Shown: piece after piece, positions 1 through 64,000 of the stretch
How positions within the stretch are numbered: the first letter of the stretch is position 1
Layout of the letters: each line of letters begins with the position of its first letter
Origin: a virus
Length of the DNA: 64,000 bases
Strand: one strand, 5' to 3'
Virus record (IMG/VR): IMGVR_UViG_3300043464_002317
Coordinates: 17,323-81,322 of that record
Notes under the pieces: generated by a model
The model's input: only the letters and a program-made list of their open reading frames with translations
The model's database searches: none
Told to the model about the DNA's origin: nothing
Translations under genes and position numbers: made by a program

Positions 1-351
1 AAACAACAAGAATTAGACGCTCAATATAAAGAGCAACTAAAAGATTCTTTGAAAAAAGAAGGAGTAGACTCAAAAAAAGTACAAACTATCGTTAAAGCCT
101 ACACGGAAAAAGATGAAAGAGGTTTAACAGAGGTAGATAAAATGTATATTTCTTTGAGAAATAACCCTGAAAAAACAAACTTACTTTTCCAACTTTTAAG
201 TAACCCAGAAGGTTTCTTAGAAGAAAAGAAGAAAAATATAAAAAACGACACTAAACTTGAAGAGGTTAAAAAAATAATGTTTAGAAAACCAAAAGTAACT
301 TCAGAAAGAGAGTCTCAATCAACAGATAGATTTAAAGAAATTTTCGGATAA
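1..351 (+). CDS. C-terminal part of a head scaffold-like or head-assembly protein (partial)
   Basis: The reading frame is open from base 1 and ends with TAA at 349-351. It therefore begins upstream of the window, and the TTG at 49 is an internal Leu codon. The visible 116 residues are rich in Lys and Glu and predicted to be helical (DSLKKEGVDSKK, EEKKKNIKND), with no catalytic motif. Lying 15 bases before the capsid gene, and being charged and helical, it fits a scaffold or head-assembly protein, but that role is inferred from position only. The leader to the next gene is A-rich (AAAAACAAAAAAACAAA). Confidence 0.6.
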   Translation, partial: KQQELDAQYKEQLKDSLKKEGVDSKKVQTIVKAYTEKDERGLTEVDKMYISLRNNPEKTNLLFQLLSNPEGFLEEKKKNIKNDTKLEEVKKIMFRKPKVTSERESQSTDRFKEIFG

Positions 352-366
352 AAACAAAAAAACAAA

Positions 367-2031
367 ATGAAATACCTAGGTCAATTTAACAACGGAAACG
401 TTATCGCTTCTGTAAAAAAAGGTGAAATTAAAGATTTCAACTTTACAGATGCTACACTTTTAACAGAAAGTGGTATGGCTGGAGACGCTATGAATCTCGG
501 CAATATTCAATTATTAGAAACAGCAGGGCTTATCAAAGTTCCTTTTTTGAAAGAACCATTTAAAAAAGCAGACCATATCTATGTAAATGGATACAACGGA
601 AGCTTTAAATATGACATCGAATTTCAAGATGAATTCCCTTGTATAGTTCAAGGAGCAGAGCAAGAAGGTAAACTAGGATTAGGAGGAGCTTCTTTCCGTG
701 TTAAACTTTCTCACGCTTATCGTAAAGGTGATATTTTGACTGACGACCCACAAGACGGTTTCCAAATCGTAGTTTCTGAAGAAGATGACGCTATTATTGA
801 CGAAGGAGATGGTTTTAATCACTTGGTAACTGTAGTTGGAGCTGATTCTGACTATGTACCTTCATCTAAACTTGAAAAAGGAAAGCAAATTATCAAAATC
901 GGTAGCATTTCTGGTGAATTTGACCCTACATTCACTGGAATTGGAAATATCGGAAAAAATAGCAAAGTAACTCTTGAGTATGTACTTGGTGATATTACTG
1001 GTGTAGAAGTAGCTTGGACTGAATATGCAAATGCTCTCGAACTTGGTACTCAAGGTGCTGGTTCAGCAAAAGAAAATTCTTATCTTACCGAGATGTTGTT
1101 GAAACAACAACGTACTATGGACGGTGATTTTCTTGCAGTAATCAAACCAAACTCTAACGGCAAACTAACTACATCAGGTATTAAAGCTATCGGCTCTATC
1201 CTACCTATGCTTGCACAAGCAGAACTTTATAAAATTTTGGCAATGCAATTGATGTTTGCTAAAGGAGGTACTGTTACAGGTATCAACGGCAAAAAGCGTA
1301 TCAATGAAGGTATTTATCATCAAATGCGTAGAGGTCACAGATTTACCTATGCAAATGCAGCAGAACTTAGAGATAGAATCAAAGCAGCAGCAGATACAAT
1401 CTTCAGAGGACTTCCAGTAGACCCAATGTTGCGTCAATTGAGATTTAAAGCTGGCTTTATGGCTTACAGTGAAGTAAGAGAACTATTTAAAACAGAATTT
1501 TTGAATAACTCTCCTCATGCTGTAGATGCAGATACTCTTATGCCTCACAAAATTCTATCTGGAAAAGATATGAATAATCTAACATTCAGAACATTTGGTA
1601 TCGAAACAGCATACTTGAATGGAATCGGAAATGTAACTATTGAGCACGACCCATCTTTGGACTTTGATATGGGAGACTACCTTGAAAGAGGATTTAACAA
1701 AGGTTTCTCTAAACGTTCATGGTCTCTTGCAATCTGGGATGTTACTGACCCAATGTACTCTAACAGAATGGACAAAAATGTTCTTCCAGACGGAGTAGAT
1801 ATTGACACTCGTTCTTCAAAAACAAGCAATATGTACCTAGTGCAACCTAAAGGACGCAGCGGTATAGCTTACGGCTCTGAAAAAGGAAGAGTATATGGTC
1901 AAGGGGTAGCTTCTACAAAAGCAACAATGGGAGAAACGTTCTGGGCTTATGGTCAAATAGGTGGATTTATTCCTGATTTGAGCCGAGTAGTTCTAATCGA
2001 AAGACCAGACAATACACCATACTTCGTATAA
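367..2031 (+). CDS. Major capsid protein (HK97-fold type, crAss-like)
   Basis: A 554-residue protein expected to form the icosahedral shell. It is the first full gene of the late region, follows a scaffold-like gene and precedes head-completion genes, which is the place of the crAss capsid gene. It is close to the usual 490-550 residue size. Visible features are an N-terminal arm (MKYLGQFNNGNVIASVKKG), a Gly/Asp-rich middle with beta strands, a helical stretch rich in Met and Ala (residues about 280-400), and a conserved-looking end (ERPDNTPYFV). There is no signal peptide or Cys cluster. The ATG at 367 follows an A-rich leader without a Shine-Dalgarno site. The assignment rests on context, size and general resemblance, since I could not align it. 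Confidence 0.72.
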   Translation: MKYLGQFNNGNVIASVKKGEIKDFNFTDATLLTESGMAGDAMNLGNIQLLETAGLIKVPFLKEPFKKADHIYVNGYNGSFKYDIEFQDEFPCIVQGAEQEGKLGLGGASFRVKLSHAYRKGDILTDDPQDGFQIVVSEEDDAIIDEGDGFNHLVTVVGADSDYVPSSKLEKGKQIIKIGSISGEFDPTFTGIGNIGKNSKVTLEYVLGDITGVEVAWTEYANALELGTQGAGSAKENSYLTEMLLKQQRTMDGDFLAVIKPNSNGKLTTSGIKAIGSILPMLAQAELYKILAMQLMFAKGGTVTGINGKKRINEGIYHQMRRGHRFTYANAAELRDRIKAAADTIFRGLPVDPMLRQLRFKAGFMAYSEVRELFKTEFLNNSPHAVDADTLMPHKILSGKDMNNLTFRTFGIETAYLNGIGNVTIEHDPSLDFDMGDYLERGFNKGFSKRSWSLAIWDVTDPMYSNRMDKNVLPDGVDIDTRSSKTSNMYLVQPKGRSGIAYGSEKGRVYGQGVASTKATMGETFWAYGQIGGFIPDLSRVVLIERPDNTPYFV

Positions 2032-2039
2032 AACTAAAT

Positions 2040-2061
2040 GGGGTGTTGAAATACACACCCC
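2040..2061 (+). terminator. Hairpin just after the capsid gene
   Basis: GGGGTGT at 2040-2046 pairs with ACACCCC at 2055-2061 over an eight-base loop, nine bases after the capsid stop. The following bases are AATTTCATAAAA rather than a clean T-run. It may therefore be a weak terminator, or an RNA-stabilising or processing hairpin that adjusts capsid message level. It also argues that the GTG at 2043 is not the start of the next gene. Confidence 0.5.
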
Positions 2062-2087
2062 AATTTCATAAAACCAATCAAAAAAAT

Positions 2088-2975
2088 ATGTATTCAATTA
2101 AACCCAATCGCACGTATAGAATCGTAGAAAAAATCAATGCAGCCACACCAGAAGGATTAAAAGCCATAGGTAGAGTAAAAATGGGTAGCGGATTTTCAGA
2201 ATTTATAGGTTGTCTTTATGACACCACAAATAATATAAACCGATACGATACAGGTTTAGATAAGACTTCGAGAGAGTTCTTTGGAAAGAAAAAAGAAGAG
2301 GTAGACAAAATCTTAGCAGACCGAGAAGATTTAATCGAATACTTTGAAATGATTAAAAATGGTAGAAGTAATGAAGAATTTTTACCATCATTCACGCTTC
2401 AAATATCCCACAACACTTTGTTGGATACAAGTAATCCAGATACTTATTTGAAACTATTCTTGGCAATGCGTGGAAATTTAATATGCCCAGAAACAGAAAT
2501 AGGTAATCCTAAACACAATGCTTCTAACTATATTCTTGTTGATAGCGATGAACAAAAAGATGTTCGTACCAAAGTTAAGGAGATGGAAATCGACATTCAA
2601 GAATGGTTATTCAAAACTTGGAGCGAAAATAAAGAAGAAGTTCTTGAATACTTGAGATACTCTGAAATATTAGCTTTAGATACAAAAGTTAATAGTAAAG
2701 TAGGAATTGTTCAAGCGGTTGAAATGGCAATTAAAAACTATGACAATCTACTTAAACTTCATACATCAATAAAAACCAAAACATTTAACGATGTTAAAAG
2801 GTTTAATCTTGTCCGAACAATGATAAGAAAAGGTCAAATAAAACGAGTAGGTCAACTTTATACTTACGAAGGTATCGAGTTAGGTACGGACGCTCACTCA
2901 GTAACAGCCTTCTTATTTGCAAAAGCAAACAAACAAGTAGCTGCAAAACTTTTAGAAAAATTTGAAGATGACTAA
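2088..2975 (+). CDS. Conserved-type virion or head protein, function unknown
   Basis: A 295-residue protein starting at ATG 2088 (MYSIKPNRTYR). The frame is open to a GTG at 2043, but that codon lies inside the hairpin, and the ATG has a good A-rich leader. The protein is mixed alpha/beta with several charged helices (for example NKEEVLEYLRYSEIL) and ends KLLEKFEDD. I recognise no catalytic motif. It directly follows the capsid gene and overlaps the next gene by one base (TAATG), so the two are translationally coupled. Position suggests a capsid accessory or head-completion protein, by inference only. Confidence 0.55.
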   Translation: MYSIKPNRTYRIVEKINAATPEGLKAIGRVKMGSGFSEFIGCLYDTTNNINRYDTGLDKTSREFFGKKKEEVDKILADREDLIEYFEMIKNGRSNEEFLPSFTLQISHNTLLDTSNPDTYLKLFLAMRGNLICPETEIGNPKHNASNYILVDSDEQKDVRTKVKEMEIDIQEWLFKTWSENKEEVLEYLRYSEILALDTKVNSKVGIVQAVEMAIKNYDNLLKLHTSIKTKTFNDVKRFNLVRTMIRKGQIKRVGQLYTYEGIELGTDAHSVTAFLFAKANKQVAAKLLEKFEDD

Positions 2976-3649
2976 TGAAAGTCAATGAGATTTATGAACG
3001 TACTGTAATAAAAGCTAACCGTAACAAAGGAACACAAAATGTTTCTATTGATAAATATAGGTGGGTTCTTTCATATAATGAAAATCGAATAAAGCGTATA
3101 GAATATCTTCTTGATAAAAAAAATGACGATGATGTCAGAGAAATACAAGAAGCGATAAAAAATAATACGGAGCTTATCAAAGTTCAAACTTTATCAGATA
3201 GGGTTCTATTTGAACTTCCTAAAGATTATTTAGATTTATCTTCTGCTTACGCTTATGTAAGCCAAAAAGATTGTAAAAATCAAAAAATATACCTCTGGGA
3301 ATTAAAAGACCAAAACTACGGAGAAATATTTCCCGATAGTTTTAATGAACCTTCTTTAGAATATGAAGAAAGCTTTTTTACAATACAAGGAGGAAATCTC
3401 GTAATCTTTAAAAAAGACGACCTTAAAATAGATAAAGTTTTTATAACTTACTATTTTTACCCACCTTTAGTAGATATTGAAGGATATATAAAATCCGACA
3501 ATATTACAAATTCTTCTAATCAAGAAGAAATAATGAGCGACAGATTTATAAATAAAGTCGTTTCAATGGTTGTAGCAGACTTTGCAAGAAACAACCAAGA
3601 TGTCCAAGCAAAAAATCTTAATCAAGATAGAATAGTCACAAACTTTTAA
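2975..3649 (+). CDS. Head-completion or connector-type protein
   Basis: 224 residues. The start ATG shares its A with the upstream stop (TAATG). The N-terminal half is basic and helical (residues 1-70). The middle has beta strands around a membrane-free, Tyr-rich stretch (FITYYFYPPLVD), and the C-terminal helix (FINKVVSMVVADFARNNQD) resembles the end of phage connector and tail-tube adaptor proteins. A helical N-terminus followed by a DYLDLSSAY-type strand is common among Bacteroidota phage connectors. The exact ring it would occupy cannot be told from sequence. Confidence 0.5.
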   Translation: MKVNEIYERTVIKANRNKGTQNVSIDKYRWVLSYNENRIKRIEYLLDKKNDDDVREIQEAIKNNTELIKVQTLSDRVLFELPKDYLDLSSAYAYVSQKDCKNQKIYLWELKDQNYGEIFPDSFNEPSLEYEESFFTIQGGNLVIFKKDDLKIDKVFITYYFYPPLVDIEGYIKSDNITNSSNQEEIMSDRFINKVVSMVVADFARNNQDVQAKNLNQDRIVTNF

Positions 3650-3675
3650 AAAAAAACAAAAAACAAACAAATAAC

Positions 3676-5883
3676 ATGGGAAGAAGAGGAATCCAAGGTA
3701 GTTATAGCGATATTATCGCTCTATTACCTACCGCACCAAAAACAACAGGAGGCAATCTGCAACTTGCAGATGGTCAAATCGGTCTTTTTAAAGACGAATC
3801 TGGCAATGACGGTTTGCCAGCAGTAAACAACATTACAACAACTCTTAATGCTAAGTACTACTTGGAAGTAGGTACTTCTATTAAGTCTAATAGCGGTGGT
3901 TACACTTCTAAAGGACTACGTTCTGTAGCATTTAAAGCAGAAGATGTATTGGATGTAAAGTTTAGCGAAAGCAAACCAGCTCAAGTAGCAAAAGTTTACC
4001 TTGGTTGGGATGGTCTTAACAGCAATAAATCAATTTCTTTGCAAAAAGGTCAAGTTAGTACAATTACAGTAAGACTTTCTGGAGAACCTATCGGTCATCT
4101 CGGATATTCTGATGGTGTTTTTGAACAAACTTATACAGTATCAGCTCCTTTTGAAGAAGCGTGTGAAGATAATTGCACACCAGCTTCATGCGAAACATTT
4201 TTGCTTCCAGTAGTAAATGATATTAAAAATACTTTGCTTAGAAGTGGTGTTAAATTGGAAGATATAATTGATGTTATTCCAGTTTCTAACTGTCTTCCTG
4301 ACCAATCACCTACAGGTTCTGTAACTTTCTACACAATCACATTGTGTGATAATGGAGACGATGCAGCTTTAGGTTTAGTAGAAGGTCAAGTTAATGCTCC
4401 AGTGGTAAGAGTTTCTTATGTAGGTAACGTAAGTACTTATCAAGTGTACACTTCAAACGGAGCTCCAGAAGATTTTGTTTCACCTGCAAAAAGTGTTAAA
4501 ACGGATTGTGAAGGAGACTGCCCAGACGGATTTGTAGCAGTAGGAGGCGGTTATGCTTATACATTTGCTATTGAAGACGATGGTACAAATTTGGCAAGTA
4601 CACTATTAGATACTATTGTAGAAGTTGCAGATACTGCGACAGCCATTGCAGGAGTAACTGTAGGAGCACCAGCTGCTCTTAGAGCCGCAGGAACTTATAC
4701 AATAAACTCAGGATACACTACATCAGGTTCAGGTACTGGAGCTACATTCACTGTAGTGGTTAATGGTTCTGGAGCAGCAACTGTAACTATTAACAATCAC
4801 GGAACAGGATTTGCTGTAGCAAATACAATAACAATACCAGATGCACTATTAGGAGCAGGAGGAGCAGTAGCTTTAGTTCTTACAGTTGCAACTTTAATTA
4901 CTAATGTTGCTACAGTAACTAAATTAGGTCAAGTATTTGGACAAGGGAAGTACTTAGTTGTATCTTCAAGTCCACTATCAACAGCTAGTTTAACAGATTT
5001 AACTACAGAAAACCCTACACTCGCATACGAAATTTCAGGATTTTCTGAAAGCATCTGTGTTGAAGAAGAACCAGCTACAACAGAATGGGTAGAAGGAGAT
5101 TCATGTGATACATTCCTTAAATCTTTCTTCATTGATTTGCAAGATACAGAGTGTGGAAATTCTCGTTTGGCAGAACTTCAAGCCGCTTATCCTGAACTTA
5201 TGATAAGTGAAGATGAAGAAACAACTCCAACTACATGTCGTAGACGTTATGTGACAAGTGTTGTATCTGAATTTTTGTGTAGGGATTGCCATACTGATTT
5301 ATATAAAGTAACAGCTCCTGCTAATTTTGGTGTAATTGCTTGGGAAGAAGTTCCAGCAGCAGCATCAGAAGAAGCGAATTGCAAGTGCGGTATCCTTTTC
5401 CAAGGAAAAGAATTTAAACAATGCCCACCTAAAGAGCTTGCTCATGAAATTGCAACAAGAGTAGGACAAGTTAAAATCGAAGTTTCTGGTGGCGAAACTC
5501 CTCTTTATCTACCTGTAGGTTACAGAAATTATACAGGAGAACCTTTTGCAGTAACTCATGCTCAAAGACCTTTTGACGGAACTGGTTGGGGTTTTGAATA
5601 TATTACAGCAGAAAAAGAAGCTTATAAGAGACTTGTAGGTGTTCCATCTGGAAATTCATACGCAGAACAATGGTTTAAAGGTACAACTTCTAAACTTGAG
5701 CCTTGCGAGCAATACGATACAATCTCTGTTAAAGTTAAAGCTAATAAACATATCAGTTCATTTGCTAACGTAACTTCAGCTGAACACAGATATATTTACA
5801 TCGTGCCTAAAGGAACTAAACCTGTATTTCAATCTTTCTTCAACATGGTTGCAGCAGGAAACCCTAACGCTGGAAGTATCTAA
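3676..5883 (+). CDS. Large virion structural protein with Cys pairs (capsid auxiliary or head-fibre type)
   Basis: 735 residues after an unusually A-rich leader (bases 3650-3675, almost only A and C). Beta-rich, with no signal peptide. Cysteines occur in clusters (CEDNCTPASC near residue 160; CRDCHTDL near 540; CKCG near 570), as in other virion proteins of this phage. Residues about 330-410 form a Gly/Ala/Thr-rich beta domain (SGYTTSGSGTGATF) that looks inserted and repeats poorly in the flanks. The end (YIYIVPKGTKPVF) looks like a folded C-terminal domain. It is the last gene before a strong terminator, so it belongs to the capsid transcript. A capsid decoration or head-fibre base is the best guess from position. 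Confidence 0.55.
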   Translation: MGRRGIQGSYSDIIALLPTAPKTTGGNLQLADGQIGLFKDESGNDGLPAVNNITTTLNAKYYLEVGTSIKSNSGGYTSKGLRSVAFKAEDVLDVKFSESKPAQVAKVYLGWDGLNSNKSISLQKGQVSTITVRLSGEPIGHLGYSDGVFEQTYTVSAPFEEACEDNCTPASCETFLLPVVNDIKNTLLRSGVKLEDIIDVIPVSNCLPDQSPTGSVTFYTITLCDNGDDAALGLVEGQVNAPVVRVSYVGNVSTYQVYTSNGAPEDFVSPAKSVKTDCEGDCPDGFVAVGGGYAYTFAIEDDGTNLASTLLDTIVEVADTATAIAGVTVGAPAALRAAGTYTINSGYTTSGSGTGATFTVVVNGSGAATVTINNHGTGFAVANTITIPDALLGAGGAVALVLTVATLITNVATVTKLGQVFGQGKYLVVSSSPLSTASLTDLTTENPTLAYEISGFSESICVEEEPATTEWVEGDSCDTFLKSFFIDLQDTECGNSRLAELQAAYPELMISEDEETTPTTCRRRYVTSVVSEFLCRDCHTDLYKVTAPANFGVIAWEEVPAAASEEANCKCGILFQGKEFKQCPPKELAHEIATRVGQVKIEVSGGETPLYLPVGYRNYTGEPFAVTHAQRPFDGTGWGFEYITAEKEAYKRLVGVPSGNSYAEQWFKGTTSKLEPCEQYDTISVKVKANKHISSFANVTSAEHRYIYIVPKGTKPVFQSFFNMVAAGNPNAGSI

Positions 5884-5899
5884 TTAATAACAAATATTT

Positions 5900-5946
5900 A
5901 AAGGAGGGGTTTCTGTAATAAAATTACAGACTCCTCCTTTTTTTTT
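5900..5946 (+). terminator. Rho-independent terminator after the capsid operon
   Basis: AAAGGAGG (5900-5907) pairs with CCTCCTTT (5933-5940). An inner CTGTAA/TTACAG helix (5913-5918 and 5924-5929) encloses a short loop, and a run of T continues to 5946. I see no new promoter before the next gene at 5960, so the fibre genes may be served by read-through. Confidence 0.88.
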
Positions 5947-5959
5947 AAAATGTACAGCT

Positions 5960-7063
5960 ATGGCTTGGAATGGTAATTTAAAAGATAATAAAAAAGTAAA
6001 AGATATACTTGGCGAAAAAATTTTTAACAAAGTTGTTAAAATTTTAGACGCTTGTTGTGGAGGAATCTCAAAAGATGGCAATCCAAATGCTTTTCTTAAT
6101 CAACAAGGGGAATGGGTAGAAGGAGGTGGAGGCTCTCAAGATTTACAACAAGTTACAGATGTAGGCAATACTACTGATAATGATATTCAATTTGATGTAG
6201 GAGTTGGGATACTATTAGATAATAGTTCAAGACTAAGAGAGGGGACAATTGATGCAGGTTTAGGAGGGAATAAAGGTATTGCACAAATTTGCGGTTTAGG
6301 TTATGAATTAAAATGGGAAGCAGGGTCATTGTATGTAATGAATGGTAGTGGTAATGGAATAAGACAATCATTATATAATTTTACTACAGTACCAACAATA
6401 ACAGATGATGATACAAAAGGATATACTGTAGGCTCATTATGGACTTTGGATAATAATGACACTTATGTATGTACTGACGCAAGTACAGGTGCTGCTGTTT
6501 GGGCATTAAAACCTAGTTCTGGATATATTTATGAAATAGGTCAATATGTTGCAGCAGAAGGCGGTGTAATTGCTCATAGATGGTTATCTGCATCATCACT
6601 TGGTTCACCTACTTCTGGCACTATTCAAAATTATTTGGTTGTAGATACAGCAAATTTATCAACATCAGCTTTATGGGCTAGTTCAAATGTGAATATATCT
6701 AATGTTGAAAGTACTTGGGATGGAACAACTAATACAGCAAATTTAATTGCTGCTGGAGCAGGTGGAGGTATAACAGCAGGTACAGCAGCAGTTTTATGTA
6801 ATAATAGCACAAACAATAGTAAATTAGATTGGTATCTTCCAGCTGTTGATGAGTTATCTAAAATATGGCAAAATAGATGGGATATATCACAAGGTATAAC
6901 TACTGCTAGTGGAACACAAATAGGATTTAACTTTTATTGGAGTAGTTCGGAGCTTGACACCACCTACGCTTGGGTTTTATCCTTCTACGATGGGGTTGCC
7001 TATGACGGCTTCAGTAAGAACGCCACCTACTATGTGCGTGCAGTAAGAAAATTCAGTATTTAA
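5960..7063 (+). CDS. Receptor-binding/fibre protein with C-type-lectin-like variable end (DGR target type)
   Basis: 367 residues. Residues 1-55 are the shared anchor (KVKDILGEKIFNKVVKILDACCGGIS, then FLNQQGEWVE) also found in the genes at 7088 and 7414. After a Gly-rich hinge comes a beta-rich middle. Residues about 190-367 form a DUF1566/C-type-lectin-like domain (WYLPAVDELSKIWQNR, YWSSSE, ending YYVRAVRKF). This is the fold used by diversity-generating retroelement targets, and the codons just before YVRAVR have the matching signature. The likely role is contact with a changing host receptor, with the N-terminus fixed to the virion. No reverse transcriptase is visible in this window, so active diversification is not shown. 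Confidence 0.75.
   Translation: MAWNGNLKDNKKVKDILGEKIFNKVVKILDACCGGISKDGNPNAFLNQQGEWVEGGGGSQDLQQVTDVGNTTDNDIQFDVGVGILLDNSSRLREGTIDAGLGGNKGIAQICGLGYELKWEAGSLYVMNGSGNGIRQSLYNFTTVPTITDDDTKGYTVGSLWTLDNNDTYVCTDASTGAAVWALKPSSGYIYEIGQYVAAEGGVIAHRWLSASSLGSPTSGTIQNYLVVDTANLSTSALWASSNVNISNVESTWDGTTNTANLIAAGAGGGITAGTAAVLCNNSTNNSKLDWYLPAVDELSKIWQNRWDISQGITTASGTQIGFNFYWSSSELDTTYAWVLSFYDGVAYDGFSKNATYYVRAVRKFSI
6935..7054 (+). other. Candidate DGR variable region (VR)
   Basis: Between the constant YWSSSE and YVRAVRKF codons lie 27 codons (6953-7033). Of these, 23 end in C or T and 15 in C, in a genome that otherwise favours A/T-ending codons. Reading the Y-ending codons as former AAC/AAT gives the Asn-rich template known from Bacteroidota DGRs, with fixed Ala-Trp, Gly and Lys codons in between. 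The higher GC content stands out from the flanks. No template repeat or reverse transcriptase was found in the window. Confidence 0.7.
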
Positions 7064-7087
7064 TATAAATTTTAAAAACCAAAAAAT

Positions 7088-7366
7088 ATGACAAACATAG
7101 AAAACTTAAAAGAAAACAGAAAAGTAAAAGATATTCTAGGCGAAAAAATCTTTAACAAAGTTGTAAAAATTTTAGATGCTTGCTGCGGTGGAATCTCAAA
7201 AAACGGAGATTCAGCAAAAGTCTTAACACAAACAGGAGAATTTCTTCCTACATCTGACGTATTATTTCTACTACCGTCATATGCTGACGATGTAGCAGCT
7301 GGCGCAGGTGGTTTAGTTGAAGGACAATTATATAGAACAGCGAGTGTAGTTAAAGTTAAGCTTTAA
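7088..7366 (+). CDS. Short fibre-anchor protein (adaptor or baseplate plug)
   Basis: 92 residues. Residues 1-40 repeat the anchor of the upstream gene almost word for word (RKVKDILGEKIFNKVVKILD, ACCGGISK). The end (YADDVAAGAGGLVEGQLYRT, then ASVVKVKL) is a tail motif seen at the C-terminus of many phage fibre or head-decoration proteins. It is therefore complete rather than a broken fibre: an anchor joined directly to a terminal cap. It may be a minor fibre, a competitor for attachment sites, or an adaptor. The leader is A-rich. Confidence 0.6.
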   Translation: MTNIENLKENRKVKDILGEKIFNKVVKILDACCGGISKNGDSAKVLTQTGEFLPTSDVLFLLPSYADDVAAGAGGLVEGQLYRTASVVKVKL

Positions 7367-7375
7367 TAATCTTTA

Positions 7376-7394
7376 TAGACTAAATTTTAGTCTA
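7376..7394. terminator. Small palindromic hairpin between fibre genes
   Basis: TAGACTAA (7376-7383) pairs with TTAGTCTA (7387-7394) over a three-base loop. No T-run follows, so it is a weak terminator at most and might equally be an operator-like palindrome or an RNA-stability element. Confidence 0.35.
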
Positions 7395-7413
7395 CACCCA
7401 TATAAATAAAAAA

Positions 7414-9372
7414 ATGAGCCTCAATCAACAACAACCTGATAAGTTAAGATATTTTTTTGGGAATAACCTCTACTACAAGTTCAAAAAAGTTTTTGACGCT
7501 TGTTGTGGAGGTATCTCCTTTAAAGGAGATGAAAACAAATTTTTAAATCAACAAGGAGATTTTGTTGAAGCGACTGCCTCAGCTTCTATTGAAGACATTA
7601 CCTATTTAGAACTATACAATCTTACAATAAATGAAGAATTAACACCTCTTCAATGGTATAGACTTACAGATTATAAATCAGTAAATTTTCTTAATGGATG
7701 GCAAATAGCTAATGAAAATTCTAATTTTAACAACAATGCTCCAACCGACCCTAATTTTATTCCGAGAGAAGTTTATACAGGAGATACAGAAGTTCTTTTA
7801 CTTCAAGCAATTACAGAATCAGAAATTTCACCAATAGGTTATTCAGAAACTTATCCACAAGATATTATCCAGTATAATCCTTTGGTAAATAAAATTGGAG
7901 TTGGTTTGTATATAAATAATGGTGCTACATTACCTAATTTATCAGTAGTTTCAGGCTTTGACCTTCAATGGGATGGCACTAATGCTTATTTTGAAATGCC
8001 AATCGGTTATCCTGCTTTATTTGGACATTATTTTCGTATTTATTTTACTTTAGATAGTGGTAATGTTGTAAACGAGGGAGTATTTGAACCTTTAAATTCA
8101 GGAATAGCTACTTGTCAATTTCCCGAATCAACTGTAGTTACAAGAATTAAAGTAGAAAATGGAGGAACAAAAATTTTACTGTTAGATATAACCCAACAGG
8201 ATGTAAATGATTACGATATAAATACGCTTTTTGTTGAAACAGTAACAGCAATAGAAAACGCTTACGGTTGGATTGAAAGAAGACAAGATACAGAAAGAAA
8301 TATAGATGTTCCTTTCGACTTTAGAGGTAGAAAATATCGTAGATTTGAAATAGATATGTCACCTATACACCCTTCATTTGGAATAGTTTATGCAGGTATT
8401 GGTGATGATTATAAAAATTTAGGTACTACTGGAAATTATAAAGACTTTCCATGTTTTAGTGAAACTAACTCAACTTTCGATATTCAATGGAACGATATGG
8501 GGAGTCCTGACTCTTACTATTTTAGAGGGTTAAATGATAATAATGTATTTCAAGGTGTTTTTGTAGCTAATAATTTACAATGGACAGTGAGGGATAATAC
8601 AGGTATTGAAGAAATAACTTTAAATCGCATTGAAAATTTTTTTTCGTTGAATATAATAGTTTCTATGTCATCGAACAATATTAAAGATGGTTTTGAATCT
8701 AGTGTTATTGGCAATTATTTTTCCAACAATAACGTAAAAAGTGGTTTTTATAATAACGTAATAGTTAGAGATTTTTATAATAACAATATAGGGGTAAGCT
8801 TTTATGATAACATAACAAGTCAATATTTTATTAATAACACAGTAGGAGATGAGTTTGCTAATAACATTACAGGTGAATATTTTACCCAAAACACTATAGG
8901 AAATTATTTTCAAGACAACGAAATAGGTGATAACTTTCAAAGTAATAACATAGGTAATGTATTTGACAATAACAATACAGGTAATTACTTTGTTTACAAC
9001 AACATAGGTAATGATTTTAAAAACAACGAAATAGGTAATAGCTTCTTCAACAATAACACAGGTAATTACTTTGCTAACACCAATGTAGGTAATAGTTTTG
9101 GAAACAACTATATAGGTGAGAGCTTTCTTTCTAACAACATAGGTAATGACTTCTTAAACAACAATGTAGGTAATGACTTCTTAAACAACAATGTAGGTAA
9201 TGACTTTCGATTAAATACCACAAAAGCATTAGTAAACGGTATAAATTTTACATCTGCTACTCATGTTTATGGTAATTACAATTGTGAAATATTTAAAGCA
9301 AGTAATTCAATTCTATATTTAAGTTATTTTAATGGTACAGCAGTTGTATACCCAGCATCAATAAACTCATAA
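7414..9372 (+). CDS. Long tail/head fibre with shared anchor and C-terminal beta-helix
   Basis: 652 residues. Residues 25-55 carry the anchor motif (FDACCGGIS, FLNQQGDFVE). Residues about 65-420 resemble flavobacterial prophage fibre proteins (LQWYRLTDYKSVNFLNGWQI; YGWIERRQDTERN, DVPFDFRGRKYRRFE). From about residue 418 to 600 the chain is a run of ten-residue repeats of the type IGNxFxNNN, predicted to coil into a beta-helix with Phe and Ile/Val inside and Asn ladders outside. A short C-terminal cap follows (HVYGNYNCEIFKASN...). Role: elongated host-contact fibre. Trimerisation is likely but not visible. Confidence 0.65.
   Translation: MSLNQQQPDKLRYFFGNNLYYKFKKVFDACCGGISFKGDENKFLNQQGDFVEATASASIEDITYLELYNLTINEELTPLQWYRLTDYKSVNFLNGWQIANENSNFNNNAPTDPNFIPREVYTGDTEVLLLQAITESEISPIGYSETYPQDIIQYNPLVNKIGVGLYINNGATLPNLSVVSGFDLQWDGTNAYFEMPIGYPALFGHYFRIYFTLDSGNVVNEGVFEPLNSGIATCQFPESTVVTRIKVENGGTKILLLDITQQDVNDYDINTLFVETVTAIENAYGWIERRQDTERNIDVPFDFRGRKYRRFEIDMSPIHPSFGIVYAGIGDDYKNLGTTGNYKDFPCFSETNSTFDIQWNDMGSPDSYYFRGLNDNNVFQGVFVANNLQWTVRDNTGIEEITLNRIENFFSLNIIVSMSSNNIKDGFESSVIGNYFSNNNVKSGFYNNVIVRDFYNNNIGVSFYDNITSQYFINNTVGDEFANNITGEYFTQNTIGNYFQDNEIGDNFQSNNIGNVFDNNNTGNYFVYNNIGNDFKNNEIGNSFFNNNTGNYFANTNVGNSFGNNYIGESFLSNNIGNDFLNNNVGNDFLNNNVGNDFRLNTTKALVNGINFTSATHVYGNYNCEIFKASNSILYLSYFNGTAVVYPASINS
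8670..9210 (+). repeat. Coding 30-base repeats specifying a beta-helix
   Basis: About 18 in-frame repeats of roughly 30 bases, consensus protein IGNxFxNNN. Two adjacent units at 9141-9200 are identical at DNA level (GGTAATGACTTCTTAAACAA then CAATGTA), which points to recent duplication and gives a simple route to change fibre length. Confidence 0.8.
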
Positions 9373-9384
9373 AAATTAACCAAT

Positions 9385-9729
9385 ATGAAAACATTAGTAG
9401 AAAAATCAATTAAAATTACAGGAGTACCAAAGTTTAACGCTAAAACTCTATTTGACTTAAATCAAATACCAATATTAGCAGAAGATGCAACCGAAGAACA
9501 AAAGAAAGAAGTTAAAGAAAAAGAATCTGAAAATAAAAGAATAACTTCTGATAGAGAATTTATCTCTTTAACTATTATTTCAGGTAGGAAATTAGTTGTT
9601 CAATTTGAGTTTGAAGAGGAAGGTGTTAAAACAAAAGATAAAGTTTTAATCTCAATTCCAAAAACAGACTCAGAAGAAGAAATAAAAGAATTTATCATAA
9701 ATGCAATAAACAGCCAAAAAGATAAATAA
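9385..9729 (+). CDS. Hypothetical protein
   Basis: 114 residues, mixed alpha/beta, rich in Glu and Lys, with no signal peptide or membrane segment. A central charged helix (EDATEEQKKEVKEKESENK) separates two beta portions; the second (RKLVVQFEFEEE) reads like a small beta sandwich. I do not recognise it. It sits one base before the holin-like gene and after the long fibre, so it could be a fibre chaperone or accessory, but nothing in the sequence proves this. Confidence 0.5.
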   Translation: MKTLVEKSIKITGVPKFNAKTLFDLNQIPILAEDATEEQKKEVKEKESENKRITSDREFISLTIISGRKLVVQFEFEEEGVKTKDKVLISIPKTDSEEEIKEFIINAINSQKDK

Positions 9730-9730
9730 A

Positions 9731-10207
9731 ATGAAAACACCAGCACAAGAAATAACATTTTCTGTTTTGCATATTAAATCTTTTCCAGACTTTATATTTA
9801 ATTTATTTGTGACAATATTTTCATTTTTTTTAGGGTACTTTCAAGTTATTACTGTAGGTAGCTCTAACCTTTTTATGGCTGTTGCAATTGTTGTTGTTAT
9901 AGATTTTATTTTTGGCTCACTAAATGCTGTATTAGACCCTAAAAAACATTGGGAAACAAGAAAAGCTTTGAAAATAATCTACTATTTATTTACATATTGG
10001 CTTATGGTTTTTATGGTTTTAGCTATTGAAAAAGCGCATCCAGCAGCATTTTTTCTCAGCGAAGCTATTATTCTACCTATACTAATTTTTCAGACTATCT
10101 CAATATTAAAAAATATGTCTTTGTTAGGATTAATACCAAAAGGACTACTTTTAGAAATATTGAAAAATATTGATTCATACAAAACAAAACTTTCACAACA
10201 AGAGTGA
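9731..10207 (+). CDS. Holin-type membrane protein (phage_holin_4-like)
   Basis: 158 residues with about four hydrophobic segments: residues 22-40 (FIFNLFVTIFSFFLGYF), 47-68 (FMAVAIVVVIDFIFGSLNAV), 82-102 and 108-128. The pattern of Asp and Gly in the second helix (IDFIFGSLNA) followed by a Lys-rich loop (DPKKHWETRKALK) is typical of the phage_holin_4/toxin secretion holin family. It would form inner-membrane lesions that time lysis. It is 4.6 kb upstream of the spanin-like and endolysin genes, so the lysis genes are split by fibres. It overlaps the next gene by four bases (GTGA). Confidence 0.72.
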   Translation: MKTPAQEITFSVLHIKSFPDFIFNLFVTIFSFFLGYFQVITVGSSNLFMAVAIVVVIDFIFGSLNAVLDPKKHWETRKALKIIYYLFTYWLMVFMVLAIEKAHPAAFFLSEAIILPILIFQTISILKNMSLLGLIPKGLLLEILKNIDSYKTKLSQQE

Positions 10208-11943
10208 AACTAAAAGAATTTGATAAGGAAGAAGTAATTGAATTTTTTCGCTCTCTAAATAGAAAAATAGAGAGCTTAACTTGTTTTGTAAAAGAGTGCT
10301 GTGAAAAAGTCCCTATAAATATAGGAAATGGTGCAAAAATTTATAAAAGGTTTTTTAATAATAAATGGGAATTTAAGAGTTTAATTCCTGGGGCTAATAT
10401 CGGAATAACTGAGACTGAAAATGAAATAGTTGTTTCTAATACTATGCCTCCAGTAAGTTGTGATTATATTGAAAATTGTATTGGCATTACACCTTTAGGA
10501 GATGCAAATAAATACTTAAATGAACAAGGAGATTTTTTAACAATAACAGTTCCTCCTTCGTTTATACAGTCAATATCTGACACATCAAACATTGACCTTA
10601 CTGTTACAGGAACAACTTTATCTGCCGATTTAACAAATACTACAGTTACACCTGCTACTTATGGAGATGCAAACAATATTCCTCAAGTAACAGTAGATAG
10701 TAAAGGAAGAGTAACAAATGTTACAGATATTCCTATTACAATTCCACCTAATTTTATAGACAGTGTTTCTGATACTTCTTCTATAGATTTAACAGTTACA
10801 GGTACTACACTATCGGCAGATTTTATAAATAATGCAGGATATACAACTAACACAGGAACTGTTACTTCTGTAGATTTAACAATGCCAAGCGCATTCACTG
10901 TATCTGGTAATCCAATAACAACTTCTGGAACTTTAGCAGTAACGGGTGCAGGATTAGTTAGTCAATATGTAAGGGGAGATGGTACGTTAGCTAATTTTCC
11001 AGCATCAACAGGCGGAGGTGCTTCACAATCATTTTATTTGAATGGTTCGGTTTCGCAAGGTACTTTTGGAGGAATAGCATGTAAAGAAATGGACAGAGTA
11101 CCAATATTAGGCGCAGGTACTGATTTCACTATAAACACCAACGGATATATTCAATCTTTTATTACAGATGCTAACGTACCTAATCAATTACAAATACCAG
11201 CAGGAAATTGGAACTTTGAAACCTATTTTAGTGCGTCAAGTGGTGGTGGTTCGCCATCTTTTTATGTAGAATTATACAAATGGGATGGAGCGACATTATC
11301 ATTAATAGCTTCAAGTTCAGCAAATCCCGAAGGTATTACAAACGGAACGGCAATAGATTTATATTTAACTGCTTTAGCAGTTCCACAAACAGCATTATTA
11401 GCAACGGATAGATTAGCAGTTAGAATATATGTTAGTAACAGTGGTAGAACAATTAAATTGCATACAGAAAATGGTCATCTTTGTCAAGTTATTACAACAT
11501 TTTCAACTGGAATAACAGCATTGAATGGTTTAACCGACCAAGTTCAAAACTTATCAGTTGGTACAAGCGGAACTGATTTTGCGATTAGTTCAATAAGTCC
11601 AACGCATACATTTAATTTACCAACAGCAAGTGCATCAAATAGAGGTGCTTTGAGTTCAGCGGATTGGACAACTTTTAATGGCAAAGTAAGTTCTGTTTCA
11701 GCAGGAACAAATATATCAATTACAGGAACGGCAACCAGTCCAATAGTTAATAAATTAAATTCTGAAAGACGTAATGACTGGGTAGCACCTTATTCTTATT
11801 GTGGAACAGCTCCAAATGGTTCAGCAGAATCAGCATCAGTGTGGACAATATATAGAATACAAGTAGCAAGTGATGGAACGGTGACTACATTATCAGCTAC
11901 AAATGTAGCATGGACAGATAGATTAATAGCAATATATACATAA
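10204..11943 (+). CDS. Tail fibre protein with repeated beta modules
   Basis: 579 residues starting at GTG 10204, overlapping the holin stop by four bases. The N-terminal 105 residues are a variant anchor: an ECC motif, then GDANKYLNEQGDFL, matching the FLNQQGDFVE box of the other fibres. Next come two copies of an SDTSNIDLTVTGTTLSADLT-type module separated by the common fibre motif YGDANNIPQVTVDSKGRVTN. A beta domain (residues about 280-430) and a C-terminal region follow (SNRGALSSADWTTFNGK near residue 480) that is widespread in Bacteroidota prophage fibres. Role: side fibre for host attachment. There is no peptidase or esterase motif. Confidence 0.7.
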   Translation: MKLKEFDKEEVIEFFRSLNRKIESLTCFVKECCEKVPINIGNGAKIYKRFFNNKWEFKSLIPGANIGITETENEIVVSNTMPPVSCDYIENCIGITPLGDANKYLNEQGDFLTITVPPSFIQSISDTSNIDLTVTGTTLSADLTNTTVTPATYGDANNIPQVTVDSKGRVTNVTDIPITIPPNFIDSVSDTSSIDLTVTGTTLSADFINNAGYTTNTGTVTSVDLTMPSAFTVSGNPITTSGTLAVTGAGLVSQYVRGDGTLANFPASTGGGASQSFYLNGSVSQGTFGGIACKEMDRVPILGAGTDFTINTNGYIQSFITDANVPNQLQIPAGNWNFETYFSASSGGGSPSFYVELYKWDGATLSLIASSSANPEGITNGTAIDLYLTALAVPQTALLATDRLAVRIYVSNSGRTIKLHTENGHLCQVITTFSTGITALNGLTDQVQNLSVGTSGTDFAISSISPTHTFNLPTASASNRGALSSADWTTFNGKVSSVSAGTNISITGTATSPIVNKLNSERRNDWVAPYSYCGTAPNGSAESASVWTIYRIQVASDGTVTTLSATNVAWTDRLIAIYT

Positions 11944-11955
11944 AATAAAAAAAAT

Positions 11956-12252
11956 ATGCCTTTAATAAGCACACAACCAACAATAGTAGACGGAAAAGAA
12001 TATCCATTTTTAGCATTAAATATGGCGGTAAGTCCATTTTGGCAACCTCAATATGTAGGTGGTTCAATAGCTTTAAGATTTACTCCATTTAGATATGATG
12101 AAAATCATAATGTAGAAAAATTAGAAAATCCTGATTATCAAAAAGTACTTAGCTTAATGGATGTATTTGATAATGGTACAACCGAGGAAAAAGATATTGC
12201 AAATAAAATAATGCTACAAATTCAAGAATTAATTAATTATAAAGGTTTTTAA
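11956..12252 (+). CDS. Small fibre-associated hypothetical protein
   Basis: 98 residues. The N-terminal half is beta-like (YPFLALNMAVSPFWQPQYVG, IALRFTPFRYD) and the C-terminal half is a helix (NGTTEEKDIANKIMLQIQEL). No catalytic motif or export signal. Its stop overlaps the next ATG by one base (TTTTAATGGC), so it is coupled to the following fibre gene. Placement between fibres suggests a fibre-assembly chaperone or a small structural subunit, by inference. Confidence 0.5.
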   Translation: MPLISTQPTIVDGKEYPFLALNMAVSPFWQPQYVGGSIALRFTPFRYDENHNVEKLENPDYQKVLSLMDVFDNGTTEEKDIANKIMLQIQELINYKGF

Positions 12253-13376
12253 TGGCAACTATAACATCAGCAGCAACAGGCAATTGGTCAGCAGGCGCTA
12301 CATGGGTTGGAGGAGTTCCTCCTACATCAGTAGATGATGCTGTAATTGGTGCAGGACATACTGTAACACTTGACGTTGATGCAACAGTAATTAGTTTAAG
12401 TGGTGCTGCTAATGCAGCTTCAAATTTAGCAATAACAACAAGCAGGAATTTTACTTGTACAGGGGCTAATGGAATAACATCTAAGACTGTATCAAATGGA
12501 GGTGCTTTAGTCAGAATAACAGGGGTGGGAACTACAGTTAATATTAATTCTAACATATCTCATACAGTTGCAGTTGCAGGAACAGGAACTTTTGCTTTAC
12601 AGGTTTCAACAATATGCACAGTAAATATTGTTGGTAATATAATTGTAGGTGATAATATAAATCATGCTACTTTAGTTATTGACGCTGCAACTGTTAATAT
12701 AACAGGTAATGTAAGTGGTGGTAGCAATGCAATCAGAGTAAATGGAAATTCAACTCTTAATATAACAGGAAATGTTACAGGTGGAGCTGCAGGCACACAA
12801 GCTACAATAGCTAACGCAACATCAGCTTGTACAATAAACATTACAGGAAATTGTACTGCTCAAACAAATATTGCATTAACGTCTGCACAAAATAGTACAA
12901 TTACAATAGTTGGAACAATAACAGCTAGTAGTACAGTAGTTGGAGTTAATATGTCATCTGGAAATATTACAATTTCCACACCTTGTCTAAACGGCACAAA
13001 TGGTGCAATGGCAGTATCAGCTCCAATTGTAAAAATATACAGTAGTGCAATTGCAAGTTGGGGATTTTTAACAGATATTCCAGCAACTAATAAATTTCTT
13101 TATTCAGCAGGGGTAGCACTTGGCAACCCAGTAATAGGAGATGTTAGAGATGGAACAGTATATGGAGCATCAAATGAATTAACAGGCTCATTAATTATGG
13201 CAGTACCAAGTGATGTAAGAAAAAGTGTTCCTACAGATGCAACAGTTGGAACAGCAGATTTAACAGCACAAGACATATTTACAGAAATAGCAAGTAGTTC
13301 TGACCCTATTGCTGTAAGATTAAGAAACATAGCAACAGTACAAACTACTGGAGCACAATTAGCATCATATAATTAA
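12252..13376 (+). CDS. Beta-helical fibre protein, copy 1 of a tandem pair
   Basis: 374 residues. It begins with a surface-protein-like strand set (GNWSAGATWVGGVPPTSVDD) that in Bacteroidota cell-surface proteins opens a beta-solenoid. Residues about 90-270 are Thr/Asn/Ile-rich repeats of the INITGNVT type, predicted as a right-handed solenoid. The last 90 residues (YGASNELTGSLI, PSDVRKSVPTDATVG, SSDPIAVRLRNI, ending AQLASYN) form a cap domain shared with the next gene. No enzyme motif is seen, so it is called structural rather than a depolymerase, although many beta-helix fibres are depolymerases. Confidence 0.6.
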   Translation: MATITSAATGNWSAGATWVGGVPPTSVDDAVIGAGHTVTLDVDATVISLSGAANAASNLAITTSRNFTCTGANGITSKTVSNGGALVRITGVGTTVNINSNISHTVAVAGTGTFALQVSTICTVNIVGNIIVGDNINHATLVIDAATVNITGNVSGGSNAIRVNGNSTLNITGNVTGGAAGTQATIANATSACTINITGNCTAQTNIALTSAQNSTITIVGTITASSTVVGVNMSSGNITISTPCLNGTNGAMAVSAPIVKIYSSAIASWGFLTDIPATNKFLYSAGVALGNPVIGDVRDGTVYGASNELTGSLIMAVPSDVRKSVPTDATVGTADLTAQDIFTEIASSSDPIAVRLRNIATVQTTGAQLASYN

Positions 13377-13378
13377 TT

Positions 13379-14566
13379 ATGGCTGATAAGTATCCTACAA
13401 TAAATGGAAATTGGAGTAATCCTCTTATTTGGAATGGATTATCTAAACCCATTGCAGGAGACGATGTATATGCAGATGGTAAGACTGTAACTATTGATGA
13501 AAATGTAAATGTCGGAACTATTAGAAATACGCTTAGAAGTGGTGGTACAACAGGAGGTGCTTTCTTAGTTACTTCTGGAGGGTTTACCATAACAACTACA
13601 TCCGCACAAGGCTTTTTCCCTAACATAGGTACATACCTATTACAGTTAAGCCACACTACAGGAACAAACATAATAAATGGCTCGATAGTCTGTCCAGGTA
13701 CATCTAATAATGGTATATCAATTAGTGGTGTAGGTGGGACTACTAATATCAACGGAAACATAACAACTAATGGAGCTTCGATTGCTCTTCTTGTTTCAGC
13801 GGCAGCTACGGTTAATATAGTTGGCAATTTACAAGCAGGCACTTCATCAATTTGTTGCTCTATTACAGCAGCAGCAACTTTAACTGTAATTGGAAATGTA
13901 ACAGGGGCAGCAGGAGGTGGTGGTGCTGGTATAAACAATGCATCAGTAGCAGCAACAATTACTATAACTGGCAATGTTACAGGACAAGCAGGTGCTGGGA
14001 TAAGTAGCAATCAAAACTCTACAATAAACATAACAGGTAATCTTACAGCAAATAATACAAATGCTGTATCATTAACAGCATCACCAACAACAACAGTAGT
14101 TGGAACAATTACTGCTTCAAACAGTGCAGTAGGTTTAAACCAAACAGGAGGAACAGTTACTTTTTCAGGAACAGCAATTAATGCAAGTAATGGTGCAATG
14201 GCTATTTATTGTCCTACTATTAGATTATACAATGCTAATACAGTAGAATGGAGATTTAGGGATGAATTAGGTAATGTAAAAACATTATACAGTGCAGGAA
14301 TAGCATTAGGAAACCCTGCTATTACAAACGTAAGAAGTGGAATTACTTATGGAGCATCATTAGAATTAACAGGAACAATGATAGTTCCAAGTCCAAGTGA
14401 TGTAAGAATTTCAGTACCAACAGATAATACAGTAGGAACAGGACAATTAACAGCAGCAGATTTTCTTGCTGCAATAGCTGCTTCATCTGACCCTATAGCT
14501 GTAAGATTAAACAATGTATCTACAGTAGATACAAGTGGAGCACAAATGGCAAGTTATAACGTATAA
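13379..14566 (+). CDS. Beta-helical fibre protein, copy 2 of a tandem pair
   Basis: 395 residues, two bases after the previous stop. It has the same architecture as its neighbour: NGNWSNPLIWNGLSKPIAGD opening, INITGNLT-type solenoid repeats in the middle, and a cap (YGASLELTGTMIVPSPSDVR, SSDPIAVRLNNV, AQMASYNV) that is clearly homologous over about 90 residues. The openings differ more than the caps, so the pair probably arose by duplication followed by divergence or exchange of the exposed part. The long antisense frame (13345-14010) is a composition artefact. Role: fibre or spike with probable host contact. Confidence 0.6.
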   Translation: MADKYPTINGNWSNPLIWNGLSKPIAGDDVYADGKTVTIDENVNVGTIRNTLRSGGTTGGAFLVTSGGFTITTTSAQGFFPNIGTYLLQLSHTTGTNIINGSIVCPGTSNNGISISGVGGTTNINGNITTNGASIALLVSAAATVNIVGNLQAGTSSICCSITAAATLTVIGNVTGAAGGGGAGINNASVAATITITGNVTGQAGAGISSNQNSTINITGNLTANNTNAVSLTASPTTTVVGTITASNSAVGLNQTGGTVTFSGTAINASNGAMAIYCPTIRLYNANTVEWRFRDELGNVKTLYSAGIALGNPAITNVRSGITYGASLELTGTMIVPSPSDVRISVPTDNTVGTGQLTAADFLAAIAASSDPIAVRLNNVSTVDTSGAQMASYNV

Positions 14567-14577
14567 AAATTAAATAA

Positions 14578-14706
14578 ATGGCAAAAACAAAACAAACTTC
14601 TGTAGGAACTTACAATCCAAAACCTAAGAGTAAGGGAAAATACAAGAAAAAATTAAATAAATCTGAAAAACTTTCGACCAAACCTTACGTTGGACAGGGA
14701 AGATGA
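14578..14706 (+). CDS. Small basic protein, 42 residues
   Basis: ATG 14578 to TGA 14704-14706 with an A-rich leader (AAAATTAAATAA). The product is strongly basic with an NPKPKSKGKYKKKLNKSEKL core and ends KPYVGQGR. Similar short Lys-rich proteins with a GxYNPKPK...GQGR pattern occur near the lysis genes of other crAss-like phages as far as I recall, which supports reality despite the length. Function unknown; nucleic-acid or capsid binding is possible from charge alone. It precedes promoter P1. Confidence 0.55.
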   Translation: MAKTKQTSVGTYNPKPKSKGKYKKKLNKSEKLSTKPYVGQGR

Positions 14707-14722
14707 AATAAAAATAGTGTTT

Positions 14723-14775
14723 CATAACAAAAAAAGTTATGTTTTCCAATCGTGTCTTAATTTTCAGTATATTTA
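14723..14775 (+). promoter_or_regulatory. Predicted late promoter P1
   Basis: CATAAC-A7-GTTATG palindrome (14723-14741). GTTAT starts at 14736, and TATATTTA, a Bacteroidota -7-like box, starts at 14768, exactly 32 bases later. The same spacing recurs at three other sites in the window. The predicted leader to the ATG at 14807 is about 30 bases. Confidence 0.65.
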
Positions 14776-14806
14776 CAACAAAATAACCCAGATATGGGCA
14801 TACACC

Positions 14807-15535
14807 ATGGAAAAAATTAATAAAAACAAGATTTTTATTGGCGGCTTACTTTTACTACTTGTAGTATTATTGTTTCTATTTCTCAAAACTTCCTTAGAAG
14901 TACAGAAACAAAAAAACTTACTATTAGATAAGAAAATGGAGTATTTAAAGATAGAAAAAAATTTCTATATAAAACAAAATGCTTCTCTTATAGAAAAAAT
15001 TAATTATTTAAAAAATAAAGACTTAGTTTTAAATACAAAAAAACAAAAAGAAGTTAAAGTTTTAAATAAAATAAAAGTAGATAAAAAAGATAAACTAGAA
15101 AAAATAAAGAAGGATACTTCAGTAGTAAACCAACTAAACACATTTTCTAAAAACATAGAAGATAGTGCAAAACTAAAGGACGACTCTGTTTATTTCCACA
15201 AAGATAACCTAAACGAAATAAATTTTACTTTTGAAGAAAACTCCTATTTAAAACAAGAGGTTAAACAATACGCAAATATTCTAATTACTTCAGACTCAAT
15301 ATATAATAATCAAATATCTATAAACACATCAAAATCGGTAGTTATAAAAAATCAAGAAAGTATAATATCACTCCATATAGATGAGAACAATTTCTTGAAA
15401 AACGAAAATACGAACTTAAAGAAAATTCAAAAAAAGCAAAAAACAATAAATATCATCAAAAATATTGCGTTTTTTGCAGGAGGGAGTTTAATAGGAGTCA
15501 CATCTGGATTTCTAATTTCTAAATTTGCATACTAA
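14807..15535 (+). CDS. Spanin-like membrane-anchored coiled-coil protein
   Basis: 242 residues from ATG 14807. The frame is open to a TTG at 14690, but that part overlaps the upstream small gene and promoter P1. Residues 1-8 are basic and 9-27 form one transmembrane helix (IFIGGLLLLLVVLLFLFL). A long charged coiled coil follows to about residue 210 (Lys/Glu/Asn-rich), and a second hydrophobic stretch ends the protein (IAFFAGGSLIGVTSGFLI). An inner-membrane anchor plus coiled coil immediately before an endolysin is the layout of an i-spanin. The large size and second C-terminal hydrophobic segment could make it a unimolecular spanin. Its stop overlaps the lysozyme ATG (TAATG). Confidence 0.6.
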   Translation: MEKINKNKIFIGGLLLLLVVLLFLFLKTSLEVQKQKNLLLDKKMEYLKIEKNFYIKQNASLIEKINYLKNKDLVLNTKKQKEVKVLNKIKVDKKDKLEKIKKDTSVVNQLNTFSKNIEDSAKLKDDSVYFHKDNLNEINFTFEENSYLKQEVKQYANILITSDSIYNNQISINTSKSVVIKNQESIISLHIDENNFLKNENTNLKKIQKKQKTINIIKNIAFFAGGSLIGVTSGFLISKFAY

Positions 15536-16062
15536 TGGGAGATATATTTGAATTAGTCAAGTATTACGAATCCCTACACGATGGAGATTTAAAAACTATT
15601 GGATTGCAACCAAAAATTTGCCCAGCAGGTTATTGGACTATAGGTTATGGACGAGTTATTAAAAACGAAAAAGGAGAGATGTTAACATACAAAACTCCTT
15701 ATAAAGATGTATTGAAGTATACTTTAGAAGACGAAAACGAAGCTTTAGCTTTACTAAAAGAAGATTTTGAAGATTACAGAAAAACAGTTAAACAAAATAT
15801 TCATCCAAGTATTTTTTTAAAAAAATATGAAGAAGATAGTTTAACATCTTTTTGTTATAATGTAGGAAGAGGTAATTTTTCTAAAAGTACACTAGTAAAG
15901 CTACTAAATAAGAACGACAGGGTAGGAGCAGCTAATGAACTCTTGAAATGGTGCAAAGCAAAAGACCCGAATACTGGGAAGATGATTATTTTAAAAGGAT
16001 TAGAAAAAAGAAGAAAAGCCGAGAAACATTTTTTTGAAACAGGAACTGTGAAACTATTTTAA
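15535..16062 (+). CDS. GH24 lysozyme endolysin
   Basis: 175 residues, T4-lysozyme family. The catalytic signature is present: Glu12 in YYESLHDGDLKTIG and Thr36 in AGYWTIGYGR, the E...T pair of GH24, with the usual SFCYNVGRGNFSKSTLVKLLN segment (residues about 101-121). It cleaves the MurNAc-GlcNAc bond of peptidoglycan. There is no signal peptide, so release needs the holin. Length matches the family (about 160-180). It follows the spanin-like gene with a TAATG overlap, which makes a lysis cassette driven by P1. Confidence 0.92.
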   Translation: MGDIFELVKYYESLHDGDLKTIGLQPKICPAGYWTIGYGRVIKNEKGEMLTYKTPYKDVLKYTLEDENEALALLKEDFEDYRKTVKQNIHPSIFLKKYEEDSLTSFCYNVGRGNFSKSTLVKLLNKNDRVGAANELLKWCKAKDPNTGKMIILKGLEKRRKAEKHFFETGTVKLF

Positions 16063-16064
16063 CC

Positions 16065-16616
16065 ATGAGTTTATTACCTACATTAAATTTCGATATATTG
16101 CCTACTTACGATTCAAGGATATTAGGTATTTATGATTCGTCAGATTGGAAACATTTATCTTCAGAAGAAGCGTATTTAGATGTGACCACACCAGGAAAAA
16201 AATTTCCAGTAACAAAAATATTTTATAAAAATAAAACAACAATCTATAATAGTGCGACATTTGAGTTAACTTGTACAGATTGCCAAGATGATTTAATTCC
16301 ATTACCAGACGGATTATATCATTTTAAACTTTTTATATGTGAAGGTTCTAAATTCAGCACTGAAAAGTATCATCTTAGAACAGTTAAGCTGTTAGCAAGG
16401 TTAGACCAAATTCTTATAGATGCTGATTTTGGAAGTTGTAACCCACATCTTTGTAATTTTGACCATCTTGTTGAAATAGACTTAATGTTAAAAGGAGCTC
16501 ACGCTAATATAAGATTTGGAAATATAGAAGAAGGGATGATTATTTATAATAAAGTTTTGGATAAAGTTAAACAATTAGAGACATGTGCGGATGTACCAAA
16601 CCTAAGAAGCCAATAA
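16065..16616 (+). CDS. Conserved-type hypothetical protein, virion-associated by position
   Basis: 183 residues. The N-terminal two thirds are beta-rich (DSRILGIYDSSDW; KIFYKNKTTIYNSATFELTC), with a CTDC pair near residue 70 and further Cys at NPHLCNF. The C-terminal 50 residues are helical (ANIRFGNIEEGMIIYNKVLD). This beta-sandwich-plus-helix plan with scattered Cys matches the neighbouring virion proteins. I do not recognise a named family. It starts two bases after the endolysin stop and is probably co-transcribed from P1. Confidence 0.5.
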   Translation: MSLLPTLNFDILPTYDSRILGIYDSSDWKHLSSEEAYLDVTTPGKKFPVTKIFYKNKTTIYNSATFELTCTDCQDDLIPLPDGLYHFKLFICEGSKFSTEKYHLRTVKLLARLDQILIDADFGSCNPHLCNFDHLVEIDLMLKGAHANIRFGNIEEGMIIYNKVLDKVKQLETCADVPNLRSQ

Positions 16617-16629
16617 AAAAACCAGCTAA

Positions 16630-16872
16630 ATGAATGAGTCAACTCAACTTCGTGAAAATACTGTACAGTCTGTTTTAAAAAAAATAGATATGTGGTATGC
16701 TGATAAATCTTCTAAATTAGTAAGAAATATTCGTTTCGATACTAAATATAAGATAGATTTAGATAGATTTATACTATTATCTATGTATGACAGAGTTCTA
16801 TGCAGTCCAGTAAGAAATGAAGTTGAATTAGAAGGAGAATTTTTAGAAAAAGTAAAAAAAGCAATTAAATAA
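16630..16872 (+). CDS. Small hypothetical protein
   Basis: 80 residues, mostly helical and slightly basic (QSVLKKIDMWYADKSSK; YKIDLDRFILLSMYDRVL). No motif recognised. It is tightly packed between two genes of the same transcript, and its stop overlaps the next ATG (TAATG), so expression is coupled to the cysteine-rich genes downstream. No export signal. Confidence 0.5.
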   Translation: MNESTQLRENTVQSVLKKIDMWYADKSSKLVRNIRFDTKYKIDLDRFILLSMYDRVLCSPVRNEVELEGEFLEKVKKAIK

Positions 16873-17357
16873 TGAGTAGTAATAAAAATAAAAGAACTTG
16901 CAAAAATTGCAGAGATTATGTCACAATATCTTGTGGAGAAGGAAAAACTTTTGCTCCTTGTGTAGGAGTAGAATATGATTTTCCTGATTTCTCTTCATTA
17001 TTAGACGATGACGGAGACCCAATACAATGTGCAACATTACAAGATGTCGTTGAAGATGTTTACACTATTTTAGAAGACTGGCAACTAGATTTAACAGAAT
17101 ACGATAAAAAATGTTTAGATATAGAAGAAGTAACGGAATTTAATATTCTACAAGGTCTTACAGATTTAATTTGCGAACACGAAGAAAGAATAGATGCATT
17201 AGAAAATGTATGTAACATTTTAAATAAAAATATAACAGCTTGTGGATTAGATTTAACATGTTTAGAAGGTACTGATGATTGCGATAATCCTGTAAACCTC
17301 AACACCCTTAAAGATGTTTTACAAGCATTAATTAACAAACATTGCCCAACACCTTAA
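16872..17357 (+). CDS. Cysteine-rich virion-type protein A
   Basis: 161 residues with 14 cysteines. It opens with CKNCRDYVTISCGEGKTFAP and CVGVEYDFPDFSSLL, a block related to the N-terminal blocks of the next two genes (C...V...YPCIGV...LSVFLQKL). A helical middle follows, then CGLDLTCLEGTDDC and a final helix. CxxC pairs could bind metal, or could form disulfides once the virion is outside the cell. It lacks the beta-rich C-terminal domain of its two neighbours. Unknown function; fibre base or adaptor is the best guess from context. Confidence 0.5.
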   Translation: MSSNKNKRTCKNCRDYVTISCGEGKTFAPCVGVEYDFPDFSSLLDDDGDPIQCATLQDVVEDVYTILEDWQLDLTEYDKKCLDIEEVTEFNILQGLTDLICEHEERIDALENVCNILNKNITACGLDLTCLEGTDDCDNPVNLNTLKDVLQALINKHCPTP

Positions 17358-17359
17358 TT

Positions 17360-18061
17360 ATGAGTACTAAAAATTGCACAAACTGCGACCCAGTTTATAT
17401 AGAAAAATGTGACAAAGACATCTGTGATATTGAAGTCCCAGCAAACTGTGTTATTGTAAATGAAAAATACCCTTGTATAGGAGTTAATACAAAACCAACT
17501 AAATTAAGCGTATTTTTACAAAAATTAGTAGACTATCTTTGTAACTTAGTCTTAGAAAGTTCTTGTACAGTAGCTGTATCCTCAGACGACACTTGCTGTG
17601 GGTATTTAGAAGATAAATTTGTTTCAGATACTTTAGATATAGAAACAGAAACAGATGAAAACGATTGCCAGAAAATTCGTTTAGAGTACAATAATTGTGG
17701 TTTAGATTGGCAGAATATTACGCTAAATCTACCTTTTACTGGTGTAACTACAATACCCCCTGCCCCAGCAGTACAAACTGCACAATATGCAGTTGACAAT
17801 TGTGGTAAGGTGTATTTTAGAGGTTCTTTTCTAATTCCAAATGGTACAGATACTTCTATAGATAGCTTATTCTTTACTTTACCTTCAGGAGCAAGACCTT
17901 TACTTACTAGAGGAGCTTTAAATATTCGCCCTGCATCAAATTCTGGCGATTCTTATACAACTACCTTTTTACCAGACGGGCAGGTTAGGATAAGAGAGAC
18001 TGTTACTTTTGATAGTACAGCTTACGTTCTTTTAGACGGTTTTTCATACGAAATAAATTAA
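17360..18061 (+). CDS. Cysteine-rich fibre-type protein B
   Basis: 233 residues from ATG 17360. A TTG six codons upstream lies inside the previous gene and is not preferred. The N-terminal 95 residues are Cys-rich (NCTNCDPVYIEKCDKDICD; VNEKYPCIGV; CTVAVSSDDTCCGYL). The C-terminal domain from about residue 105 is beta-rich with CGKVYFRGSFLIPNG, FTLPSGARPL and VLLDGFSYEIN, a jelly-roll-like tip shared with the next gene. An anchor with disulfide or metal cross-links plus a distal tip fits a short fibre. Confidence 0.55.
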   Translation: MSTKNCTNCDPVYIEKCDKDICDIEVPANCVIVNEKYPCIGVNTKPTKLSVFLQKLVDYLCNLVLESSCTVAVSSDDTCCGYLEDKFVSDTLDIETETDENDCQKIRLEYNNCGLDWQNITLNLPFTGVTTIPPAPAVQTAQYAVDNCGKVYFRGSFLIPNGTDTSIDSLFFTLPSGARPLLTRGALNIRPASNSGDSYTTTFLPDGQVRIRETVTFDSTAYVLLDGFSYEIN

Positions 18062-18070
18062 AAAATTAAA

Positions 18071-18652
18071 ATGAGTCATCACTTAAATTCTTGCGGAGAA
18101 CCAATAAAACCATGTTGTAATACACATGACGATTGTTTAGGCTGCACCCATTATCATACTACAGACTGCATTACAGTAAATGATGATTATGAATGCCTTG
18201 AAGTTGAAAAAGGAGACTTATTGTCTACCGTTTTAGAAAAATTGTGCGAACAATCAACTCAAAATTGTACTTTAACTTGGCAAGATATTACCGTTAAATC
18301 TGCATATACTGTACCTGCGGTATTCAGTACACTTGCATTACAAATACCACAATTTGCAAAAAATGAATGTACAAATCAAGTTTATTTAAGAGGCACATTT
18401 ATGATTCCACAAGGTAATCCAGACCCTAATTCTGCCTCAGCCTTTACATTACCATCAGGTTTTAGACCAGTAACCAACCGTTTATTTCCGAACAGCTTAT
18501 TCCCTTTAGATGGTTTTGACACTGCATCACAAAAATATACGTTATTATTAATTAAACCTAATGGGCAAGTTATACCATCAGAAATAGCTGGAAATTCAGC
18601 CAACAGAGATTTATATTATTGTTTAGACGGAATCGTATTTGAAACAGATTAA
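18071..18652 (+). CDS. Cysteine-rich fibre-type protein C
   Basis: 193 residues, a paralogue of protein B. N-terminal Cys block: CGEPIKPCCNTHDDCLGCTH, then VNDDYECLEVEKGDLLSTVL. C-terminal tip: VYLRGTFMIPQG, FTLPSGFRPV, YYCLDGIVFETD. The tips of B and C match around the Arg-Gly-x-Phe and Leu-Pro-Ser-Gly motifs, while loops differ in length. It is the last gene before a strong terminator, so proteins A-C close the P1 transcript. Function inferred: short tail or head fibre. Confidence 0.55.
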   Translation: MSHHLNSCGEPIKPCCNTHDDCLGCTHYHTTDCITVNDDYECLEVEKGDLLSTVLEKLCEQSTQNCTLTWQDITVKSAYTVPAVFSTLALQIPQFAKNECTNQVYLRGTFMIPQGNPDPNSASAFTLPSGFRPVTNRLFPNSLFPLDGFDTASQKYTLLLIKPNGQVIPSEIAGNSANRDLYYCLDGIVFETD

Positions 18653-18675
18653 AAGGTGTGATTGGTTGCCTTTTA

Positions 18676-18714
18676 GGGGGGAGAGCACTACGTGCTACTC
18701 CCTCTTTTTTTTTT
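18676..18714 (+). terminator. Rho-independent terminator
   Basis: GGGAG (18679-18683) pairs with CTCCC (18698-18702), and AGCAC with GTGCT inside (18684-18688 and 18692-18696), around a three-base loop with one bulged A. Ten T follow (18705-18714). Promoter P2 begins immediately after, marking a clean transcript boundary. Confidence 0.9.
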
Positions 18715-18766
18715 ATAACTAAAAAAGTTATGAATTATAATTGTAACAATTTTTGTTGTATATTTG
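18714..18766 (+). promoter_or_regulatory. Predicted late promoter P2
   Basis: ATAACTAAAAAAGTTATG (near-palindrome, matching P1 in all but one base) has GTTAT starting at 18727. TATATTTG starts at 18759, exactly 32 bases later. Four bases then separate the box from the ATG at 18771, so the transcript may be leaderless. Confidence 0.72.
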
Positions 18767-18770
18767 CAAG

Positions 18771-19457
18771 ATGACGAATCGTGAATTTGTAAGCAAAGTT
18801 AGGCATACACTCAAAACGCTCAATATTGACGAGCGTATGAGTAATAGATTTATTCTGCAAGTTGGAAGAGATTATGTACAAAATATTCTCGCTAATCGAC
18901 CATTAAGCGATATTCTTCGAGACAATTCGTTTAGCACTGTTTTAGAGTGTTTTCCAATGGAAAAATTAGACACTGTTAAATGCGATGTTGTAGAGTTCAG
19001 AACATGCCAAACAGTCATGAAATCTAAAAAAAAGATTCCAGACTTGTTTAATTCTAAAATAGGTTTATCTGTCATATCTGTTATAAATATAGATAGAACT
19101 ATTGAATATCAACCACTTAGAAATATAAAAGATTTTATAAATGAGTCTAAAAGAATGTTCGGTAAACATTCTAAATATTATTATATAACTAATGGTTATT
19201 TATATGTATTAAACTCTGAAACAGAATTAGTGCATATAGAAGGTCTTTTTATAGACGAAAAACAAGTTAAAGAAGCTTCAGATTGCACAGACTGTCCTGC
19301 TTGCACCAAGATTCTTGATATGGAATTTAAATGTCCAGCTAAATTCTTGAGTGTTATTCACGAGCAAGTTGCAAATACGTTAAGACTTCCAAGAACGATA
19401 ATAGAAGATGAAAACCCAGACGGAGACAGTAACCAAAAGTCAGAAAAACAAGCATAG
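18771..19457 (+). CDS. Neck/tail connector-type protein
   Basis: 228 residues from ATG 18771; the TTG at 18753 lies within the promoter box and is rejected. The N-terminus is helical (NREFVSKVRHTLKTLNIDER; RFILQVGRDYVQNILANRPL), the middle beta-rich with a CQTVMKSKKKIPDLF segment, and a CTDCPACTKILDMEF Cys cluster lies near residue 185. The last segment is an acidic disordered tail. It opens the tail transcript, directly before the IHF-like and tail-tube genes, where crAss-like phages place ring or connector proteins. The 3' end overlaps the next gene by 50 bases. Confidence 0.6.
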   Translation: MTNREFVSKVRHTLKTLNIDERMSNRFILQVGRDYVQNILANRPLSDILRDNSFSTVLECFPMEKLDTVKCDVVEFRTCQTVMKSKKKIPDLFNSKIGLSVISVINIDRTIEYQPLRNIKDFINESKRMFGKHSKYYYITNGYLYVLNSETELVHIEGLFIDEKQVKEASDCTDCPACTKILDMEFKCPAKFLSVIHEQVANTLRLPRTIIEDENPDGDSNQKSEKQA

Positions 19458-19947
19458 GACTTATTCAAGAAGTACTTATGTAGATAGTTCTTTTAGTGCG
19501 CACTCTGGTGCTCTTTATAAAATGTTTATAAAAACATATCCAGAATATAATTATCTTTCTTATAAAGAAATAATTCAAACTTTCAACGAATTATTAGAAT
19601 ATATTGGAGAAACATTAATCAATTCTGAGCATGGAATTATTTTAGAAGGTATCGGATATTTTGGAATGCCATCATATAATAAAAAAAGAATTCTTTTACC
19701 AAAAGTTCGCTTTTTAGACGATATTTATATAAATGACAGAGATAAAACAGATATATATACATCCGCATTTTTCCCACATCTTTACAAAAATCTCGATGCA
19801 ATGGCTTGGAGATTTCAATTAGATTTAAAATGGAGAAGAAGAATGAGAGATGTTATTATTAAGGGACATAAATACACCTGCCATGCAGAAGTGTTTAAAA
19901 AAATAAAAAACAATGGTAGAACTCGTATCTTTGGAGAATCTTATTAG
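19408..19947 (+). CDS. IHF/HU-like protein of the crAss tail module
   Basis: 179 residues. The core (residues about 45-80) reads like an HU/IHF arm-base fold: FNELLEYIGETLINSEHGII followed by LEGIGYFGMPSYNKKRI, matching the helix then GFGxF strand pattern of HU. IHF-like genes between connector and tail-tube genes are a hallmark of crAss-like phages. HU-fold proteins bend DNA, but in this context a structural virion role is also possible. The basic C-terminus (KWRRRMRDVIIKGHKYTCH) could bind nucleic acid. It overlaps both neighbours (50 and 35 bases), an unusually compact arrangement. Confidence 0.7.
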   Translation: MKTQTETVTKSQKNKHRTYSRSTYVDSSFSAHSGALYKMFIKTYPEYNYLSYKEIIQTFNELLEYIGETLINSEHGIILEGIGYFGMPSYNKKRILLPKVRFLDDIYINDRDKTDIYTSAFFPHLYKNLDAMAWRFQLDLKWRRRMRDVIIKGHKYTCHAEVFKKIKNNGRTRIFGESY

Positions 19948-20794
19948 TGAGGTAGCCTCTCAACCTTATTTTAAAGATAATCCTCATCTTATTGATAAAG
20001 CGGCAATTTATAGATGGGTTACAATGGCTCTTGGTAATTTTGGTAGAAATATCATGCAAAAACAAGAAGCTGTTATTCATATTCAAAATTATAAAGGTCT
20101 GAAACCAAAAGGTTTTAAACAACTATCGTTAGCAATAAAATTAGATTTAGCTGGGATAAATGTAAATACAGAAGATAAATCTGTAATGCAAGGTTCTTTT
20201 ATGTGGAAAGAACGTATAGAAAAATACAACTTAGAAGATACTGTCGATTTTAATTGTGAAGAAACTTGCGAGAAAAAAACCTGTGAAAAAACTATAGTTG
20301 AAAATTTTTATCTTCGACCAGATGTTTTAGCAACAGCTCGCTACATAAACCCTCTTTACTTAAAAATAGGTGATGATTTACTAGGTTCATGCGACTCCGA
20401 TTGTGTAAACCGTTTTAATTATGACTCAAGATTTCAAATCAATATTAAAGGAGACTTTGTTAATGCAAACTTCAAAAACGGAGTTATTTACTTACGCTAT
20501 TGGGGATTACCAATAGATGATGATGGATTGCCATTAATCCCTGATACAGAAAATCATTCTGTTCAACACTATTTAGAATACCTTATAAAGAGAAAATTGC
20601 TTGAACAAGCAATGTGGAGCAAAGATGCAGTTAATTTACAAGCAATGTTCCAATTCACTGTGCAAGAAGAAAAAAATCTACTTGGAACAGCTTTAAGAGA
20701 CACAAGTCCTCTATCCATGAAAGCTTTGTGGAATGCAATAGATTTTAAAAGAAAAAATGTTTCTAAGTTTAATGTAAATCTTGGTAATTATTAA
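19913..20794 (+). CDS. Tail tubular protein (P22 gp4/T7 gp11-like ring)
   Basis: 293 residues. The helical N-terminus (LENLISEVASQPYFKDNPHL; AIYRWVTMALGNFGRNIM) and the later strand-turn (GVIYLRYWGLPIDDDGLPLI then a conserved helix YLEYLIKRKLLEQAMW) are the pattern of crAss tail tubular proteins that form the dodecameric ring under the portal. A Cys cluster (CEETCEKKTCEKT, residues about 109-121) is an addition seen in several virion proteins here. The stop overlaps the start of the muzzle gene (TTAATGG). Confidence 0.75.
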   Translation: MVELVSLENLISEVASQPYFKDNPHLIDKAAIYRWVTMALGNFGRNIMQKQEAVIHIQNYKGLKPKGFKQLSLAIKLDLAGINVNTEDKSVMQGSFMWKERIEKYNLEDTVDFNCEETCEKKTCEKTIVENFYLRPDVLATARYINPLYLKIGDDLLGSCDSDCVNRFNYDSRFQINIKGDFVNANFKNGVIYLRYWGLPIDDDGLPLIPDTENHSVQHYLEYLIKRKLLEQAMWSKDAVNLQAMFQFTVQEEKNLLGTALRDTSPLSMKALWNAIDFKRKNVSKFNVNLGNY

Positions 20795-23700
20795 TGGAAA
20801 AATCAAATCAAAATATAAATCAAGGTTTTAAAGGAATGAATAAAGACGTTCCTGTTGACACTAACAATCAACAAACCTATACCTATATGCTTAACGGTAA
20901 TATTGAAAGCATAGATGGTAATTCAGTAGGCATCCAAAATGAGCAATCAAATCTTTTATGTACGGTATTTCCTGAAGGTTATAAAGTAATAAATTATCAA
21001 TTAGATATTACAGACGATACAGTTTATTATTTTTTAGTAAACCCAGATACAAATTGTTCAGAAATAGGTAAAATAAGAAATATTCAAAATATATCTAATT
21101 TATCTGATACAGAGATATTATGTGGTTGCGGTATAAAAATGGTTTTAGCAGAAGGTCTCGAAACACAAGAGCCAACTCCAATATGCAACTATGAAACGGT
21201 AATAAACGACTGTGATTGCAACGAATTAGAAGAAGGTTTAAGATGTTTAAATTTTAGTATTAACTACCCAATAGATTCTGAGATAAAAGATGAAAAATGT
21301 GGTAAGGTACTTTATTTTACAGATAATTATAACGAACGAAGAAGATTAGAAGTAGATAGTTTAGAACAGTATTATACCAAATTAGAATACTGCGAAGAAG
21401 GAGACGAAGATTGTAACGATTGCGGAACGAAAGAAGTTCAAGTATGTTTGAATTGCACAAAAATGCTTGTACAAGCTCCTTTTTCTATTCCTTGTATAGA
21501 CGTAAAACCAATAGTTAACGGAGGAAATTTACGCCATGGACTTTATGTTTATTATGTAGCTTATTCTGATAAATTAGGTAATGAACTAACACGATATATG
21601 AGTGTTACAGGAGAAATTCCTGTAAAAGATTTAAACAGAAATATCTATCAACAAAATGAATTAGATGCAGTAACTAATTTAGGCATCAAACTCGAAGTAT
21701 CTAATTTAGATTTAAACTACAAATACTTTAAAATAGCTGTTGTAGAGAAAACATCTGTAGACGGAGCAGTGAGATACGTAACTGTAGGGACATATCCTAT
21801 TGGAGAAAATGTAGTTTTTCATACAGCAAACAATTTAACTACAGAAGAAAAACTCTCTCGTGAAAGATTATCTTTAGATTTTCCGCAATATAAAAAGAGT
21901 AAATATGTTCAGCAAATTGACAATAAACTCTTTTTTTCAGATTTAGAAGCACAAGATGAAATAAATCTGCAACCTGTTGTAAATTTAATAGGTCAATTTG
22001 CAAAATGGAGAACAGTTATTGCGGAAGAAGATATTTATAAGTCTTCTGATTTAGCTTCTAAGTATAGAAGTAATATGAGAGATGAAGTTATTCCATACGC
22101 CATACGATTCTTTACATCCGATGGATATGTAACAGCAAATTTCCCACTAATAAATAGAGTAGCTCAAGACCCTAATGATTTATACTTTGATAATACGCAC
22201 GCAGCAGACCCACAAGGCACTATAGAAACTCTTTTGGAAGAGTACAAAGATTCTCAAATACAACCAGAGAATACTTGGGAAAAAGATATTGTTTCAACTC
22301 TTGTAAATGGCAACTCAAATTGTGAGAGTTTAGAGCGTATTTACAAATGGCAATATTATAACACTGCAATAGTTGAAATAGATGGTTTTGAAACAGTATT
22401 TTCTTCAGAATACCCAGATTGTCTTACTGGAGAAACAGAAACATTAGAAGACCAAGATGTTACAAAATATTGTATTAGTCAGTATTTTACAGACCAAGTT
22501 GGTAAAATAATTATTTCAAATTTTGAAGAAGGAGAAATATTTACAACATTAGAAGAGTATATAGAAGACCATCAAAATGACCCAGACCCAGATGCTAATT
22601 TAGATTTTGCAGATAGCGGAATAACAACCATAAAAACATCAAATTATACTTCTAAAATTTGTTGTGTATGTGGAGAACAAGACTGTGATTTAGCTTGTGA
22701 AGACTCTTCTTGTATAGATTGCGAAGTTAGTGAAGATTGTTTCGTACCTTGCATAGATGATGTAGTAGAAGTAAATAGTTGTGATTTATCAACTTTATTT
22801 CCAGAAGGTATTTGCGGAGAACCTTGTTATGATGAATCTAAAAGTAAAGCTTCTTTTGTAAAACTACATAAATGTGAAAACGAAATTTCTATTGTAAAAA
22901 CCTACAAAGATTGCAACACTTACGATAGACAAGACGAACCTGTAAACTGTTATATATATCAACAGACAACAGGTGGTTTTACTAATCTAAATGTTTGTTG
23001 CCCAAATTGCTCTTCAGCAGAATGTACAAATGCAGATGGAGATAGTTGTGAAGAAACATCTCCTGGAGCTAATGATGGCGACCCATGTTGTGAATGGGAA
23101 TATGCTCAAGTTATGGACACTTCAGGAACTGGAAATTGTAGAAGTTCCATGGAAGTATACGACAGAGTAGCTAACGCTTACGGAGGTAAAACTTGTGCAA
23201 CAGCAAGCAATGTATTTCTCAATCAAATTTCAGCTTTAACTGCACATTTAATTCCTTATTACACAAATGCAGGAGCAACAGATTTAGTTACTTCAGTAGT
23301 AGCAGGATACAGTGGAAATTATGGGACTTTGGCAACAATAAAAAGTTGTAATGCAGGTATTGGTAAATCTCAACCAACAGGAGAAACAGCTATTTTTGAT
23401 ACAAACATACATAAAAATGCGCTGTGGTTTAAAGTAGAAAATATACCTACAGGAGTAGATAAAATAGTTTTAACTATATCAGATTTAACAAATACCCCTT
23501 CTGGAACAACAGGAAAAGACTGTTTAATGTACAGCTCATACCACAGATTTTCACTTTATACAACATGTGGAACTCCATTAGCAGGAGGATTAGTAGAAGA
23601 ACCAGCCGAATTAGTAAATGACGTTAATAATTCTATTGACCAACCAAAAGCAGGTGTTTTATGTATTGATACACTATCGTTAAGAGATGACCCAGATGTA

Positions 23701-26700
23701 CCTATCACAACAATATATATTGCAATAGATGCACCTTATTGGATAAACTCAGCTGATACTGATTATGGATATGTTGTAGGAACAGCATCTTGTTTTTCTA
23801 TTTTAGCTAAATCGGCAGATATTGAATCAGTTACTGTAGACTTAGGTACTGCAAGATTAGAATATGAAAAGAAGTGTGCATACACAGCTAAATGTGATTT
23901 ACAAATTTTTAAAGATGTAAAGTGCAATCCTGTTCCATTTTCAGAAGGAAAATTTGCATATTGGGAATCAATAGAAAAATATCCAGACAACTCTTATTTA
24001 TATAACAGTACTAACTTAGTTATAAATGAAGATGATATTCCATTAGATATACAAACAGAATTTGAAGATGTATTTACAAGTGATACTTTAGAAAATGGAG
24101 ATTATGAATTGAACTTAGAAACTACAGATTTTAGATGCAAACCTATTCGTCATTTTAAATTCCCAGATAGTTGTATATCTCCAGAACACGATGGTAATTT
24201 AGAATTTGGATTACAACCAAACTTTAATAAAAATAAAGTGTTCCCTATAGGACTTTATTTAGATAACAAAATTATCAATGCATTCTTAGATGTTGCAGCA
24301 AAACCAGAAAATGCTCTAATAACTCCAGAATTTAGAGATAAAATAGTCGGCTATGAAATCTTTATAGGTAACATGATGTTAAACAGAAGTATTATTGGAA
24401 AAGGTCTTTTGTACGATATGTATAAATACAAAGAAGATAATAAAGATGTTTTATTTTCTAACTTCCCATTCAATACTTTAGGTAATAATAAATTGCTCTA
24501 TAAAGATATGAGTAGAGCAGAATTTATTGACCACCCTTACAACTCAACAGAAAACGATAGGTTCTCTTTCTTATCTCCAGATTTTAGTTTTGACAGACCA
24601 AATTTACCTTTTGAAATGAAAATAGAACATTTCAAAATAGGAAATAGCCGAGGAAGATTTGCACAAGTAGAGGGACATTCTAAAATGGTTCTACTTACTA
24701 AGAATGCTGAAATTATTGCTGCCGTATTAGCAGGATTAGAAGAAGCACTTTTAATAGTTACAAAAACACTAGATAGCTTAGTTGTAGCAGGGACAGGAAC
24801 ATTTGGTATAGGCGTATCAATTGCAGCTATATCAGCTACATTAGCAGCAGAATTAGTAGCTTCGTTTACATATCGAGGAGCTCAAAAAACATTCCAATGG
24901 TTACAAATATTTGACCAAAACGGGATACCAAATAATTTCGCTTCTTATTACGCTTCAGAAGGTTTATACAATGGATTTTCTTGTAGCGGAACAGAAGGGA
25001 ATTTATTGCGAGGTCTACAAGGCAAACAATATATTCGTAATGGAAGATATTTATTCAATGAAAATTTTGAAGAAACTCGTATAAATAATTTTAACAGAGA
25101 AAGTTCTGTTTATTTGAACTTAGGAAAAGATTTTAAATTAGAATATCCGTCTCAAATAAAAACATACGATGATTCAAGAATTGATGAAGCTCCATCAGAA
25201 ACAGAAGGAGAAGAAAGAAAAACATCAACAGAACAAATAAGAAATATTGCATCTGCATATGTATCTTTAAAAAATTATACTCCAGCTCAACATGGAACTA
25301 TTAATTCTATCAGTTGGATAAGTACAAGTTACTGCGGTGATTTAACAAAAGAAAACACATGTGATACAGTTTTCGGTGGAGATACTTTTATTGTTAGACA
25401 TACAGTTAAAAGAAAGTTTCCTTTCTTTATAGCTCCGATGATTAATGGTATAAATTCATTACCATCTTTAACACCTTTCAGTTATTCTTTACAAAGAAAC
25501 ATAGGAGCACCACGTTACTACGTTGATTATAAAACAGGACAAGTACCATTACTAGGTTTAGTTTCTTTTCCACCAATAAAAAGCTATTATTACTTAGATA
25601 ATCAGGAAACTTCTTTCTTGTATGTAAAAGATACATCTAAGTTCTATTTATACGAATACGGTATAGCAAGTTTTATTTGCGAAACAAGAATAAACGAGAA
25701 TTTTAGATACGCTGAAAATAGCCGAGAAAGAGATTTTTGGGGTAATCAAAATGATTATATAGCTTGGACGCAAGAAGAAAATGTTCCTATATTTGAAGAT
25801 AATTATTATTTTTATAACAACACTTATAGTGCAGATAATTATATCTATGCATGGAGAGCATTAAGGGCTGACTTTGACCCAGTACAATCCGCTTGTCAAG
25901 TAAATCATTGGGACAGAACAATCTATAGTATAGAAGATAATAATGAGCAAGATAATATAGATAACTGGCGTATATTTTTACCAAATAATTTTAAGGATTT
26001 TGGTAATAAATATGGAACTTTTTACGGAGTTAAACCTATTGAATCTTTAAAGTTAGTAGCTCGATTTGAAAATGGCTTTGCTATTTATCCATCAACAGCT
26101 ACAGTACAAAGTTCGGCAGGTGATGTAACATTAGGAACAGCTGGTCTTTTCCAAGTAAAACCTTCAGATTTTGTTGTATCAGATTTAGGTTACGGAGGCA
26201 CACAACAATCAGCTTGGCTAAGTACAGAATACGGTCATTTTTGGGTAGATGCAAAACGAGGAAGAGTTCATAGATTAGAAGTACAAGCAGCAGGACAAGA
26301 AGAAATCTCTAAGAACGGAATGAAAAACTGGTTCAGAGAAAATTTACCTTTCAATATCTTGAAACAATTCCCTAACATGTCCGTAGAGATGTTAGACAAC
26401 CCTTATAAAGGAATAGGTATTGTTCTCGGTTGGGACAGCAGACACGAAAGAGTCTTCTTAACTAAGAAAGATGTAAAATTAAAACAACAATATTTAAATA
26501 ATGTTGTTATAGAAGGATTAGATTTTTATCTAGTAACTATAGAAGACGAAGAAGAAGTAAAAACATTAATACAACCTTCAGATGAAACTTACTTTACAGA
26601 TACAAGCTGGACTTTAGCTTACAGCCCAAATCTTAAAACTTGGATTTCATACTATACATTTAAACCTAATTATTTCGTACCGTTCCAACATTATTTTCAA

Positions 26701-27300
26701 ACAGGTATAAACTGGGGAGCTAATACAGGACTATGGTCGCACTTACTAACAGATAACACTTCTTTCCAAGTTTTTTACGGTAACTTAGAACCTTGGAAAT
26801 TAGAAATACCTTATAAGAGCGATGTGTATTCTAAATATGGAGAAGATATAAACTATTCTTTAGAAACATTACGTTATGAAAATGAAAACGATTTTAAACA
26901 TATTGTTGCTAACTTCAACCATGTAGTTATCTATAACAATCAAGAAAGCACAGGGAAATTAAATTTAATAAGACAAATTCCAAATAATGCTAGATTTATA
27001 TGTAATTATCCTAAATACAATGTTTATAACTCAGTAGATATTTTAGCGACTAACGAATACCAAGATTGGAGTTTTAATTATCTATTTGACAATATTAAAA
27101 ACAATACAAACATTCCTATTTGGATTCATACTCCGAGTGCAGACGATAAAGTTTTAAATCAAAATGCGCACGATTATAGACCAACATTTAAAAACCTACT
27201 AAGAGGTAAATATTTCTTGGCACGATTTACTCAAGAAACAGAGTCAAGAATTAAATTCATCTACAAGTGGAGCAGTTTACAAAATAAATTGTTTGATTAA
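20794..27300 (+). CDS. Tail stabilisation/muzzle protein (crAss Tstab type)
   Basis: 2,168 residues. The opening (GFKGMNKDVPVD, then YTYMLNGNIESIDGN) is the typical start of the crAss tail stabilisation protein, a beta-propeller that closes the tail tube. Residues about 620-775 are an extraordinary Cys-rich insert (CCVCGEQDCDLACEDSSC and on to CCPNCSSAECTNADGDSC). A hydrophobic helical stretch sits near residues 1,310-1,370 (AAVLAGLEEALLIVTKTLD...). The C-terminal 500 residues again look like propeller blades with Trp/Tyr repeats (for example YGHFWVDAKRGRVHRLE). It follows the tail tubular gene with a one-base overlap, exactly as in crAss genomes. It plugs the tail and may be rearranged at infection. 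Confidence 0.82.
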   Translation: MEKSNQNINQGFKGMNKDVPVDTNNQQTYTYMLNGNIESIDGNSVGIQNEQSNLLCTVFPEGYKVINYQLDITDDTVYYFLVNPDTNCSEIGKIRNIQNISNLSDTEILCGCGIKMVLAEGLETQEPTPICNYETVINDCDCNELEEGLRCLNFSINYPIDSEIKDEKCGKVLYFTDNYNERRRLEVDSLEQYYTKLEYCEEGDEDCNDCGTKEVQVCLNCTKMLVQAPFSIPCIDVKPIVNGGNLRHGLYVYYVAYSDKLGNELTRYMSVTGEIPVKDLNRNIYQQNELDAVTNLGIKLEVSNLDLNYKYFKIAVVEKTSVDGAVRYVTVGTYPIGENVVFHTANNLTTEEKLSRERLSLDFPQYKKSKYVQQIDNKLFFSDLEAQDEINLQPVVNLIGQFAKWRTVIAEEDIYKSSDLASKYRSNMRDEVIPYAIRFFTSDGYVTANFPLINRVAQDPNDLYFDNTHAADPQGTIETLLEEYKDSQIQPENTWEKDIVSTLVNGNSNCESLERIYKWQYYNTAIVEIDGFETVFSSEYPDCLTGETETLEDQDVTKYCISQYFTDQVGKIIISNFEEGEIFTTLEEYIEDHQNDPDPDANLDFADSGITTIKTSNYTSKICCVCGEQDCDLACEDSSCIDCEVSEDCFVPCIDDVVEVNSCDLSTLFPEGICGEPCYDESKSKASFVKLHKCENEISIVKTYKDCNTYDRQDEPVNCYIYQQTTGGFTNLNVCCPNCSSAECTNADGDSCEETSPGANDGDPCCEWEYAQVMDTSGTGNCRSSMEVYDRVANAYGGKTCATASNVFLNQISALTAHLIPYYTNAGATDLVTSVVAGYSGNYGTLATIKSCNAGIGKSQPTGETAIFDTNIHKNALWFKVENIPTGVDKIVLTISDLTNTPSGTTGKDCLMYSSYHRFSLYTTCGTPLAGGLVEEPAELVNDVNNSIDQPKAGVLCIDTLSLRDDPDVPITTIYIAIDAPYWINSADTDYGYVVGTASCFSILAKSADIESVTVDLGTARLEYEKKCAYTAKCDLQIFKDVKCNPVPFSEGKFAYWESIEKYPDNSYLYNSTNLVINEDDIPLDIQTEFEDVFTSDTLENGDYELNLETTDFRCKPIRHFKFPDSCISPEHDGNLEFGLQPNFNKNKVFPIGLYLDNKIINAFLDVAAKPENALITPEFRDKIVGYEIFIGNMMLNRSIIGKGLLYDMYKYKEDNKDVLFSNFPFNTLGNNKLLYKDMSRAEFIDHPYNSTENDRFSFLSPDFSFDRPNLPFEMKIEHFKIGNSRGRFAQVEGHSKMVLLTKNAEIIAAVLAGLEEALLIVTKTLDSLVVAGTGTFGIGVSIAAISATLAAELVASFTYRGAQKTFQWLQIFDQNGIPNNFASYYASEGLYNGFSCSGTEGNLLRGLQGKQYIRNGRYLFNENFEETRINNFNRESSVYLNLGKDFKLEYPSQIKTYDDSRIDEAPSETEGEERKTSTEQIRNIASAYVSLKNYTPAQHGTINSISWISTSYCGDLTKENTCDTVFGGDTFIVRHTVKRKFPFFIAPMINGINSLPSLTPFSYSLQRNIGAPRYYVDYKTGQVPLLGLVSFPPIKSYYYLDNQETSFLYVKDTSKFYLYEYGIASFICETRINENFRYAENSRERDFWGNQNDYIAWTQEENVPIFEDNYYFYNNTYSADNYIYAWRALRADFDPVQSACQVNHWDRTIYSIEDNNEQDNIDNWRIFLPNNFKDFGNKYGTFYGVKPIESLKLVARFENGFAIYPSTATVQSSAGDVTLGTAGLFQVKPSDFVVSDLGYGGTQQSAWLSTEYGHFWVDAKRGRVHRLEVQAAGQEEISKNGMKNWFRENLPFNILKQFPNMSVEMLDNPYKGIGIVLGWDSRHERVFLTKKDVKLKQQYLNNVVIEGLDFYLVTIEDEEEVKTLIQPSDETYFTDTSWTLAYSPNLKTWISYYTFKPNYFVPFQHYFQTGINWGANTGLWSHLLTDNTSFQVFYGNLEPWKLEIPYKSDVYSKYGEDINYSLETLRYENENDFKHIVANFNHVVIYNNQESTGKLNLIRQIPNNARFICNYPKYNVYNSVDILATNEYQDWSFNYLFDNIKNNTNIPIWIHTPSADDKVLNQNAHDYRPTFKNLLRGKYFLARFTQETESRIKFIYKWSSLQNKLFD

Positions 27301-30300
27301 TGAAAAATAATAAATTAATAAGGTTTAGTTTAGAGCAAAATGGAGGGTCTGCACCAAAGTTAATGCAAGAAGGAAGATTTTCTAATTATAATTGGAAAGA
27401 AAATAGAGAATATAAAAAAAACCCAGCTAATTTAAATAGTAGAGGTGGACTTGATGTAGGTGTTTCAAAAAATTTACCATTAGGATTTAGAAGTTCTGCT
27501 GGTGTAGAGTTTGATGAAGGTAAAGTTAATTACAGAGGAGGTTTAGGATATAATAATAAAGGTCTTGATATAAACACTAATTATAATAGCAGCGGCAAAC
27601 TTAATGCGAGTGTTAATTATGATAGCCCTGTTGGTCTTAAAGCAGGTTTTAGATATAGTGATAATAAAGGAGAAAAAACTTATAGTGGAAATTTAGGTTA
27701 TAGTGGTGAAAAAATACCTATAGGTTTAAATACTGGTTATACACATACATCTGAAGGACATAATGCAAATGCTGACCTTAACTTTAATACAAAAAATATT
27801 AATGGAAATTTTGGGTACGAGTATAATCAAGAAGGTAATAAAAATTCATTTAATGCAGGAGTAAATATTCCATTTGCTAATAAAAAAGGAAACATAGGCA
27901 TCAACAGTAAGTATAATATAGGAGATAAACAACCATCTGTTAATATAGGAACTACTTTTAAATTTAAAAACGGAGGGGATGTAAGCGATAAAAAAGACAC
28001 ATTATCTAAATTAAAAAAAGCTTTATCTTTAAGAGAAAACTTAGGTAATCTTGATACTGAACAAGGATATAATACTCCATTAAAACAAGTTTTAAGAACT
28101 GCAATAGGATTAGAAGGAAAAGATTATAGTAATAAACCTATGTCATCTATTGCTAGAGAGCAAGATGCTTTTAGAATGTATTTAGGATTACCTTCTAGAA
28201 CAGGAGCATTTGAACAAACAGGTTCTAATAAATATAGAATAAGGGATTATGGTCAGTTGTATCCTGAAACTATGCCTTCAGATGAAGCAGTATTATATTC
28301 TAATAAAATAAATAAGGCTGTTGAAATGGATAAATCTCCTGTAGATTTAAACAAACTAGTAGAGTTAACTCCTTATGCGGATATACTTATGGGCACCCAT
28401 AATGTTGTTAAAGATAAAGATGCTAAAGGAGAATATTTAAAATACTACGATAGATTTGATTTTGACCCTACAAGATACGCAAATCAATTTATTGATAGAA
28501 ATGTTAACCCAACTATTGGTAAATATTTAAAAAAAGCAACTCCTGTATTAGATGAATTAGAGAGTCTAATATTTAACCCTTTTGAACTAGAAGATAAAGT
28601 TTATTACAACCCTAAAACAAAATTACGTTCAGATATTATTTTACAACAAAATAGACAAAGAGTAGTTCCAGGACAACCAATAGCTATCCCAGCAGATTTT
28701 CAAAGTGGTGGAGAAATGATAAAAAGAAATCTTTGGGATAATATAGGGAGTACTTTTAAGTTTCAAAATGCAGGGCAAAAAAACTCAACATATACTTGGA
28801 GTACACAAGAAGCATCAAAACCAAAAGGGACAGATGTAAAAGCTCCAAATGACACAAATATTACCAAAACAGATGTATTAACTGATAAAGCTCAATTAGA
28901 CGAGTACCGAGATTTTCTAAAATCTAAATATAAAAAACAAGACGAAGAATATAATAATCTACCTCTTGTAAAAATGCAATCTTTATATAGCGATAAAATA
29001 GAAAACTTCTCACCAGAGACTAGGTTTGGAGAAATCCCAGAAAATCCTACAACAGTAAATTTAACACAAGGTAGATTTAATACAGCAAAAGTACCAACCT
29101 ATGTTATTGACCAAGCAATAGAATCAGCAAAAAGAAATAATAGACCAGTAGGAGAATTATTAGCTCTTATAGGAAGAGAATCTACATTTGGTCAACAAAA
29201 AAGTGACATGAGAGGTACTGCAAATAAAAAAGACTTAATTTCTGGTTGGAATCTAGCTGAAAAATATGAACCTTACGATTACATGCGTTTTTTAGCAGAT
29301 AAAGGTGTTGAAGGTATTATTGCTGAAAAAGATAGATTAAGAACATATTATGACTTTGACCCAAATGGAGGAAGAGAACAAGTTTTTGATTATGTCAATA
29401 GAAACCCAAAATTACTTGAAGAGTATAAGAAAAAATTAGAATCTCAACCTCAAATAGGAAATCAAGATTATTTTGATTTAGCTTATGAATTTCTCAAAGA
29501 CAAAGGAATTAAGAAGTACAATCCAGGAGACCCAAAATATGAAAGTATGTATAACGAAGATTTTCAAACATTGGAAAAAGAACCTGCATTACAAGAATAT
29601 TTAAAAAGCAAAGGAGTTTCATTTTCAAATACAAAATATCAACAAGGAGGCAACATTAATATAAATTCATTACAAATGCAAAACAACAATAAATTACAAA
29701 CACCTTCAGAAGCCGTTTATTCTGCATTAAGTAACTCGTACAATATAAATACAGATATGGGTTTACCAGAACTAACTACTTTAGAGCAATTTAAAAACGG
29801 AGGTTATAAAGTTATTCGCACTAACGAAAGAAAAGGTAAGACTCATAAAGTCATAGCACCAGATGGAAAAGTGCAATATTTTGGCGATGCAAAATTAGGA
29901 CAACATCCAAGAGACCCAGAAAGAAAAAAAGCTTTCTATGCTCGCCATAAAAAGAATTTAGAAAAAAACCCTTTATTCAGAGCATTCGCACGAGAAACTT
30001 GGCAAGATGGAGGAGAATTAAATAAACTAGGAGTAGAAAATTCTTTGTGGAATAATATCAGAGAAAATAGAGGCAGCGGAAGAAAACCTACAAAAGAAAT
30101 GTTAGAACAAGAAAAGAAAATTAAAGCTAAAGAAATGCAATCTGGTGGTAGCGTACAAGATAAAGAAATGGTAGATGGTATTGCAAATATATTATCACAA
30201 ATCAAAGACAAATCAAATAGAAAACAAGTAGCAAAAAATATGATAAAAGACTTTAACAACGAAAATGTAAATTTTAATTACGATAATTTTTTACAAGCTA

Positions 30301-31646
30301 TTAATCTTGATAGATTAAAAAACGGAGGAGGAATAGATTTAAACGAACAATTTATAGTAGGAAACTATCAAGGAGGAGGTATAAATTTAGACCCATCTAA
30401 AAAAGGTACTTTTAAAGTGCAAGCTACGAGAATGGGAGTATCTGTTCAAGAAGCAGCCAATAAAATTTTATCTGCGCCAGAAGGTGAATATTCTCCAGAA
30501 ATGAGACGTAAAGCTAATTTTGCTCGTAATTTTGCAAAACAAGATGGAGGCGTGATGGACGATATGGTATATATTAACGGAGCTTGGTATGATAAAACTA
30601 CAATGCAAAACGGAGGTAATAAACAACCAGCCTATTCTTGGAGTACACAACAAGCACCATCCCAAGCAAACACAAGTATACGAATCCCTACAACTTCAAA
30701 AAACAGAGGAATCATCGCAAGACCGCTAGCAGATTTTAATAAAGAATTAGAAGAAAAAAGACAAAAAAATATTAAATTAGAACAAGAAAGAAAAGCAGCT
30801 ATAAATAGAGCTAATTTAGCTCAAAGCACACAAGGATTTCCTACAACACCAGAAGAATTAGCTGCTCAAGTAGCAGTAGAAGAAAAATTTACTATACCTT
30901 ATACGTCTCCGCTTGCACCTTTAAATTATTTTAATGTTTTTAAAGGGATTGGTAGTATGTCTAATGAGTTAGCATATGCCCCATTAAATGTTAAAAGAGG
31001 TGAATATTTAAAAGCTGCTACAGCTGTAGCGCAACCACTATTATTAGGACATATTGCAGGAGCACATGGAAATATAGCGGCTAATTTAGTAAATCCTGTT
31101 GCAGGTGTAAAAAATGCTGTTACATCGCTTGCAAAAGGAGAAATAATGCCAGCAGCACAAGTTGCAGCTAAAAATTTTCTTAAAAAGTATTCTTCAGAAA
31201 ATCCAGATTTAATTGATTTACCGTATGCAATAGATAAAAGATTCGTAACCACCAAAGAAGTTACACCAACAGCACAACAACCACTTGTAGGTCAAAACGG
31301 AGGTCTTACGCCTAAAAAAGCCAGAGAAATTTTGCATGATGGCACAGTACATGGAAAACCAATAACTGAGCAACAACGCAAATATTTTGGCTATATTTCG
31401 TCTAAAAAACAAGACGGTGGAGCTGTAACTATGACGGGTTACAGACAAGATTCTCCAGATGTAAATAACGCATTTAACTATATACCAAGCAAGAATATTT
31501 CTATGGGTAACGTAGTTGGCGATGTAAATGCCGTGGATAGATTTGGGAATGTAACTACTATGAAACCTAACGAAAACTATGTTTTTCCTAACGGAGGAGT
31601 ATTAGAATATAGACCTAAAAAAGGAAGAGTAAAATTCTCTATGTAA
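27300..31646 (+). CDS. Modular virion protein: barrel-like domain, transglycosylase-like domain and Gly-Gly-linked modules
   Basis: 1,448 residues. Residues about 45-222 are 12-13 alternating amphipathic strands joined by short turns (GVEFDEGKVNYRGGLGYNNK...) ending in TTFKF, like an outer-membrane beta-barrel. Residues about 595-780 hold a lytic-transglycosylase-like core (LLALIGRESTFGQQ, candidate Glu627). Later modules recur in unrelated phage proteins, e.g. KTHKVIAPDGKVQYFGDAKL with ERKKAFYARHKKN, FKVQATRMGVSVQEAANKIL, and LTPKKAREILHDGTVHGKPI. Fourteen motifs of the form (Q/K)(N/D/S/Q)GG separate these pieces. It adjoins the muzzle gene, so it may be tail-bound or ejected to open the envelope. 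The function is inferred. Confidence 0.6.
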   Translation: MKNNKLIRFSLEQNGGSAPKLMQEGRFSNYNWKENREYKKNPANLNSRGGLDVGVSKNLPLGFRSSAGVEFDEGKVNYRGGLGYNNKGLDINTNYNSSGKLNASVNYDSPVGLKAGFRYSDNKGEKTYSGNLGYSGEKIPIGLNTGYTHTSEGHNANADLNFNTKNINGNFGYEYNQEGNKNSFNAGVNIPFANKKGNIGINSKYNIGDKQPSVNIGTTFKFKNGGDVSDKKDTLSKLKKALSLRENLGNLDTEQGYNTPLKQVLRTAIGLEGKDYSNKPMSSIAREQDAFRMYLGLPSRTGAFEQTGSNKYRIRDYGQLYPETMPSDEAVLYSNKINKAVEMDKSPVDLNKLVELTPYADILMGTHNVVKDKDAKGEYLKYYDRFDFDPTRYANQFIDRNVNPTIGKYLKKATPVLDELESLIFNPFELEDKVYYNPKTKLRSDIILQQNRQRVVPGQPIAIPADFQSGGEMIKRNLWDNIGSTFKFQNAGQKNSTYTWSTQEASKPKGTDVKAPNDTNITKTDVLTDKAQLDEYRDFLKSKYKKQDEEYNNLPLVKMQSLYSDKIENFSPETRFGEIPENPTTVNLTQGRFNTAKVPTYVIDQAIESAKRNNRPVGELLALIGRESTFGQQKSDMRGTANKKDLISGWNLAEKYEPYDYMRFLADKGVEGIIAEKDRLRTYYDFDPNGGREQVFDYVNRNPKLLEEYKKKLESQPQIGNQDYFDLAYEFLKDKGIKKYNPGDPKYESMYNEDFQTLEKEPALQEYLKSKGVSFSNTKYQQGGNININSLQMQNNNKLQTPSEAVYSALSNSYNINTDMGLPELTTLEQFKNGGYKVIRTNERKGKTHKVIAPDGKVQYFGDAKLGQHPRDPERKKAFYARHKKNLEKNPLFRAFARETWQDGGELNKLGVENSLWNNIRENRGSGRKPTKEMLEQEKKIKAKEMQSGGSVQDKEMVDGIANILSQIKDKSNRKQVAKNMIKDFNNENVNFNYDNFLQAINLDRLKNGGGIDLNEQFIVGNYQGGGINLDPSKKGTFKVQATRMGVSVQEAANKILSAPEGEYSPEMRRKANFARNFAKQDGGVMDDMVYINGAWYDKTTMQNGGNKQPAYSWSTQQAPSQANTSIRIPTTSKNRGIIARPLADFNKELEEKRQKNIKLEQERKAAINRANLAQSTQGFPTTPEELAAQVAVEEKFTIPYTSPLAPLNYFNVFKGIGSMSNELAYAPLNVKRGEYLKAATAVAQPLLLGHIAGAHGNIAANLVNPVAGVKNAVTSLAKGEIMPAAQVAAKNFLKKYSSENPDLIDLPYAIDKRFVTTKEVTPTAQQPLVGQNGGLTPKKAREILHDGTVHGKPITEQQRKYFGYISSKKQDGGAVTMTGYRQDSPDVNNAFNYIPSKNISMGNVVGDVNAVDRFGNVTTMKPNENYVFPNGGVLEYRPKKGRVKFSM

Positions 31647-31655
31647 ACAAATATT

Positions 31656-31695
31656 GTTATAAATTATGAAGTTCATAACTTTTTTTGTATTTTTG
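31656..31695 (+). promoter_or_regulatory. Predicted late promoter P3
   Basis: TTGTTATAAA has its GTTAT at 31656. TATTTTTG starts at 31688, exactly 32 bases later. Between them lies TGAAGTT, shared in position with P4. The leader to the ATG at 31716 is 20 bases. Confidence 0.7.
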
Positions 31696-31715
31696 TCACC
31701 TCTCATTATAACATC

Positions 31716-34700
31716 ATGAAAATCAAACGCAAAGTAAAATCTAAATTACCTAAGTATCAAAATAATCTTACAGATAATACTAATTTGTCAGGACAATCTC
31801 AAACAATAGATTTAAATCCAAACAATAGTGCTTTAGGTAATAATATGAGTTTAAGACAACAAGAAAATATTTCTACTCTTTCGCCTTTAACAACTCAAAG
31901 TTTATCACAAGCTAATCAATATACTCAACAACCTAACTTAGTTAAACAGCCCCAGCCTGCCATGGCTGGAACTACTAAAAAAGAACCTCAAGTATTACCT
32001 ATTTGGATGGATAGCCCATTTGGAACAAACGAAGGTTTTACGTATGCTGGGAGAGGATTTGGAGCACTTAAACCTATTTCTAAAAATGAAAATTTAACAC
32101 CAGAACAAAAGAAAGATTATAAAGCATTAGCAATAACAGAAGGAATTTCTGGGACTCTTGCAGGAGGGTTCGGAATGGCACGAGATTTTATGAGTGGTTT
32201 TTCTTCTAAAAGAGAAAATCAATTTCTTTCGCAAGAAGCTGTTGAAAATCAATTACGAGCAAATAGGCAATATAACAGAGGAGAACAAGATATAAATGCA
32301 AATAGAGGTTATGTTAATTCACAAAATGGTGGTATATTTCAAGCAGGAGGTGAAGTACCAATAGAAGAAATGTTAAGTGACAGAAGCGTTAAAGGATTAC
32401 CAGAAGAAATGGAAGGTGTCGCTAATGCGGAACTTGAATCTAAAGAATTTTTAATATCTCAAGGAGATATAAGCCGAGTGGAAGGAAAACGTCATTCAGA
32501 AGGAGGAGAGAAATTTGCTCTGAAAGGAGGTGATAAAATAATATCTGATAATATTCTTATAGGAAAACAACTTGATAAGTTTTTTGATGATATGGGATTA
32601 AATACAAACCCTAAAAACTCTTTTGCTACAGTAATGGAAAAATTCCGTAAAAAAATCGGAATGACTGAACTTCAAAAAGAGCAAGAAGTATATTTCAAAA
32701 AACTTGAAAAAAATACTAAGCTACCTGATTCCGAAACAAAAACTAAAAATGAAGAGTTTATATCTTCTCAAATTAATGAGATAGAAGAACAAAAAGAAGA
32801 TTTAAAAGCATTAGAATCATTTTTTGCAGATGTAGTTTATAATAAACAAGAAGATAGAAAAAAAGAAGGAGGCAATATCTATAAAAATAAAGTAATTGAC
32901 CAACCAATGCCAGAAGACGATTCTTATAATGGAGAAGTAATCATGGCTGCAAATGGAACTAAAATTCCTGTATATTTAGAAGATGGAGGTATTTTTGTAG
33001 ATTCAGCAGATGATAATATAGCTCTTAAAAATTGGGCTAAAAATAAAGGCTTTACTACAGAAGAGCAAATGTATGATTATCTTAGTCGTAAACAACAAGG
33101 TGGCGAACAAGAAAATCAATTAATGCAAGAAATTGCTTCAGCTCTTCAACAAGGTGCATCTCCAGAAGAAATTGTACAAGCTTTAGTTCAACAAGGAGCT
33201 TCAGAAGAACAAGCAGCAGCAATGATAGAACAAGTGACCATGCAAATGCAACAGCAACCTATGATGCAACAAGGGGGCGAGCAAGAAAATCAATTAATGC
33301 AAGAAATAGCCTCAGCTCTTCAACAAGGCGCATCACCAGAAGAAGTAGTGAGTGCTCTAATACAACAAGGAGCTTCAGAAGAACAAGCAATGGCAATAGT
33401 TGAGCAAGTAACTGCTCAAATGCAACAGCAACCTATGATGCAACAAGGTGGTGAACAAGATGTTATGACATACATATCAGACTCATTGCAACAAGGAGTA
33501 GACCCACAAGAAATTATGACTTCATTAGTTGAACAAGGGTTACAAGAAGAAGAGGTTACAGCAGCTATTCAACAAGTTATGGCACAAATGCAACAACCTA
33601 ATGAACAAATGATGCGTAACGGAGGAATGAAACTACCTATGTATGATAACGGGGGAGGAAAAGATACACCCCCTTACGATGAAAAAGACGCTTATACTGA
33701 AGAAGGTGTTGCAAGACTAAACAGGTTTCTTAAAGAATATAATCTAAAAGAATTACCTAAAACAGCTACAAAATCAGAAGTAAAGGATGCAGCAAGTGCA
33801 ATGCAAAAAAAAGCTCTACAAATAAATCCTGAACTAGTTACTCACTACCTATTAAATCAATCTCATCAGGCTGCTAATAAATTTACATCTGTCTTAGATA
33901 AAAAGTATGGTTCAGCTGCCGATTATAAAAAAGATTGGACACAAGCTGAAAAACAAGCTTACGCAAGAGAAAAATATAAAACTGGAGATTTAAAATTTGA
34001 TGAATTAGGAGATGCTTTTAATGATGCCTTATGGTGGTATCGTTCAGTATCTAATGATGTAAAAGCAGTGCCAAGACCAGAATATGAAAAATTTCTAAAA
34101 GATAATGCAGATAAACTTATAAAGCAAGCAGATGCAAGTGGTAATCCTTTGTACTATCTTTATAAAGGAGATGGTCAATACGAAGCTTTAACACCATACG
34201 ATGTAGAAACAACAAAAAAAGAAAAAGAGAAAATAGAGCAAGGAAAACAAGGCGACATGAAATCTTTTCAAGCAGCGGCTCAACAAAGAGCCGCAGGTTT
34301 TACACCAATTACGCCAAGATATAGAGAAATGCCAACTTCTATGCTACTACCTGGATATTTTCAAGAAACTCCAGAAGATGTTGTAGCTCCAAAAGTATCA
34401 CCTACAGAACAAATAGCTGCAATCACTGGAAGCGCAAGAAATGTTGCTGGACTTATGTCTGGAACTTCTGGTGCAGAAAAAATGGCTAATTTAGCATATC
34501 TACAAGCACAAGAAGCTGAACAAATTGATAAAGCTATTTCTGGAACTAATAGAGCTAACTTAGAATCTGAATTTAGCGCAAGACAAGCAAATAGAGCTAA
34601 CAGACAAGGAGTTCAAACAAAAAATATCTCTTATGCAATACCTTACGTAGATAAAGCTAATCTTGCACAAATAAATACCGAACAAGAATGGCAAAAATAC

Positions 34701-34910
34701 TTTGCAGAAATGAGTGGGGACAGATTAAACAATATTAGAGAACAAAGAGCTTTACAAACTTACGCAAGCATGACACCTAATTATAGATATGATGCTGCAA
34801 CAGGAATTACTTATGGAGCTGATGGAAAGCCTATAATTAATGAACAATTAGACCCAATAGCAATGGCAATTCTTGCTCAACAGCAACAACAAAATACTCC
34901 GAGAAAATAA
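31716..34910 (+). CDS. Virion cargo-type protein with Gly-Gly modules and 58-residue repeats
   Basis: 1,064 residues. The N-terminal 110 residues are low-complexity (Gln/Asn). Residues about 200-275 hold QNGGIFQAGGE and then ANAELESKEFLI followed by GKRHSEGGEKFALKGGDKII, a module found in other large phage proteins. Residues 460-633 are three 58-residue repeats rich in Gln (ASALQQGASPEEI; LVQQGASEEQAAAM), predicted as pairs of short helices. A helical C-terminal half follows, with many Ala/Gln. Eleven Gly-Gly motifs mark the module edges, as in the upstream gene. There is no enzyme motif. It starts a new transcript at P3 and its stop overlaps the next ATG, so it likely forms part of the internal cargo. 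Confidence 0.6.
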   Translation: MKIKRKVKSKLPKYQNNLTDNTNLSGQSQTIDLNPNNSALGNNMSLRQQENISTLSPLTTQSLSQANQYTQQPNLVKQPQPAMAGTTKKEPQVLPIWMDSPFGTNEGFTYAGRGFGALKPISKNENLTPEQKKDYKALAITEGISGTLAGGFGMARDFMSGFSSKRENQFLSQEAVENQLRANRQYNRGEQDINANRGYVNSQNGGIFQAGGEVPIEEMLSDRSVKGLPEEMEGVANAELESKEFLISQGDISRVEGKRHSEGGEKFALKGGDKIISDNILIGKQLDKFFDDMGLNTNPKNSFATVMEKFRKKIGMTELQKEQEVYFKKLEKNTKLPDSETKTKNEEFISSQINEIEEQKEDLKALESFFADVVYNKQEDRKKEGGNIYKNKVIDQPMPEDDSYNGEVIMAANGTKIPVYLEDGGIFVDSADDNIALKNWAKNKGFTTEEQMYDYLSRKQQGGEQENQLMQEIASALQQGASPEEIVQALVQQGASEEQAAAMIEQVTMQMQQQPMMQQGGEQENQLMQEIASALQQGASPEEVVSALIQQGASEEQAMAIVEQVTAQMQQQPMMQQGGEQDVMTYISDSLQQGVDPQEIMTSLVEQGLQEEEVTAAIQQVMAQMQQPNEQMMRNGGMKLPMYDNGGGKDTPPYDEKDAYTEEGVARLNRFLKEYNLKELPKTATKSEVKDAASAMQKKALQINPELVTHYLLNQSHQAANKFTSVLDKKYGSAADYKKDWTQAEKQAYAREKYKTGDLKFDELGDAFNDALWWYRSVSNDVKAVPRPEYEKFLKDNADKLIKQADASGNPLYYLYKGDGQYEALTPYDVETTKKEKEKIEQGKQGDMKSFQAAAQQRAAGFTPITPRYREMPTSMLLPGYFQETPEDVVAPKVSPTEQIAAITGSARNVAGLMSGTSGAEKMANLAYLQAQEAEQIDKAISGTNRANLESEFSARQANRANRQGVQTKNISYAIPYVDKANLAQINTEQEWQKYFAEMSGDRLNNIREQRALQTYASMTPNYRYDAATGITYGADGKPIINEQLDPIAMAILAQQQQQNTPRK
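33093..33614 (+). repeat. Three in-frame 174-base repeats
   Basis: Copies begin at 33093, 33267 and 33441, each opening with codons for QQGGEQ. Copies 1 and 2 are nearly identical in protein; copy 3 has diverged but keeps length and the PMMQQGG/NEQMM junction. Exact 58-codon spacing shows whole-unit duplication. Confidence 0.88.
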
Positions 34911-37339
34911 TGGCTACATTTAACTCACAACCATACCAGTATGGAGAATATATTTCTCAATACCCTGTAGAATTAATTGGTAAATCTCTTTTGTACAAAC
35001 AAGAGAAATACGATGTTAATAGACAAAAACTTCAGGATTTTTACAATAGAATGAATATGACTGACTTCTATAAAAAAGAAGACAGAGAATATTTTCAACA
35101 AAGATTAAGTGTATTATCAGAAGAAGTAAATAAAGCAGGAGCAGGTGATTTATCTATTGCAGCAAATTTAGATGGGGTAACTGGACATCTTTCTCAAGCG
35201 ACAGATGAAAGAGTTATAAACGGTTATTTAGGTACACAACAGATTCGTCAATACCAACAAGAGTTTGAAAAACTAAGAGAAAAAGACCCTAAAAACTACA
35301 ACGATTTAAATTATCAATACGGCTTAGTAAATGCACAAAAATGGGCTCAAGATGGAAAATCTGGTACAAGATTAGATTCTTACAAAGATTCAAGAATCGG
35401 AGCTGGAATAGGTAGAGTTACTCCATACAGAGATACAATGAAAGAATTACAGGAGGCAGCTGAAAAAATATCTCCAGATATAAAAGTAGTTCAAACAGAA
35501 CAAGGACTTCAATTTATAGATATTTACAATAAAACTGTAAGTGATTCGAGACTAAGAAATCTTGTAGAAATGAAAATGCAAGATTCTGGATTTTCAGAGC
35601 AAATGAATGTAAATGCTTGGGGTCAATACCGAGGCATGGATGACGGTACTTTTAAAAGTTATGCCAAGATAAATCTTGAAACGCAAAAAACACAATTACA
35701 AGACCAACTAAGTACATTGCAAACAGAAGCTACTAAATTAACAGGAGCTGAAAAACAGAAAAAAGATGCTGAAATAAATATGGTTTCAGCAAATATGAAT
35801 GCTATACAGAATAGAATGGTTAACTTAGATGTCGATTTAGATAAAGAACGAGCTCTTTTGGAAAGAAATATGCATGCTCAAGAATTAACTAACAATTTTG
35901 TAGATACCTACGGCTATTCTCAAGTAACAGATATTAAGTATCATACTAATGAGGCTAAAAAGTTGCTTTTTGACCACAATCTTCAAACGGAAAGAATGAA
36001 GCTTAAAAATCAATATGATAAGGCAGCAGCAAAACAAAAAGAATCTGATGATTTATTAAAATTAGCTTATGCAAATGCAACAAAAGACCCAGAATTAGCA
36101 CAATTATATAATCAAAGATTTAAAGGACTAACAGGTACTGAAGGACAACCTTCTCCTTTTGATAGAGATATAGCTGCTACAGTTAAAAAAGAAACAGCAA
36201 CAGCACAGATAGAACAATCAGTAAATAAAGCTCAACTGTTTAATCAAAACATAGACAATATAAGAGCAGCTAAAGAAGCTACAGGTATAGGCACTATTGA
36301 CAGAGCAAATGAAATAATAAACGAATATACAGCTACTAAAAAATCAGGAAAAACAATACCTCAAGAATTAGCTAATAATTATAAATTAGCTTTAAATTTT
36401 CAAACTAATAATGATGCTGAATTAATATCATTAGAAAGAAAAAAACAAGCAGAAGACGCATATGTAAATAAATGGATAAACGGTAAATTTGGTAAGGTTA
36501 ATTTGAATTTTTCAAATAAAATAGAAAAAGAAAATGGAAAATTTATACTAACCACTAAGACAACTGAAGGATATGATGCAGCGACTGGAGTAGGTGAATT
36601 AAAAGAAACAAAAAGAGAATTAAGTAGAGGAGAATTTGCAAAATTAATAAGAGACGAAGTAAACAAACCTAACTCTACATTCAGAGAGGATTTTAATGGC
36701 TTTTTATCCGCACCTGCAAACAGAAATATATTACCTGCCCAAACATTTCAAACAAAAGTAGTCATCGGAGATGATATTAGTAGTGGGGATAAAGCTATCT
36801 TAAATGAAGCAGAAGCTTTAGGTTTTAAACCCTCAAAAGAAGACGATGGCAAATTAAAAGGAACAGTAGATGTACAAATAAATGCTCAAGGTATAACTTT
36901 TATTCCATCAGACGACCCTAAAAATAGTAAAACTATTTCAGCTGAAAAAATAAATTCTCAATATCCGCAGTTAAGTGCAGTATACGGAGCAAATTTACAA
37001 AATCAACAACCAGAAGCATCAAAAATAGTTGTACAAGATTATTTTAATAGAGCTAAAAAAAGTGGAATTGGACATACTTATCAAATTCCTGATGCCTACA
37101 CATTAAATGATGGTTCATCTATAGAAGGAGCATTTAGAATTGAAACTGGGGCTTCAGAGCAAGAAAACAAAATTTATTTTGATATTAATAGAACATATAA
37201 AGATAATACCCAAAAAGATATAATTATACCACCATTAACACAAGGAAATTTATCTGAAGTAGATTTCTTTAATCAAGCCAATTTATATTTTTTACAAAAT
37301 ATCAGTAAATACCCATTAAAAAATCCAATCAATCTTTAA
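34910..37339 (+). CDS. Virion cargo-type protein, mainly coiled coil
   Basis: 809 residues, ATG overlapping the previous stop (TAATGG). The N-terminus (FNSQPYQYGEYISQYPVELI) is followed by long helices rich in Lys, Glu and Gln to about residue 560 (for example KTQLQDQLSTLQTEATKL; KQKKDAEINMVSANMNAIQN), then a beta-containing C-terminal 250 residues. There is no membrane segment and no catalytic motif. Length, position and composition match the helical cargo proteins stored in crAss-like virions and ejected ahead of DNA. That role is inferred. Confidence 0.55.
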   Translation: MATFNSQPYQYGEYISQYPVELIGKSLLYKQEKYDVNRQKLQDFYNRMNMTDFYKKEDREYFQQRLSVLSEEVNKAGAGDLSIAANLDGVTGHLSQATDERVINGYLGTQQIRQYQQEFEKLREKDPKNYNDLNYQYGLVNAQKWAQDGKSGTRLDSYKDSRIGAGIGRVTPYRDTMKELQEAAEKISPDIKVVQTEQGLQFIDIYNKTVSDSRLRNLVEMKMQDSGFSEQMNVNAWGQYRGMDDGTFKSYAKINLETQKTQLQDQLSTLQTEATKLTGAEKQKKDAEINMVSANMNAIQNRMVNLDVDLDKERALLERNMHAQELTNNFVDTYGYSQVTDIKYHTNEAKKLLFDHNLQTERMKLKNQYDKAAAKQKESDDLLKLAYANATKDPELAQLYNQRFKGLTGTEGQPSPFDRDIAATVKKETATAQIEQSVNKAQLFNQNIDNIRAAKEATGIGTIDRANEIINEYTATKKSGKTIPQELANNYKLALNFQTNNDAELISLERKKQAEDAYVNKWINGKFGKVNLNFSNKIEKENGKFILTTKTTEGYDAATGVGELKETKRELSRGEFAKLIRDEVNKPNSTFREDFNGFLSAPANRNILPAQTFQTKVVIGDDISSGDKAILNEAEALGFKPSKEDDGKLKGTVDVQINAQGITFIPSDDPKNSKTISAEKINSQYPQLSAVYGANLQNQQPEASKIVVQDYFNRAKKSGIGHTYQIPDAYTLNDGSSIEGAFRIETGASEQENKIYFDINRTYKDNTQKDIIIPPLTQGNLSEVDFFNQANLYFLQNISKYPLKNPINL

Positions 37340-40300
37340 TGAATACACCAGAATATTACGCTAAATTTGCAGCACCAAGCTCATTTGAAGGTAGTTATGT
37401 AGCCCCTCAGAAATCTTTTGATTTTGATGCTGTATATAACTATGCAGGTAAAAATTTAGGTTATATAACAAGGTATCCTGAATTAAGTCCTTATGGGGAT
37501 TCAGAACAAATTCAAGCTGAAAAACAATCTGGATGGGATAAAGCATTAAATTCTGGTTTACAATTAGGAGCTTTAGCAACTAATACGTTTGCAAATCATT
37601 TTTACAGTTATGGAAGACAAGCATCAGCCTTAACAAATCAAGATTGGAGTAAGCTATGGCAAGATGATTTTGGGCAAGAAAGTGCTCAAATGATACAAGG
37701 TGTCAGTGATTTATACCCTATATACGAAACAGAAGAACAACAAAGATTAAGAGATGAAGAAGGAGGTTTATCAACTTCATTAAAACAATTTGTTCCGTTT
37801 ACTGGTCGTGCTGGAAATGCTTGGGCAAATTTAGCAGGGCAATTAGGTTTTATGGCTGGTACAGCAGGAGCAGTAGCCTTAGAATCCGCAGGATTAGCTG
37901 CACTAACAGCTGCAACAGAAGGAGTAGCAGCTCCCCTAGCTTTGACTAAAACTGTTTCAAATGCAAAGCTATTAAAATCAATGTACACCTTATATAAAAA
38001 TGCACGTACAGGACTAACAGGTGTAAAAAATGCAGCACAATCAGCAGGATTAATAGGTAATATTGTAAAAAGCCCAGTATTTACAACATATCGAATGTTA
38101 ACAGCAGCTCAAGGTGAAGCGGCTATTGAGGCTAATATAAATGCATTAGAATACAAAAATAAACAGCTTGAAAAATATGGAGTAAATGTTACTCCAGAAC
38201 AAATGCAAGAAATAGATACAAGAGCAACAGAATTAGGTAATACAGTATTTAATTGGAATGCACCTGTTTTAATGCTTGGAAATGCAATGACTATTGGAAG
38301 TCTTTTCAGAGTTGGAAATTTAGGTAAATCAGCTACAAGTCAGCTAATCAAAGAAGAAGCAACAGGAGTAATAAAAAAGAAATTTGGAGAATTAACAACT
38401 AAAGAAGCTTTAAACCCTTTTATTAAAAAAACATGGGAATTTTCTAAAAAAGGAGGTAAATTTGTAGTTAATGAAAATTTATATGAAGGTGTAGAAGAAG
38501 TTCTCCAAGGTATTGGAGGTAGAGCTGCTCAACATATGTACGAGACATATGATTCTGAAGGGGGTAAAGGTTTGGATGCATTTTTAACTGCGTTAGGAGA
38601 AGAAACTTCAAATACATTTAGTACAAGAGAAGGTTGGGATGAATTTGTATCTGGAGCTCTTACTGGTTATGGCATAAAAGGTATTACTTCTGTATACAAT
38701 AGAGCAACAGGAGCAACAGCTAAAGAACAAGCAATACGAGACTTTACTCAAAAAGGGGTTGAACAAGATATTCAATCAGTAAATAATTATATGAAGTCTG
38801 TTTTAACTAATACAGACCCAAACACTAATTATGTAAAAAATCAAGTTGCTTCTATAGAACAACAAGAAACAGCAATAGCTGATGGTAATGTTAAAGTTGC
38901 AAAAGATGCGCAAGGTCAAACTAAAATAGGTTTATTTTCAAAGTTGCAAAAATACGGTACATCTGTATCAGACGATATTTTTGATTTGTGGGGAGAAACC
39001 ATGAAAGAAATGCAAAAAACCAACGAAACAGATTTCCGTCAAATGATGGGAGACAGAAACGTTGAAGAAGTTGTATCTAAATTAAAACAAGAAAATAAAC
39101 AATTTAACGATGTTTATAATACCATAGATAAAAACGCAAAAAATCCGTATAACCAAAAAACAGACTCTAAAAATTATCAGCTTTATGAGCAAGCAAAACT
39201 TTTTGCTGCTGGAATGGAATACAATGCAAGAGACAGTAAAGAACGAGGTCAGGCAATTGTAAAAGATTTAACAACTAATTTTGGTATAGATGAAACTTTA
39301 ATTGCTTCCATGTTTGATGGAACAACTTTAAGGGATAATCTTACAACAGCTAAAAAACTTTTTAAATTACAAGAAGAAGCATTAAAAAATGCTGCAACCC
39401 CAGAAGAAAGGGAAGCTTTAGAACAAGAGCTTCTTAAATCAAAAGAAAAAGTAGAACTTCTTCAAGCAATAGAGACTGGAGCTTTTGATGAAAAAGGTAA
39501 TCCTGTTTACGGAGAGAAAAATCCAGAAGAAACAGCAGCTATGTTTATTAAAGCTTATTACAGAGATAAGTCAGCTTTAGTACCAGACGAACTTAAAAAG
39601 AATATAGAAGATTTAATAACTTTAGAAACAGAATCTGAAGGCTATTTAGCAGCTTATAACTTTCTTTCAAACAAAGATTATCTTGAAAAATTTGCCGAAT
39701 CTTATTTAAATGAAGCAAATAAAAAAATAGCTCAATCTGAAAAAAACATAAGCAGAAATCAAAAAGCGGCTTCAAAACCTATTATAACCCCAGAGGAAAA
39801 ATACGATGATAATCAAGTTGATGAAGCTTTAACAGGAACTACAGCAAAGGCAAGCATAACAGATTTTTTAGAAGAGGTTCGTTCAAAAAAACAATCAGAC
39901 GGAACATACCTACATAATGGTAAAAAATATAACACTGCAAAAGAATTAGCAGAAGACTTAAAAAAAGAAACTGAAGGTTTTGAAGATTTACTTGACCAAA
40001 CAAATGATAAAGGTGAATCAATAGATTCTATCTTAGAAAAAGCTCTTAATAATTTAGAAGAAGAGTTAACAGAACCAGGAGATGCGGTAAGAAAAACAGA
40101 AGGGCAACCAAAGCAAGTTATCCAACCAAAAACTAAAACACAATCAGAAGCCGAAATTAAAAAAGGTTTTTGGCAAAAATCTTCTCCATATAACACAAAA
40201 GTACATAGCTTTGATTTAGTTATCTCGTTTCTATTTCCTAAAGATTTAAGTTATCTTTTTGATAGTCTTGTTAAGGCAAATCAAAACGATGTACTTAACG

Positions 40301-43300
40301 TCATACAAAATGGATTATCAAGAATTGGTCGTGGGGCGAGAGTAACTATGATAAATCTTGCAGATGAGACAGTTATTGATGTTTCAAGGATAAACAATCC
40401 AGAACAAATTGAAGTTATATCAGATGGAATTCGTTTTTATATAATTACTCCAGCAGATGTAGCTCCAAACGTAGTTATTAAAGAGCAACTAGGCTTAGAA
40501 GTTGGAGATGCAGAAAGAAAGTTTACAACAATACGAAATGATAAGGGAACTGTAATCTCATCACCATTCAGAGCTGCAAATCAAATTACTCCAGCTTCAG
40601 ACGATGTTATTCACTCATTGAAAATAGATGATGAAGTAGAAATTTTTGTTGCAGATAATCAATATAATAGGGATTTACAAGATAAGAGAAATAACAACGA
40701 AATAACAGAACAAGAATATACAGATAAGTTGGTTCTTTCTGTTGTAAAGAATGGTGAAATTATCGGAGTTCTAAGAGCAGCAGACTTTCTATTTGAACAA
40801 GAAGAAAATCAAGCTCAAATGGACGAATTCCGTTCGCAATTCGCAAATCGAGAATTAGGCGATAGAATTGGTTCTACACCAGTACAAGGTTTTGAAGTTG
40901 CTCGTGGCTATAATTATGTAAATGGTCAGATTCAATACACAACATTAAACGAATACAATCCTGTAAACTATAGCACATCTTTTTATTTTGTAAAAGAAGA
41001 TGGAACTATTATTGATGAACAAGGTAATGAAGTTCAAGAAGACTTTTTTGACCGAGGGAGTTTTGCGCAAGGCGGTGTCTATATGCGTGTTGATGGAGTA
41101 AATAATAAAAAGAATCATACAGTTCAAGTTCTACGTAGTGATAACGATAACTCTGTATTTACTGAAGAAGAATTTACAAGCGGTAAATTTAAAGAAATAG
41201 GGCAAACAAGCCTATCGGATGAACCTATTATTTCTAAGCGTATATCTATTTCTTTGAGACAAGTAAAAGATACTGATACTACACACAGTGAAGGTATAAA
41301 AGAACAAGTTCAGAATATTACTGATAATAAAGTTTTATCTCAAGAAGAGGAAAAAGAAGTAGCTAAATTGGAAAAAGATTTAGCTAAAAAACAAGAATCT
41401 TTAGATAAAGTAAATAGGCAAATTGACGAGAATAAAGAAAGAGTAAAAAAATACAACGAAAGCGGAGTATTGGGTCAAGCGGAGTATAAAAAACTTACTA
41501 AAAAAGATATTGATTTAAATATATCTAAACAATCTCTTGAAAAAGATATTCAAGATATAAATCAAAAAATAAAATTAATTAAAGGTGACAGAGCAGTAAT
41601 TGAAGATGTTAACGGAGCTCAAACTGTAGTAGATTCTGTTGTAGAATCAGAAAATGAAACTGTTTTAATATCAGTTAACGGAGAAACTGTAGAAGTTAAA
41701 CTTTCTGAAATCAGTTCAGTAGAACCTGTAGAAACAAGTAGTGATGGTGTAGGGGGGGAAGATGTAGATGTAAAAGATGATATAGAAAGAAGAAGACAAG
41801 AAAAATTAAGTCAAATTAAACCTGATGGTAAAACTTCTAAAGATAGAAGAAAAGTTTTAATGTTAAACGAAGATTCTGATAAAACATTTGATGAATCTTT
41901 ACAAGAAGCAGGGTATGTAAATGTACAAGGGGTTTGGGTTGAACCAGATATAAACATAGAATTACTAAAAAGTTTACCTCAAATTTTTTGGGAATACTTA
42001 TTTGATAAACAAGTTATTTTAGTAAATGACACTACTAAAGAAAGAGGTGGGCAAAGTGCAGACAGAACATTTAAAAACGAATCAAGACCTGTTATTTCTT
42101 TAGGTAAAAATTCTTCTACGAAAGGAACTTTACAGTTAATTGCACATGAACTTGGTCATTTTGAGTTTAGAAAATTATCTGAACAAGAAAAAAACTCTTT
42201 AAAAAACTATGGTACAGCATCTACTTGGTATGTAAAAGGTTTAGAAGAAGGAACTTACAAATCAGCAGCAGAAAATTATGAAGAAAATTTTGTTGAAAAT
42301 TATGCAGCAGATTTATTACAAAAAATGGGAATTTCTAAAGGTGTAGATAGAGCTGAAATAAAAATTAATTCCATTTATAAAACTATTTTTGATAAAATCA
42401 ATGCCAAATATGATGCAGAACTAGATGCTTTACAACAACCTAACGAAGAAACAATAGTTTCAGAACAACAACTACCAGCAGAACAAGTACAAACAGCACC
42501 TACAGAACAAGATGCTAACAAATGGATAGCTCAAAATGCTAAAACAGGTGATAAATTAATATTAACAGATGGAACTGAAATAGAAATAGTTTCTAATGAA
42601 GATGGTGTAATAACTATTAAAAGAACTAAAAATGATACTACTGTACAACAAGTATTTCGAGTTTTACCTGATGGTACTGTTGTTTCAGATGAACCATTAT
42701 CTTTAGAAAAAGCTGAAGAACCATTAGCTCTACCAAGAAAACCACAAGATACTACAGTTATAGACTCTTTCAGAGAAAGATTAAGAAAACATGGGATAGA
42801 ATCAGAAGTTGTTTTATCAGCTTTATCTCAAGTATATCAAAAATCTATAAATGAAGGCAATCCTATAACAAATCTTGACGATTTGATTGAAGCTTCTGGA
42901 TTGACAGCAACTCAAAAAGAACAGTTACAAATGGTTCTTACTCCAGTATATAGAATGGGTGTATGGCAATTCTTAACTAATTCTGATACTATTTTTGATA
43001 TTGCTCAACAAGAAAGATGGGCAGCATTTCAAACAACCATCAAAAGTATTCTTGAAGAATCTAGCACTGTAGAAAGTTCCCTACCTACTGACAACTTAAA
43101 AAATGAATTTAAATTAAACGTAATAGATGCCCTTTCAGATGTATTTAATAATTTCAAAATCGGTATCAAAAACATTGAAATAGCTAATACATTTACTTTA
43201 CCTGATTGGAATAAAATAACATCAGCTTTAAGTGCAGCAGTTAACACTATAAATCCAAGAGAAGCTATTGTTAAGTTACAACAAGACTTAGCTGAGTTAG

Positions 43301-43962
43301 GATTACAAGTATACGCAAAAGGACTAATTCAAGTAGCTAGAGTTTCAAGAGCTTCATTAGGTAGAAATCCGCAAGTAGCTACAGACTATAACAATGTATA
43401 CACAGATTTATCCATGGCAAATGTAGATGGTAAAATATTTGTTCGTAACGAAAAAGACGGTCTTTTTGTAGAAGTTAAAGCAACTAAGAAAAAATTTTCA
43501 GAAAATGTTATAAATATTCAAAAAGATTTATTATCTTTGTTGGGAGTAAAATTCCCATTAGAATATTTAAACGCATATCAACGTATAAACGGAGATTTTG
43601 CAGCATTAAAAGAAAGAGCCATATATGAACAACAAAGAGCCGATGCTTTACCTAATTTCTCTTTCTCAGAGATTAAACCAGAAAGTATATCATTTGTCAC
43701 TGAGGATTTATTCGTATCTAAATATTCTGCTAGTACATTAAGTCTTGATGGTAAAAAATATTATAATCTACTGACACTTGAAAATGGAGAAACTGTTTAT
43801 GCACCTATAAATAAACGTTTAAACTCAGCAGAAGTAAGAAACTTACTAAAGAGAAACGGGCTTAATGTAGGTAAAATTGTAAGAAAAGACCAATCATTCG
43901 CAGAAAGATTATCTAAAATAGCAAAAATTAAAAAACAATTAGAAAAAATAACTTGTAACTAA
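37339..43962 (+). CDS. Giant ejection-type protein with membrane-active N-terminus and zinc protease motif
   Basis: 2,207 residues. The N-terminal 500 include Ala/Gly-rich hydrophobic helices (residues about 160-205: FMAGTAGAVALESAGLAALT) and the layout of the large crAss minor virion proteins. Long charged helices follow. A zincin motif HELGH lies at residues 1603-1607 (AHELGHFEF), with a downstream acidic helix (EENFVENYAADLL) that could give the third ligand. Just before it is a GVGGEDV / DIERRRQEKL linker common to polyvalent phage proteins. No RNA polymerase DxDGD motif was seen. Probable role: ejected with DNA, inserting into membrane and processing host or virion proteins. Confidence 0.6.
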   Translation: MNTPEYYAKFAAPSSFEGSYVAPQKSFDFDAVYNYAGKNLGYITRYPELSPYGDSEQIQAEKQSGWDKALNSGLQLGALATNTFANHFYSYGRQASALTNQDWSKLWQDDFGQESAQMIQGVSDLYPIYETEEQQRLRDEEGGLSTSLKQFVPFTGRAGNAWANLAGQLGFMAGTAGAVALESAGLAALTAATEGVAAPLALTKTVSNAKLLKSMYTLYKNARTGLTGVKNAAQSAGLIGNIVKSPVFTTYRMLTAAQGEAAIEANINALEYKNKQLEKYGVNVTPEQMQEIDTRATELGNTVFNWNAPVLMLGNAMTIGSLFRVGNLGKSATSQLIKEEATGVIKKKFGELTTKEALNPFIKKTWEFSKKGGKFVVNENLYEGVEEVLQGIGGRAAQHMYETYDSEGGKGLDAFLTALGEETSNTFSTREGWDEFVSGALTGYGIKGITSVYNRATGATAKEQAIRDFTQKGVEQDIQSVNNYMKSVLTNTDPNTNYVKNQVASIEQQETAIADGNVKVAKDAQGQTKIGLFSKLQKYGTSVSDDIFDLWGETMKEMQKTNETDFRQMMGDRNVEEVVSKLKQENKQFNDVYNTIDKNAKNPYNQKTDSKNYQLYEQAKLFAAGMEYNARDSKERGQAIVKDLTTNFGIDETLIASMFDGTTLRDNLTTAKKLFKLQEEALKNAATPEEREALEQELLKSKEKVELLQAIETGAFDEKGNPVYGEKNPEETAAMFIKAYYRDKSALVPDELKKNIEDLITLETESEGYLAAYNFLSNKDYLEKFAESYLNEANKKIAQSEKNISRNQKAASKPIITPEEKYDDNQVDEALTGTTAKASITDFLEEVRSKKQSDGTYLHNGKKYNTAKELAEDLKKETEGFEDLLDQTNDKGESIDSILEKALNNLEEELTEPGDAVRKTEGQPKQVIQPKTKTQSEAEIKKGFWQKSSPYNTKVHSFDLVISFLFPKDLSYLFDSLVKANQNDVLNVIQNGLSRIGRGARVTMINLADETVIDVSRINNPEQIEVISDGIRFYIITPADVAPNVVIKEQLGLEVGDAERKFTTIRNDKGTVISSPFRAANQITPASDDVIHSLKIDDEVEIFVADNQYNRDLQDKRNNNEITEQEYTDKLVLSVVKNGEIIGVLRAADFLFEQEENQAQMDEFRSQFANRELGDRIGSTPVQGFEVARGYNYVNGQIQYTTLNEYNPVNYSTSFYFVKEDGTIIDEQGNEVQEDFFDRGSFAQGGVYMRVDGVNNKKNHTVQVLRSDNDNSVFTEEEFTSGKFKEIGQTSLSDEPIISKRISISLRQVKDTDTTHSEGIKEQVQNITDNKVLSQEEEKEVAKLEKDLAKKQESLDKVNRQIDENKERVKKYNESGVLGQAEYKKLTKKDIDLNISKQSLEKDIQDINQKIKLIKGDRAVIEDVNGAQTVVDSVVESENETVLISVNGETVEVKLSEISSVEPVETSSDGVGGEDVDVKDDIERRRQEKLSQIKPDGKTSKDRRKVLMLNEDSDKTFDESLQEAGYVNVQGVWVEPDINIELLKSLPQIFWEYLFDKQVILVNDTTKERGGQSADRTFKNESRPVISLGKNSSTKGTLQLIAHELGHFEFRKLSEQEKNSLKNYGTASTWYVKGLEEGTYKSAAENYEENFVENYAADLLQKMGISKGVDRAEIKINSIYKTIFDKINAKYDAELDALQQPNEETIVSEQQLPAEQVQTAPTEQDANKWIAQNAKTGDKLILTDGTEIEIVSNEDGVITIKRTKNDTTVQQVFRVLPDGTVVSDEPLSLEKAEEPLALPRKPQDTTVIDSFRERLRKHGIESEVVLSALSQVYQKSINEGNPITNLDDLIEASGLTATQKEQLQMVLTPVYRMGVWQFLTNSDTIFDIAQQERWAAFQTTIKSILEESSTVESSLPTDNLKNEFKLNVIDALSDVFNNFKIGIKNIEIANTFTLPDWNKITSALSAAVNTINPREAIVKLQQDLAELGLQVYAKGLIQVARVSRASLGRNPQVATDYNNVYTDLSMANVDGKIFVRNEKDGLFVEVKATKKKFSENVINIQKDLLSLLGVKFPLEYLNAYQRINGDFAALKERAIYEQQRADALPNFSFSEIKPESISFVTEDLFVSKYSASTLSLDGKKYYNLLTLENGETVYAPINKRLNSAEVRNLLKRNGLNVGKIVRKDQSFAERLSKIAKIKKQLEKITCN

Positions 43963-46900
43963 TGGCTTGTATTTTAAAAGATAAAAACGGAAATGTAACT
44001 TCAGTAACAGCTGACAATGGAAAACCATCTCAACTATTTGATGCAATTAATAAAATACCAGTTTTTGAAAATAGAAACAAAGCAGCAGAATTTTATGCTT
44101 ATATTGTCTCTGAAAAGTATAATCAACAAAAAGATTTACTATTAGATAATAATGGAGAGCCAGTTTTATTTTTTAAAGATTTAACAACAACTACAGACCC
44201 TGCATCTGGTCAATTTAAATATGAAACAGACTTTTTAATTTCGTTTAATAAAGACAAAGATTCAAAAGGTATACAAATAGGTTTTTTAAAAGGAACTGAA
44301 ACTCAAACAGATTCGGCTAAAAACTTTGTACAAATAGAAAAATTTGAAAGAAATTTAAATCCAAGAACATACTCTGGTTTTATTGAAAACATGTTGAGCA
44401 GAGGTGTACAGCTGACGACTAAAACTGAGAGTGAGCCATCTCAAGCAGGTAGTGTTGGGAAATTGAATGTTGTTGACAAAACTAAGGATATATTAGACGA
44501 AGTTACTGATGAAAAAATAGGTGAAAAAAAGTATCAAGACTTTTCTATTGATTTTGAAGACGGGGCAAGAGCTTTTGGGACAATTGAAAATGGAGTTGCA
44601 AATATTTCAGGCATCAATGCACCTAAAAAAGAAGACAGCGTTATTGAGCCAAAAAGAGGAACAAAAACATACGAAAGAGTAATTGAAAAGTTAAAAGAAA
44701 ATGGAATAAAAACCATTAAGGTATCTTTACAATCACAAGACAGTCAAACAGCACTATCTAAGTTAGTTGAAAAAGGTATATTGTCAAACCCAAGAGATAT
44801 GCAAGGGGTGAGCGACAGTCAATTTGCTACCACTTTTGATATACAATCCCTCAAAGAAACACTCCAAGCAGGTAGTGTTGGTGTAGGGGGAGATGTGAAG
44901 CAACAAGAATTGGATGCACAGAGGGTTAACAAAGAAGCAGGTGTAGATATTTATGTAGCAAGACAAGATGTGGATGCGAATGGCAGTACATACACATTAT
45001 CGCAAATAAAGGAGAATGGGAATACCAATACATTTTTAATTGAAGATGCCAATGGTAATGAAGTTGGGAAAGCACAATTAAGTGTAGATGGTAATTATTT
45101 AGAGAATATAAGGATTGACGAAAATCACAGAAGAAAAGGACTTGCAAGTAAGGTATACGATTTTATAGAATTACGAAAAGGTATTGAATTAAAGCCTTCA
45201 CCAAATAAGCAATCAAAAGAAGCTAAAGCGTTGTGGGATAATCGTAATTTAAAAAAATCAGAACAACCCCTCAAAGAACAACAGACTCAAACTACTCCAG
45301 AAAAAACTTTATTTGACAGAGCTGTTGATTCATTAAAATCATTTGTAGCTTTTAAGGATACTAACGTAACAACTGACGACACTAATTTGAAAAAAGCTTT
45401 GAACGCTGTAGATTTAAAAACTCCAAAAGGAGAAATCTACGGTGCATCTTATGTCAATGCAGACGGGCAACAAGAAATTTATATCAATCCTGAAAAACTT
45501 TCAATCGAGTCATTAATCCATGAAAATTTTCATCCGTTTCAAGTAGCACTTAGAGAAGCAGCTAAAAGCGGAGACCCACAAGCAAAAGCATTTATAGACA
45601 GAATGCTTGAACTTGCAAAACAAGAAGTAAAAGATAATTTTGCACCTGCCGAAGCCGAGCAGATTTTGGCGCAGTTTGAAAATAGGTTGACAAAAACATC
45701 TATGCCAGAAACAACCCCTGTAAACTTCTTTGCAATAGGTCAAAGAGGTGCTATGGCTCTTGATAAAATAGAAGGAGGATTTAATAGATTAAAAAGACTA
45801 AAAGAAGCAAAAGAATTAGAAAGTTTAGGAAAATCTAACGCATACATAAAATTTTTGACAGGTTGGGAAAGACAAGATGGTAAATGGAAAACAGAAATTG
45901 ATGATTTTACTGATTTAAAAACAACCCCAGAACAAATTCTTAATCTCAGAGAAAATATAGGAGCAACAACAACCGTAAAAGAATTTTTTAATAATAATGC
46001 AGCAATTGTTTTACAAGCATTTCCTAAAATAGGAGATATAACTGTAAGATACGATGACAATGCTACAGGAGCTTATGCACATTATGACCCTATAAATAAA
46101 GAAATAGTCTTTTATAAAGATTATTTAGATAGACCAGTAAATGATATTAAAAGTTCATTTCTTCATGAAATACAACACGCTATCCAACAAATAGAAGGTT
46201 TTGATTTTGGAGCTGACGAAAATATGCAAAAGATTTTGTCAGATATGCATAAAATAACTACAAATGATGCATATTTTAGGTCAGCTAGTGAAGTTGAAGC
46301 AAGAAACATACAAAAACGTATGTTGATGTCAGCTAAAGATAGATTACTTACTGAATTAGATGCTACAGCAGATGTTTTACCAGAAGATAGGCTTTTTATA
46401 GCAGATGCTTTAGATGCAACAAATAAAGCTATAGTCAAGTTATCTGATGTTAACTTCGTAAGAAATATGGAAGTTAAACCAATAGCCAATGAAATAGATG
46501 TTGTAAACGGATTTTATTCTCCTATTGAAAAAATATTAACTGAAACAAAAATTGAAAAACAGAGTGGAGCGAAGTGGCTTTCAGTAGTAGGTAAAGGTGA
46601 CGAGGCTACATGGACAGGAGTTAAAAATTGGTTAGAAGAAAATTCACAAAAACAAATTTCAAAATCTGAAATTCAGCAATGGACGAAGGATAATCGTATT
46701 GAGGTTGTGGAGGTGGTTAAGGGTTCTAAGTATGTCCCAAATTATTCAATAGAAAATGAGCCGCCATCTAAATTTGGTGCTACAAGAAATGATTTACTGG
46801 GGGCATTAATGGCTTCCGAAAATATTGACAATCCAAGGTTTGAACAATATCTTGAAAATAGATATGGGAATGGAAAAGAATTACTTACTTGGTTAAAGGA

Positions 46901-49900
46901 AAACACCACAGAAAATGGTAGTTATTTAAAAGAGGAAGATACAAAGTTTGGAAGCTACCAATTAGCAGGGGACAAGGAAAATTATAAAGAGCTATTAGTT
47001 ACGATGCCGAGTAATAATGAAACTCAAAAGTCGCTTGATATAGCCTTTAAAGAAAAAGGGTATGTAATGACAAGTAATGGCAATATTTACCCTAAAACTA
47101 TTGCTGGATATGCAGATGTAAATAATTATCCTGATGGGGTATCATTAAATAGTTTGCCAACGGATGTACAAAAAATAGCAAATAAATTAAAAGGAACGAT
47201 AGGGGGTAAAGATTTCAAATCCTCTCACTTTTCAGAACCAAACATCCTTGTTCATTTAAGAATGAATACCCGTACAGATGCAGATGGGAATAAAGTTTTG
47301 TTTATAGAGGAATTTCAGCGAGATGTTGAAAAAGAAACTGATTTAGGCGAAAAAGAAGCAGGATTACCATTTAGCAAAACTACTGACTATGTAAAATTGG
47401 CGTGGAAAGTAGCTTTAAAAGAAGCCGTTAAACAAGGTGCTGATAAGATTGCTTGGACAACAGGAGAGCAGCAGAATGATAGGTATGATTTGAGTAAGCA
47501 AGTAGATAAAATTGAAATAATAAAAAGAGAAGGTGTAGATAGTTACCGAGCAAAGACGTATAAAGATGGAAAAATATTAGAAGACCAAGACTATATCCCC
47601 TTTAGTCAATTAGAAGGAATGTTTGGCAAAGAAATAGCTACAAAAGTTCAAAATGGAGAAAGTGTTTTTGAGGGCGAAGGATTAAAAGTAGGCGGAAAAG
47701 GCATGATTGGATTTTATGGGTCTCCAACAGAAAACAAATTAGGCATAGTAGGTAATGTAGCTAAGAGTTTGTTTAAGCAAGAGCCGAAAACGGTTGAGAT
47801 TGAAACAGGGGTTGATACTAATGAAAAAGAAATTATTTGGGAAGACCTTGGGGATGGGGAACAAAGGGTTTCAATAGGGGGTGACGATAAATATTTTAGC
47901 ACGGAAGAAGCAGCGAAAAAATATGTAGCTAAATTAAAGTCTAATAAAGTCACCCAACACTCCATAGACATAACTCTCGAATTAAAACAACAAGTACAAG
48001 CTGGGCTTCCGATGTTCAAAGCTGGCGAAGACTTAGGAAAAACTTTTCTATCAAATCTAATGTCGAATCCAGCATACGAAAACTACACTGGAGACCAACT
48101 GCTTGATGAGTTAATCACAACAATGGTCGGTAAGACTGGGGAGCAGTTGTTGGGCGAACCTACAACGCAAAACAAAACATTCTTTGATGCAGTAAAAGAA
48201 GCGGTAGTAGATGCAATAAAATGGCTGGCAGAAAAATTTGGTGTTTCTCTGAAAGATAAAACAGCAGACCAAATATTAAACATGAAACTCGGTGAACTTG
48301 TTTCAGCTGGATTAGCTAGTGCAAGAAAAGGAGAATTTCTACAGAATAAAATAGAAAAATTAAAAGCTATATTAAACGAAGAAAATATTCTTTCTCCGCA
48401 GTTAGTAGAATCAAATCTATTTTTAGAAACTAATCAAGAGTTATTAGAAATAGCAGACAAATATAAAAATTCTAAAGGTTTAAGTTTGCAAACACCAGAA
48501 CTTGTTTTAAATGTACCACAAGAAGATGCTAAAAGAATTGCAGATGCTTACGAAGCAGCTAAACACACTCCAGATGACCCTAACGCACAAAAATCTTTTA
48601 ATCAATTACTAAAAGAAATAAAAGAACAAGCTGATATATTATTAAAAGCAGGTTATGTATTTCAAATAGCAAAGGAAGGGGAAGGTTATAACTCTAACAG
48701 TAGAGAAATGGTTAAAGATGTTAAGCAAAATAAAAGAATTTTTGTTGACCCATCTTCAAAATCTTTTGGAACTACAAGAGTTTTTGACGAAAACAATATA
48801 GGCTTACAAGATAGCGGATATAAAGATGTTAACGGAATCCCAATGACAAATGTTGAAGTTATCAGAGGAGTTCATGACTTATTTGGACATGCTAAATATG
48901 GTAACGGTTTTGGAGCTGTAGGAGAAGAAAATGCTTGGAGAATACATATGGCTATGTTTTCACCTTTAGCTCAAAAAGCTCTTACTATAACTACACGAGG
49001 TCAAAATTCTTGGGTTAACTTCGGAAACCATATGAGAAATGCAGATGGAAGTATCAAAAAAATTACAGACCCAGGGTATTTATCTCCAAAAAATAGACCT
49101 TTTGCCGAGCAAAAAATTACCTTACTACCTGACTGGGCACTTACGAAAGCTTATGGAGATGTTGTCACTGTAGGTAGTAAAAAGGTAACACCTGCAAATA
49201 AACATGTAATCGCAGGTACTGATGTTTATGAAATAACAGATGCAAAAGCTTTTTATTCAGCTATTACAGCAGCTAAAAAAAGCCGAGGTTTAGATGGAAT
49301 TCAAGTAGATAATAAATCAGTAGCGGAATTTGAACAAATAGTAAAAGAAGGTGGAAGATTATTTATCACTCAAGACGGTTTAGCAGGTGTTGTGTTAAAA
49401 GGGGACGGATACGTAGGTATGGGATTTGCGCATAATAATTTGCCAAAAGGAAGTAATATTTTAAAACCTTTACTGCAATTAACAATTAAGTTAGGTGCAA
49501 CATACGCTGACGCTTACGATACATTTCTTCCTAAATACTACGCTAAATTTGGTTTCAAACCTTTTAATAGATTAAAATTTAATCCTGAATTTGCTGAAAA
49601 AGGGTGGGAAAAAACTATTTTGAATACTCAACCAGATGTTGTTACAATGTATTGGGATGGAGGAGATAGAACAAAAGTAGAGCAAAATTACGATATATTT
49701 GAACCTTACGATAAAACACAAGGAACATATACAGAAGATTATGATGCTGCATTAGCAGCTACAAAAGAAAAATCTTTTGAAAAAACAAATCAAGTATCTA
49801 TTACACCTCCAAAAATCCCAAATAAACAGATTGTTTCTTTACAATTTAAACCTGCTGTTCAAGTTACTGAATTTGACCCTACAACCAATTCTATAGCTGC

Positions 49901-50264
49901 ATTTAGAGGGGATAATTATGTAGGTAGGATAAATACACAAAAAGTAGGCGATGATTATATAATTACTCATTCAAGCGTAGTTCAAAAAGAACAAGGCAAA
50001 CAAATAGGTACAACTATGTATTTAGGTGTTATTGAATTTGCAAATAATCAGAGCAGAATAGTTTATTCTGACCAAAATCCTCAACCACAAGCTAAAGCTA
50101 TATGGGAAAAATTAGTAGATGCTAATGTGGCTGAAATTAATGGAAATGGATATATGGTATTACCTGATACTTTAGCAACAAATAGAGACCAACCTTTAGA
50201 TATTGATGCTATCGTAGAGAAAATGATTCAGAATAACGATATTATACGTAATTGCAAACTTTAA
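43962..50264 (+). CDS. Giant polyvalent protein: two zincin motifs and several acetyltransferase-like domains
   Basis: 2,100 residues. In order: a region similar to phage polyvalent proteins; a GNAT-like core near residues 370-410 (YLENIRIDENHRRKGLASKV); zincin 1 HENFH at 520-524; zincin 2 HEIQH at 735-739 with SEVEARNIQKRM near 775 as likely third ligand; an LPD-type domain (FIEEFQRD; KIAWTTGEQQNDRYDLSKQV) near 1,110-1,260; a domain with EVIRGVHDLFGHAKYGNGFG and TTRGQNSWVNFG near 1,625-1,690; and two further GNAT-like segments (about 1,795-1,890 and 1,970-2,080). This is the large polyvalent protein plan: effectors packed in the virion and delivered with DNA to disarm the host. Catalysis is inferred from motifs only. 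Confidence 0.68.
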   Translation: MACILKDKNGNVTSVTADNGKPSQLFDAINKIPVFENRNKAAEFYAYIVSEKYNQQKDLLLDNNGEPVLFFKDLTTTTDPASGQFKYETDFLISFNKDKDSKGIQIGFLKGTETQTDSAKNFVQIEKFERNLNPRTYSGFIENMLSRGVQLTTKTESEPSQAGSVGKLNVVDKTKDILDEVTDEKIGEKKYQDFSIDFEDGARAFGTIENGVANISGINAPKKEDSVIEPKRGTKTYERVIEKLKENGIKTIKVSLQSQDSQTALSKLVEKGILSNPRDMQGVSDSQFATTFDIQSLKETLQAGSVGVGGDVKQQELDAQRVNKEAGVDIYVARQDVDANGSTYTLSQIKENGNTNTFLIEDANGNEVGKAQLSVDGNYLENIRIDENHRRKGLASKVYDFIELRKGIELKPSPNKQSKEAKALWDNRNLKKSEQPLKEQQTQTTPEKTLFDRAVDSLKSFVAFKDTNVTTDDTNLKKALNAVDLKTPKGEIYGASYVNADGQQEIYINPEKLSIESLIHENFHPFQVALREAAKSGDPQAKAFIDRMLELAKQEVKDNFAPAEAEQILAQFENRLTKTSMPETTPVNFFAIGQRGAMALDKIEGGFNRLKRLKEAKELESLGKSNAYIKFLTGWERQDGKWKTEIDDFTDLKTTPEQILNLRENIGATTTVKEFFNNNAAIVLQAFPKIGDITVRYDDNATGAYAHYDPINKEIVFYKDYLDRPVNDIKSSFLHEIQHAIQQIEGFDFGADENMQKILSDMHKITTNDAYFRSASEVEARNIQKRMLMSAKDRLLTELDATADVLPEDRLFIADALDATNKAIVKLSDVNFVRNMEVKPIANEIDVVNGFYSPIEKILTETKIEKQSGAKWLSVVGKGDEATWTGVKNWLEENSQKQISKSEIQQWTKDNRIEVVEVVKGSKYVPNYSIENEPPSKFGATRNDLLGALMASENIDNPRFEQYLENRYGNGKELLTWLKENTTENGSYLKEEDTKFGSYQLAGDKENYKELLVTMPSNNETQKSLDIAFKEKGYVMTSNGNIYPKTIAGYADVNNYPDGVSLNSLPTDVQKIANKLKGTIGGKDFKSSHFSEPNILVHLRMNTRTDADGNKVLFIEEFQRDVEKETDLGEKEAGLPFSKTTDYVKLAWKVALKEAVKQGADKIAWTTGEQQNDRYDLSKQVDKIEIIKREGVDSYRAKTYKDGKILEDQDYIPFSQLEGMFGKEIATKVQNGESVFEGEGLKVGGKGMIGFYGSPTENKLGIVGNVAKSLFKQEPKTVEIETGVDTNEKEIIWEDLGDGEQRVSIGGDDKYFSTEEAAKKYVAKLKSNKVTQHSIDITLELKQQVQAGLPMFKAGEDLGKTFLSNLMSNPAYENYTGDQLLDELITTMVGKTGEQLLGEPTTQNKTFFDAVKEAVVDAIKWLAEKFGVSLKDKTADQILNMKLGELVSAGLASARKGEFLQNKIEKLKAILNEENILSPQLVESNLFLETNQELLEIADKYKNSKGLSLQTPELVLNVPQEDAKRIADAYEAAKHTPDDPNAQKSFNQLLKEIKEQADILLKAGYVFQIAKEGEGYNSNSREMVKDVKQNKRIFVDPSSKSFGTTRVFDENNIGLQDSGYKDVNGIPMTNVEVIRGVHDLFGHAKYGNGFGAVGEENAWRIHMAMFSPLAQKALTITTRGQNSWVNFGNHMRNADGSIKKITDPGYLSPKNRPFAEQKITLLPDWALTKAYGDVVTVGSKKVTPANKHVIAGTDVYEITDAKAFYSAITAAKKSRGLDGIQVDNKSVAEFEQIVKEGGRLFITQDGLAGVVLKGDGYVGMGFAHNNLPKGSNILKPLLQLTIKLGATYADAYDTFLPKYYAKFGFKPFNRLKFNPEFAEKGWEKTILNTQPDVVTMYWDGGDRTKVEQNYDIFEPYDKTQGTYTEDYDAALAATKEKSFEKTNQVSITPPKIPNKQIVSLQFKPAVQVTEFDPTTNSIAAFRGDNYVGRINTQKVGDDYIITHSSVVQKEQGKQIGTTMYLGVIEFANNQSRIVYSDQNPQPQAKAIWEKLVDANVAEINGNGYMVLPDTLATNRDQPLDIDAIVEKMIQNNDIIRNCKL

Positions 50265-50266
50265 TT

Positions 50267-50306
50267 GTTATAAAGTTTGAAGTTTGAACAAAAAATGTTA
50301 TTTTTA
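50267..50306 (+). promoter_or_regulatory. Predicted late promoter P4
   Basis: TTGTTATAAA with GTTAT at 50267, then TGAAGTT at the same offset as in P3, and TATTTTTA at 50299, exactly 32 bases after the G. The leader to ATG 50324 is 17 bases. It gives the last giant gene its own transcript. Confidence 0.68.
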
Positions 50307-50323
50307 CTCCAAAATATTTAATA

Positions 50324-53300
50324 ATGGCATGTGTATATACCTATAATGGTGTAGATTTTGAAACTAAAGAACAACTCAAAGCAGCTGTAGAAAAAGATAT
50401 GCAACTCGGTTTCAAAGATGGAGTTATTAATCTACAAGGCGAGGACGTTGAATGGCAAAAGACAATTATGAAAGCCGAAGCAAAAAAAGCTTTTGGAACA
50501 TCTGAATTTATGTCTTTTGAAAAACAAGAAGATGGTACATACAATGTTTTTATTGACAAGAAAAGTTTAGATGAGCTGGCAGGAGATACTAAAACATTTA
50601 CTACAGAAAATGGCGAAAAAAAGGATTTTAGCATAAAACAACTTATTAACGACTTAGTTAGAAACAATAAACTTCCAGATATACGTAATGCTGTAGATAA
50701 TATGATTAATATTTTATCTACAGAGTACATTAAAAAAATGGAACGTCAAGCTCAAACTTCAAACAGGCAAAACTTAACAGAAGACGAGCTTGCTGGAAAA
50801 TTACTATCGTTTGCCGAAAAACTCGGTATTAGTGTTACTACTCTTACAAATTATTTGGATAGTTATTCTAACCGAGTAAATACAGAAACAGCCGATATTA
50901 AGTCTTTGGCAGATTTACTTAACAAAGTTATAGCAGTATCAAATACTGGAGATATATCACAATTATCTGAAGAAATAGCTCACTTTGCTATTGAATATCA
51001 TAATGATAAGATGATTATCTCCAAAATGATAGATAAGATAGACCAAACAACAGCTTATAGAAAATACGCTGAGAATTATAGAGCAATATACTCTGACAAA
51101 TTGTCTGGTGAAGCTTTAGAAAAAAAAGTTAGAAAAGAAGTCCTCGGTAAAATTTTGGCTGAAAAAATACAAGATAACTTTACAGATGAAAATGCTATAA
51201 ACTCTACAGAAATAGGTATATTCAATCAACTGCAACAACTATGGAATGATTTTATTTCTCTTTTTCAAATAAATGATGAAAACCAAAGATTTTTCCAAGA
51301 ATTTGGAGAAGTTTTAGATACATTAGCTGCTGATGTTGTTTTAAATAATGATTCTCGTTTCTCTCCTGTAGAGAGTCGAGAAGTTTATTATATGGCAGAT
51401 GCCAAACAAAGGAATATTCATGACGGTCTTAGAGATTTAATAGAGAGATTAGAAGATAAATATAAAAGTCTTTCTACTCTTCCAAGTTTTGATAGAACAT
51501 TGAGACTCAACGAGTTATCAGACATACAAGAAAAATTACTTCAAGCTAAAACTTATCAAGGAATAAACTCTATTCTCGCCTTAATGAGCGAAGATATTGG
51601 ACGTGTTATTTCTACTTTGCAAAATGCAAAATCAACAGACCCTGCACAGTTTTTTAGAAATGTAGGTAATCTAAATTTGTCTAACCTAATTACGTTTACG
51701 AGTGACTTAGATTATAATCTACAAGTTTTGCGTAATTTCTTGGTAGATAATGATAGTTTAGCTCCAGAACTAACAGCAGAATTGCTTAACAAATTAAATG
51801 GGGTATCATCATCTTTTCAAAATGCAAAACCAGACTTAGATATTATTAAATCTCAGGCTCAACGAAGTGCAATAAGAGACATAGCTACAAGTTATGGTGT
51901 AAAAAATGAAGAAATTTTGCAAGCTTTAGATGATATGTCTAATCGAGTATTTAAAGATGTTAATTGGTTTGTTAAAAACGTCTTCTCGTCAAGAACCGTA
52001 GATAATCCAGTTGTAAAAGCTATTTTTGCAATGGTTGCAAGAGCTCAGAGTATTATAAATACTAAAAATGCTGATTTTGCCAGAGAAATAGTTGATTTCT
52101 TTAATGATTCTAATTTGACGGATGCTGATATTCAAAATCTATACGATAAATATCACATGATAAATCCTTTTAAGTCGGATGTTTACGAAGCATATGAAGC
52201 AGCTAAACAAGCTGTCAGAGATAAATACACACCAGAATCACTTAACAGTATAGAAAATCAAAAAGCTCTTGAAAAAGAGTTAGCGGATTTAGATAAAAAA
52301 TGGATAGTAAGAGAATTTACTGATGAAATATATAAACAGACAGAAAATCTTCATCCCGAAGTTAAGAAGGCAATTTTTCAACGTTCTTCTGCGAGAAACG
52401 AAGTTTATAGACAATATAAAAAAGCAGATGGTTCTATATCTTTAAAAAATATTTCAGTAGCTGACAGACAAAGATTAGAAGATATTGATAGAAGATTTAA
52501 ATCCATGGCTTCTATATGGGATATAAATGGTGAGAAAAAAGAAGGAGTCTCATTATTGATAGCCGAAGGTTTACAAGAATACACTGCATCTTTTAATCCT
52601 GAAAAATTAAAAGAAAAATATGAAGCTGCAATAAAACAAAATCCTCAGAGAGAAGCCGAGCTCAGAAAAGAATTAGAAGACAAACTTAAAGAATTAGAAG
52701 ATAGAAAAGTAAATTCTGGCGATGCAGCATTTCAAAAAGAATTAGAACTTATCAAAAGAAAATATGGCGAAAATTCAAAAGAGTTTCGTGATTGGTTAAG
52801 TGTAAATGGTTTTGAAACTTATGATGATTCTGTGCTTAATGCATTAGAATCAGAAGGAGCAATCGTAAACGAAGAACAAACAGCTAAAAAGATAAATGAT
52901 TCTCAAAAACGAGCACTAATAAAAAATTTAGGTCTTAAAAATAATGCAACATTTTCAGAGATATACACAGCGTTACTTGAAAAAAGACGAGAAATTATAA
53001 AACCATATAAAAAATCTGGATTATTTAATCAGATTGATGGTAATGTAGTTTCAGCTATACCAGAACTTACACAAACATTAGATGAGATAGCAGCAAAGTT
53101 ATATTTATTTACATTAGAAGATAGTAAACAGACATCAAATATTCAATCTTTAGCTAACGATGCTTTCAAAAGAAAATACGATGAGTTAAATAAGAGCCCA
53201 AATAAGAAAGCTTTATACCAATTTTTAAATAATGTTGGTGTTATGAAGGGTAAAGAGGTAGATGGTTATCCAGTTCCATTAGCTTATCAGTATAGAACTT

Positions 53301-55531
53301 TTCGTTTTGTAGATGAAAAGAGAGCTCCGATTAATAAAGTTTATAAACCTAATTTTACTTGGAACGCTAAAAACGAGATTACACGTACAAAAAACCCTCT
53401 GTTCAATGAAGACTTACGTGGAAAAACAATACAGTTTAACCCAAATTTAACGGAACATGTAAATCAAGAGTTTTTTGATTTATTTGGTATAGATAAAGAT
53501 ACGGATTTTTACGGCACTAAGCAAGGGGCAACTAAAAATCAAGAGCTTTGGGAATTTAGAAAGTTATTGTTAAAACAAAAAGACAAAAACGACACAGAAC
53601 TTAGACGCTTTAACCAATATTTTCAGCTACCACAAGTACTTAAACAGGATGTATTCAGAGAAACAACTGTTAAAGATATAAAAGGCTCTTTAAAAGCAGC
53701 AGCTATACGCCAATTCACCACTCAAAATGAAGGTGAATTCCGAGTGAGCCAAGGAACTGTGCAGAAATTATATGGTCAAAAAGCAAACGACCCACAAGAG
53801 CTCACTAGAGATATGGCTCTAATGTATACAAAGTATAATGAAATGACTGCTAATTATACAGAAAAGTCTAAAATACTTCCAGATGTACTTCTTTTGAAAG
53901 ATAGGTTAGATAATTCAATGTTATTTGAGGGAGGTAAAAAAGGAAAAGAGACTAATCTTTCTCAGATGCTTGAAGGATTTATTGACATGAATATTTATGG
54001 TCAAACATTGGATAATGGTGGTGAATTTGATATTTTTGGATTATCAGAAAAGTATCTTGGTTTCAGATTGTCTGGCTCTAAAATAGCTGATTCTCTTTAC
54101 AAATACATATCCTTTTCAAACTTAGGTGGAAATATATTTGTTCCTGTAGTTGGAGCACTTTCTTCATTTACCAAATCAAATATAGAAGCGTTTGCTGGTA
54201 ATGATATTACATACGAAAACTTTTTATGGGCTAATGGAAAAATATCAAGAAAAGATATTTGGACTTATGCAGGAGAAATAGGAAATTTAGCTCCAACTAA
54301 CGAAGTAAAAAAATTACTAACTTACGCTAAAGTAACTATTTCAAATAAAGAACTTCAGTCTGGTATTACTAGAGGCAGAATGTACAGAACTAACACAAAC
54401 TGGTTCTTTAAACATTACGAGGCTGTTGGTGTTGTTTCTGGAGCTGTTGCTACACTTTCTGTTTTTGATAACTATAGATTAGTTGACGGTAAATTTATTT
54501 CTTTCCAAGAGTTTGAAACAAACAATAAAACTAAACCTGAAAAACAAATAAAGGAAGAATGGGATACTTATAAAGATAAAACATACTATTCTTACCTTGT
54601 AGACGAAGGAGATAAAGCATTATATCTTGATAAAACAAGATTACAGAGTGATGGTTTTGATGTTAAAAATATTGCTACAACCGAAGCTAAAATGGAAAGA
54701 CAAGCAAATCTTTTCCATTCAAAAATAGAAGGTATGATAGACCCTTTAGATAAGGGTATTTATCTTAAAAATCCTATTTTTAAATTCTTAGGTATGCATA
54801 AAGGTTGGTTTACAAATGCTATTCAAGATAGGTATGTAGGTCAACATAAAGACTGGATTAGTGGGAGAACAATTGAAGGTAGTTATAATACTTATGGAAG
54901 ACTTATTAAAGAAACATTAACAAGAGACGATTTAAACGGAAGAGAAAGATTAAAATCTATATTAGAACTTCATCTATCATTAGTTACTTTAGGTATATAT
55001 TCAAAAGGTCTTGAAAATTTAGATGGCTTTGAAAAATCCAACATTAAACTATTAGCAGGAGATATGATGGCTGTAGCTGGATTATTTGCCTTATTTGTTT
55101 TAGCCAATGCAGCAGCAGACGATGATGAAGATGACTATTTGAAACAATATCTTGCCTATATCAGTTCAAGGGCTTTATCTGAACAATTATCTACTACTAT
55201 GCCATTTGCTTTGTCTGAGGTTTATACTATTGTAAACTCACCTGCTGCTGGAGTAGGAATGCTTGAAACAATTACTAAAATACCTCAACTCGTTATAAAT
55301 GGAGACAAAGTGGTATCTTCTGGAGCATATGAAGGTTTAACTCAAAGAACTAAAGAAGTAATGAAATGGACTGTTGTGAAAAACATATGGAATCCTATGA
55401 ACGATAATGCCAGAAATGCTAACTTATATTTTAGAGCTAAAGTTATTGGAACTCCAAACGATATATTGAAAGAACTTCTAAATTATGATGAAGAAGAAGA
55501 CCAAAAGAAGAAACGTAAAAAGAAACAGTAA
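50324..55531 (+). CDS. Giant virion protein of the crAss ejection set
   Basis: 1,735 residues. It opens MACVYTYNGVDF, echoing the MACILKDKNGN start of the previous gene. Near residues 215-230 is LSEEIAHFAIEYH, a degenerate zincin-like helix (EExAH in place of HExxH) seen in related crAss giants. Residues about 700-950 are long charged helices. The C-terminal 500 include FLGMHKGWFTNAIQDRY, a stretch typical of large crAss virion proteins, one strongly hydrophobic segment (MMAVAGLFALFVLANAA) and a basic tail (KKKRKKKQ). In some crAss phages the gene here is an RNA polymerase component, but no DxDGD signature is visible. Last gene of the late strand. Confidence 0.58.
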   Translation: MACVYTYNGVDFETKEQLKAAVEKDMQLGFKDGVINLQGEDVEWQKTIMKAEAKKAFGTSEFMSFEKQEDGTYNVFIDKKSLDELAGDTKTFTTENGEKKDFSIKQLINDLVRNNKLPDIRNAVDNMINILSTEYIKKMERQAQTSNRQNLTEDELAGKLLSFAEKLGISVTTLTNYLDSYSNRVNTETADIKSLADLLNKVIAVSNTGDISQLSEEIAHFAIEYHNDKMIISKMIDKIDQTTAYRKYAENYRAIYSDKLSGEALEKKVRKEVLGKILAEKIQDNFTDENAINSTEIGIFNQLQQLWNDFISLFQINDENQRFFQEFGEVLDTLAADVVLNNDSRFSPVESREVYYMADAKQRNIHDGLRDLIERLEDKYKSLSTLPSFDRTLRLNELSDIQEKLLQAKTYQGINSILALMSEDIGRVISTLQNAKSTDPAQFFRNVGNLNLSNLITFTSDLDYNLQVLRNFLVDNDSLAPELTAELLNKLNGVSSSFQNAKPDLDIIKSQAQRSAIRDIATSYGVKNEEILQALDDMSNRVFKDVNWFVKNVFSSRTVDNPVVKAIFAMVARAQSIINTKNADFAREIVDFFNDSNLTDADIQNLYDKYHMINPFKSDVYEAYEAAKQAVRDKYTPESLNSIENQKALEKELADLDKKWIVREFTDEIYKQTENLHPEVKKAIFQRSSARNEVYRQYKKADGSISLKNISVADRQRLEDIDRRFKSMASIWDINGEKKEGVSLLIAEGLQEYTASFNPEKLKEKYEAAIKQNPQREAELRKELEDKLKELEDRKVNSGDAAFQKELELIKRKYGENSKEFRDWLSVNGFETYDDSVLNALESEGAIVNEEQTAKKINDSQKRALIKNLGLKNNATFSEIYTALLEKRREIIKPYKKSGLFNQIDGNVVSAIPELTQTLDEIAAKLYLFTLEDSKQTSNIQSLANDAFKRKYDELNKSPNKKALYQFLNNVGVMKGKEVDGYPVPLAYQYRTFRFVDEKRAPINKVYKPNFTWNAKNEITRTKNPLFNEDLRGKTIQFNPNLTEHVNQEFFDLFGIDKDTDFYGTKQGATKNQELWEFRKLLLKQKDKNDTELRRFNQYFQLPQVLKQDVFRETTVKDIKGSLKAAAIRQFTTQNEGEFRVSQGTVQKLYGQKANDPQELTRDMALMYTKYNEMTANYTEKSKILPDVLLLKDRLDNSMLFEGGKKGKETNLSQMLEGFIDMNIYGQTLDNGGEFDIFGLSEKYLGFRLSGSKIADSLYKYISFSNLGGNIFVPVVGALSSFTKSNIEAFAGNDITYENFLWANGKISRKDIWTYAGEIGNLAPTNEVKKLLTYAKVTISNKELQSGITRGRMYRTNTNWFFKHYEAVGVVSGAVATLSVFDNYRLVDGKFISFQEFETNNKTKPEKQIKEEWDTYKDKTYYSYLVDEGDKALYLDKTRLQSDGFDVKNIATTEAKMERQANLFHSKIEGMIDPLDKGIYLKNPIFKFLGMHKGWFTNAIQDRYVGQHKDWISGRTIEGSYNTYGRLIKETLTRDDLNGRERLKSILELHLSLVTLGIYSKGLENLDGFEKSNIKLLAGDMMAVAGLFALFVLANAAADDDEDDYLKQYLAYISSRALSEQLSTTMPFALSEVYTIVNSPAAGVGMLETITKIPQLVINGDKVVSSGAYEGLTQRTKEVMKWTVVKNIWNPMNDNARNANLYFRAKVIGTPNDILKELLNYDEEEDQKKKRKKKQ

Positions 55532-55534
55532 ACT

Positions 55535-55566
55535 AAAAAGCCTCCGAAATGGAGGCTTATTTTTTA
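55535..55566. terminator. Bidirectional terminator between convergent transcripts
   Basis: AAGCCTCC (55538-55545) and GGAGGCTT (55551-55558) around GAAAT. A-runs on the left and T-runs on the right make it work for both strands. It separates the late plus-strand genes from the minus-strand early genes. Confidence 0.92.
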
Positions 55567-55890
55567 TAGGTAAGTTATAAGTTTATTCTTTTTTTCAGCA
55601 TAAGCTATTTCAGCTTGGACTCCTTTAGACTGTATTATCTTATTTATCCCTTCTTTAGGGATAACAACATAAATTTCATCTGCCCAGTCGATAAATTGAT
55701 AGTCTAATTGTTCCCAATAATCCCAACTACCAGATAAACCTAATTTAGCTAACGGATGTGAGTGTGTTATCGGACTAAAAACATTTAAGTTTTTATTGTT
55801 ATTCATTAAGTCAAACGTGGTTTGCGTTGCTTGTTCAAAAGAACTTTCCTCCATACCTGAGTATGGGATTGCTAAATATATTTTTTTCAT
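55564..55890 (-). CDS. DUF1937/nucleoside deoxyribosyltransferase-like protein
   Basis: 108 residues from ATG 55890, one base after the upstream stop; an ATG eight codons earlier lies inside the upstream gene. The pattern KKIYLAIPYSG near the start, then SPITHSHPLA, DYWEQLDYQFIDWADEIYVV and GVQAEIAYAEKKNK matches small phage proteins with the nucleoside 2-deoxyribosyltransferase fold (DUF1937/DUF4406). Such proteins are thought to act on nucleotides or nucleotide-derived ligands, although activity is rarely shown. It is the last gene of the helicase transcript. Confidence 0.72.
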   Translation of the reverse strand: MKKIYLAIPYSGMEESSFEQATQTTFDLMNNNKNLNVFSPITHSHPLAKLGLSGSWDYWEQLDYQFIDWADEIYVVIPKEGINKIIQSKGVQAEIAYAEKKNKLITYL

Positions 55891-55891
55891 A

Positions 55892-56899
55892 TTACCAGAT
55901 TGGTTCGTTATCATCTTCTTCTTTTTCTAATACTTCGCTTAAAGGTCTAAAATTACTTACTCTAGGTTTTCCAAAAATTCTTTCTCCAAATACATCTTGT
56001 CTATCATATTCTTCTTCAATATTTCTTGATTTTAAATAGTGGTAAAAAGCCACACCAACAGAATCTAATTGACATGTTTTATTCCCTGTAAGCTTAAATT
56101 CAGATACACCTTGGTAAGAGAATCTATCCTGACTAAATACACCGTATTTTTCAATACCCAGCTTATATGGAAGATGTTTCACAACAAGAACATCACATAG
56201 TTTAAATAACGCAGAAGAGCCGTAAATATCCCCTTCTCTTGGAAAATGATTCTTAGGGTCTCCAGTTCGTTCAGCTACCTCTCTATTCAACTGATTTAGT
56301 ACTATAAAAATAATAAAAGGATGAGTCTTTTTCAATTTATTAATAACTGAAATAAGTTTATCCATAGTTAGCTTCTGAGTTTCGCTGGTAACAAGTATAT
56401 TTTCTAAGTTATCTACAGTTACGACTATTTTTTTATTTGGGTAGTTCCTAATCAAACCTTCTATGTCTTCTGCAAAAACATCAGTACTTACAGGTTCTGT
56501 TTGAAAATACATGTTATTACTATTATATCTTTCATATATTTCAAGATATTTATCTTTAGTATCAGAATCTGGCATTTGAAAAAGAACTTCTTTAACTGTT
56601 TTTTTAGTCTTTTTAGCTAAATCTCTCACAACAATTTTAAATAGCTCTAACTCCCAAAGACATTGTAATAATACAACATCTTCATGTTTTACTACATTAG
56701 CGTTTATTTGTTCCAGAAAAAATGTTTTCCCATGCGTAGATAAACCACATATACCTAAAACCGTACTTGGCGTTAATCCTCCTAAAAGATGGTAATCCAA
56801 ATGGGCTATTCCAGTAGATATTGGTTTAACTAAACCGTGCTGGAAATTATGTATTTGTTCTTGAGTTTCTTTAATTAAGTCTTGACTTCTTTTTAGCAT
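55892..56899 (-). CDS. dnaB: DnaB-type replicative helicase, ATPase domain
   Basis: 335 residues from ATG 56899; the longer frame to 56965 would run through the promoter. RecA-fold ATPase: Walker A GLSTHGKT (52-59), a Glu in the following strand (LWELELF, Glu83), Walker B IVVTVDNLENIL (Asp163), and FIVLNQLNREV...R with GSSALFKLCDVLVVKH, the Q-loop and later DnaB motifs. It lacks the usual N-terminal primase-interaction domain of DnaB (about 450 residues), so it consists essentially of the motor domain with a short N-terminal helix and an acidic tail (EKEEDDNEPIW). It unwinds the phage replication fork. Confidence 0.85.
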   Translation of the reverse strand: MLKRSQDLIKETQEQIHNFQHGLVKPISTGIAHLDYHLLGGLTPSTVLGICGLSTHGKTFFLEQINANVVKHEDVVLLQCLWELELFKIVVRDLAKKTKKTVKEVLFQMPDSDTKDKYLEIYERYNSNNMYFQTEPVSTDVFAEDIEGLIRNYPNKKIVVTVDNLENILVTSETQKLTMDKLISVINKLKKTHPFIIFIVLNQLNREVAERTGDPKNHFPREGDIYGSSALFKLCDVLVVKHLPYKLGIEKYGVFSQDRFSYQGVSEFKLTGNKTCQLDSVGVAFYHYLKSRNIEEEYDRQDVFGERIFGKPRVSNFRPLSEVLEKEEDDNEPIW

Positions 56900-56903
56900 G
56901 TTA

Positions 56904-56911
56904 CAAATATA
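56904..56911 (-). promoter_or_regulatory. Bacteroidota-type -7 box of the helicase gene
   Basis: TATATTTG on the minus strand, four bases before the helicase ATG at 56899. There is no GTTAT element 32 bases upstream, so this is a different class from P1-P4. Transcription should start at or next to the ATG. Confidence 0.65.
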
Positions 56912-56933
56912 CAAAAAAATTTTTAAAATAAAT

Positions 56934-56961
56934 AAAAAACGGGAGAAAAAATCTCCCGTTT
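56934..56961 (-). terminator. Rho-independent terminator
   Basis: Minus strand AAACGGGAGA, loop of five T, TCTCCCGTTT, then TTTATTTATTTT. Ten paired bases (56937-56946 with 56952-56961). It ends the upstream unknown gene just before the helicase promoter. Confidence 0.88.
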
Positions 56962-56968
56962 GCAAGCT

Positions 56969-57604
56969 TTATACAGCTTGTTCTTCGATTGGTTGTTCTT
57001 TTTTATTTATCTGTTCTAAAAATGCCTCTTTTGTAAGAGTTTTTCCTTCAGATACAAATCTAACATGGTAAGCATTATACAAGTGATTGTATAGCTGTAA
57101 TAGTGGAAGCATCTTTTTAGGCACAGTTGCTAATTCTTTACCCATAACTTCAGATGATTCGGAATCAATTGAGTTTTCAACCATCTTACGGAAGGTAGTA
57201 AAAAATGCTCCATTAATTTCTACTTTAGAATCTTTTTTAAACACACCTAAAGATGCCTTTTGAAATTCTGGCTTATCTTGGTCAGTTTCTGCTACTTCAA
57301 GTAGACCTGCTTCCAAAGCTGGTACATTTACCGTTTTCACCATATAATCAACAAGAGATAACAACTGCTCGTTGAGCACTACTGTACCAGTAATTGAATT
57401 ACTTCCGTCTGATGAAATTACTGGTTTAGTGTAAGAACCAAGAACTCCTCTTACAGTTTTAAAATACTCATTATAATCACTTGCGCCAAGTTCTAATTTG
57501 ACATCTGGTAAGTAAAATGCGTTTTCAAGTTTAGAATCTACTGCTTTCTCAGCAGCTTTCTTTTTAGCATCGAGATTTCTATCTCCCGTTCTTTTTTTGT
57601 CCAT
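56969..57604 (-). CDS. Early-region hypothetical protein
   Basis: 211 residues. The basic, low-complexity N-terminus (KKRTGDRNLDAKKKAAEKAV) is followed by a folded alpha/beta region (LELGASDYNEYFKTVRGVLG; VVLNEQLLSLVDYMVKTVNV) and an acidic end (EQPIEEQAV). No motif recognised. The very A-rich leader (ATAAACAAAAACAAACAAAA) resembles that of the highly expressed structural genes, and a strong terminator follows the stop, so it is probably made in quantity. A single-stranded DNA-binding or replication accessory role is possible from position, but unproven. Confidence 0.5.
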   Translation of the reverse strand: MDKKRTGDRNLDAKKKAAEKAVDSKLENAFYLPDVKLELGASDYNEYFKTVRGVLGSYTKPVISSDGSNSITGTVVLNEQLLSLVDYMVKTVNVPALEAGLLEVAETDQDKPEFQKASLGVFKKDSKVEINGAFFTTFRKMVENSIDSESSEVMGKELATVPKKMLPLLQLYNHLYNAYHVRFVSEGKTLTKEAFLEQINKKEQPIEEQAV

Positions 57605-57620
57605 TTTTGTTTGTTTTTGT

Positions 57621-57848
57621 TTATAAAATAGTTACTAATTTATTTTCTTTATCAGTGAGAAAAATTATTGAAAAAATACTATCTAAATCCTGCATAATTT
57701 TATTCTGCTCTGTATGAAAGTACATAGGAAAGTAATGTACAAAAGTATTATAATCGTATTTCCCCCCTTTATCTTTGTAGTATGAAAAGAATAAATCTAA
57801 GTTTATAGAATTATTTTTTCGCATTTCTAAATATTGTTCTCTTGTCAT
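57621..57848 (-). CDS. Small early hypothetical protein
   Basis: 75 residues, rich in Tyr, Phe and Asn (NSINLDLFFSYYKDKGGKYD; FVHYFPMYFHTEQNKIMQDL). Soluble, with no recognisable motif. It lies in the minus-strand series 16 bases upstream of the 211-residue gene and 27 bases downstream of the HTH gene, so they are likely co-transcribed. Confidence 0.42.
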   Translation of the reverse strand: MTREQYLEMRKNNSINLDLFFSYYKDKGGKYDYNTFVHYFPMYFHTEQNKIMQDLDSIFSIIFLTDKENKLVTIL

Positions 57849-57875
57849 TTCGTTGTAATATTACTCAAAAATTTT

Positions 57876-58151
57876 CTAAAAATCAAATTCTAATTGATTT
57901 ATTTTTTCTTCTCTGAAATGTACATTAATTTTATATTTTTTAATATACTTATGTAATTGATTTACAGTGATTCCTAATTTTTCAGCAACATTTATTTCAG
58001 TTAAATTCCCATTACAAACTAAAGCAATAGCCGATTTTATTAAATCATCAATTTTAACAGAAGCTGTTTGATTTGCATAGAAACTAAATTTTTCAGTATC
58101 TGTGCCGTTAATCGGGTATCCGTCTGGATAAACAGTTTTTACTTGGGTCAT
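57876..58151 (-). CDS. Helix-turn-helix DNA-binding protein
   Basis: 91 residues. Residues about 35-75 form a Fis/resolvase-like HTH: IKSAIALVCNGNLTEINVAE, then KLGITVNQLHKYIKKYKI as turn and recognition helix. The rest is short and polar. A candidate regulator of the early genes or an adaptor for DNA. Its ATG overlaps the stop of the glucosaminidase gene by four bases (ATGA), linking their expression. Confidence 0.62.
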   Translation of the reverse strand: MTQVKTVYPDGYPINGTDTEKFSFYANQTASVKIDDLIKSAIALVCNGNLTEINVAEKLGITVNQLHKYIKKYKINVHFREEKINQLEFDF

Positions 58152-58678
58152 TTTTGTATAATTTTATTTAATTTTTGAATGTAAGACCTATCTTCTGCGT
58201 AACATTGTTGTAATACTTGTAAATACTCTTCTCTTGTTAATTTTGAAGCATATTTTTGTTGCCATAAAACTATATCAATTACAGAGTCATAATAGCTGTC
58301 GTATATAGCATGATTTAAATTAGTACCTACATTTGTAGAAGCCCTTATAAAACTTTGACGCATTCCGAACAAATTTTTGTTTTGTTTAAATACTTCAGAA
58401 CTATAATTTCCACTTTCAAGTTTACTCTGCGCTATCAAAATATCAATATGTTCTGCATTAAGCTTTAATAGTTTAGCTTCTACCCATTCTTCATCTATTT
58501 TTTCATTGTTAGATTTAACAATTATTGGAATTTTTTCAAGTGCTGTATTTACCCTTATTGCAGATGTAAAACCGATAGAACTAAATAAGACAAAAGAAAC
58601 AAATAATATTCCTACATAATGTTTTATATTCATAGGAATATATCTTAATTGTTTATGGTCTATATAATATAATCTCAT
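58148..58678 (-). CDS. Membrane-anchored glucosaminidase-like peptidoglycan hydrolase
   Basis: 176 residues from ATG 58678, chosen because it overlaps the upstream stop by ATGA; an alternative ATG lies at 58633. Residues about 20-40 are a membrane anchor or signal (YVGILFVSFVLFSSIGFTSA). The domain that follows has the N-acetylglucosaminidase signature AQSKLESGNYSSEVFKQN and NLFGMR, with Glu88 as probable catalytic residue, and a C-terminal helix bundle. It would cut peptidoglycan in the periplasm. Encoded in the early cluster, far from the late lysozyme, it may act in envelope remodelling or superinfection control rather than lysis. Confidence 0.75.
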   Translation of the reverse strand: MRLYYIDHKQLRYIPMNIKHYVGILFVSFVLFSSIGFTSAIRVNTALEKIPIIVKSNNEKIDEEWVEAKLLKLNAEHIDILIAQSKLESGNYSSEVFKQNKNLFGMRQSFIRASTNVGTNLNHAIYDSYYDSVIDIVLWQQKYASKLTREEYLQVLQQCYAEDRSYIQKLNKIIQK

Positions 58679-59043
58679 ACGTTAAAATAATAAGTAAATA
58701 TAGTCTTTTTGTATACAACCATAATCGCTCCAGCTGTTCCATATCTTGTAATAGAAACTCTGCATCTTCTGTTTAGTTCATCTGTTGCTTCATAACTATG
58801 TGAATTTTTATCTGAAGAAATCAATTGATACAAATAGTAAATAGAATTAGCATCGTCATCCGCATATAAATAATATCCTTTTAATACAAAAGTTATATTC
58901 GCATATGTTTTATTAACTACATACCATTTATTTGCATATGTATTAAACTCTGATGTTTCTTCGAGATTTGTTTGTATTACAATTTGACCATAAGATGTTG
59001 CTGTAATAAATAATACAGCTAATAATAGAATTATTTTTTTCAT
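58675..59043 (-). CDS. Secreted small protein with signal peptide
   Basis: 122 residues. Clear type I signal peptide: KK, then IILLLAVLFITATSYG with likely cleavage before QIVIQ. The mature part (about 100 residues) is beta-rich with many Tyr and one Cys (WYVVNKTYANITFVLKGYYL; RCRVSITRYGTAGAIMVVYK). No family recognised. Being exported from the early cluster and overlapping the glucosaminidase gene by four bases, it may work in the periplasm with that enzyme, for example as an immunity or exclusion protein. That is inference. Confidence 0.6.
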   Translation of the reverse strand: MKKIILLLAVLFITATSYGQIVIQTNLEETSEFNTYANKWYVVNKTYANITFVLKGYYLYADDDANSIYYLYQLISSDKNSHSYEATDELNRRCRVSITRYGTAGAIMVVYKKTIFTYYFNV

Positions 59044-59044
59044 A

Positions 59045-59356
59045 TTAAAATTTTTGTCGGTTATCTGAATTAGGTCTAAATTTATGTAGCAACATTAACA
59101 TCATAATACAACACCCTGCGTGAGCTAAATGAGATAAACCAGTTTCTTCATCATTATCTATCCCACCAAACCAAGCATTAAGATGTCTTTGCAAAGAATC
59201 ATACACTCTGGATAATTTTAGACCTTCACCGTTCATGAAATTGTAGTCTGAGTATTTCTGTGCTCCAAAAGTAAAAACCTGCGCAATCTCTGTTAGCGGT
59301 TCGATAGGTACTAGACTAAATCTGGCTTTACCAGAATCATGTTTTATTGCTTCCAT
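59045..59356 (-). CDS. dATP/dGTP pyrophosphohydrolase-like protein (DUF5664 type)
   Basis: 103 residues. The sequence follows the DUF5664/PF18909 pattern: KHDSGKARFSLVPIEPLTEI, AQVFTFGAQKYSDYNF, RVYDSLQRHLNAWFGGI, DEETGLSHLAHAGCCIMMLM. The Lys-x-Asp-x-Gly-Lys start, the Gly-Ala-x-Lys-Tyr motif and the acidic DxETG...HxxHA residues are those expected to bind nucleotide and metal in this MazG-like group. It would adjust deoxynucleotide pools during replication. Its start overlaps the upstream gene by 13 bases. Confidence 0.8.
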   Translation of the reverse strand: MEAIKHDSGKARFSLVPIEPLTEIAQVFTFGAQKYSDYNFMNGEGLKLSRVYDSLQRHLNAWFGGIDNDEETGLSHLAHAGCCIMMLMLLHKFRPNSDNRQKF

Positions 59357-59634
59357 TTTATTGATTTTAATTTACCTTTCTCTAAGTTTATGTAATCATT
59401 CATAAAATTCAGCAGTATATTAATTTGAATTGCCAAAGAATAATCTACTTTTTTACCTATTTTTTGAGAGAATTTAAAACCACTCCCAGTGTCTATCGCT
59501 GTTAATACCGTCTTTTCTCTAATTGTAGAATACCAAACTTCGGAATTTGAGTATTTTAAAATATGAGTTCTTTTTTCTTCATCGTAAAAGTAATCATAAT
59601 CGTATTCTGAATCTACAAAAATAGGAGTATTCAT
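59344..59634 (-). CDS. Early hypothetical protein
   Basis: 96 residues. The acidic, Tyr/Asp-rich N-terminus (DSEYDYDYFYDEEKRTHILK) is followed by beta strands and a C-terminal helix (YSLAIQINILLNFMNDYINL). No membrane anchor or motif. It overlaps both neighbours (13 bases downstream, four bases upstream), so it belongs to one tightly packed operon. Confidence 0.48.
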   Translation of the reverse strand: MNTPIFVDSEYDYDYFYDEEKRTHILKYSNSEVWYSTIREKTVLTAIDTGSGFKFSQKIGKKVDYSLAIQINILLNFMNDYINLEKGKLKSIKWKQ

Positions 59635-59903
59635 GCTCTTGATGTTTTTAGGAAGTAATATTCCATACTTTTTTTATCTTTACAAATATAGTTTAGCTCT
59701 TTTAACTCTCTCATTTTTCTAAGCTCTCTAAGTACAGTATCTGGATAAAAATATCGGATTCCAGTAAATTTACGGATATACGCTATTAGCTCTGGAGATT
59801 TAAAAGATTCTCTCTTTTCTTTTTTAGCTGTTTTGAAAAAATCAATAATAGCTGTTCTGAATTTTTGTGATTTGCTAACCATAGTCGTTTCATTTTTTTG
59901 CAT
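59631..59903 (-). CDS. Winged-helix-like small protein
   Basis: 90 residues from ATG 59903, placed 11 bases after the upstream stop; the longer frame to 59975 would overlap that gene by 62 bases. The helical pattern SPELIAYIRKFTGIRYFYPD followed by TVLRELRKMRELKELNYI and a strand (KSMEYYFLK) suggests a winged-helix fold, as in small transcription or replication-initiator proteins. There is no other motif. It is basic, which supports DNA binding. Function unproven. Confidence 0.5.
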   Translation of the reverse strand: MQKNETTMVSKSQKFRTAIIDFFKTAKKEKRESFKSPELIAYIRKFTGIRYFYPDTVLRELRKMRELKELNYICKDKKSMEYYFLKTSRA

Positions 59904-59913
59904 TTTGTTTTGT

Positions 59914-60204
59914 TTATTTGTTATTAAATTTTTTATTATAATACTCTTCTCCAAAAGAAAGATTTTCTTTATCAAGAAGTTCTAAAATCTCATCTTTTGA
60001 TAGGTTTTCTAATTCATAATAGAAGTTAAAACATTTATCAGCACAATAGTTACCTGAGTCTATTATTTGTGCTTTTTCTATAATTTTAGCCTTATGTATG
60101 ACATTCAATTCTTCTTTTAAATAATCCGCAAAAGATAATTTACCAGTTCTTAGTTGCAACTTTAAATTATAAATTGCTTGCTCAATTTGTGTAACTGCTG
60201 TCAT
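59914..60204 (-). CDS. Early hypothetical protein
   Basis: 96 residues, predominantly helical and charged (QIEQAIYNLKLQLRTGKLSF; YELENLSKDEILELLDKENL), with a short Cys pair (CADKCF, residues about 54-59). ATG 60204 overlaps the stop of the membrane-protein gene (ATGA). No recognisable family. Confidence 0.45.
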   Translation of the reverse strand: MTAVTQIEQAIYNLKLQLRTGKLSFADYLKEELNVIHKAKIIEKAQIIDSGNYCADKCFNFYYELENLSKDEILELLDKENLSFGEEYYNKKFNNK

Positions 60205-60407
60205 CTAATTAAAATATAAATTATTGTGTAAACAATTGAAGATAATGCAAAAATAATACAAGAAGAAAAAAGTGCAATAAGACTATTATAATCATCTTCA
60301 CCACACAAAACAAAACTATAAAATTCTTTAAGTGATAGGTTTATTCTTCTTGCATAAATATATTGGCAAAAAAGTGTTGTTAGTATTGCTGGTATAATTA
60401 CTTCCAT
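60201..60407 (-). CDS. Small two-helix membrane protein
   Basis: 68 residues. Hydrophobic segments at about 3-19 (VIIPAILTTLFCQYIYA) and 44-66 (ALFSSCIIFALSSIVYTIIY) joined by a basic-to-acidic loop. No family recognised. ATG 60407 lies four bases after TATATTTG, so it is probably the first gene of its transcript with a leaderless start. Possible roles include superinfection exclusion or an early holin-like function, but nothing in the sequence decides. Confidence 0.48.
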   Translation of the reverse strand: MEVIIPAILTTLFCQYIYARRINLSLKEFYSFVLCGEDDYNSLIALFSSCIIFALSSIVYTIIYILIR

Positions 60408-60411
60408 GATA

Positions 60412-60419
60412 CAAATATA
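60412..60419 (-). promoter_or_regulatory. Bacteroidota-type -7 box before the small membrane protein
   Basis: TATATTTG on the minus strand, four bases before ATG 60407. Same geometry as the helicase gene and as P2. Confidence 0.6.
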
Positions 60420-60448
60420 AGGATAATTTATTAAAAATAGAAATTTTT

Positions 60449-60982
60449 TTACTTTTTTAACAATTCATATAATTTACTATCCGCTAAATCCCAATTGGTA
60501 GCAAAAACATTTTTACCTTTCCAAATTAGATTATTAAGCTTACTTATATACGTCTTCTCTGTGCTCATCACATAATTTTCTACTGCATCGTATACAGCTG
60601 TGCCTTCTTCTTGTGTTTCAGCTAAAAACCAAGCCACCAACTCTACAATTTCTTTTTTATTACCTATTAATAATCCTCTGCTCTCGTATAAGTCTATAAG
60701 ATTTTTTGTTAACTCTTTAGCTTCCTCAGTAACCTTAGCTATCTGTAATTCTTTAAGAAAAGATTTTGCTTTCATAGTAAGTCTTGCGCCTAAATATGCA
60801 GGTTTATTTTTAGGAAGAGAAGAAGTTTTAGTAACTAATTTTCTCTGAAATAATTTATTAAGAGACTCTGAGCAGTTATCTAATCTTTCATACTCTTTTT
60901 GACGAATACAAAAAATAACTAACAATTCATTATTTTTCCACTCGAAACTTTCTTTTTCTAATAAATCAAAATTTATATACAT
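60449..60982 (-). CDS. Replication-region hypothetical protein
   Basis: 177 residues. The N-terminal 70 look like a winged helix (FEWKNNELLVIFCIRQKEYE; SLPKNKPAYLGARLTMKAK), with long helices beyond (SFLKELQIAKVTEEAKELTK). ATG 60982 is one base after the SF2 helicase stop (TAATATG), so it is co-expressed with the helicase and could be its partner or a loader. No named family recognised; helicase accessory is a guess from neighbourhood. Confidence 0.48.
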   Translation of the reverse strand: MYINFDLLEKESFEWKNNELLVIFCIRQKEYERLDNCSESLNKLFQRKLVTKTSSLPKNKPAYLGARLTMKAKSFLKELQIAKVTEEAKELTKNLIDLYESRGLLIGNKKEIVELVAWFLAETQEEGTAVYDAVENYVMSTEKTYISKLNNLIWKGKNVFATNWDLADSKLYELLKK

Positions 60983-60983
60983 A

Positions 60984-62354
60984 TTATGCTTTTTGTAATC
61001 TTAATAAATGCCTTTCAGTTTCTTTTCGGAATAATTTCATTTTTTCTGAGTATGGGGGTATCATTCCATTCATCAACCATTTTAAATAATCTACTGGTAT
61101 ATCTTTTACTAATTTTCCATTATGTTTTCCAAACCATATCTTCATAGGTTTTGGTTTAAATAAATCTTCAAAATAAGTATTATCAATAGTATTAGAAAGG
61201 GTAGGGACTATTTTTTTATTAGTCAGTCGCCTATTTCCAGACAACATAACCCAACTATCATCTTTTCTTTCAAAAGAAATATTCTCTAAAGTTCCAAACT
61301 CTTTGATATTCCCAGATAAATCTATAATGAGTAAATCTTTTTTATTTGGGTGAGGTCTAACACCTCTACCTGCTTGTTGGTAGTATATTGCAAACGATTG
61401 TGTTGGTCTTAACATTATTATTGCATCTAATTCTGGATGGTCAAACCCAACTGATAATATGTTTACATTTGCAACTACATCAATCTCTTTATTTTTAAAT
61501 TTAGTAATTATCTCATCACGTTCTGTTTGAGGAGTGTTACTACTCACAGCATAACAACCATCTATAATCTTACTAATAGCCTCTGCTTCATGAATACTTG
61601 GCATAAAAAGAAGAATAGATTTTCTACCCTGAGCTCTCAATCTTTCTACTTGTGCTAAAACTTTCTCATGAAGATTATTAGCTTGAAAAAATTTTCTAAG
61701 TGAATTTTCTGTATAATCAGCCCCAGTGGAGTTAAGTACCAAATCTTTTTTATCTACTTTATACTCTTCATATTTAATCTTAGCCCAGTAATTTTGTTCT
61801 ACAACTTCTTTTATTTGAGTTACATGGATTATTTTATTAAATATGTTTTTTCTTGAATCTGTAATCATCATCAAAAATGCTCCATACATACTTGCACGAA
61901 GTTCTATAGGGGTGGCAGTAAACCCTATAACTTTTGTAACTCCAATCCCTTTTATAAATTTAGCTGTTAATGAGCTATGTTTTGTTTGCAGATGAGCTTC
62001 ATCTATCAAAACTAATTTAACACCCATAGTTTTAATCTGCTCTACTTCTTTTATAATAGAACCGATAGTTGCAAAAGTTACATGCCCAAGCTCTCTTTTT
62101 TTAGCAGATGCTGAGTATATAGAAGCTTCGTTACCATATGAAATGTATTTATCATAGTTCTGCTTCAATAGTTCTTTAGAGGGTTGTAGCACGATTATTG
62201 GAAAGTCTACTTCATTTGCTATTGCAGCTATATATAAACTCTTGCCTGCCCCAGTAGGAGCTATTTCAATAGCTTTACTTAAATCAGCTCTATCATTAAT
62301 ATAAGCTAATGCTTCATCAACGCCTCTTTGTTGGTATGGTCTTAATTTAAACAT
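60984..62354 (-). CDS. SF2 DEAH-box DNA helicase (UvsW/SSL2-like)
   Basis: 456 residues with a full superfamily 2 motif set: LRPYQQRGVDEAL (Q-type motif, residue about 5), APTGAGKS (Walker A, about 31-38), VLIDEAH (motif II, about 116-122), GFTATP (motif III, about 142-147), and a C-terminal RecA domain with VNILSVGFDHPELDAI and QQAGRGVRPH (motif VI). The tail (WFGKHNGKLVKDIPVDYLKW) is a common extension of phage and bacterial members of the group. Likely roles are fork reversal, branch migration or recombination-dependent replication, as for UvsW. No nuclease domain. Confidence 0.9.
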   Translation of the reverse strand: MFKLRPYQQRGVDEALAYINDRADLSKAIEIAPTGAGKSLYIAAIANEVDFPIIVLQPSKELLKQNYDKYISYGNEASIYSASAKKRELGHVTFATIGSIIKEVEQIKTMGVKLVLIDEAHLQTKHSSLTAKFIKGIGVTKVIGFTATPIELRASMYGAFLMMITDSRKNIFNKIIHVTQIKEVVEQNYWAKIKYEEYKVDKKDLVLNSTGADYTENSLRKFFQANNLHEKVLAQVERLRAQGRKSILLFMPSIHEAEAISKIIDGCYAVSSNTPQTERDEIITKFKNKEIDVVANVNILSVGFDHPELDAIIMLRPTQSFAIYYQQAGRGVRPHPNKKDLLIIDLSGNIKEFGTLENISFERKDDSWVMLSGNRRLTNKKIVPTLSNTIDNTYFEDLFKPKPMKIWFGKHNGKLVKDIPVDYLKWLMNGMIPPYSEKMKLFRKETERHLLRLQKA

Positions 62355-62356
62355 GA

Positions 62357-62614
62357 TTATTTATTATTATAAAAATAATAAGGTGAATTTCCAAAGCTTC
62401 TGTCAATATCTTCATTCATACTAGGTTTTACTTTAGTAGCATGTACTTTTAAGTAACTACCTTTACTATCTTCTGCGAGCTTTCCATCCATTGTATTTAA
62501 ATAAACTAAATTAGCTCCACCAGCAGTATCAAAATCACCTATTTTATATTTAGTACCTTCAAATTCAACAGTATCTCCTTTTTTTAAACCAGTATTTTCG
62601 TTTAATTGAGCCAT
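62357..62614 (-). CDS. Small hypothetical protein, SH3-like beta fold possible
   Basis: 85 residues. The N-terminal half is beta-like (GLKKGDTVEFEGTKYKIGDF; ANLVYLNTMDGKL), resembling small SH3-like barrels, followed by a polar tail ending SPYYFYNNK. It sits two bases before the SF2 helicase and behind its own promoter, so it is the first gene of the helicase transcript. No catalytic residues evident. Confidence 0.48.
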   Translation of the reverse strand: MAQLNENTGLKKGDTVEFEGTKYKIGDFDTAGGANLVYLNTMDGKLAEDSKGSYLKVHATKVKPSMNEDIDRSFGNSPYYFYNNK

Positions 62615-62630
62615 ATTATTTATTTTGATG

Positions 62631-62671
62631 TAAAAATACAGTTTCTTTTCGGTAAAAAGAAATTTTTTAAC
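62631..62671 (-). promoter_or_regulatory. Predicted promoter upstream of the SF2 helicase operon
   Basis: Minus-strand TATTTTTA (62638 down to 62631) with a GTTAA element 33 bases upstream. This is a near match to the P1-P4 design with one spacing and one base difference. The leader to ATG 62614 is 16 bases. Confidence 0.45.
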
Positions 62672-62674
62672 ACT

Positions 62675-64000
62675 TTAATGTGTTTGTGCCCAGTTTGCGC
62701 CTACTTGCCACTCAAAGCCAAGAGGAATATTTAATTTCATCAACTCGCATGTTTTTGCTATAGCTTTATTTATACTTTCTGATACTGGATTTGGTAAAGC
62801 TACATACCATTTTTTAACATGACTTAGTGGTGTTAATTGAGCTCCAGAGTAGTTTTTTATAAATTCTTTTCCTTCTTCTTCATTATCAAATACTTTGTAT
62901 TTAACAATTGTATTTTTTACAGCTAAGGCTACTTCATCGTGCATAGAAATCATTTCACAAGCATCAGGTTTTGCTATAAAAGGGTCTATTGTAAAACCAG
63001 CTTTTTCTATTTCGTTTAATAACAACACTGTAGTATACTTAGCGCAAATAGCTCCAGCAGACTGAAATAAACTATTTAATAGGCTATGAGGGCTTCTGGC
63101 AATAATTTTTCTACCATCAATACCTATGATAAACTCTCTATTATTATTTTCCCAAGTTTCTAAAACTTCTTCTTTTAAAGCTTTTAACGCTGGCATAGCC
63201 TCCCAAGCTTCTTCGTATATTCTTTTACCTTCCTCTAAAGATTCTCCAGTCATTTTGGCGATTTTTTTAGGTTGCGCTCCATAAATACAGTTTCCTGTAA
63301 TTCCTATAAAATTATCTTGCCATATAATAAAACTTGAATTTTTTGTAGTGAGACAAAAAGTATCTTGTATACCTAAAGTATCTTTTTTTATCTCTTGGCA
63401 AGTTAGATGTGATTTTTTCTTTTTTCTTATAGAAATACATTTATCACTCTTATTTGTGAATGAGAGTCTACCCGTACCTAACAGTTGCATAGCTGTTGCA
63501 ACACCATCAAAAATATTACCTTTATTTTGCGAAATAAGGTATTCTTTATTTTTTTGAAAAGACTTTACATTACCATCACCTAAAAAAAATCCATACATGA
63601 ATCTTTCTAAACTTTCCCTTTTTAAAGATATAACCCACTTAACCCAGTTTATATCATGCTTATCTTTTCTAATACCAACAACTCTATCTATAAATTTTCT
63701 TGCACACTCATTTGAAATAACATATATTACAACTGTATTACCATTATCGGGGGTTGGTCTGGGATATTTATAAAACGAAATATTAAGTTTATTTAACAAT
63801 TTTTCTATATGTTCTGTATAATAATTTATAGATTGTGTGATTAATACACGAACCTCTTTTTTTAAACCTTTTGAAGCTGAAGTATTCTCAGATTTTTTTG
63901 ACCAAGTAATACTTCCTTCTGATAAAATCCAACCGATAAGCTCCGATTCATCTGGAGTTATATCACTATCTCCTCCGATATATGGTGCGGATAGAAGTAT
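62675..64000 (-). CDS. polA: Family A DNA polymerase interrupted by an intein (C-terminal part, partial)
   Basis: The frame is open to the window edge; the TTG at 63799 is internal. Codons 63290-64000 are intein. Codons 62675-63289 are the last 204 polymerase residues, beginning CIYGAQPKKIAKMTG (end of motif B, the O-helix YGA) and including GIDGRKIIARSPHSLLNSLF, QSAGAICAK and SMHDEVALAV (motif C). The protein ends VGANWAQTH. After splicing it would be the phage replicative polymerase, sited next to the helicases as in crAss genomes. The upstream polymerase part and the intein N-terminus lie outside the window, so splicing competence cannot be judged fully. Confidence 0.87.
   Translation of the reverse strand: MLLSAPYIGGDSDITPDESELIGWILSEGSITWSKKSENTSASKGLKKEVRVLITQSINYYTEHIEKLLNKLNISFYKYPRPTPDNGNTVVIYVISNECARKFIDRVVGIRKDKHDINWVKWVISLKRESLERFMYGFFLGDGNVKSFQKNKEYLISQNKGNIFDGVATAMQLLGTGRLSFTNKSDKCISIRKKKKSHLTCQEIKKDTLGIQDTFCLTTKNSSFIIWQDNFIGITGNCIYGAQPKKIAKMTGESLEEGKRIYEEAWEAMPALKALKEEVLETWENNNREFIIGIDGRKIIARSPHSLLNSLFQSAGAICAKYTTVLLLNEIEKAGFTIDPFIAKPDACEMISMHDEVALAVKNTIVKYKVFDNEEEGKEFIKNYSGAQLTPLSHVKKWYVALPNPVSESINKAIAKTCELMKLNIPLGFEWQVGANWAQTH
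63290..64000 (-). mobile_element. Intein with LAGLIDADG homing endonuclease (partial)
   Basis: C-terminal splice blocks: DTFCLTTKNSSFIIWQDNFI then GITGN, followed by the extein Cys (codon 63287-63289). The terminal Asn is AAC at 63290-63292. Two LAGLIDADG-type motifs: SELIGWILSEGSI (about 63908-63946) and LERFMYGFFLGDGNV (about 63570-63615). The residue before the Asn is Gly rather than the usual His, a known variation. Confidence 0.82.

What the first reader, a model, noticed from the sequence alone, without database searches (positions are those of the whole stretch)
6935..7054. Receptor-binding protein ends in a diversity-generating retroelement-type variable region
Between fixed YWSSSE and YVRAVRKF codons, 23 of 27 codons end in C or T and 15 in C, unlike the A/T-ending codon use around it. 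This is what adenine-directed mutagenesis of AAC/AAT template codons leaves behind, and the domain is the C-type-lectin-like fold used by DGR targets. No reverse transcriptase or template repeat is visible in the window, so either the rest of the genome supplies them or the region is a fossil or acquired from such a system.
Basis: partly seen in the sequence, partly recalled or inferred. Interest (0 to 1): 0.85.

Follow-up and report, generated by a model that had tools for sequence, protein, structure and literature searches.

The report
Orphan DGR target in crAss-like phage
A "random library" patch at the tip of a phage tail-fibre-type protein carries the marks of a diversity-generating retroelement, but neither this phage record nor 43 other phage records with the same patch hold the machine that makes it; the closest template found sits in a bacterial chromosome, so these phages may borrow their host's mutator.

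Summary
Codons 6953-7033 are the most C-ending 27-codon stretch of 23,254 in the record, inside an Lcl_C (lectin-type) domain. No template repeat (TR) or reverse transcriptase (RT) exists in the 81-kb record, a fragment of a crAss-like phage.

The new result comes from relatives. The same nucleotide frame occurs in 43 other IMG/VR records (1.54 Mb). In 27 distinct variable repeats (VRs), all 297 variable codons end in C or T. Pairs with about 89-97% identical flanks differ at 8-17 of 22 variable positions but 0-3 of 36 fixed ones. Even genes with under 50% identical flanks differ at only about 2 of 36 fixed positions. That is recurrent copying from a shared template.

None of these records has an RT or TR, including three terminally redundant genomes (120, 61, 296 kb; the 120-kb one is a crAss-like relative with a homologous VR protein). 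A Flavobacteriales chromosome carries a complete DGR (Lcl_C target, bAvd, TR, RT) whose TR matches three phage VRs at 59-63 of 64 non-A positions.

Best reading: a DGR variable repeat diversified in trans, probably by a host DGR. VR identity is near certain; trans supply is strongly supported for the group, inferred for this phage.

The parts
5960..7063 (+). VR-bearing tail-fibre-type protein, 367 aa
   Evidence: ORF; Lcl_C C-terminus; phrog_4245 over residues 152-366; short N-terminal segment shared with the two next genes; lies downstream of head/tail genes
6713..7048 (+). Lcl_C (PF07603) domain, residues 252-363
   Evidence: Pfam E 2.4e-9, above the curated cut-off; AlphaFold model (mean pLDDT 63.5) matches PDB 8q4e, Legionella Lcl C-terminal domain, Foldseek E 2.8e-4, prob 1.00; profile match to the same entry E 1.8e-14
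6935..6952 (+). fixed 5' end of the VR, TATTGGAGTAGTTCGGAG
   Evidence: identical 18 nt in VRs of phage contigs L008 and L009 and in VR and TR of bacterial loci L012 and L014
6953..7033 (+). variable part of the VR (27 codons)
   Evidence: C3-rich; the homologous columns are hypervariable in 27 other VRs; 22/41 mismatches at TR adenines against 11/64 elsewhere versus the bacterial TR L085, P 1.1e-4
7031..7048 (+). fixed 3' end of the VR, TATGTGCGTGCAGTAAGA (candidate IMH-side sequence)
   Evidence: exact match in 8 IMG/VR contigs, retained even in AT-rich homologues without a C-rich VR; the IMH role is inferred
7088..7366 (+). 92-aa paralogue sharing the N-terminal attachment-like segment
   Evidence: 144-nt direct repeat 5942-6085 / 7070-7213, 77% identical
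7414..9372 (+). 652-aa neighbour with related N-terminus and 27-nt repeats
   Evidence: translation, repeats at 8782-9210

Best explanation
The 3' end of gene 5960-7063 is the variable repeat of a diversity-generating retroelement. The Lcl_C (C-type-lectin-like) domain displays about 20 residues encoded by codons copied from AAC/AAT template codons, held in an invariant scaffold. The phage gene carries only the target. The template RNA, reverse transcriptase and accessory protein are supplied in trans, most probably by a DGR on the chromosome of the Bacteroidota host. When the phage infects, adenine-mutagenised cDNA from the host template replaces the phage VR through the conserved frame and 3' end, producing phage progeny with different binding tips. 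Shown here: VR anatomy, adenine-type codon pattern, recurrent diversification in relatives, absence of RT and TR in all VR-bearing phage records including three terminally redundant genomes, and a complete bacterial DGR with a matching TR family. Inferred: that the host machine acts on phage DNA, that this particular phage uses one, and that the domain binds a host receptor.
For: VR signature: top C3 window of the record. In 27 distinct phage VRs, 297/297 variable codons are NNC or NNT, none encodes K, E, Q, M, W or a stop, third base is position-specific, adenine is commonest at positions 1 and 2. Ongoing copying: pairs with about 89-97% identical upstream DNA differ at 8-17/22 variable but 0-3/36 fixed positions; fixed-site divergence stays about 2/36 and variable-site divergence about 14/22 whatever the flank identity, even below 50%. 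No machine on phage: 0 RT in the window record and in 43 further VR records, 1.54 Mb, every pattern match is a VR and none a TR; three terminally redundant records (123/123, 239/240, 173/174 bp) have neither, and one, G051, is a crAss-like relative whose VR protein is 47% identical over 183 aa. Method controls: the same RT search finds the csAssE-Sib and L014 RTs, and among 59 viral loci that do carry an AAC-rich TR of this broad type, 57 have an RT in the held stretch. Host source: L014, a Flavobacteriales MAG, has Lcl_C target, bAvd, TR and RT with GNLTSQ and YVDD; its TR matches phage VRs L008, L009, L081 at 63/64, 61/64, 59/64 non-A positions and is far nearer the phage frame (4/46 non-A mismatches) than any viral TR found (best 10/46). 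Trans supply works experimentally: avd, TR and brt on a plasmid diversify a BPP-1 phage deleted for them (PMC3240598).
Against: No TR that templates the window VR exactly was found; against the bacterial TR it has 11/64 non-A mismatches and differs from the other phage VRs at 3-4 of 11 third positions. The record is a fragment (relatives 145-151 kb), so a cis DGR in the missing part is possible; csAssE-Sib has one next to its VR. Host assignment of the phages to the Flavobacteriales family was not tested, and most VR records are fragments. The MAGs are drafts.
Confidence: 0.65

Rival explanations
1. Ordinary cis DGR: the TR and RT lie in the unsequenced part of this phage's genome, far from the VR.
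For: Record is incomplete: relatives are 145-151 kb and the DNA polymerase gene at the end of the record matches only the C-terminal part of its family. Cis DGRs are known in crAss-like phages, including csAssE-Sib. The window VR differs somewhat from the shared frame, so its template is not the one found.
Against: More than 23 kb upstream and 57 kb downstream of the VR are in hand without RT or TR, while csAssE-Sib's TR and RT lie within about 700 nt of its VR. The complete crAss-like relative G051 has a homologous VR gene and no TR or RT. No TR of this frame exists in IMG/VR.
Confidence: 0.2
2. Fossil: this lineage once had its own DGR, lost TR and RT, and the VR is now frozen.
For: crAss-like phages with VRs but no TR or with broken RTs are described and read as decayed cassettes (PMC7290462: 80 of 89 genomes with VRs, 30 with TRs; PMC11054128). 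Several clonal contigs share one VR.
Against: Close pairs of RT-less phage genes carry different VRs that vary only at template-adenine positions, with fixed sites intact. The window VR itself still has an intact frame and 3' end.
Confidence: 0.1
3. The phages pick up ready-made VRs by homologous recombination with diversified host Lcl_C genes, rather than by retrohoming from the host TR.
For: Host genomes carry VRs of the same frame in their own Lcl_C proteins, so donor DNA exists; recombination over short identical ends is plausible.
Against: The exchange would have to stop at the VR edges every time, in genes whose flanks are unrelated. Host VR genes would be needed as donors for each variant, whereas retrohoming gives this boundary naturally.
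Confidence: 0.04
4. No DGR: an ordinary hypervariable lectin tip under diversifying selection with locally odd codon use.
For: AT-rich Lcl_C homologues without the C-rich block exist (L027, L028, L030, L033, L034).
Against: Selection on protein would not forbid codons ending in A or G at 297 of 297 sites, nor keep silent positions identical between unrelated genes; a bacterial TR with AAY at just these codons exists.
Confidence: 0.01

Closest known systems
DGR of the epsilon crAss-like phage csAssE-Sib (OR575929; PMC11054128)
   Same: Related phage (portal 31% over 99%, large virion protein 33% over 79%); tail-fibre gene ending in a VR of lectin-type fold, per the paper
   Different: VR, TR and RT adjacent in one cassette with a GxxxSP RT; the window record has only a VR, in an Lcl_C domain
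Complete DGR in Flavobacteriales MAG CANCQX010000084 (L014)
   Same: Same VR/TR frame TATTGGAGTAGTTCGGAG...GCTTGG, Lcl_C target
   Different: Chromosomal-looking contig with bAvd, TR and RT; its target looks like a secreted cell protein
crAssphage LMMB and partial DGR cassettes in alpha crAss-like phages (PMC7290462)
   Same: VRs present without TR or intact RT in many crAss-like genomes
   Different: Authors read them as incomplete or damaged cassettes; here the RT-less VRs are shown to keep diversifying and to share one frame across unrelated phages
Bordetella phage BPP-1 DGR (Mtd), trans complementation (PMC3240598)
   Same: Phage VR diversified by avd, TR and brt supplied from elsewhere in the cell
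   Different: There an engineered deletion plus plasmid; here the natural arrangement appears to be trans
Remote VRs in nanoarchaea and gut prophages (PMC4372165, PMC12629997)
   Same: VRs distant from the RT cassette
   Different: RT is in the same genome; here it appears to be in another replicon, the host

Membership tests
DGR target (variable repeat) | variable codons derived from AAY template codons in an invariant frame | tested here: met
DGR target (variable repeat) | VR-TR differences confined to TR adenines | tested here: inconclusive
   Met for L014 and nearly for L008, L009, L081; own TR of the window not found, 22/41 A-site against 11/64 non-A mismatches to the nearest TR
DGR target (variable repeat) | hypervariation at these codons among close relatives | tested here: met
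   Close pairs among phage relatives; no close relative of the window gene itself
DGR target (variable repeat) | C-type-lectin-like or Ig-like display domain | tested here: met
   Lcl_C, PDB 8q4e match; model of moderate confidence
Complete cis DGR | reverse transcriptase in the genome | tested here: not met
   None in 81.3 kb; record incomplete
Complete cis DGR | template repeat in the genome | tested here: not met
   None in 81.3 kb; record incomplete
Complete cis DGR | accessory Avd/bAvd | not tested
   Present in L014, not searched for in the phage
crAss-like phage (Crassvirales) | portal, TerL and virion proteins related to crAss-like phages, gene order | tested here: met
   Cellulophaga phi17:2, phi4:1 and csAssE-Sib are the best matches; PHROG matches
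Host-supplied (trans) DGR target | diversification depends on a host RT | not testable with these tools
   Needs culture or paired host-phage reads

The most novel reading that the evidence does not exclude
A host-chromosome DGR acts as a shared diversification engine for many unrelated phages of the same bacteria. The phages carry only a docking VR in an Lcl_C tip protein and parasitise the host's template, RT and bAvd to randomise it, so the host's mutator is used against the host.
Probability: 0.6. Interest if true: 0.88.

Novelty: new variant of a known kind. Interest (0 to 1): 0.78.

Why it matters
DGRs are normally found by locating an RT with a nearby TR and VR, and a large metagenomic survey states that it would not detect remote targets (PMC8144416). 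If phages use host DGRs in trans, a class of hypervariable phage proteins has been missed or dismissed as decayed. It would also mean that a bacterial diversification system can be turned into a tool of its phages, and that one template can drive concerted evolution across unrelated replicons. The idea is directly testable by read variation, by closing one genome, or by deleting a host RT.

Tried and rejected
No match of the VR-bearing gene in the phage collection by DNA; by protein only a 60-residue piece of Rhizobium phage fibres. Relatives found with the whole protein (L002-L007) share only residues 55-184 and end in other domains. A scan with the 310-aa protein 2043-2975 gave no relatives. 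An inferred consensus TR had no match in the phage or plasmid collections. L010 and L011 share the 5' frame, but against the two TRs first tested their mismatches are not adenine-biased, so they were not used as VRs. L082 is a chance pattern hit, and L051 belongs to a GC-rich phage with a different scaffold; L051 is counted among the VR records but was left out of the column analysis. Rfam: no match in the window.

Full report
What is there. The window is bases 17323-81322 of an 81,322-bp virus record. The nearest named phages are the Cellulophaga phages phi17:2 and phi4:1 and csAssE-Sib, crAss-like phages of 145-151 kb, so the record is likely a little over half of a genome. Gene 5960-7063 encodes 367 aa. 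Its C-terminal third is Pfam Lcl_C. An AlphaFold model of residues 158-367 (mean pLDDT 63.5, best in the domain core) has one significant match among solved structures, the Legionella Lcl C-terminal domain, also the best profile match. The gene lies among virion genes and shares an N-terminal segment with the next two genes, which suggests a family of tail-fibre-type proteins. Receptor binding is inferred.

The observation. In codons 6953-7033, 15 of 27 end in C and 23 of 27 in C or T, against 5% C in the rest of the ORF. No other of 23,254 windows in the record reaches this. The record has no RVT_1 match, none with a DGR-trained RT profile, and no adenine-tolerant copy of the VR. The same scan recovers the known TR in the bacterial control with no mismatch outside adenines, and the same profile recovers the control RTs.

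The VR frame is widespread in phages. The pattern TGGAGTAGTNCGGAG-N15-GCNTGG occurs in 37 IMG/VR contigs, and an independent mid-VR pattern adds six more plus one chance hit. With the exception of one GC-rich phage, C-ending codons make up 0.56-0.70 of the VR and 0.02-0.11 of the upstream 100 codons. Among 27 distinct VRs, 11 codon columns vary. All 297 codons in them end in C or T; the third base is almost fixed per column; all four bases occur at most of their first and second positions with A the commonest overall; the residues K, E, Q, M and W never occur. The remaining codons are almost invariant, silent positions included. Codons copied from AAC and AAT predict exactly this.

The copying is recent and repeated. 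For pairs of phage genes with about 89-97% identical upstream DNA, 8-17 of 22 variable positions differ but only 0-3 of 36 fixed ones. When genes are binned by upstream identity from under 50% to over 88%, the median number of differences stays near 14 of 22 at variable sites and 1-2 of 36 at fixed sites. VR sequence is therefore decoupled from descent of the gene. That is what replacement from a shared template gives, and what a fossil or ordinary selection does not give.

The machine is not on these phages. None of the 43 records (1.54 Mb, 17 of them at least 30 kb) nor the window record has an RT. Every match to the two VR patterns is a VR; a TR of this frame would have matched too. Three records are terminally redundant: G051 (120,123 bp, 123/123), G027 (61,130 bp, 239/240) and G045 (296,330 bp, 173/174). 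Their full sequences contain one VR each and neither TR nor RT. G051 is a crAss-like relative of the window phage with similar portal, capsid and other virion genes and a VR protein 47% identical over 183 aa. As a control, 59 viral loci found by an AAC-rich TR pattern have an RT in the held stretch in 57 cases. That set was chosen by its TR, so the contrast (0 of 42 against 57 of 59) shows that the method sees cis DGRs; it is not an unbiased rate.

The likely source. In genome contigs the exact frame occurs in six Bacteroidota genomes. Locus L014, a Flavobacteriales MAG, holds an Lcl_C target, a bAvd gene, a TR and an RT with GNLTSQ and YVDD. TR and VR there differ at 18 of 42 adenines and 0 of 69 other positions. 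This TR matches phage VRs L008, L009 and L081 at 63, 61 and 59 of 64 non-A positions. It differs from the shared phage frame at 4 of 46 non-A positions, against at least 10 for every viral TR compared. Thirteen of 240 genomes of the same family carry TR or VR sequences of this kind. The neighbouring genes of L014 look cellular, so a chromosomal DGR is the natural reading, though a MAG contig cannot prove it.

Mechanism proposed. The host expresses TR RNA, RT and bAvd. Mutagenised cDNA replaces the homologous segment in the infecting phage genome, guided by the fixed frame and the conserved 3' end TATGTGCGTGC. [quoted passage not shown] coli to act on reporters (PMC12875486). AT-rich homologues that keep the 3' end but lack the C-rich block (L028, L030, L033, L034) show that an Lcl_C gene of the same kind exists with and without a templated VR.

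What is not settled. The TR of the window VR itself was not found. It differs from the group at a few third positions and shares TTATCCTTCTACGATGGG with VR L036/L046, so a related template is expected. A cis DGR in the missing part of this phage cannot be excluded. Phage-host pairing was not tested. Exchange of VRs with host genes by recombination is possible but less economical.

Relation to the literature. RT-less VRs in crAss-like phages have been noted and read as incomplete cassettes (PMC7290462; PMC11054128). Remote VRs within one genome are known (PMC4372165, PMC12629997), and a large survey says it could not see remote targets (PMC8144416). In the searches made here no report of natural diversification of phage VRs by a host DGR turned up; the library is open-access only.

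Noticed in passing
L001:10470-13712 (record upstream of the window): Large terminase of 1,080 aa seems to be split by an intein-like insert (residues about 280-640, with a segment matching a helicase-annotated PHROG family and ending ...GIVTHN).
   Followed up: no
window 8740-9210: The 652-aa gene next to the VR gene holds at least eleven 27-nt repeats (NNxGNxF-type), probably a repeat-built fibre shaft.
   Followed up: no
window 5942-6085 and 7070-7213: Three consecutive genes (5960, 7088, 7414) share an N-terminal segment (KIFDACCGGIS-like), suggesting duplicated fibre attachment modules.
   Followed up: partly
window 62675-63799: DNA polymerase ORF near the record end matches only the C-terminal part of its family, a sign that the record is truncated.
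   Followed up: partly
L028, L030, L033, L034: Four contigs with the same Lcl_C gene end and an AT-rich, identical VR-equivalent region instead of a C-rich VR, but with the same 3' end.
   Followed up: partly
L036/L046 and window 6977-6994: VRs of different phages share TTATCCTTCTACGATGGG, perhaps from a second template variant.
   Followed up: no
L072 (G332:C25), L073 (G269:C9): Bacterial genomes carry VRs of the phage-type frame (TACGGAG...GCGTGG) without an exact-frame TR in the same draft genome.
   Followed up: partly
L016 (G013:C16): The same Flavobacteriales MAG holds a second TR next to a reverse-transcriptase match, of different frame (GGAGTTCTACGGAG).
   Followed up: no
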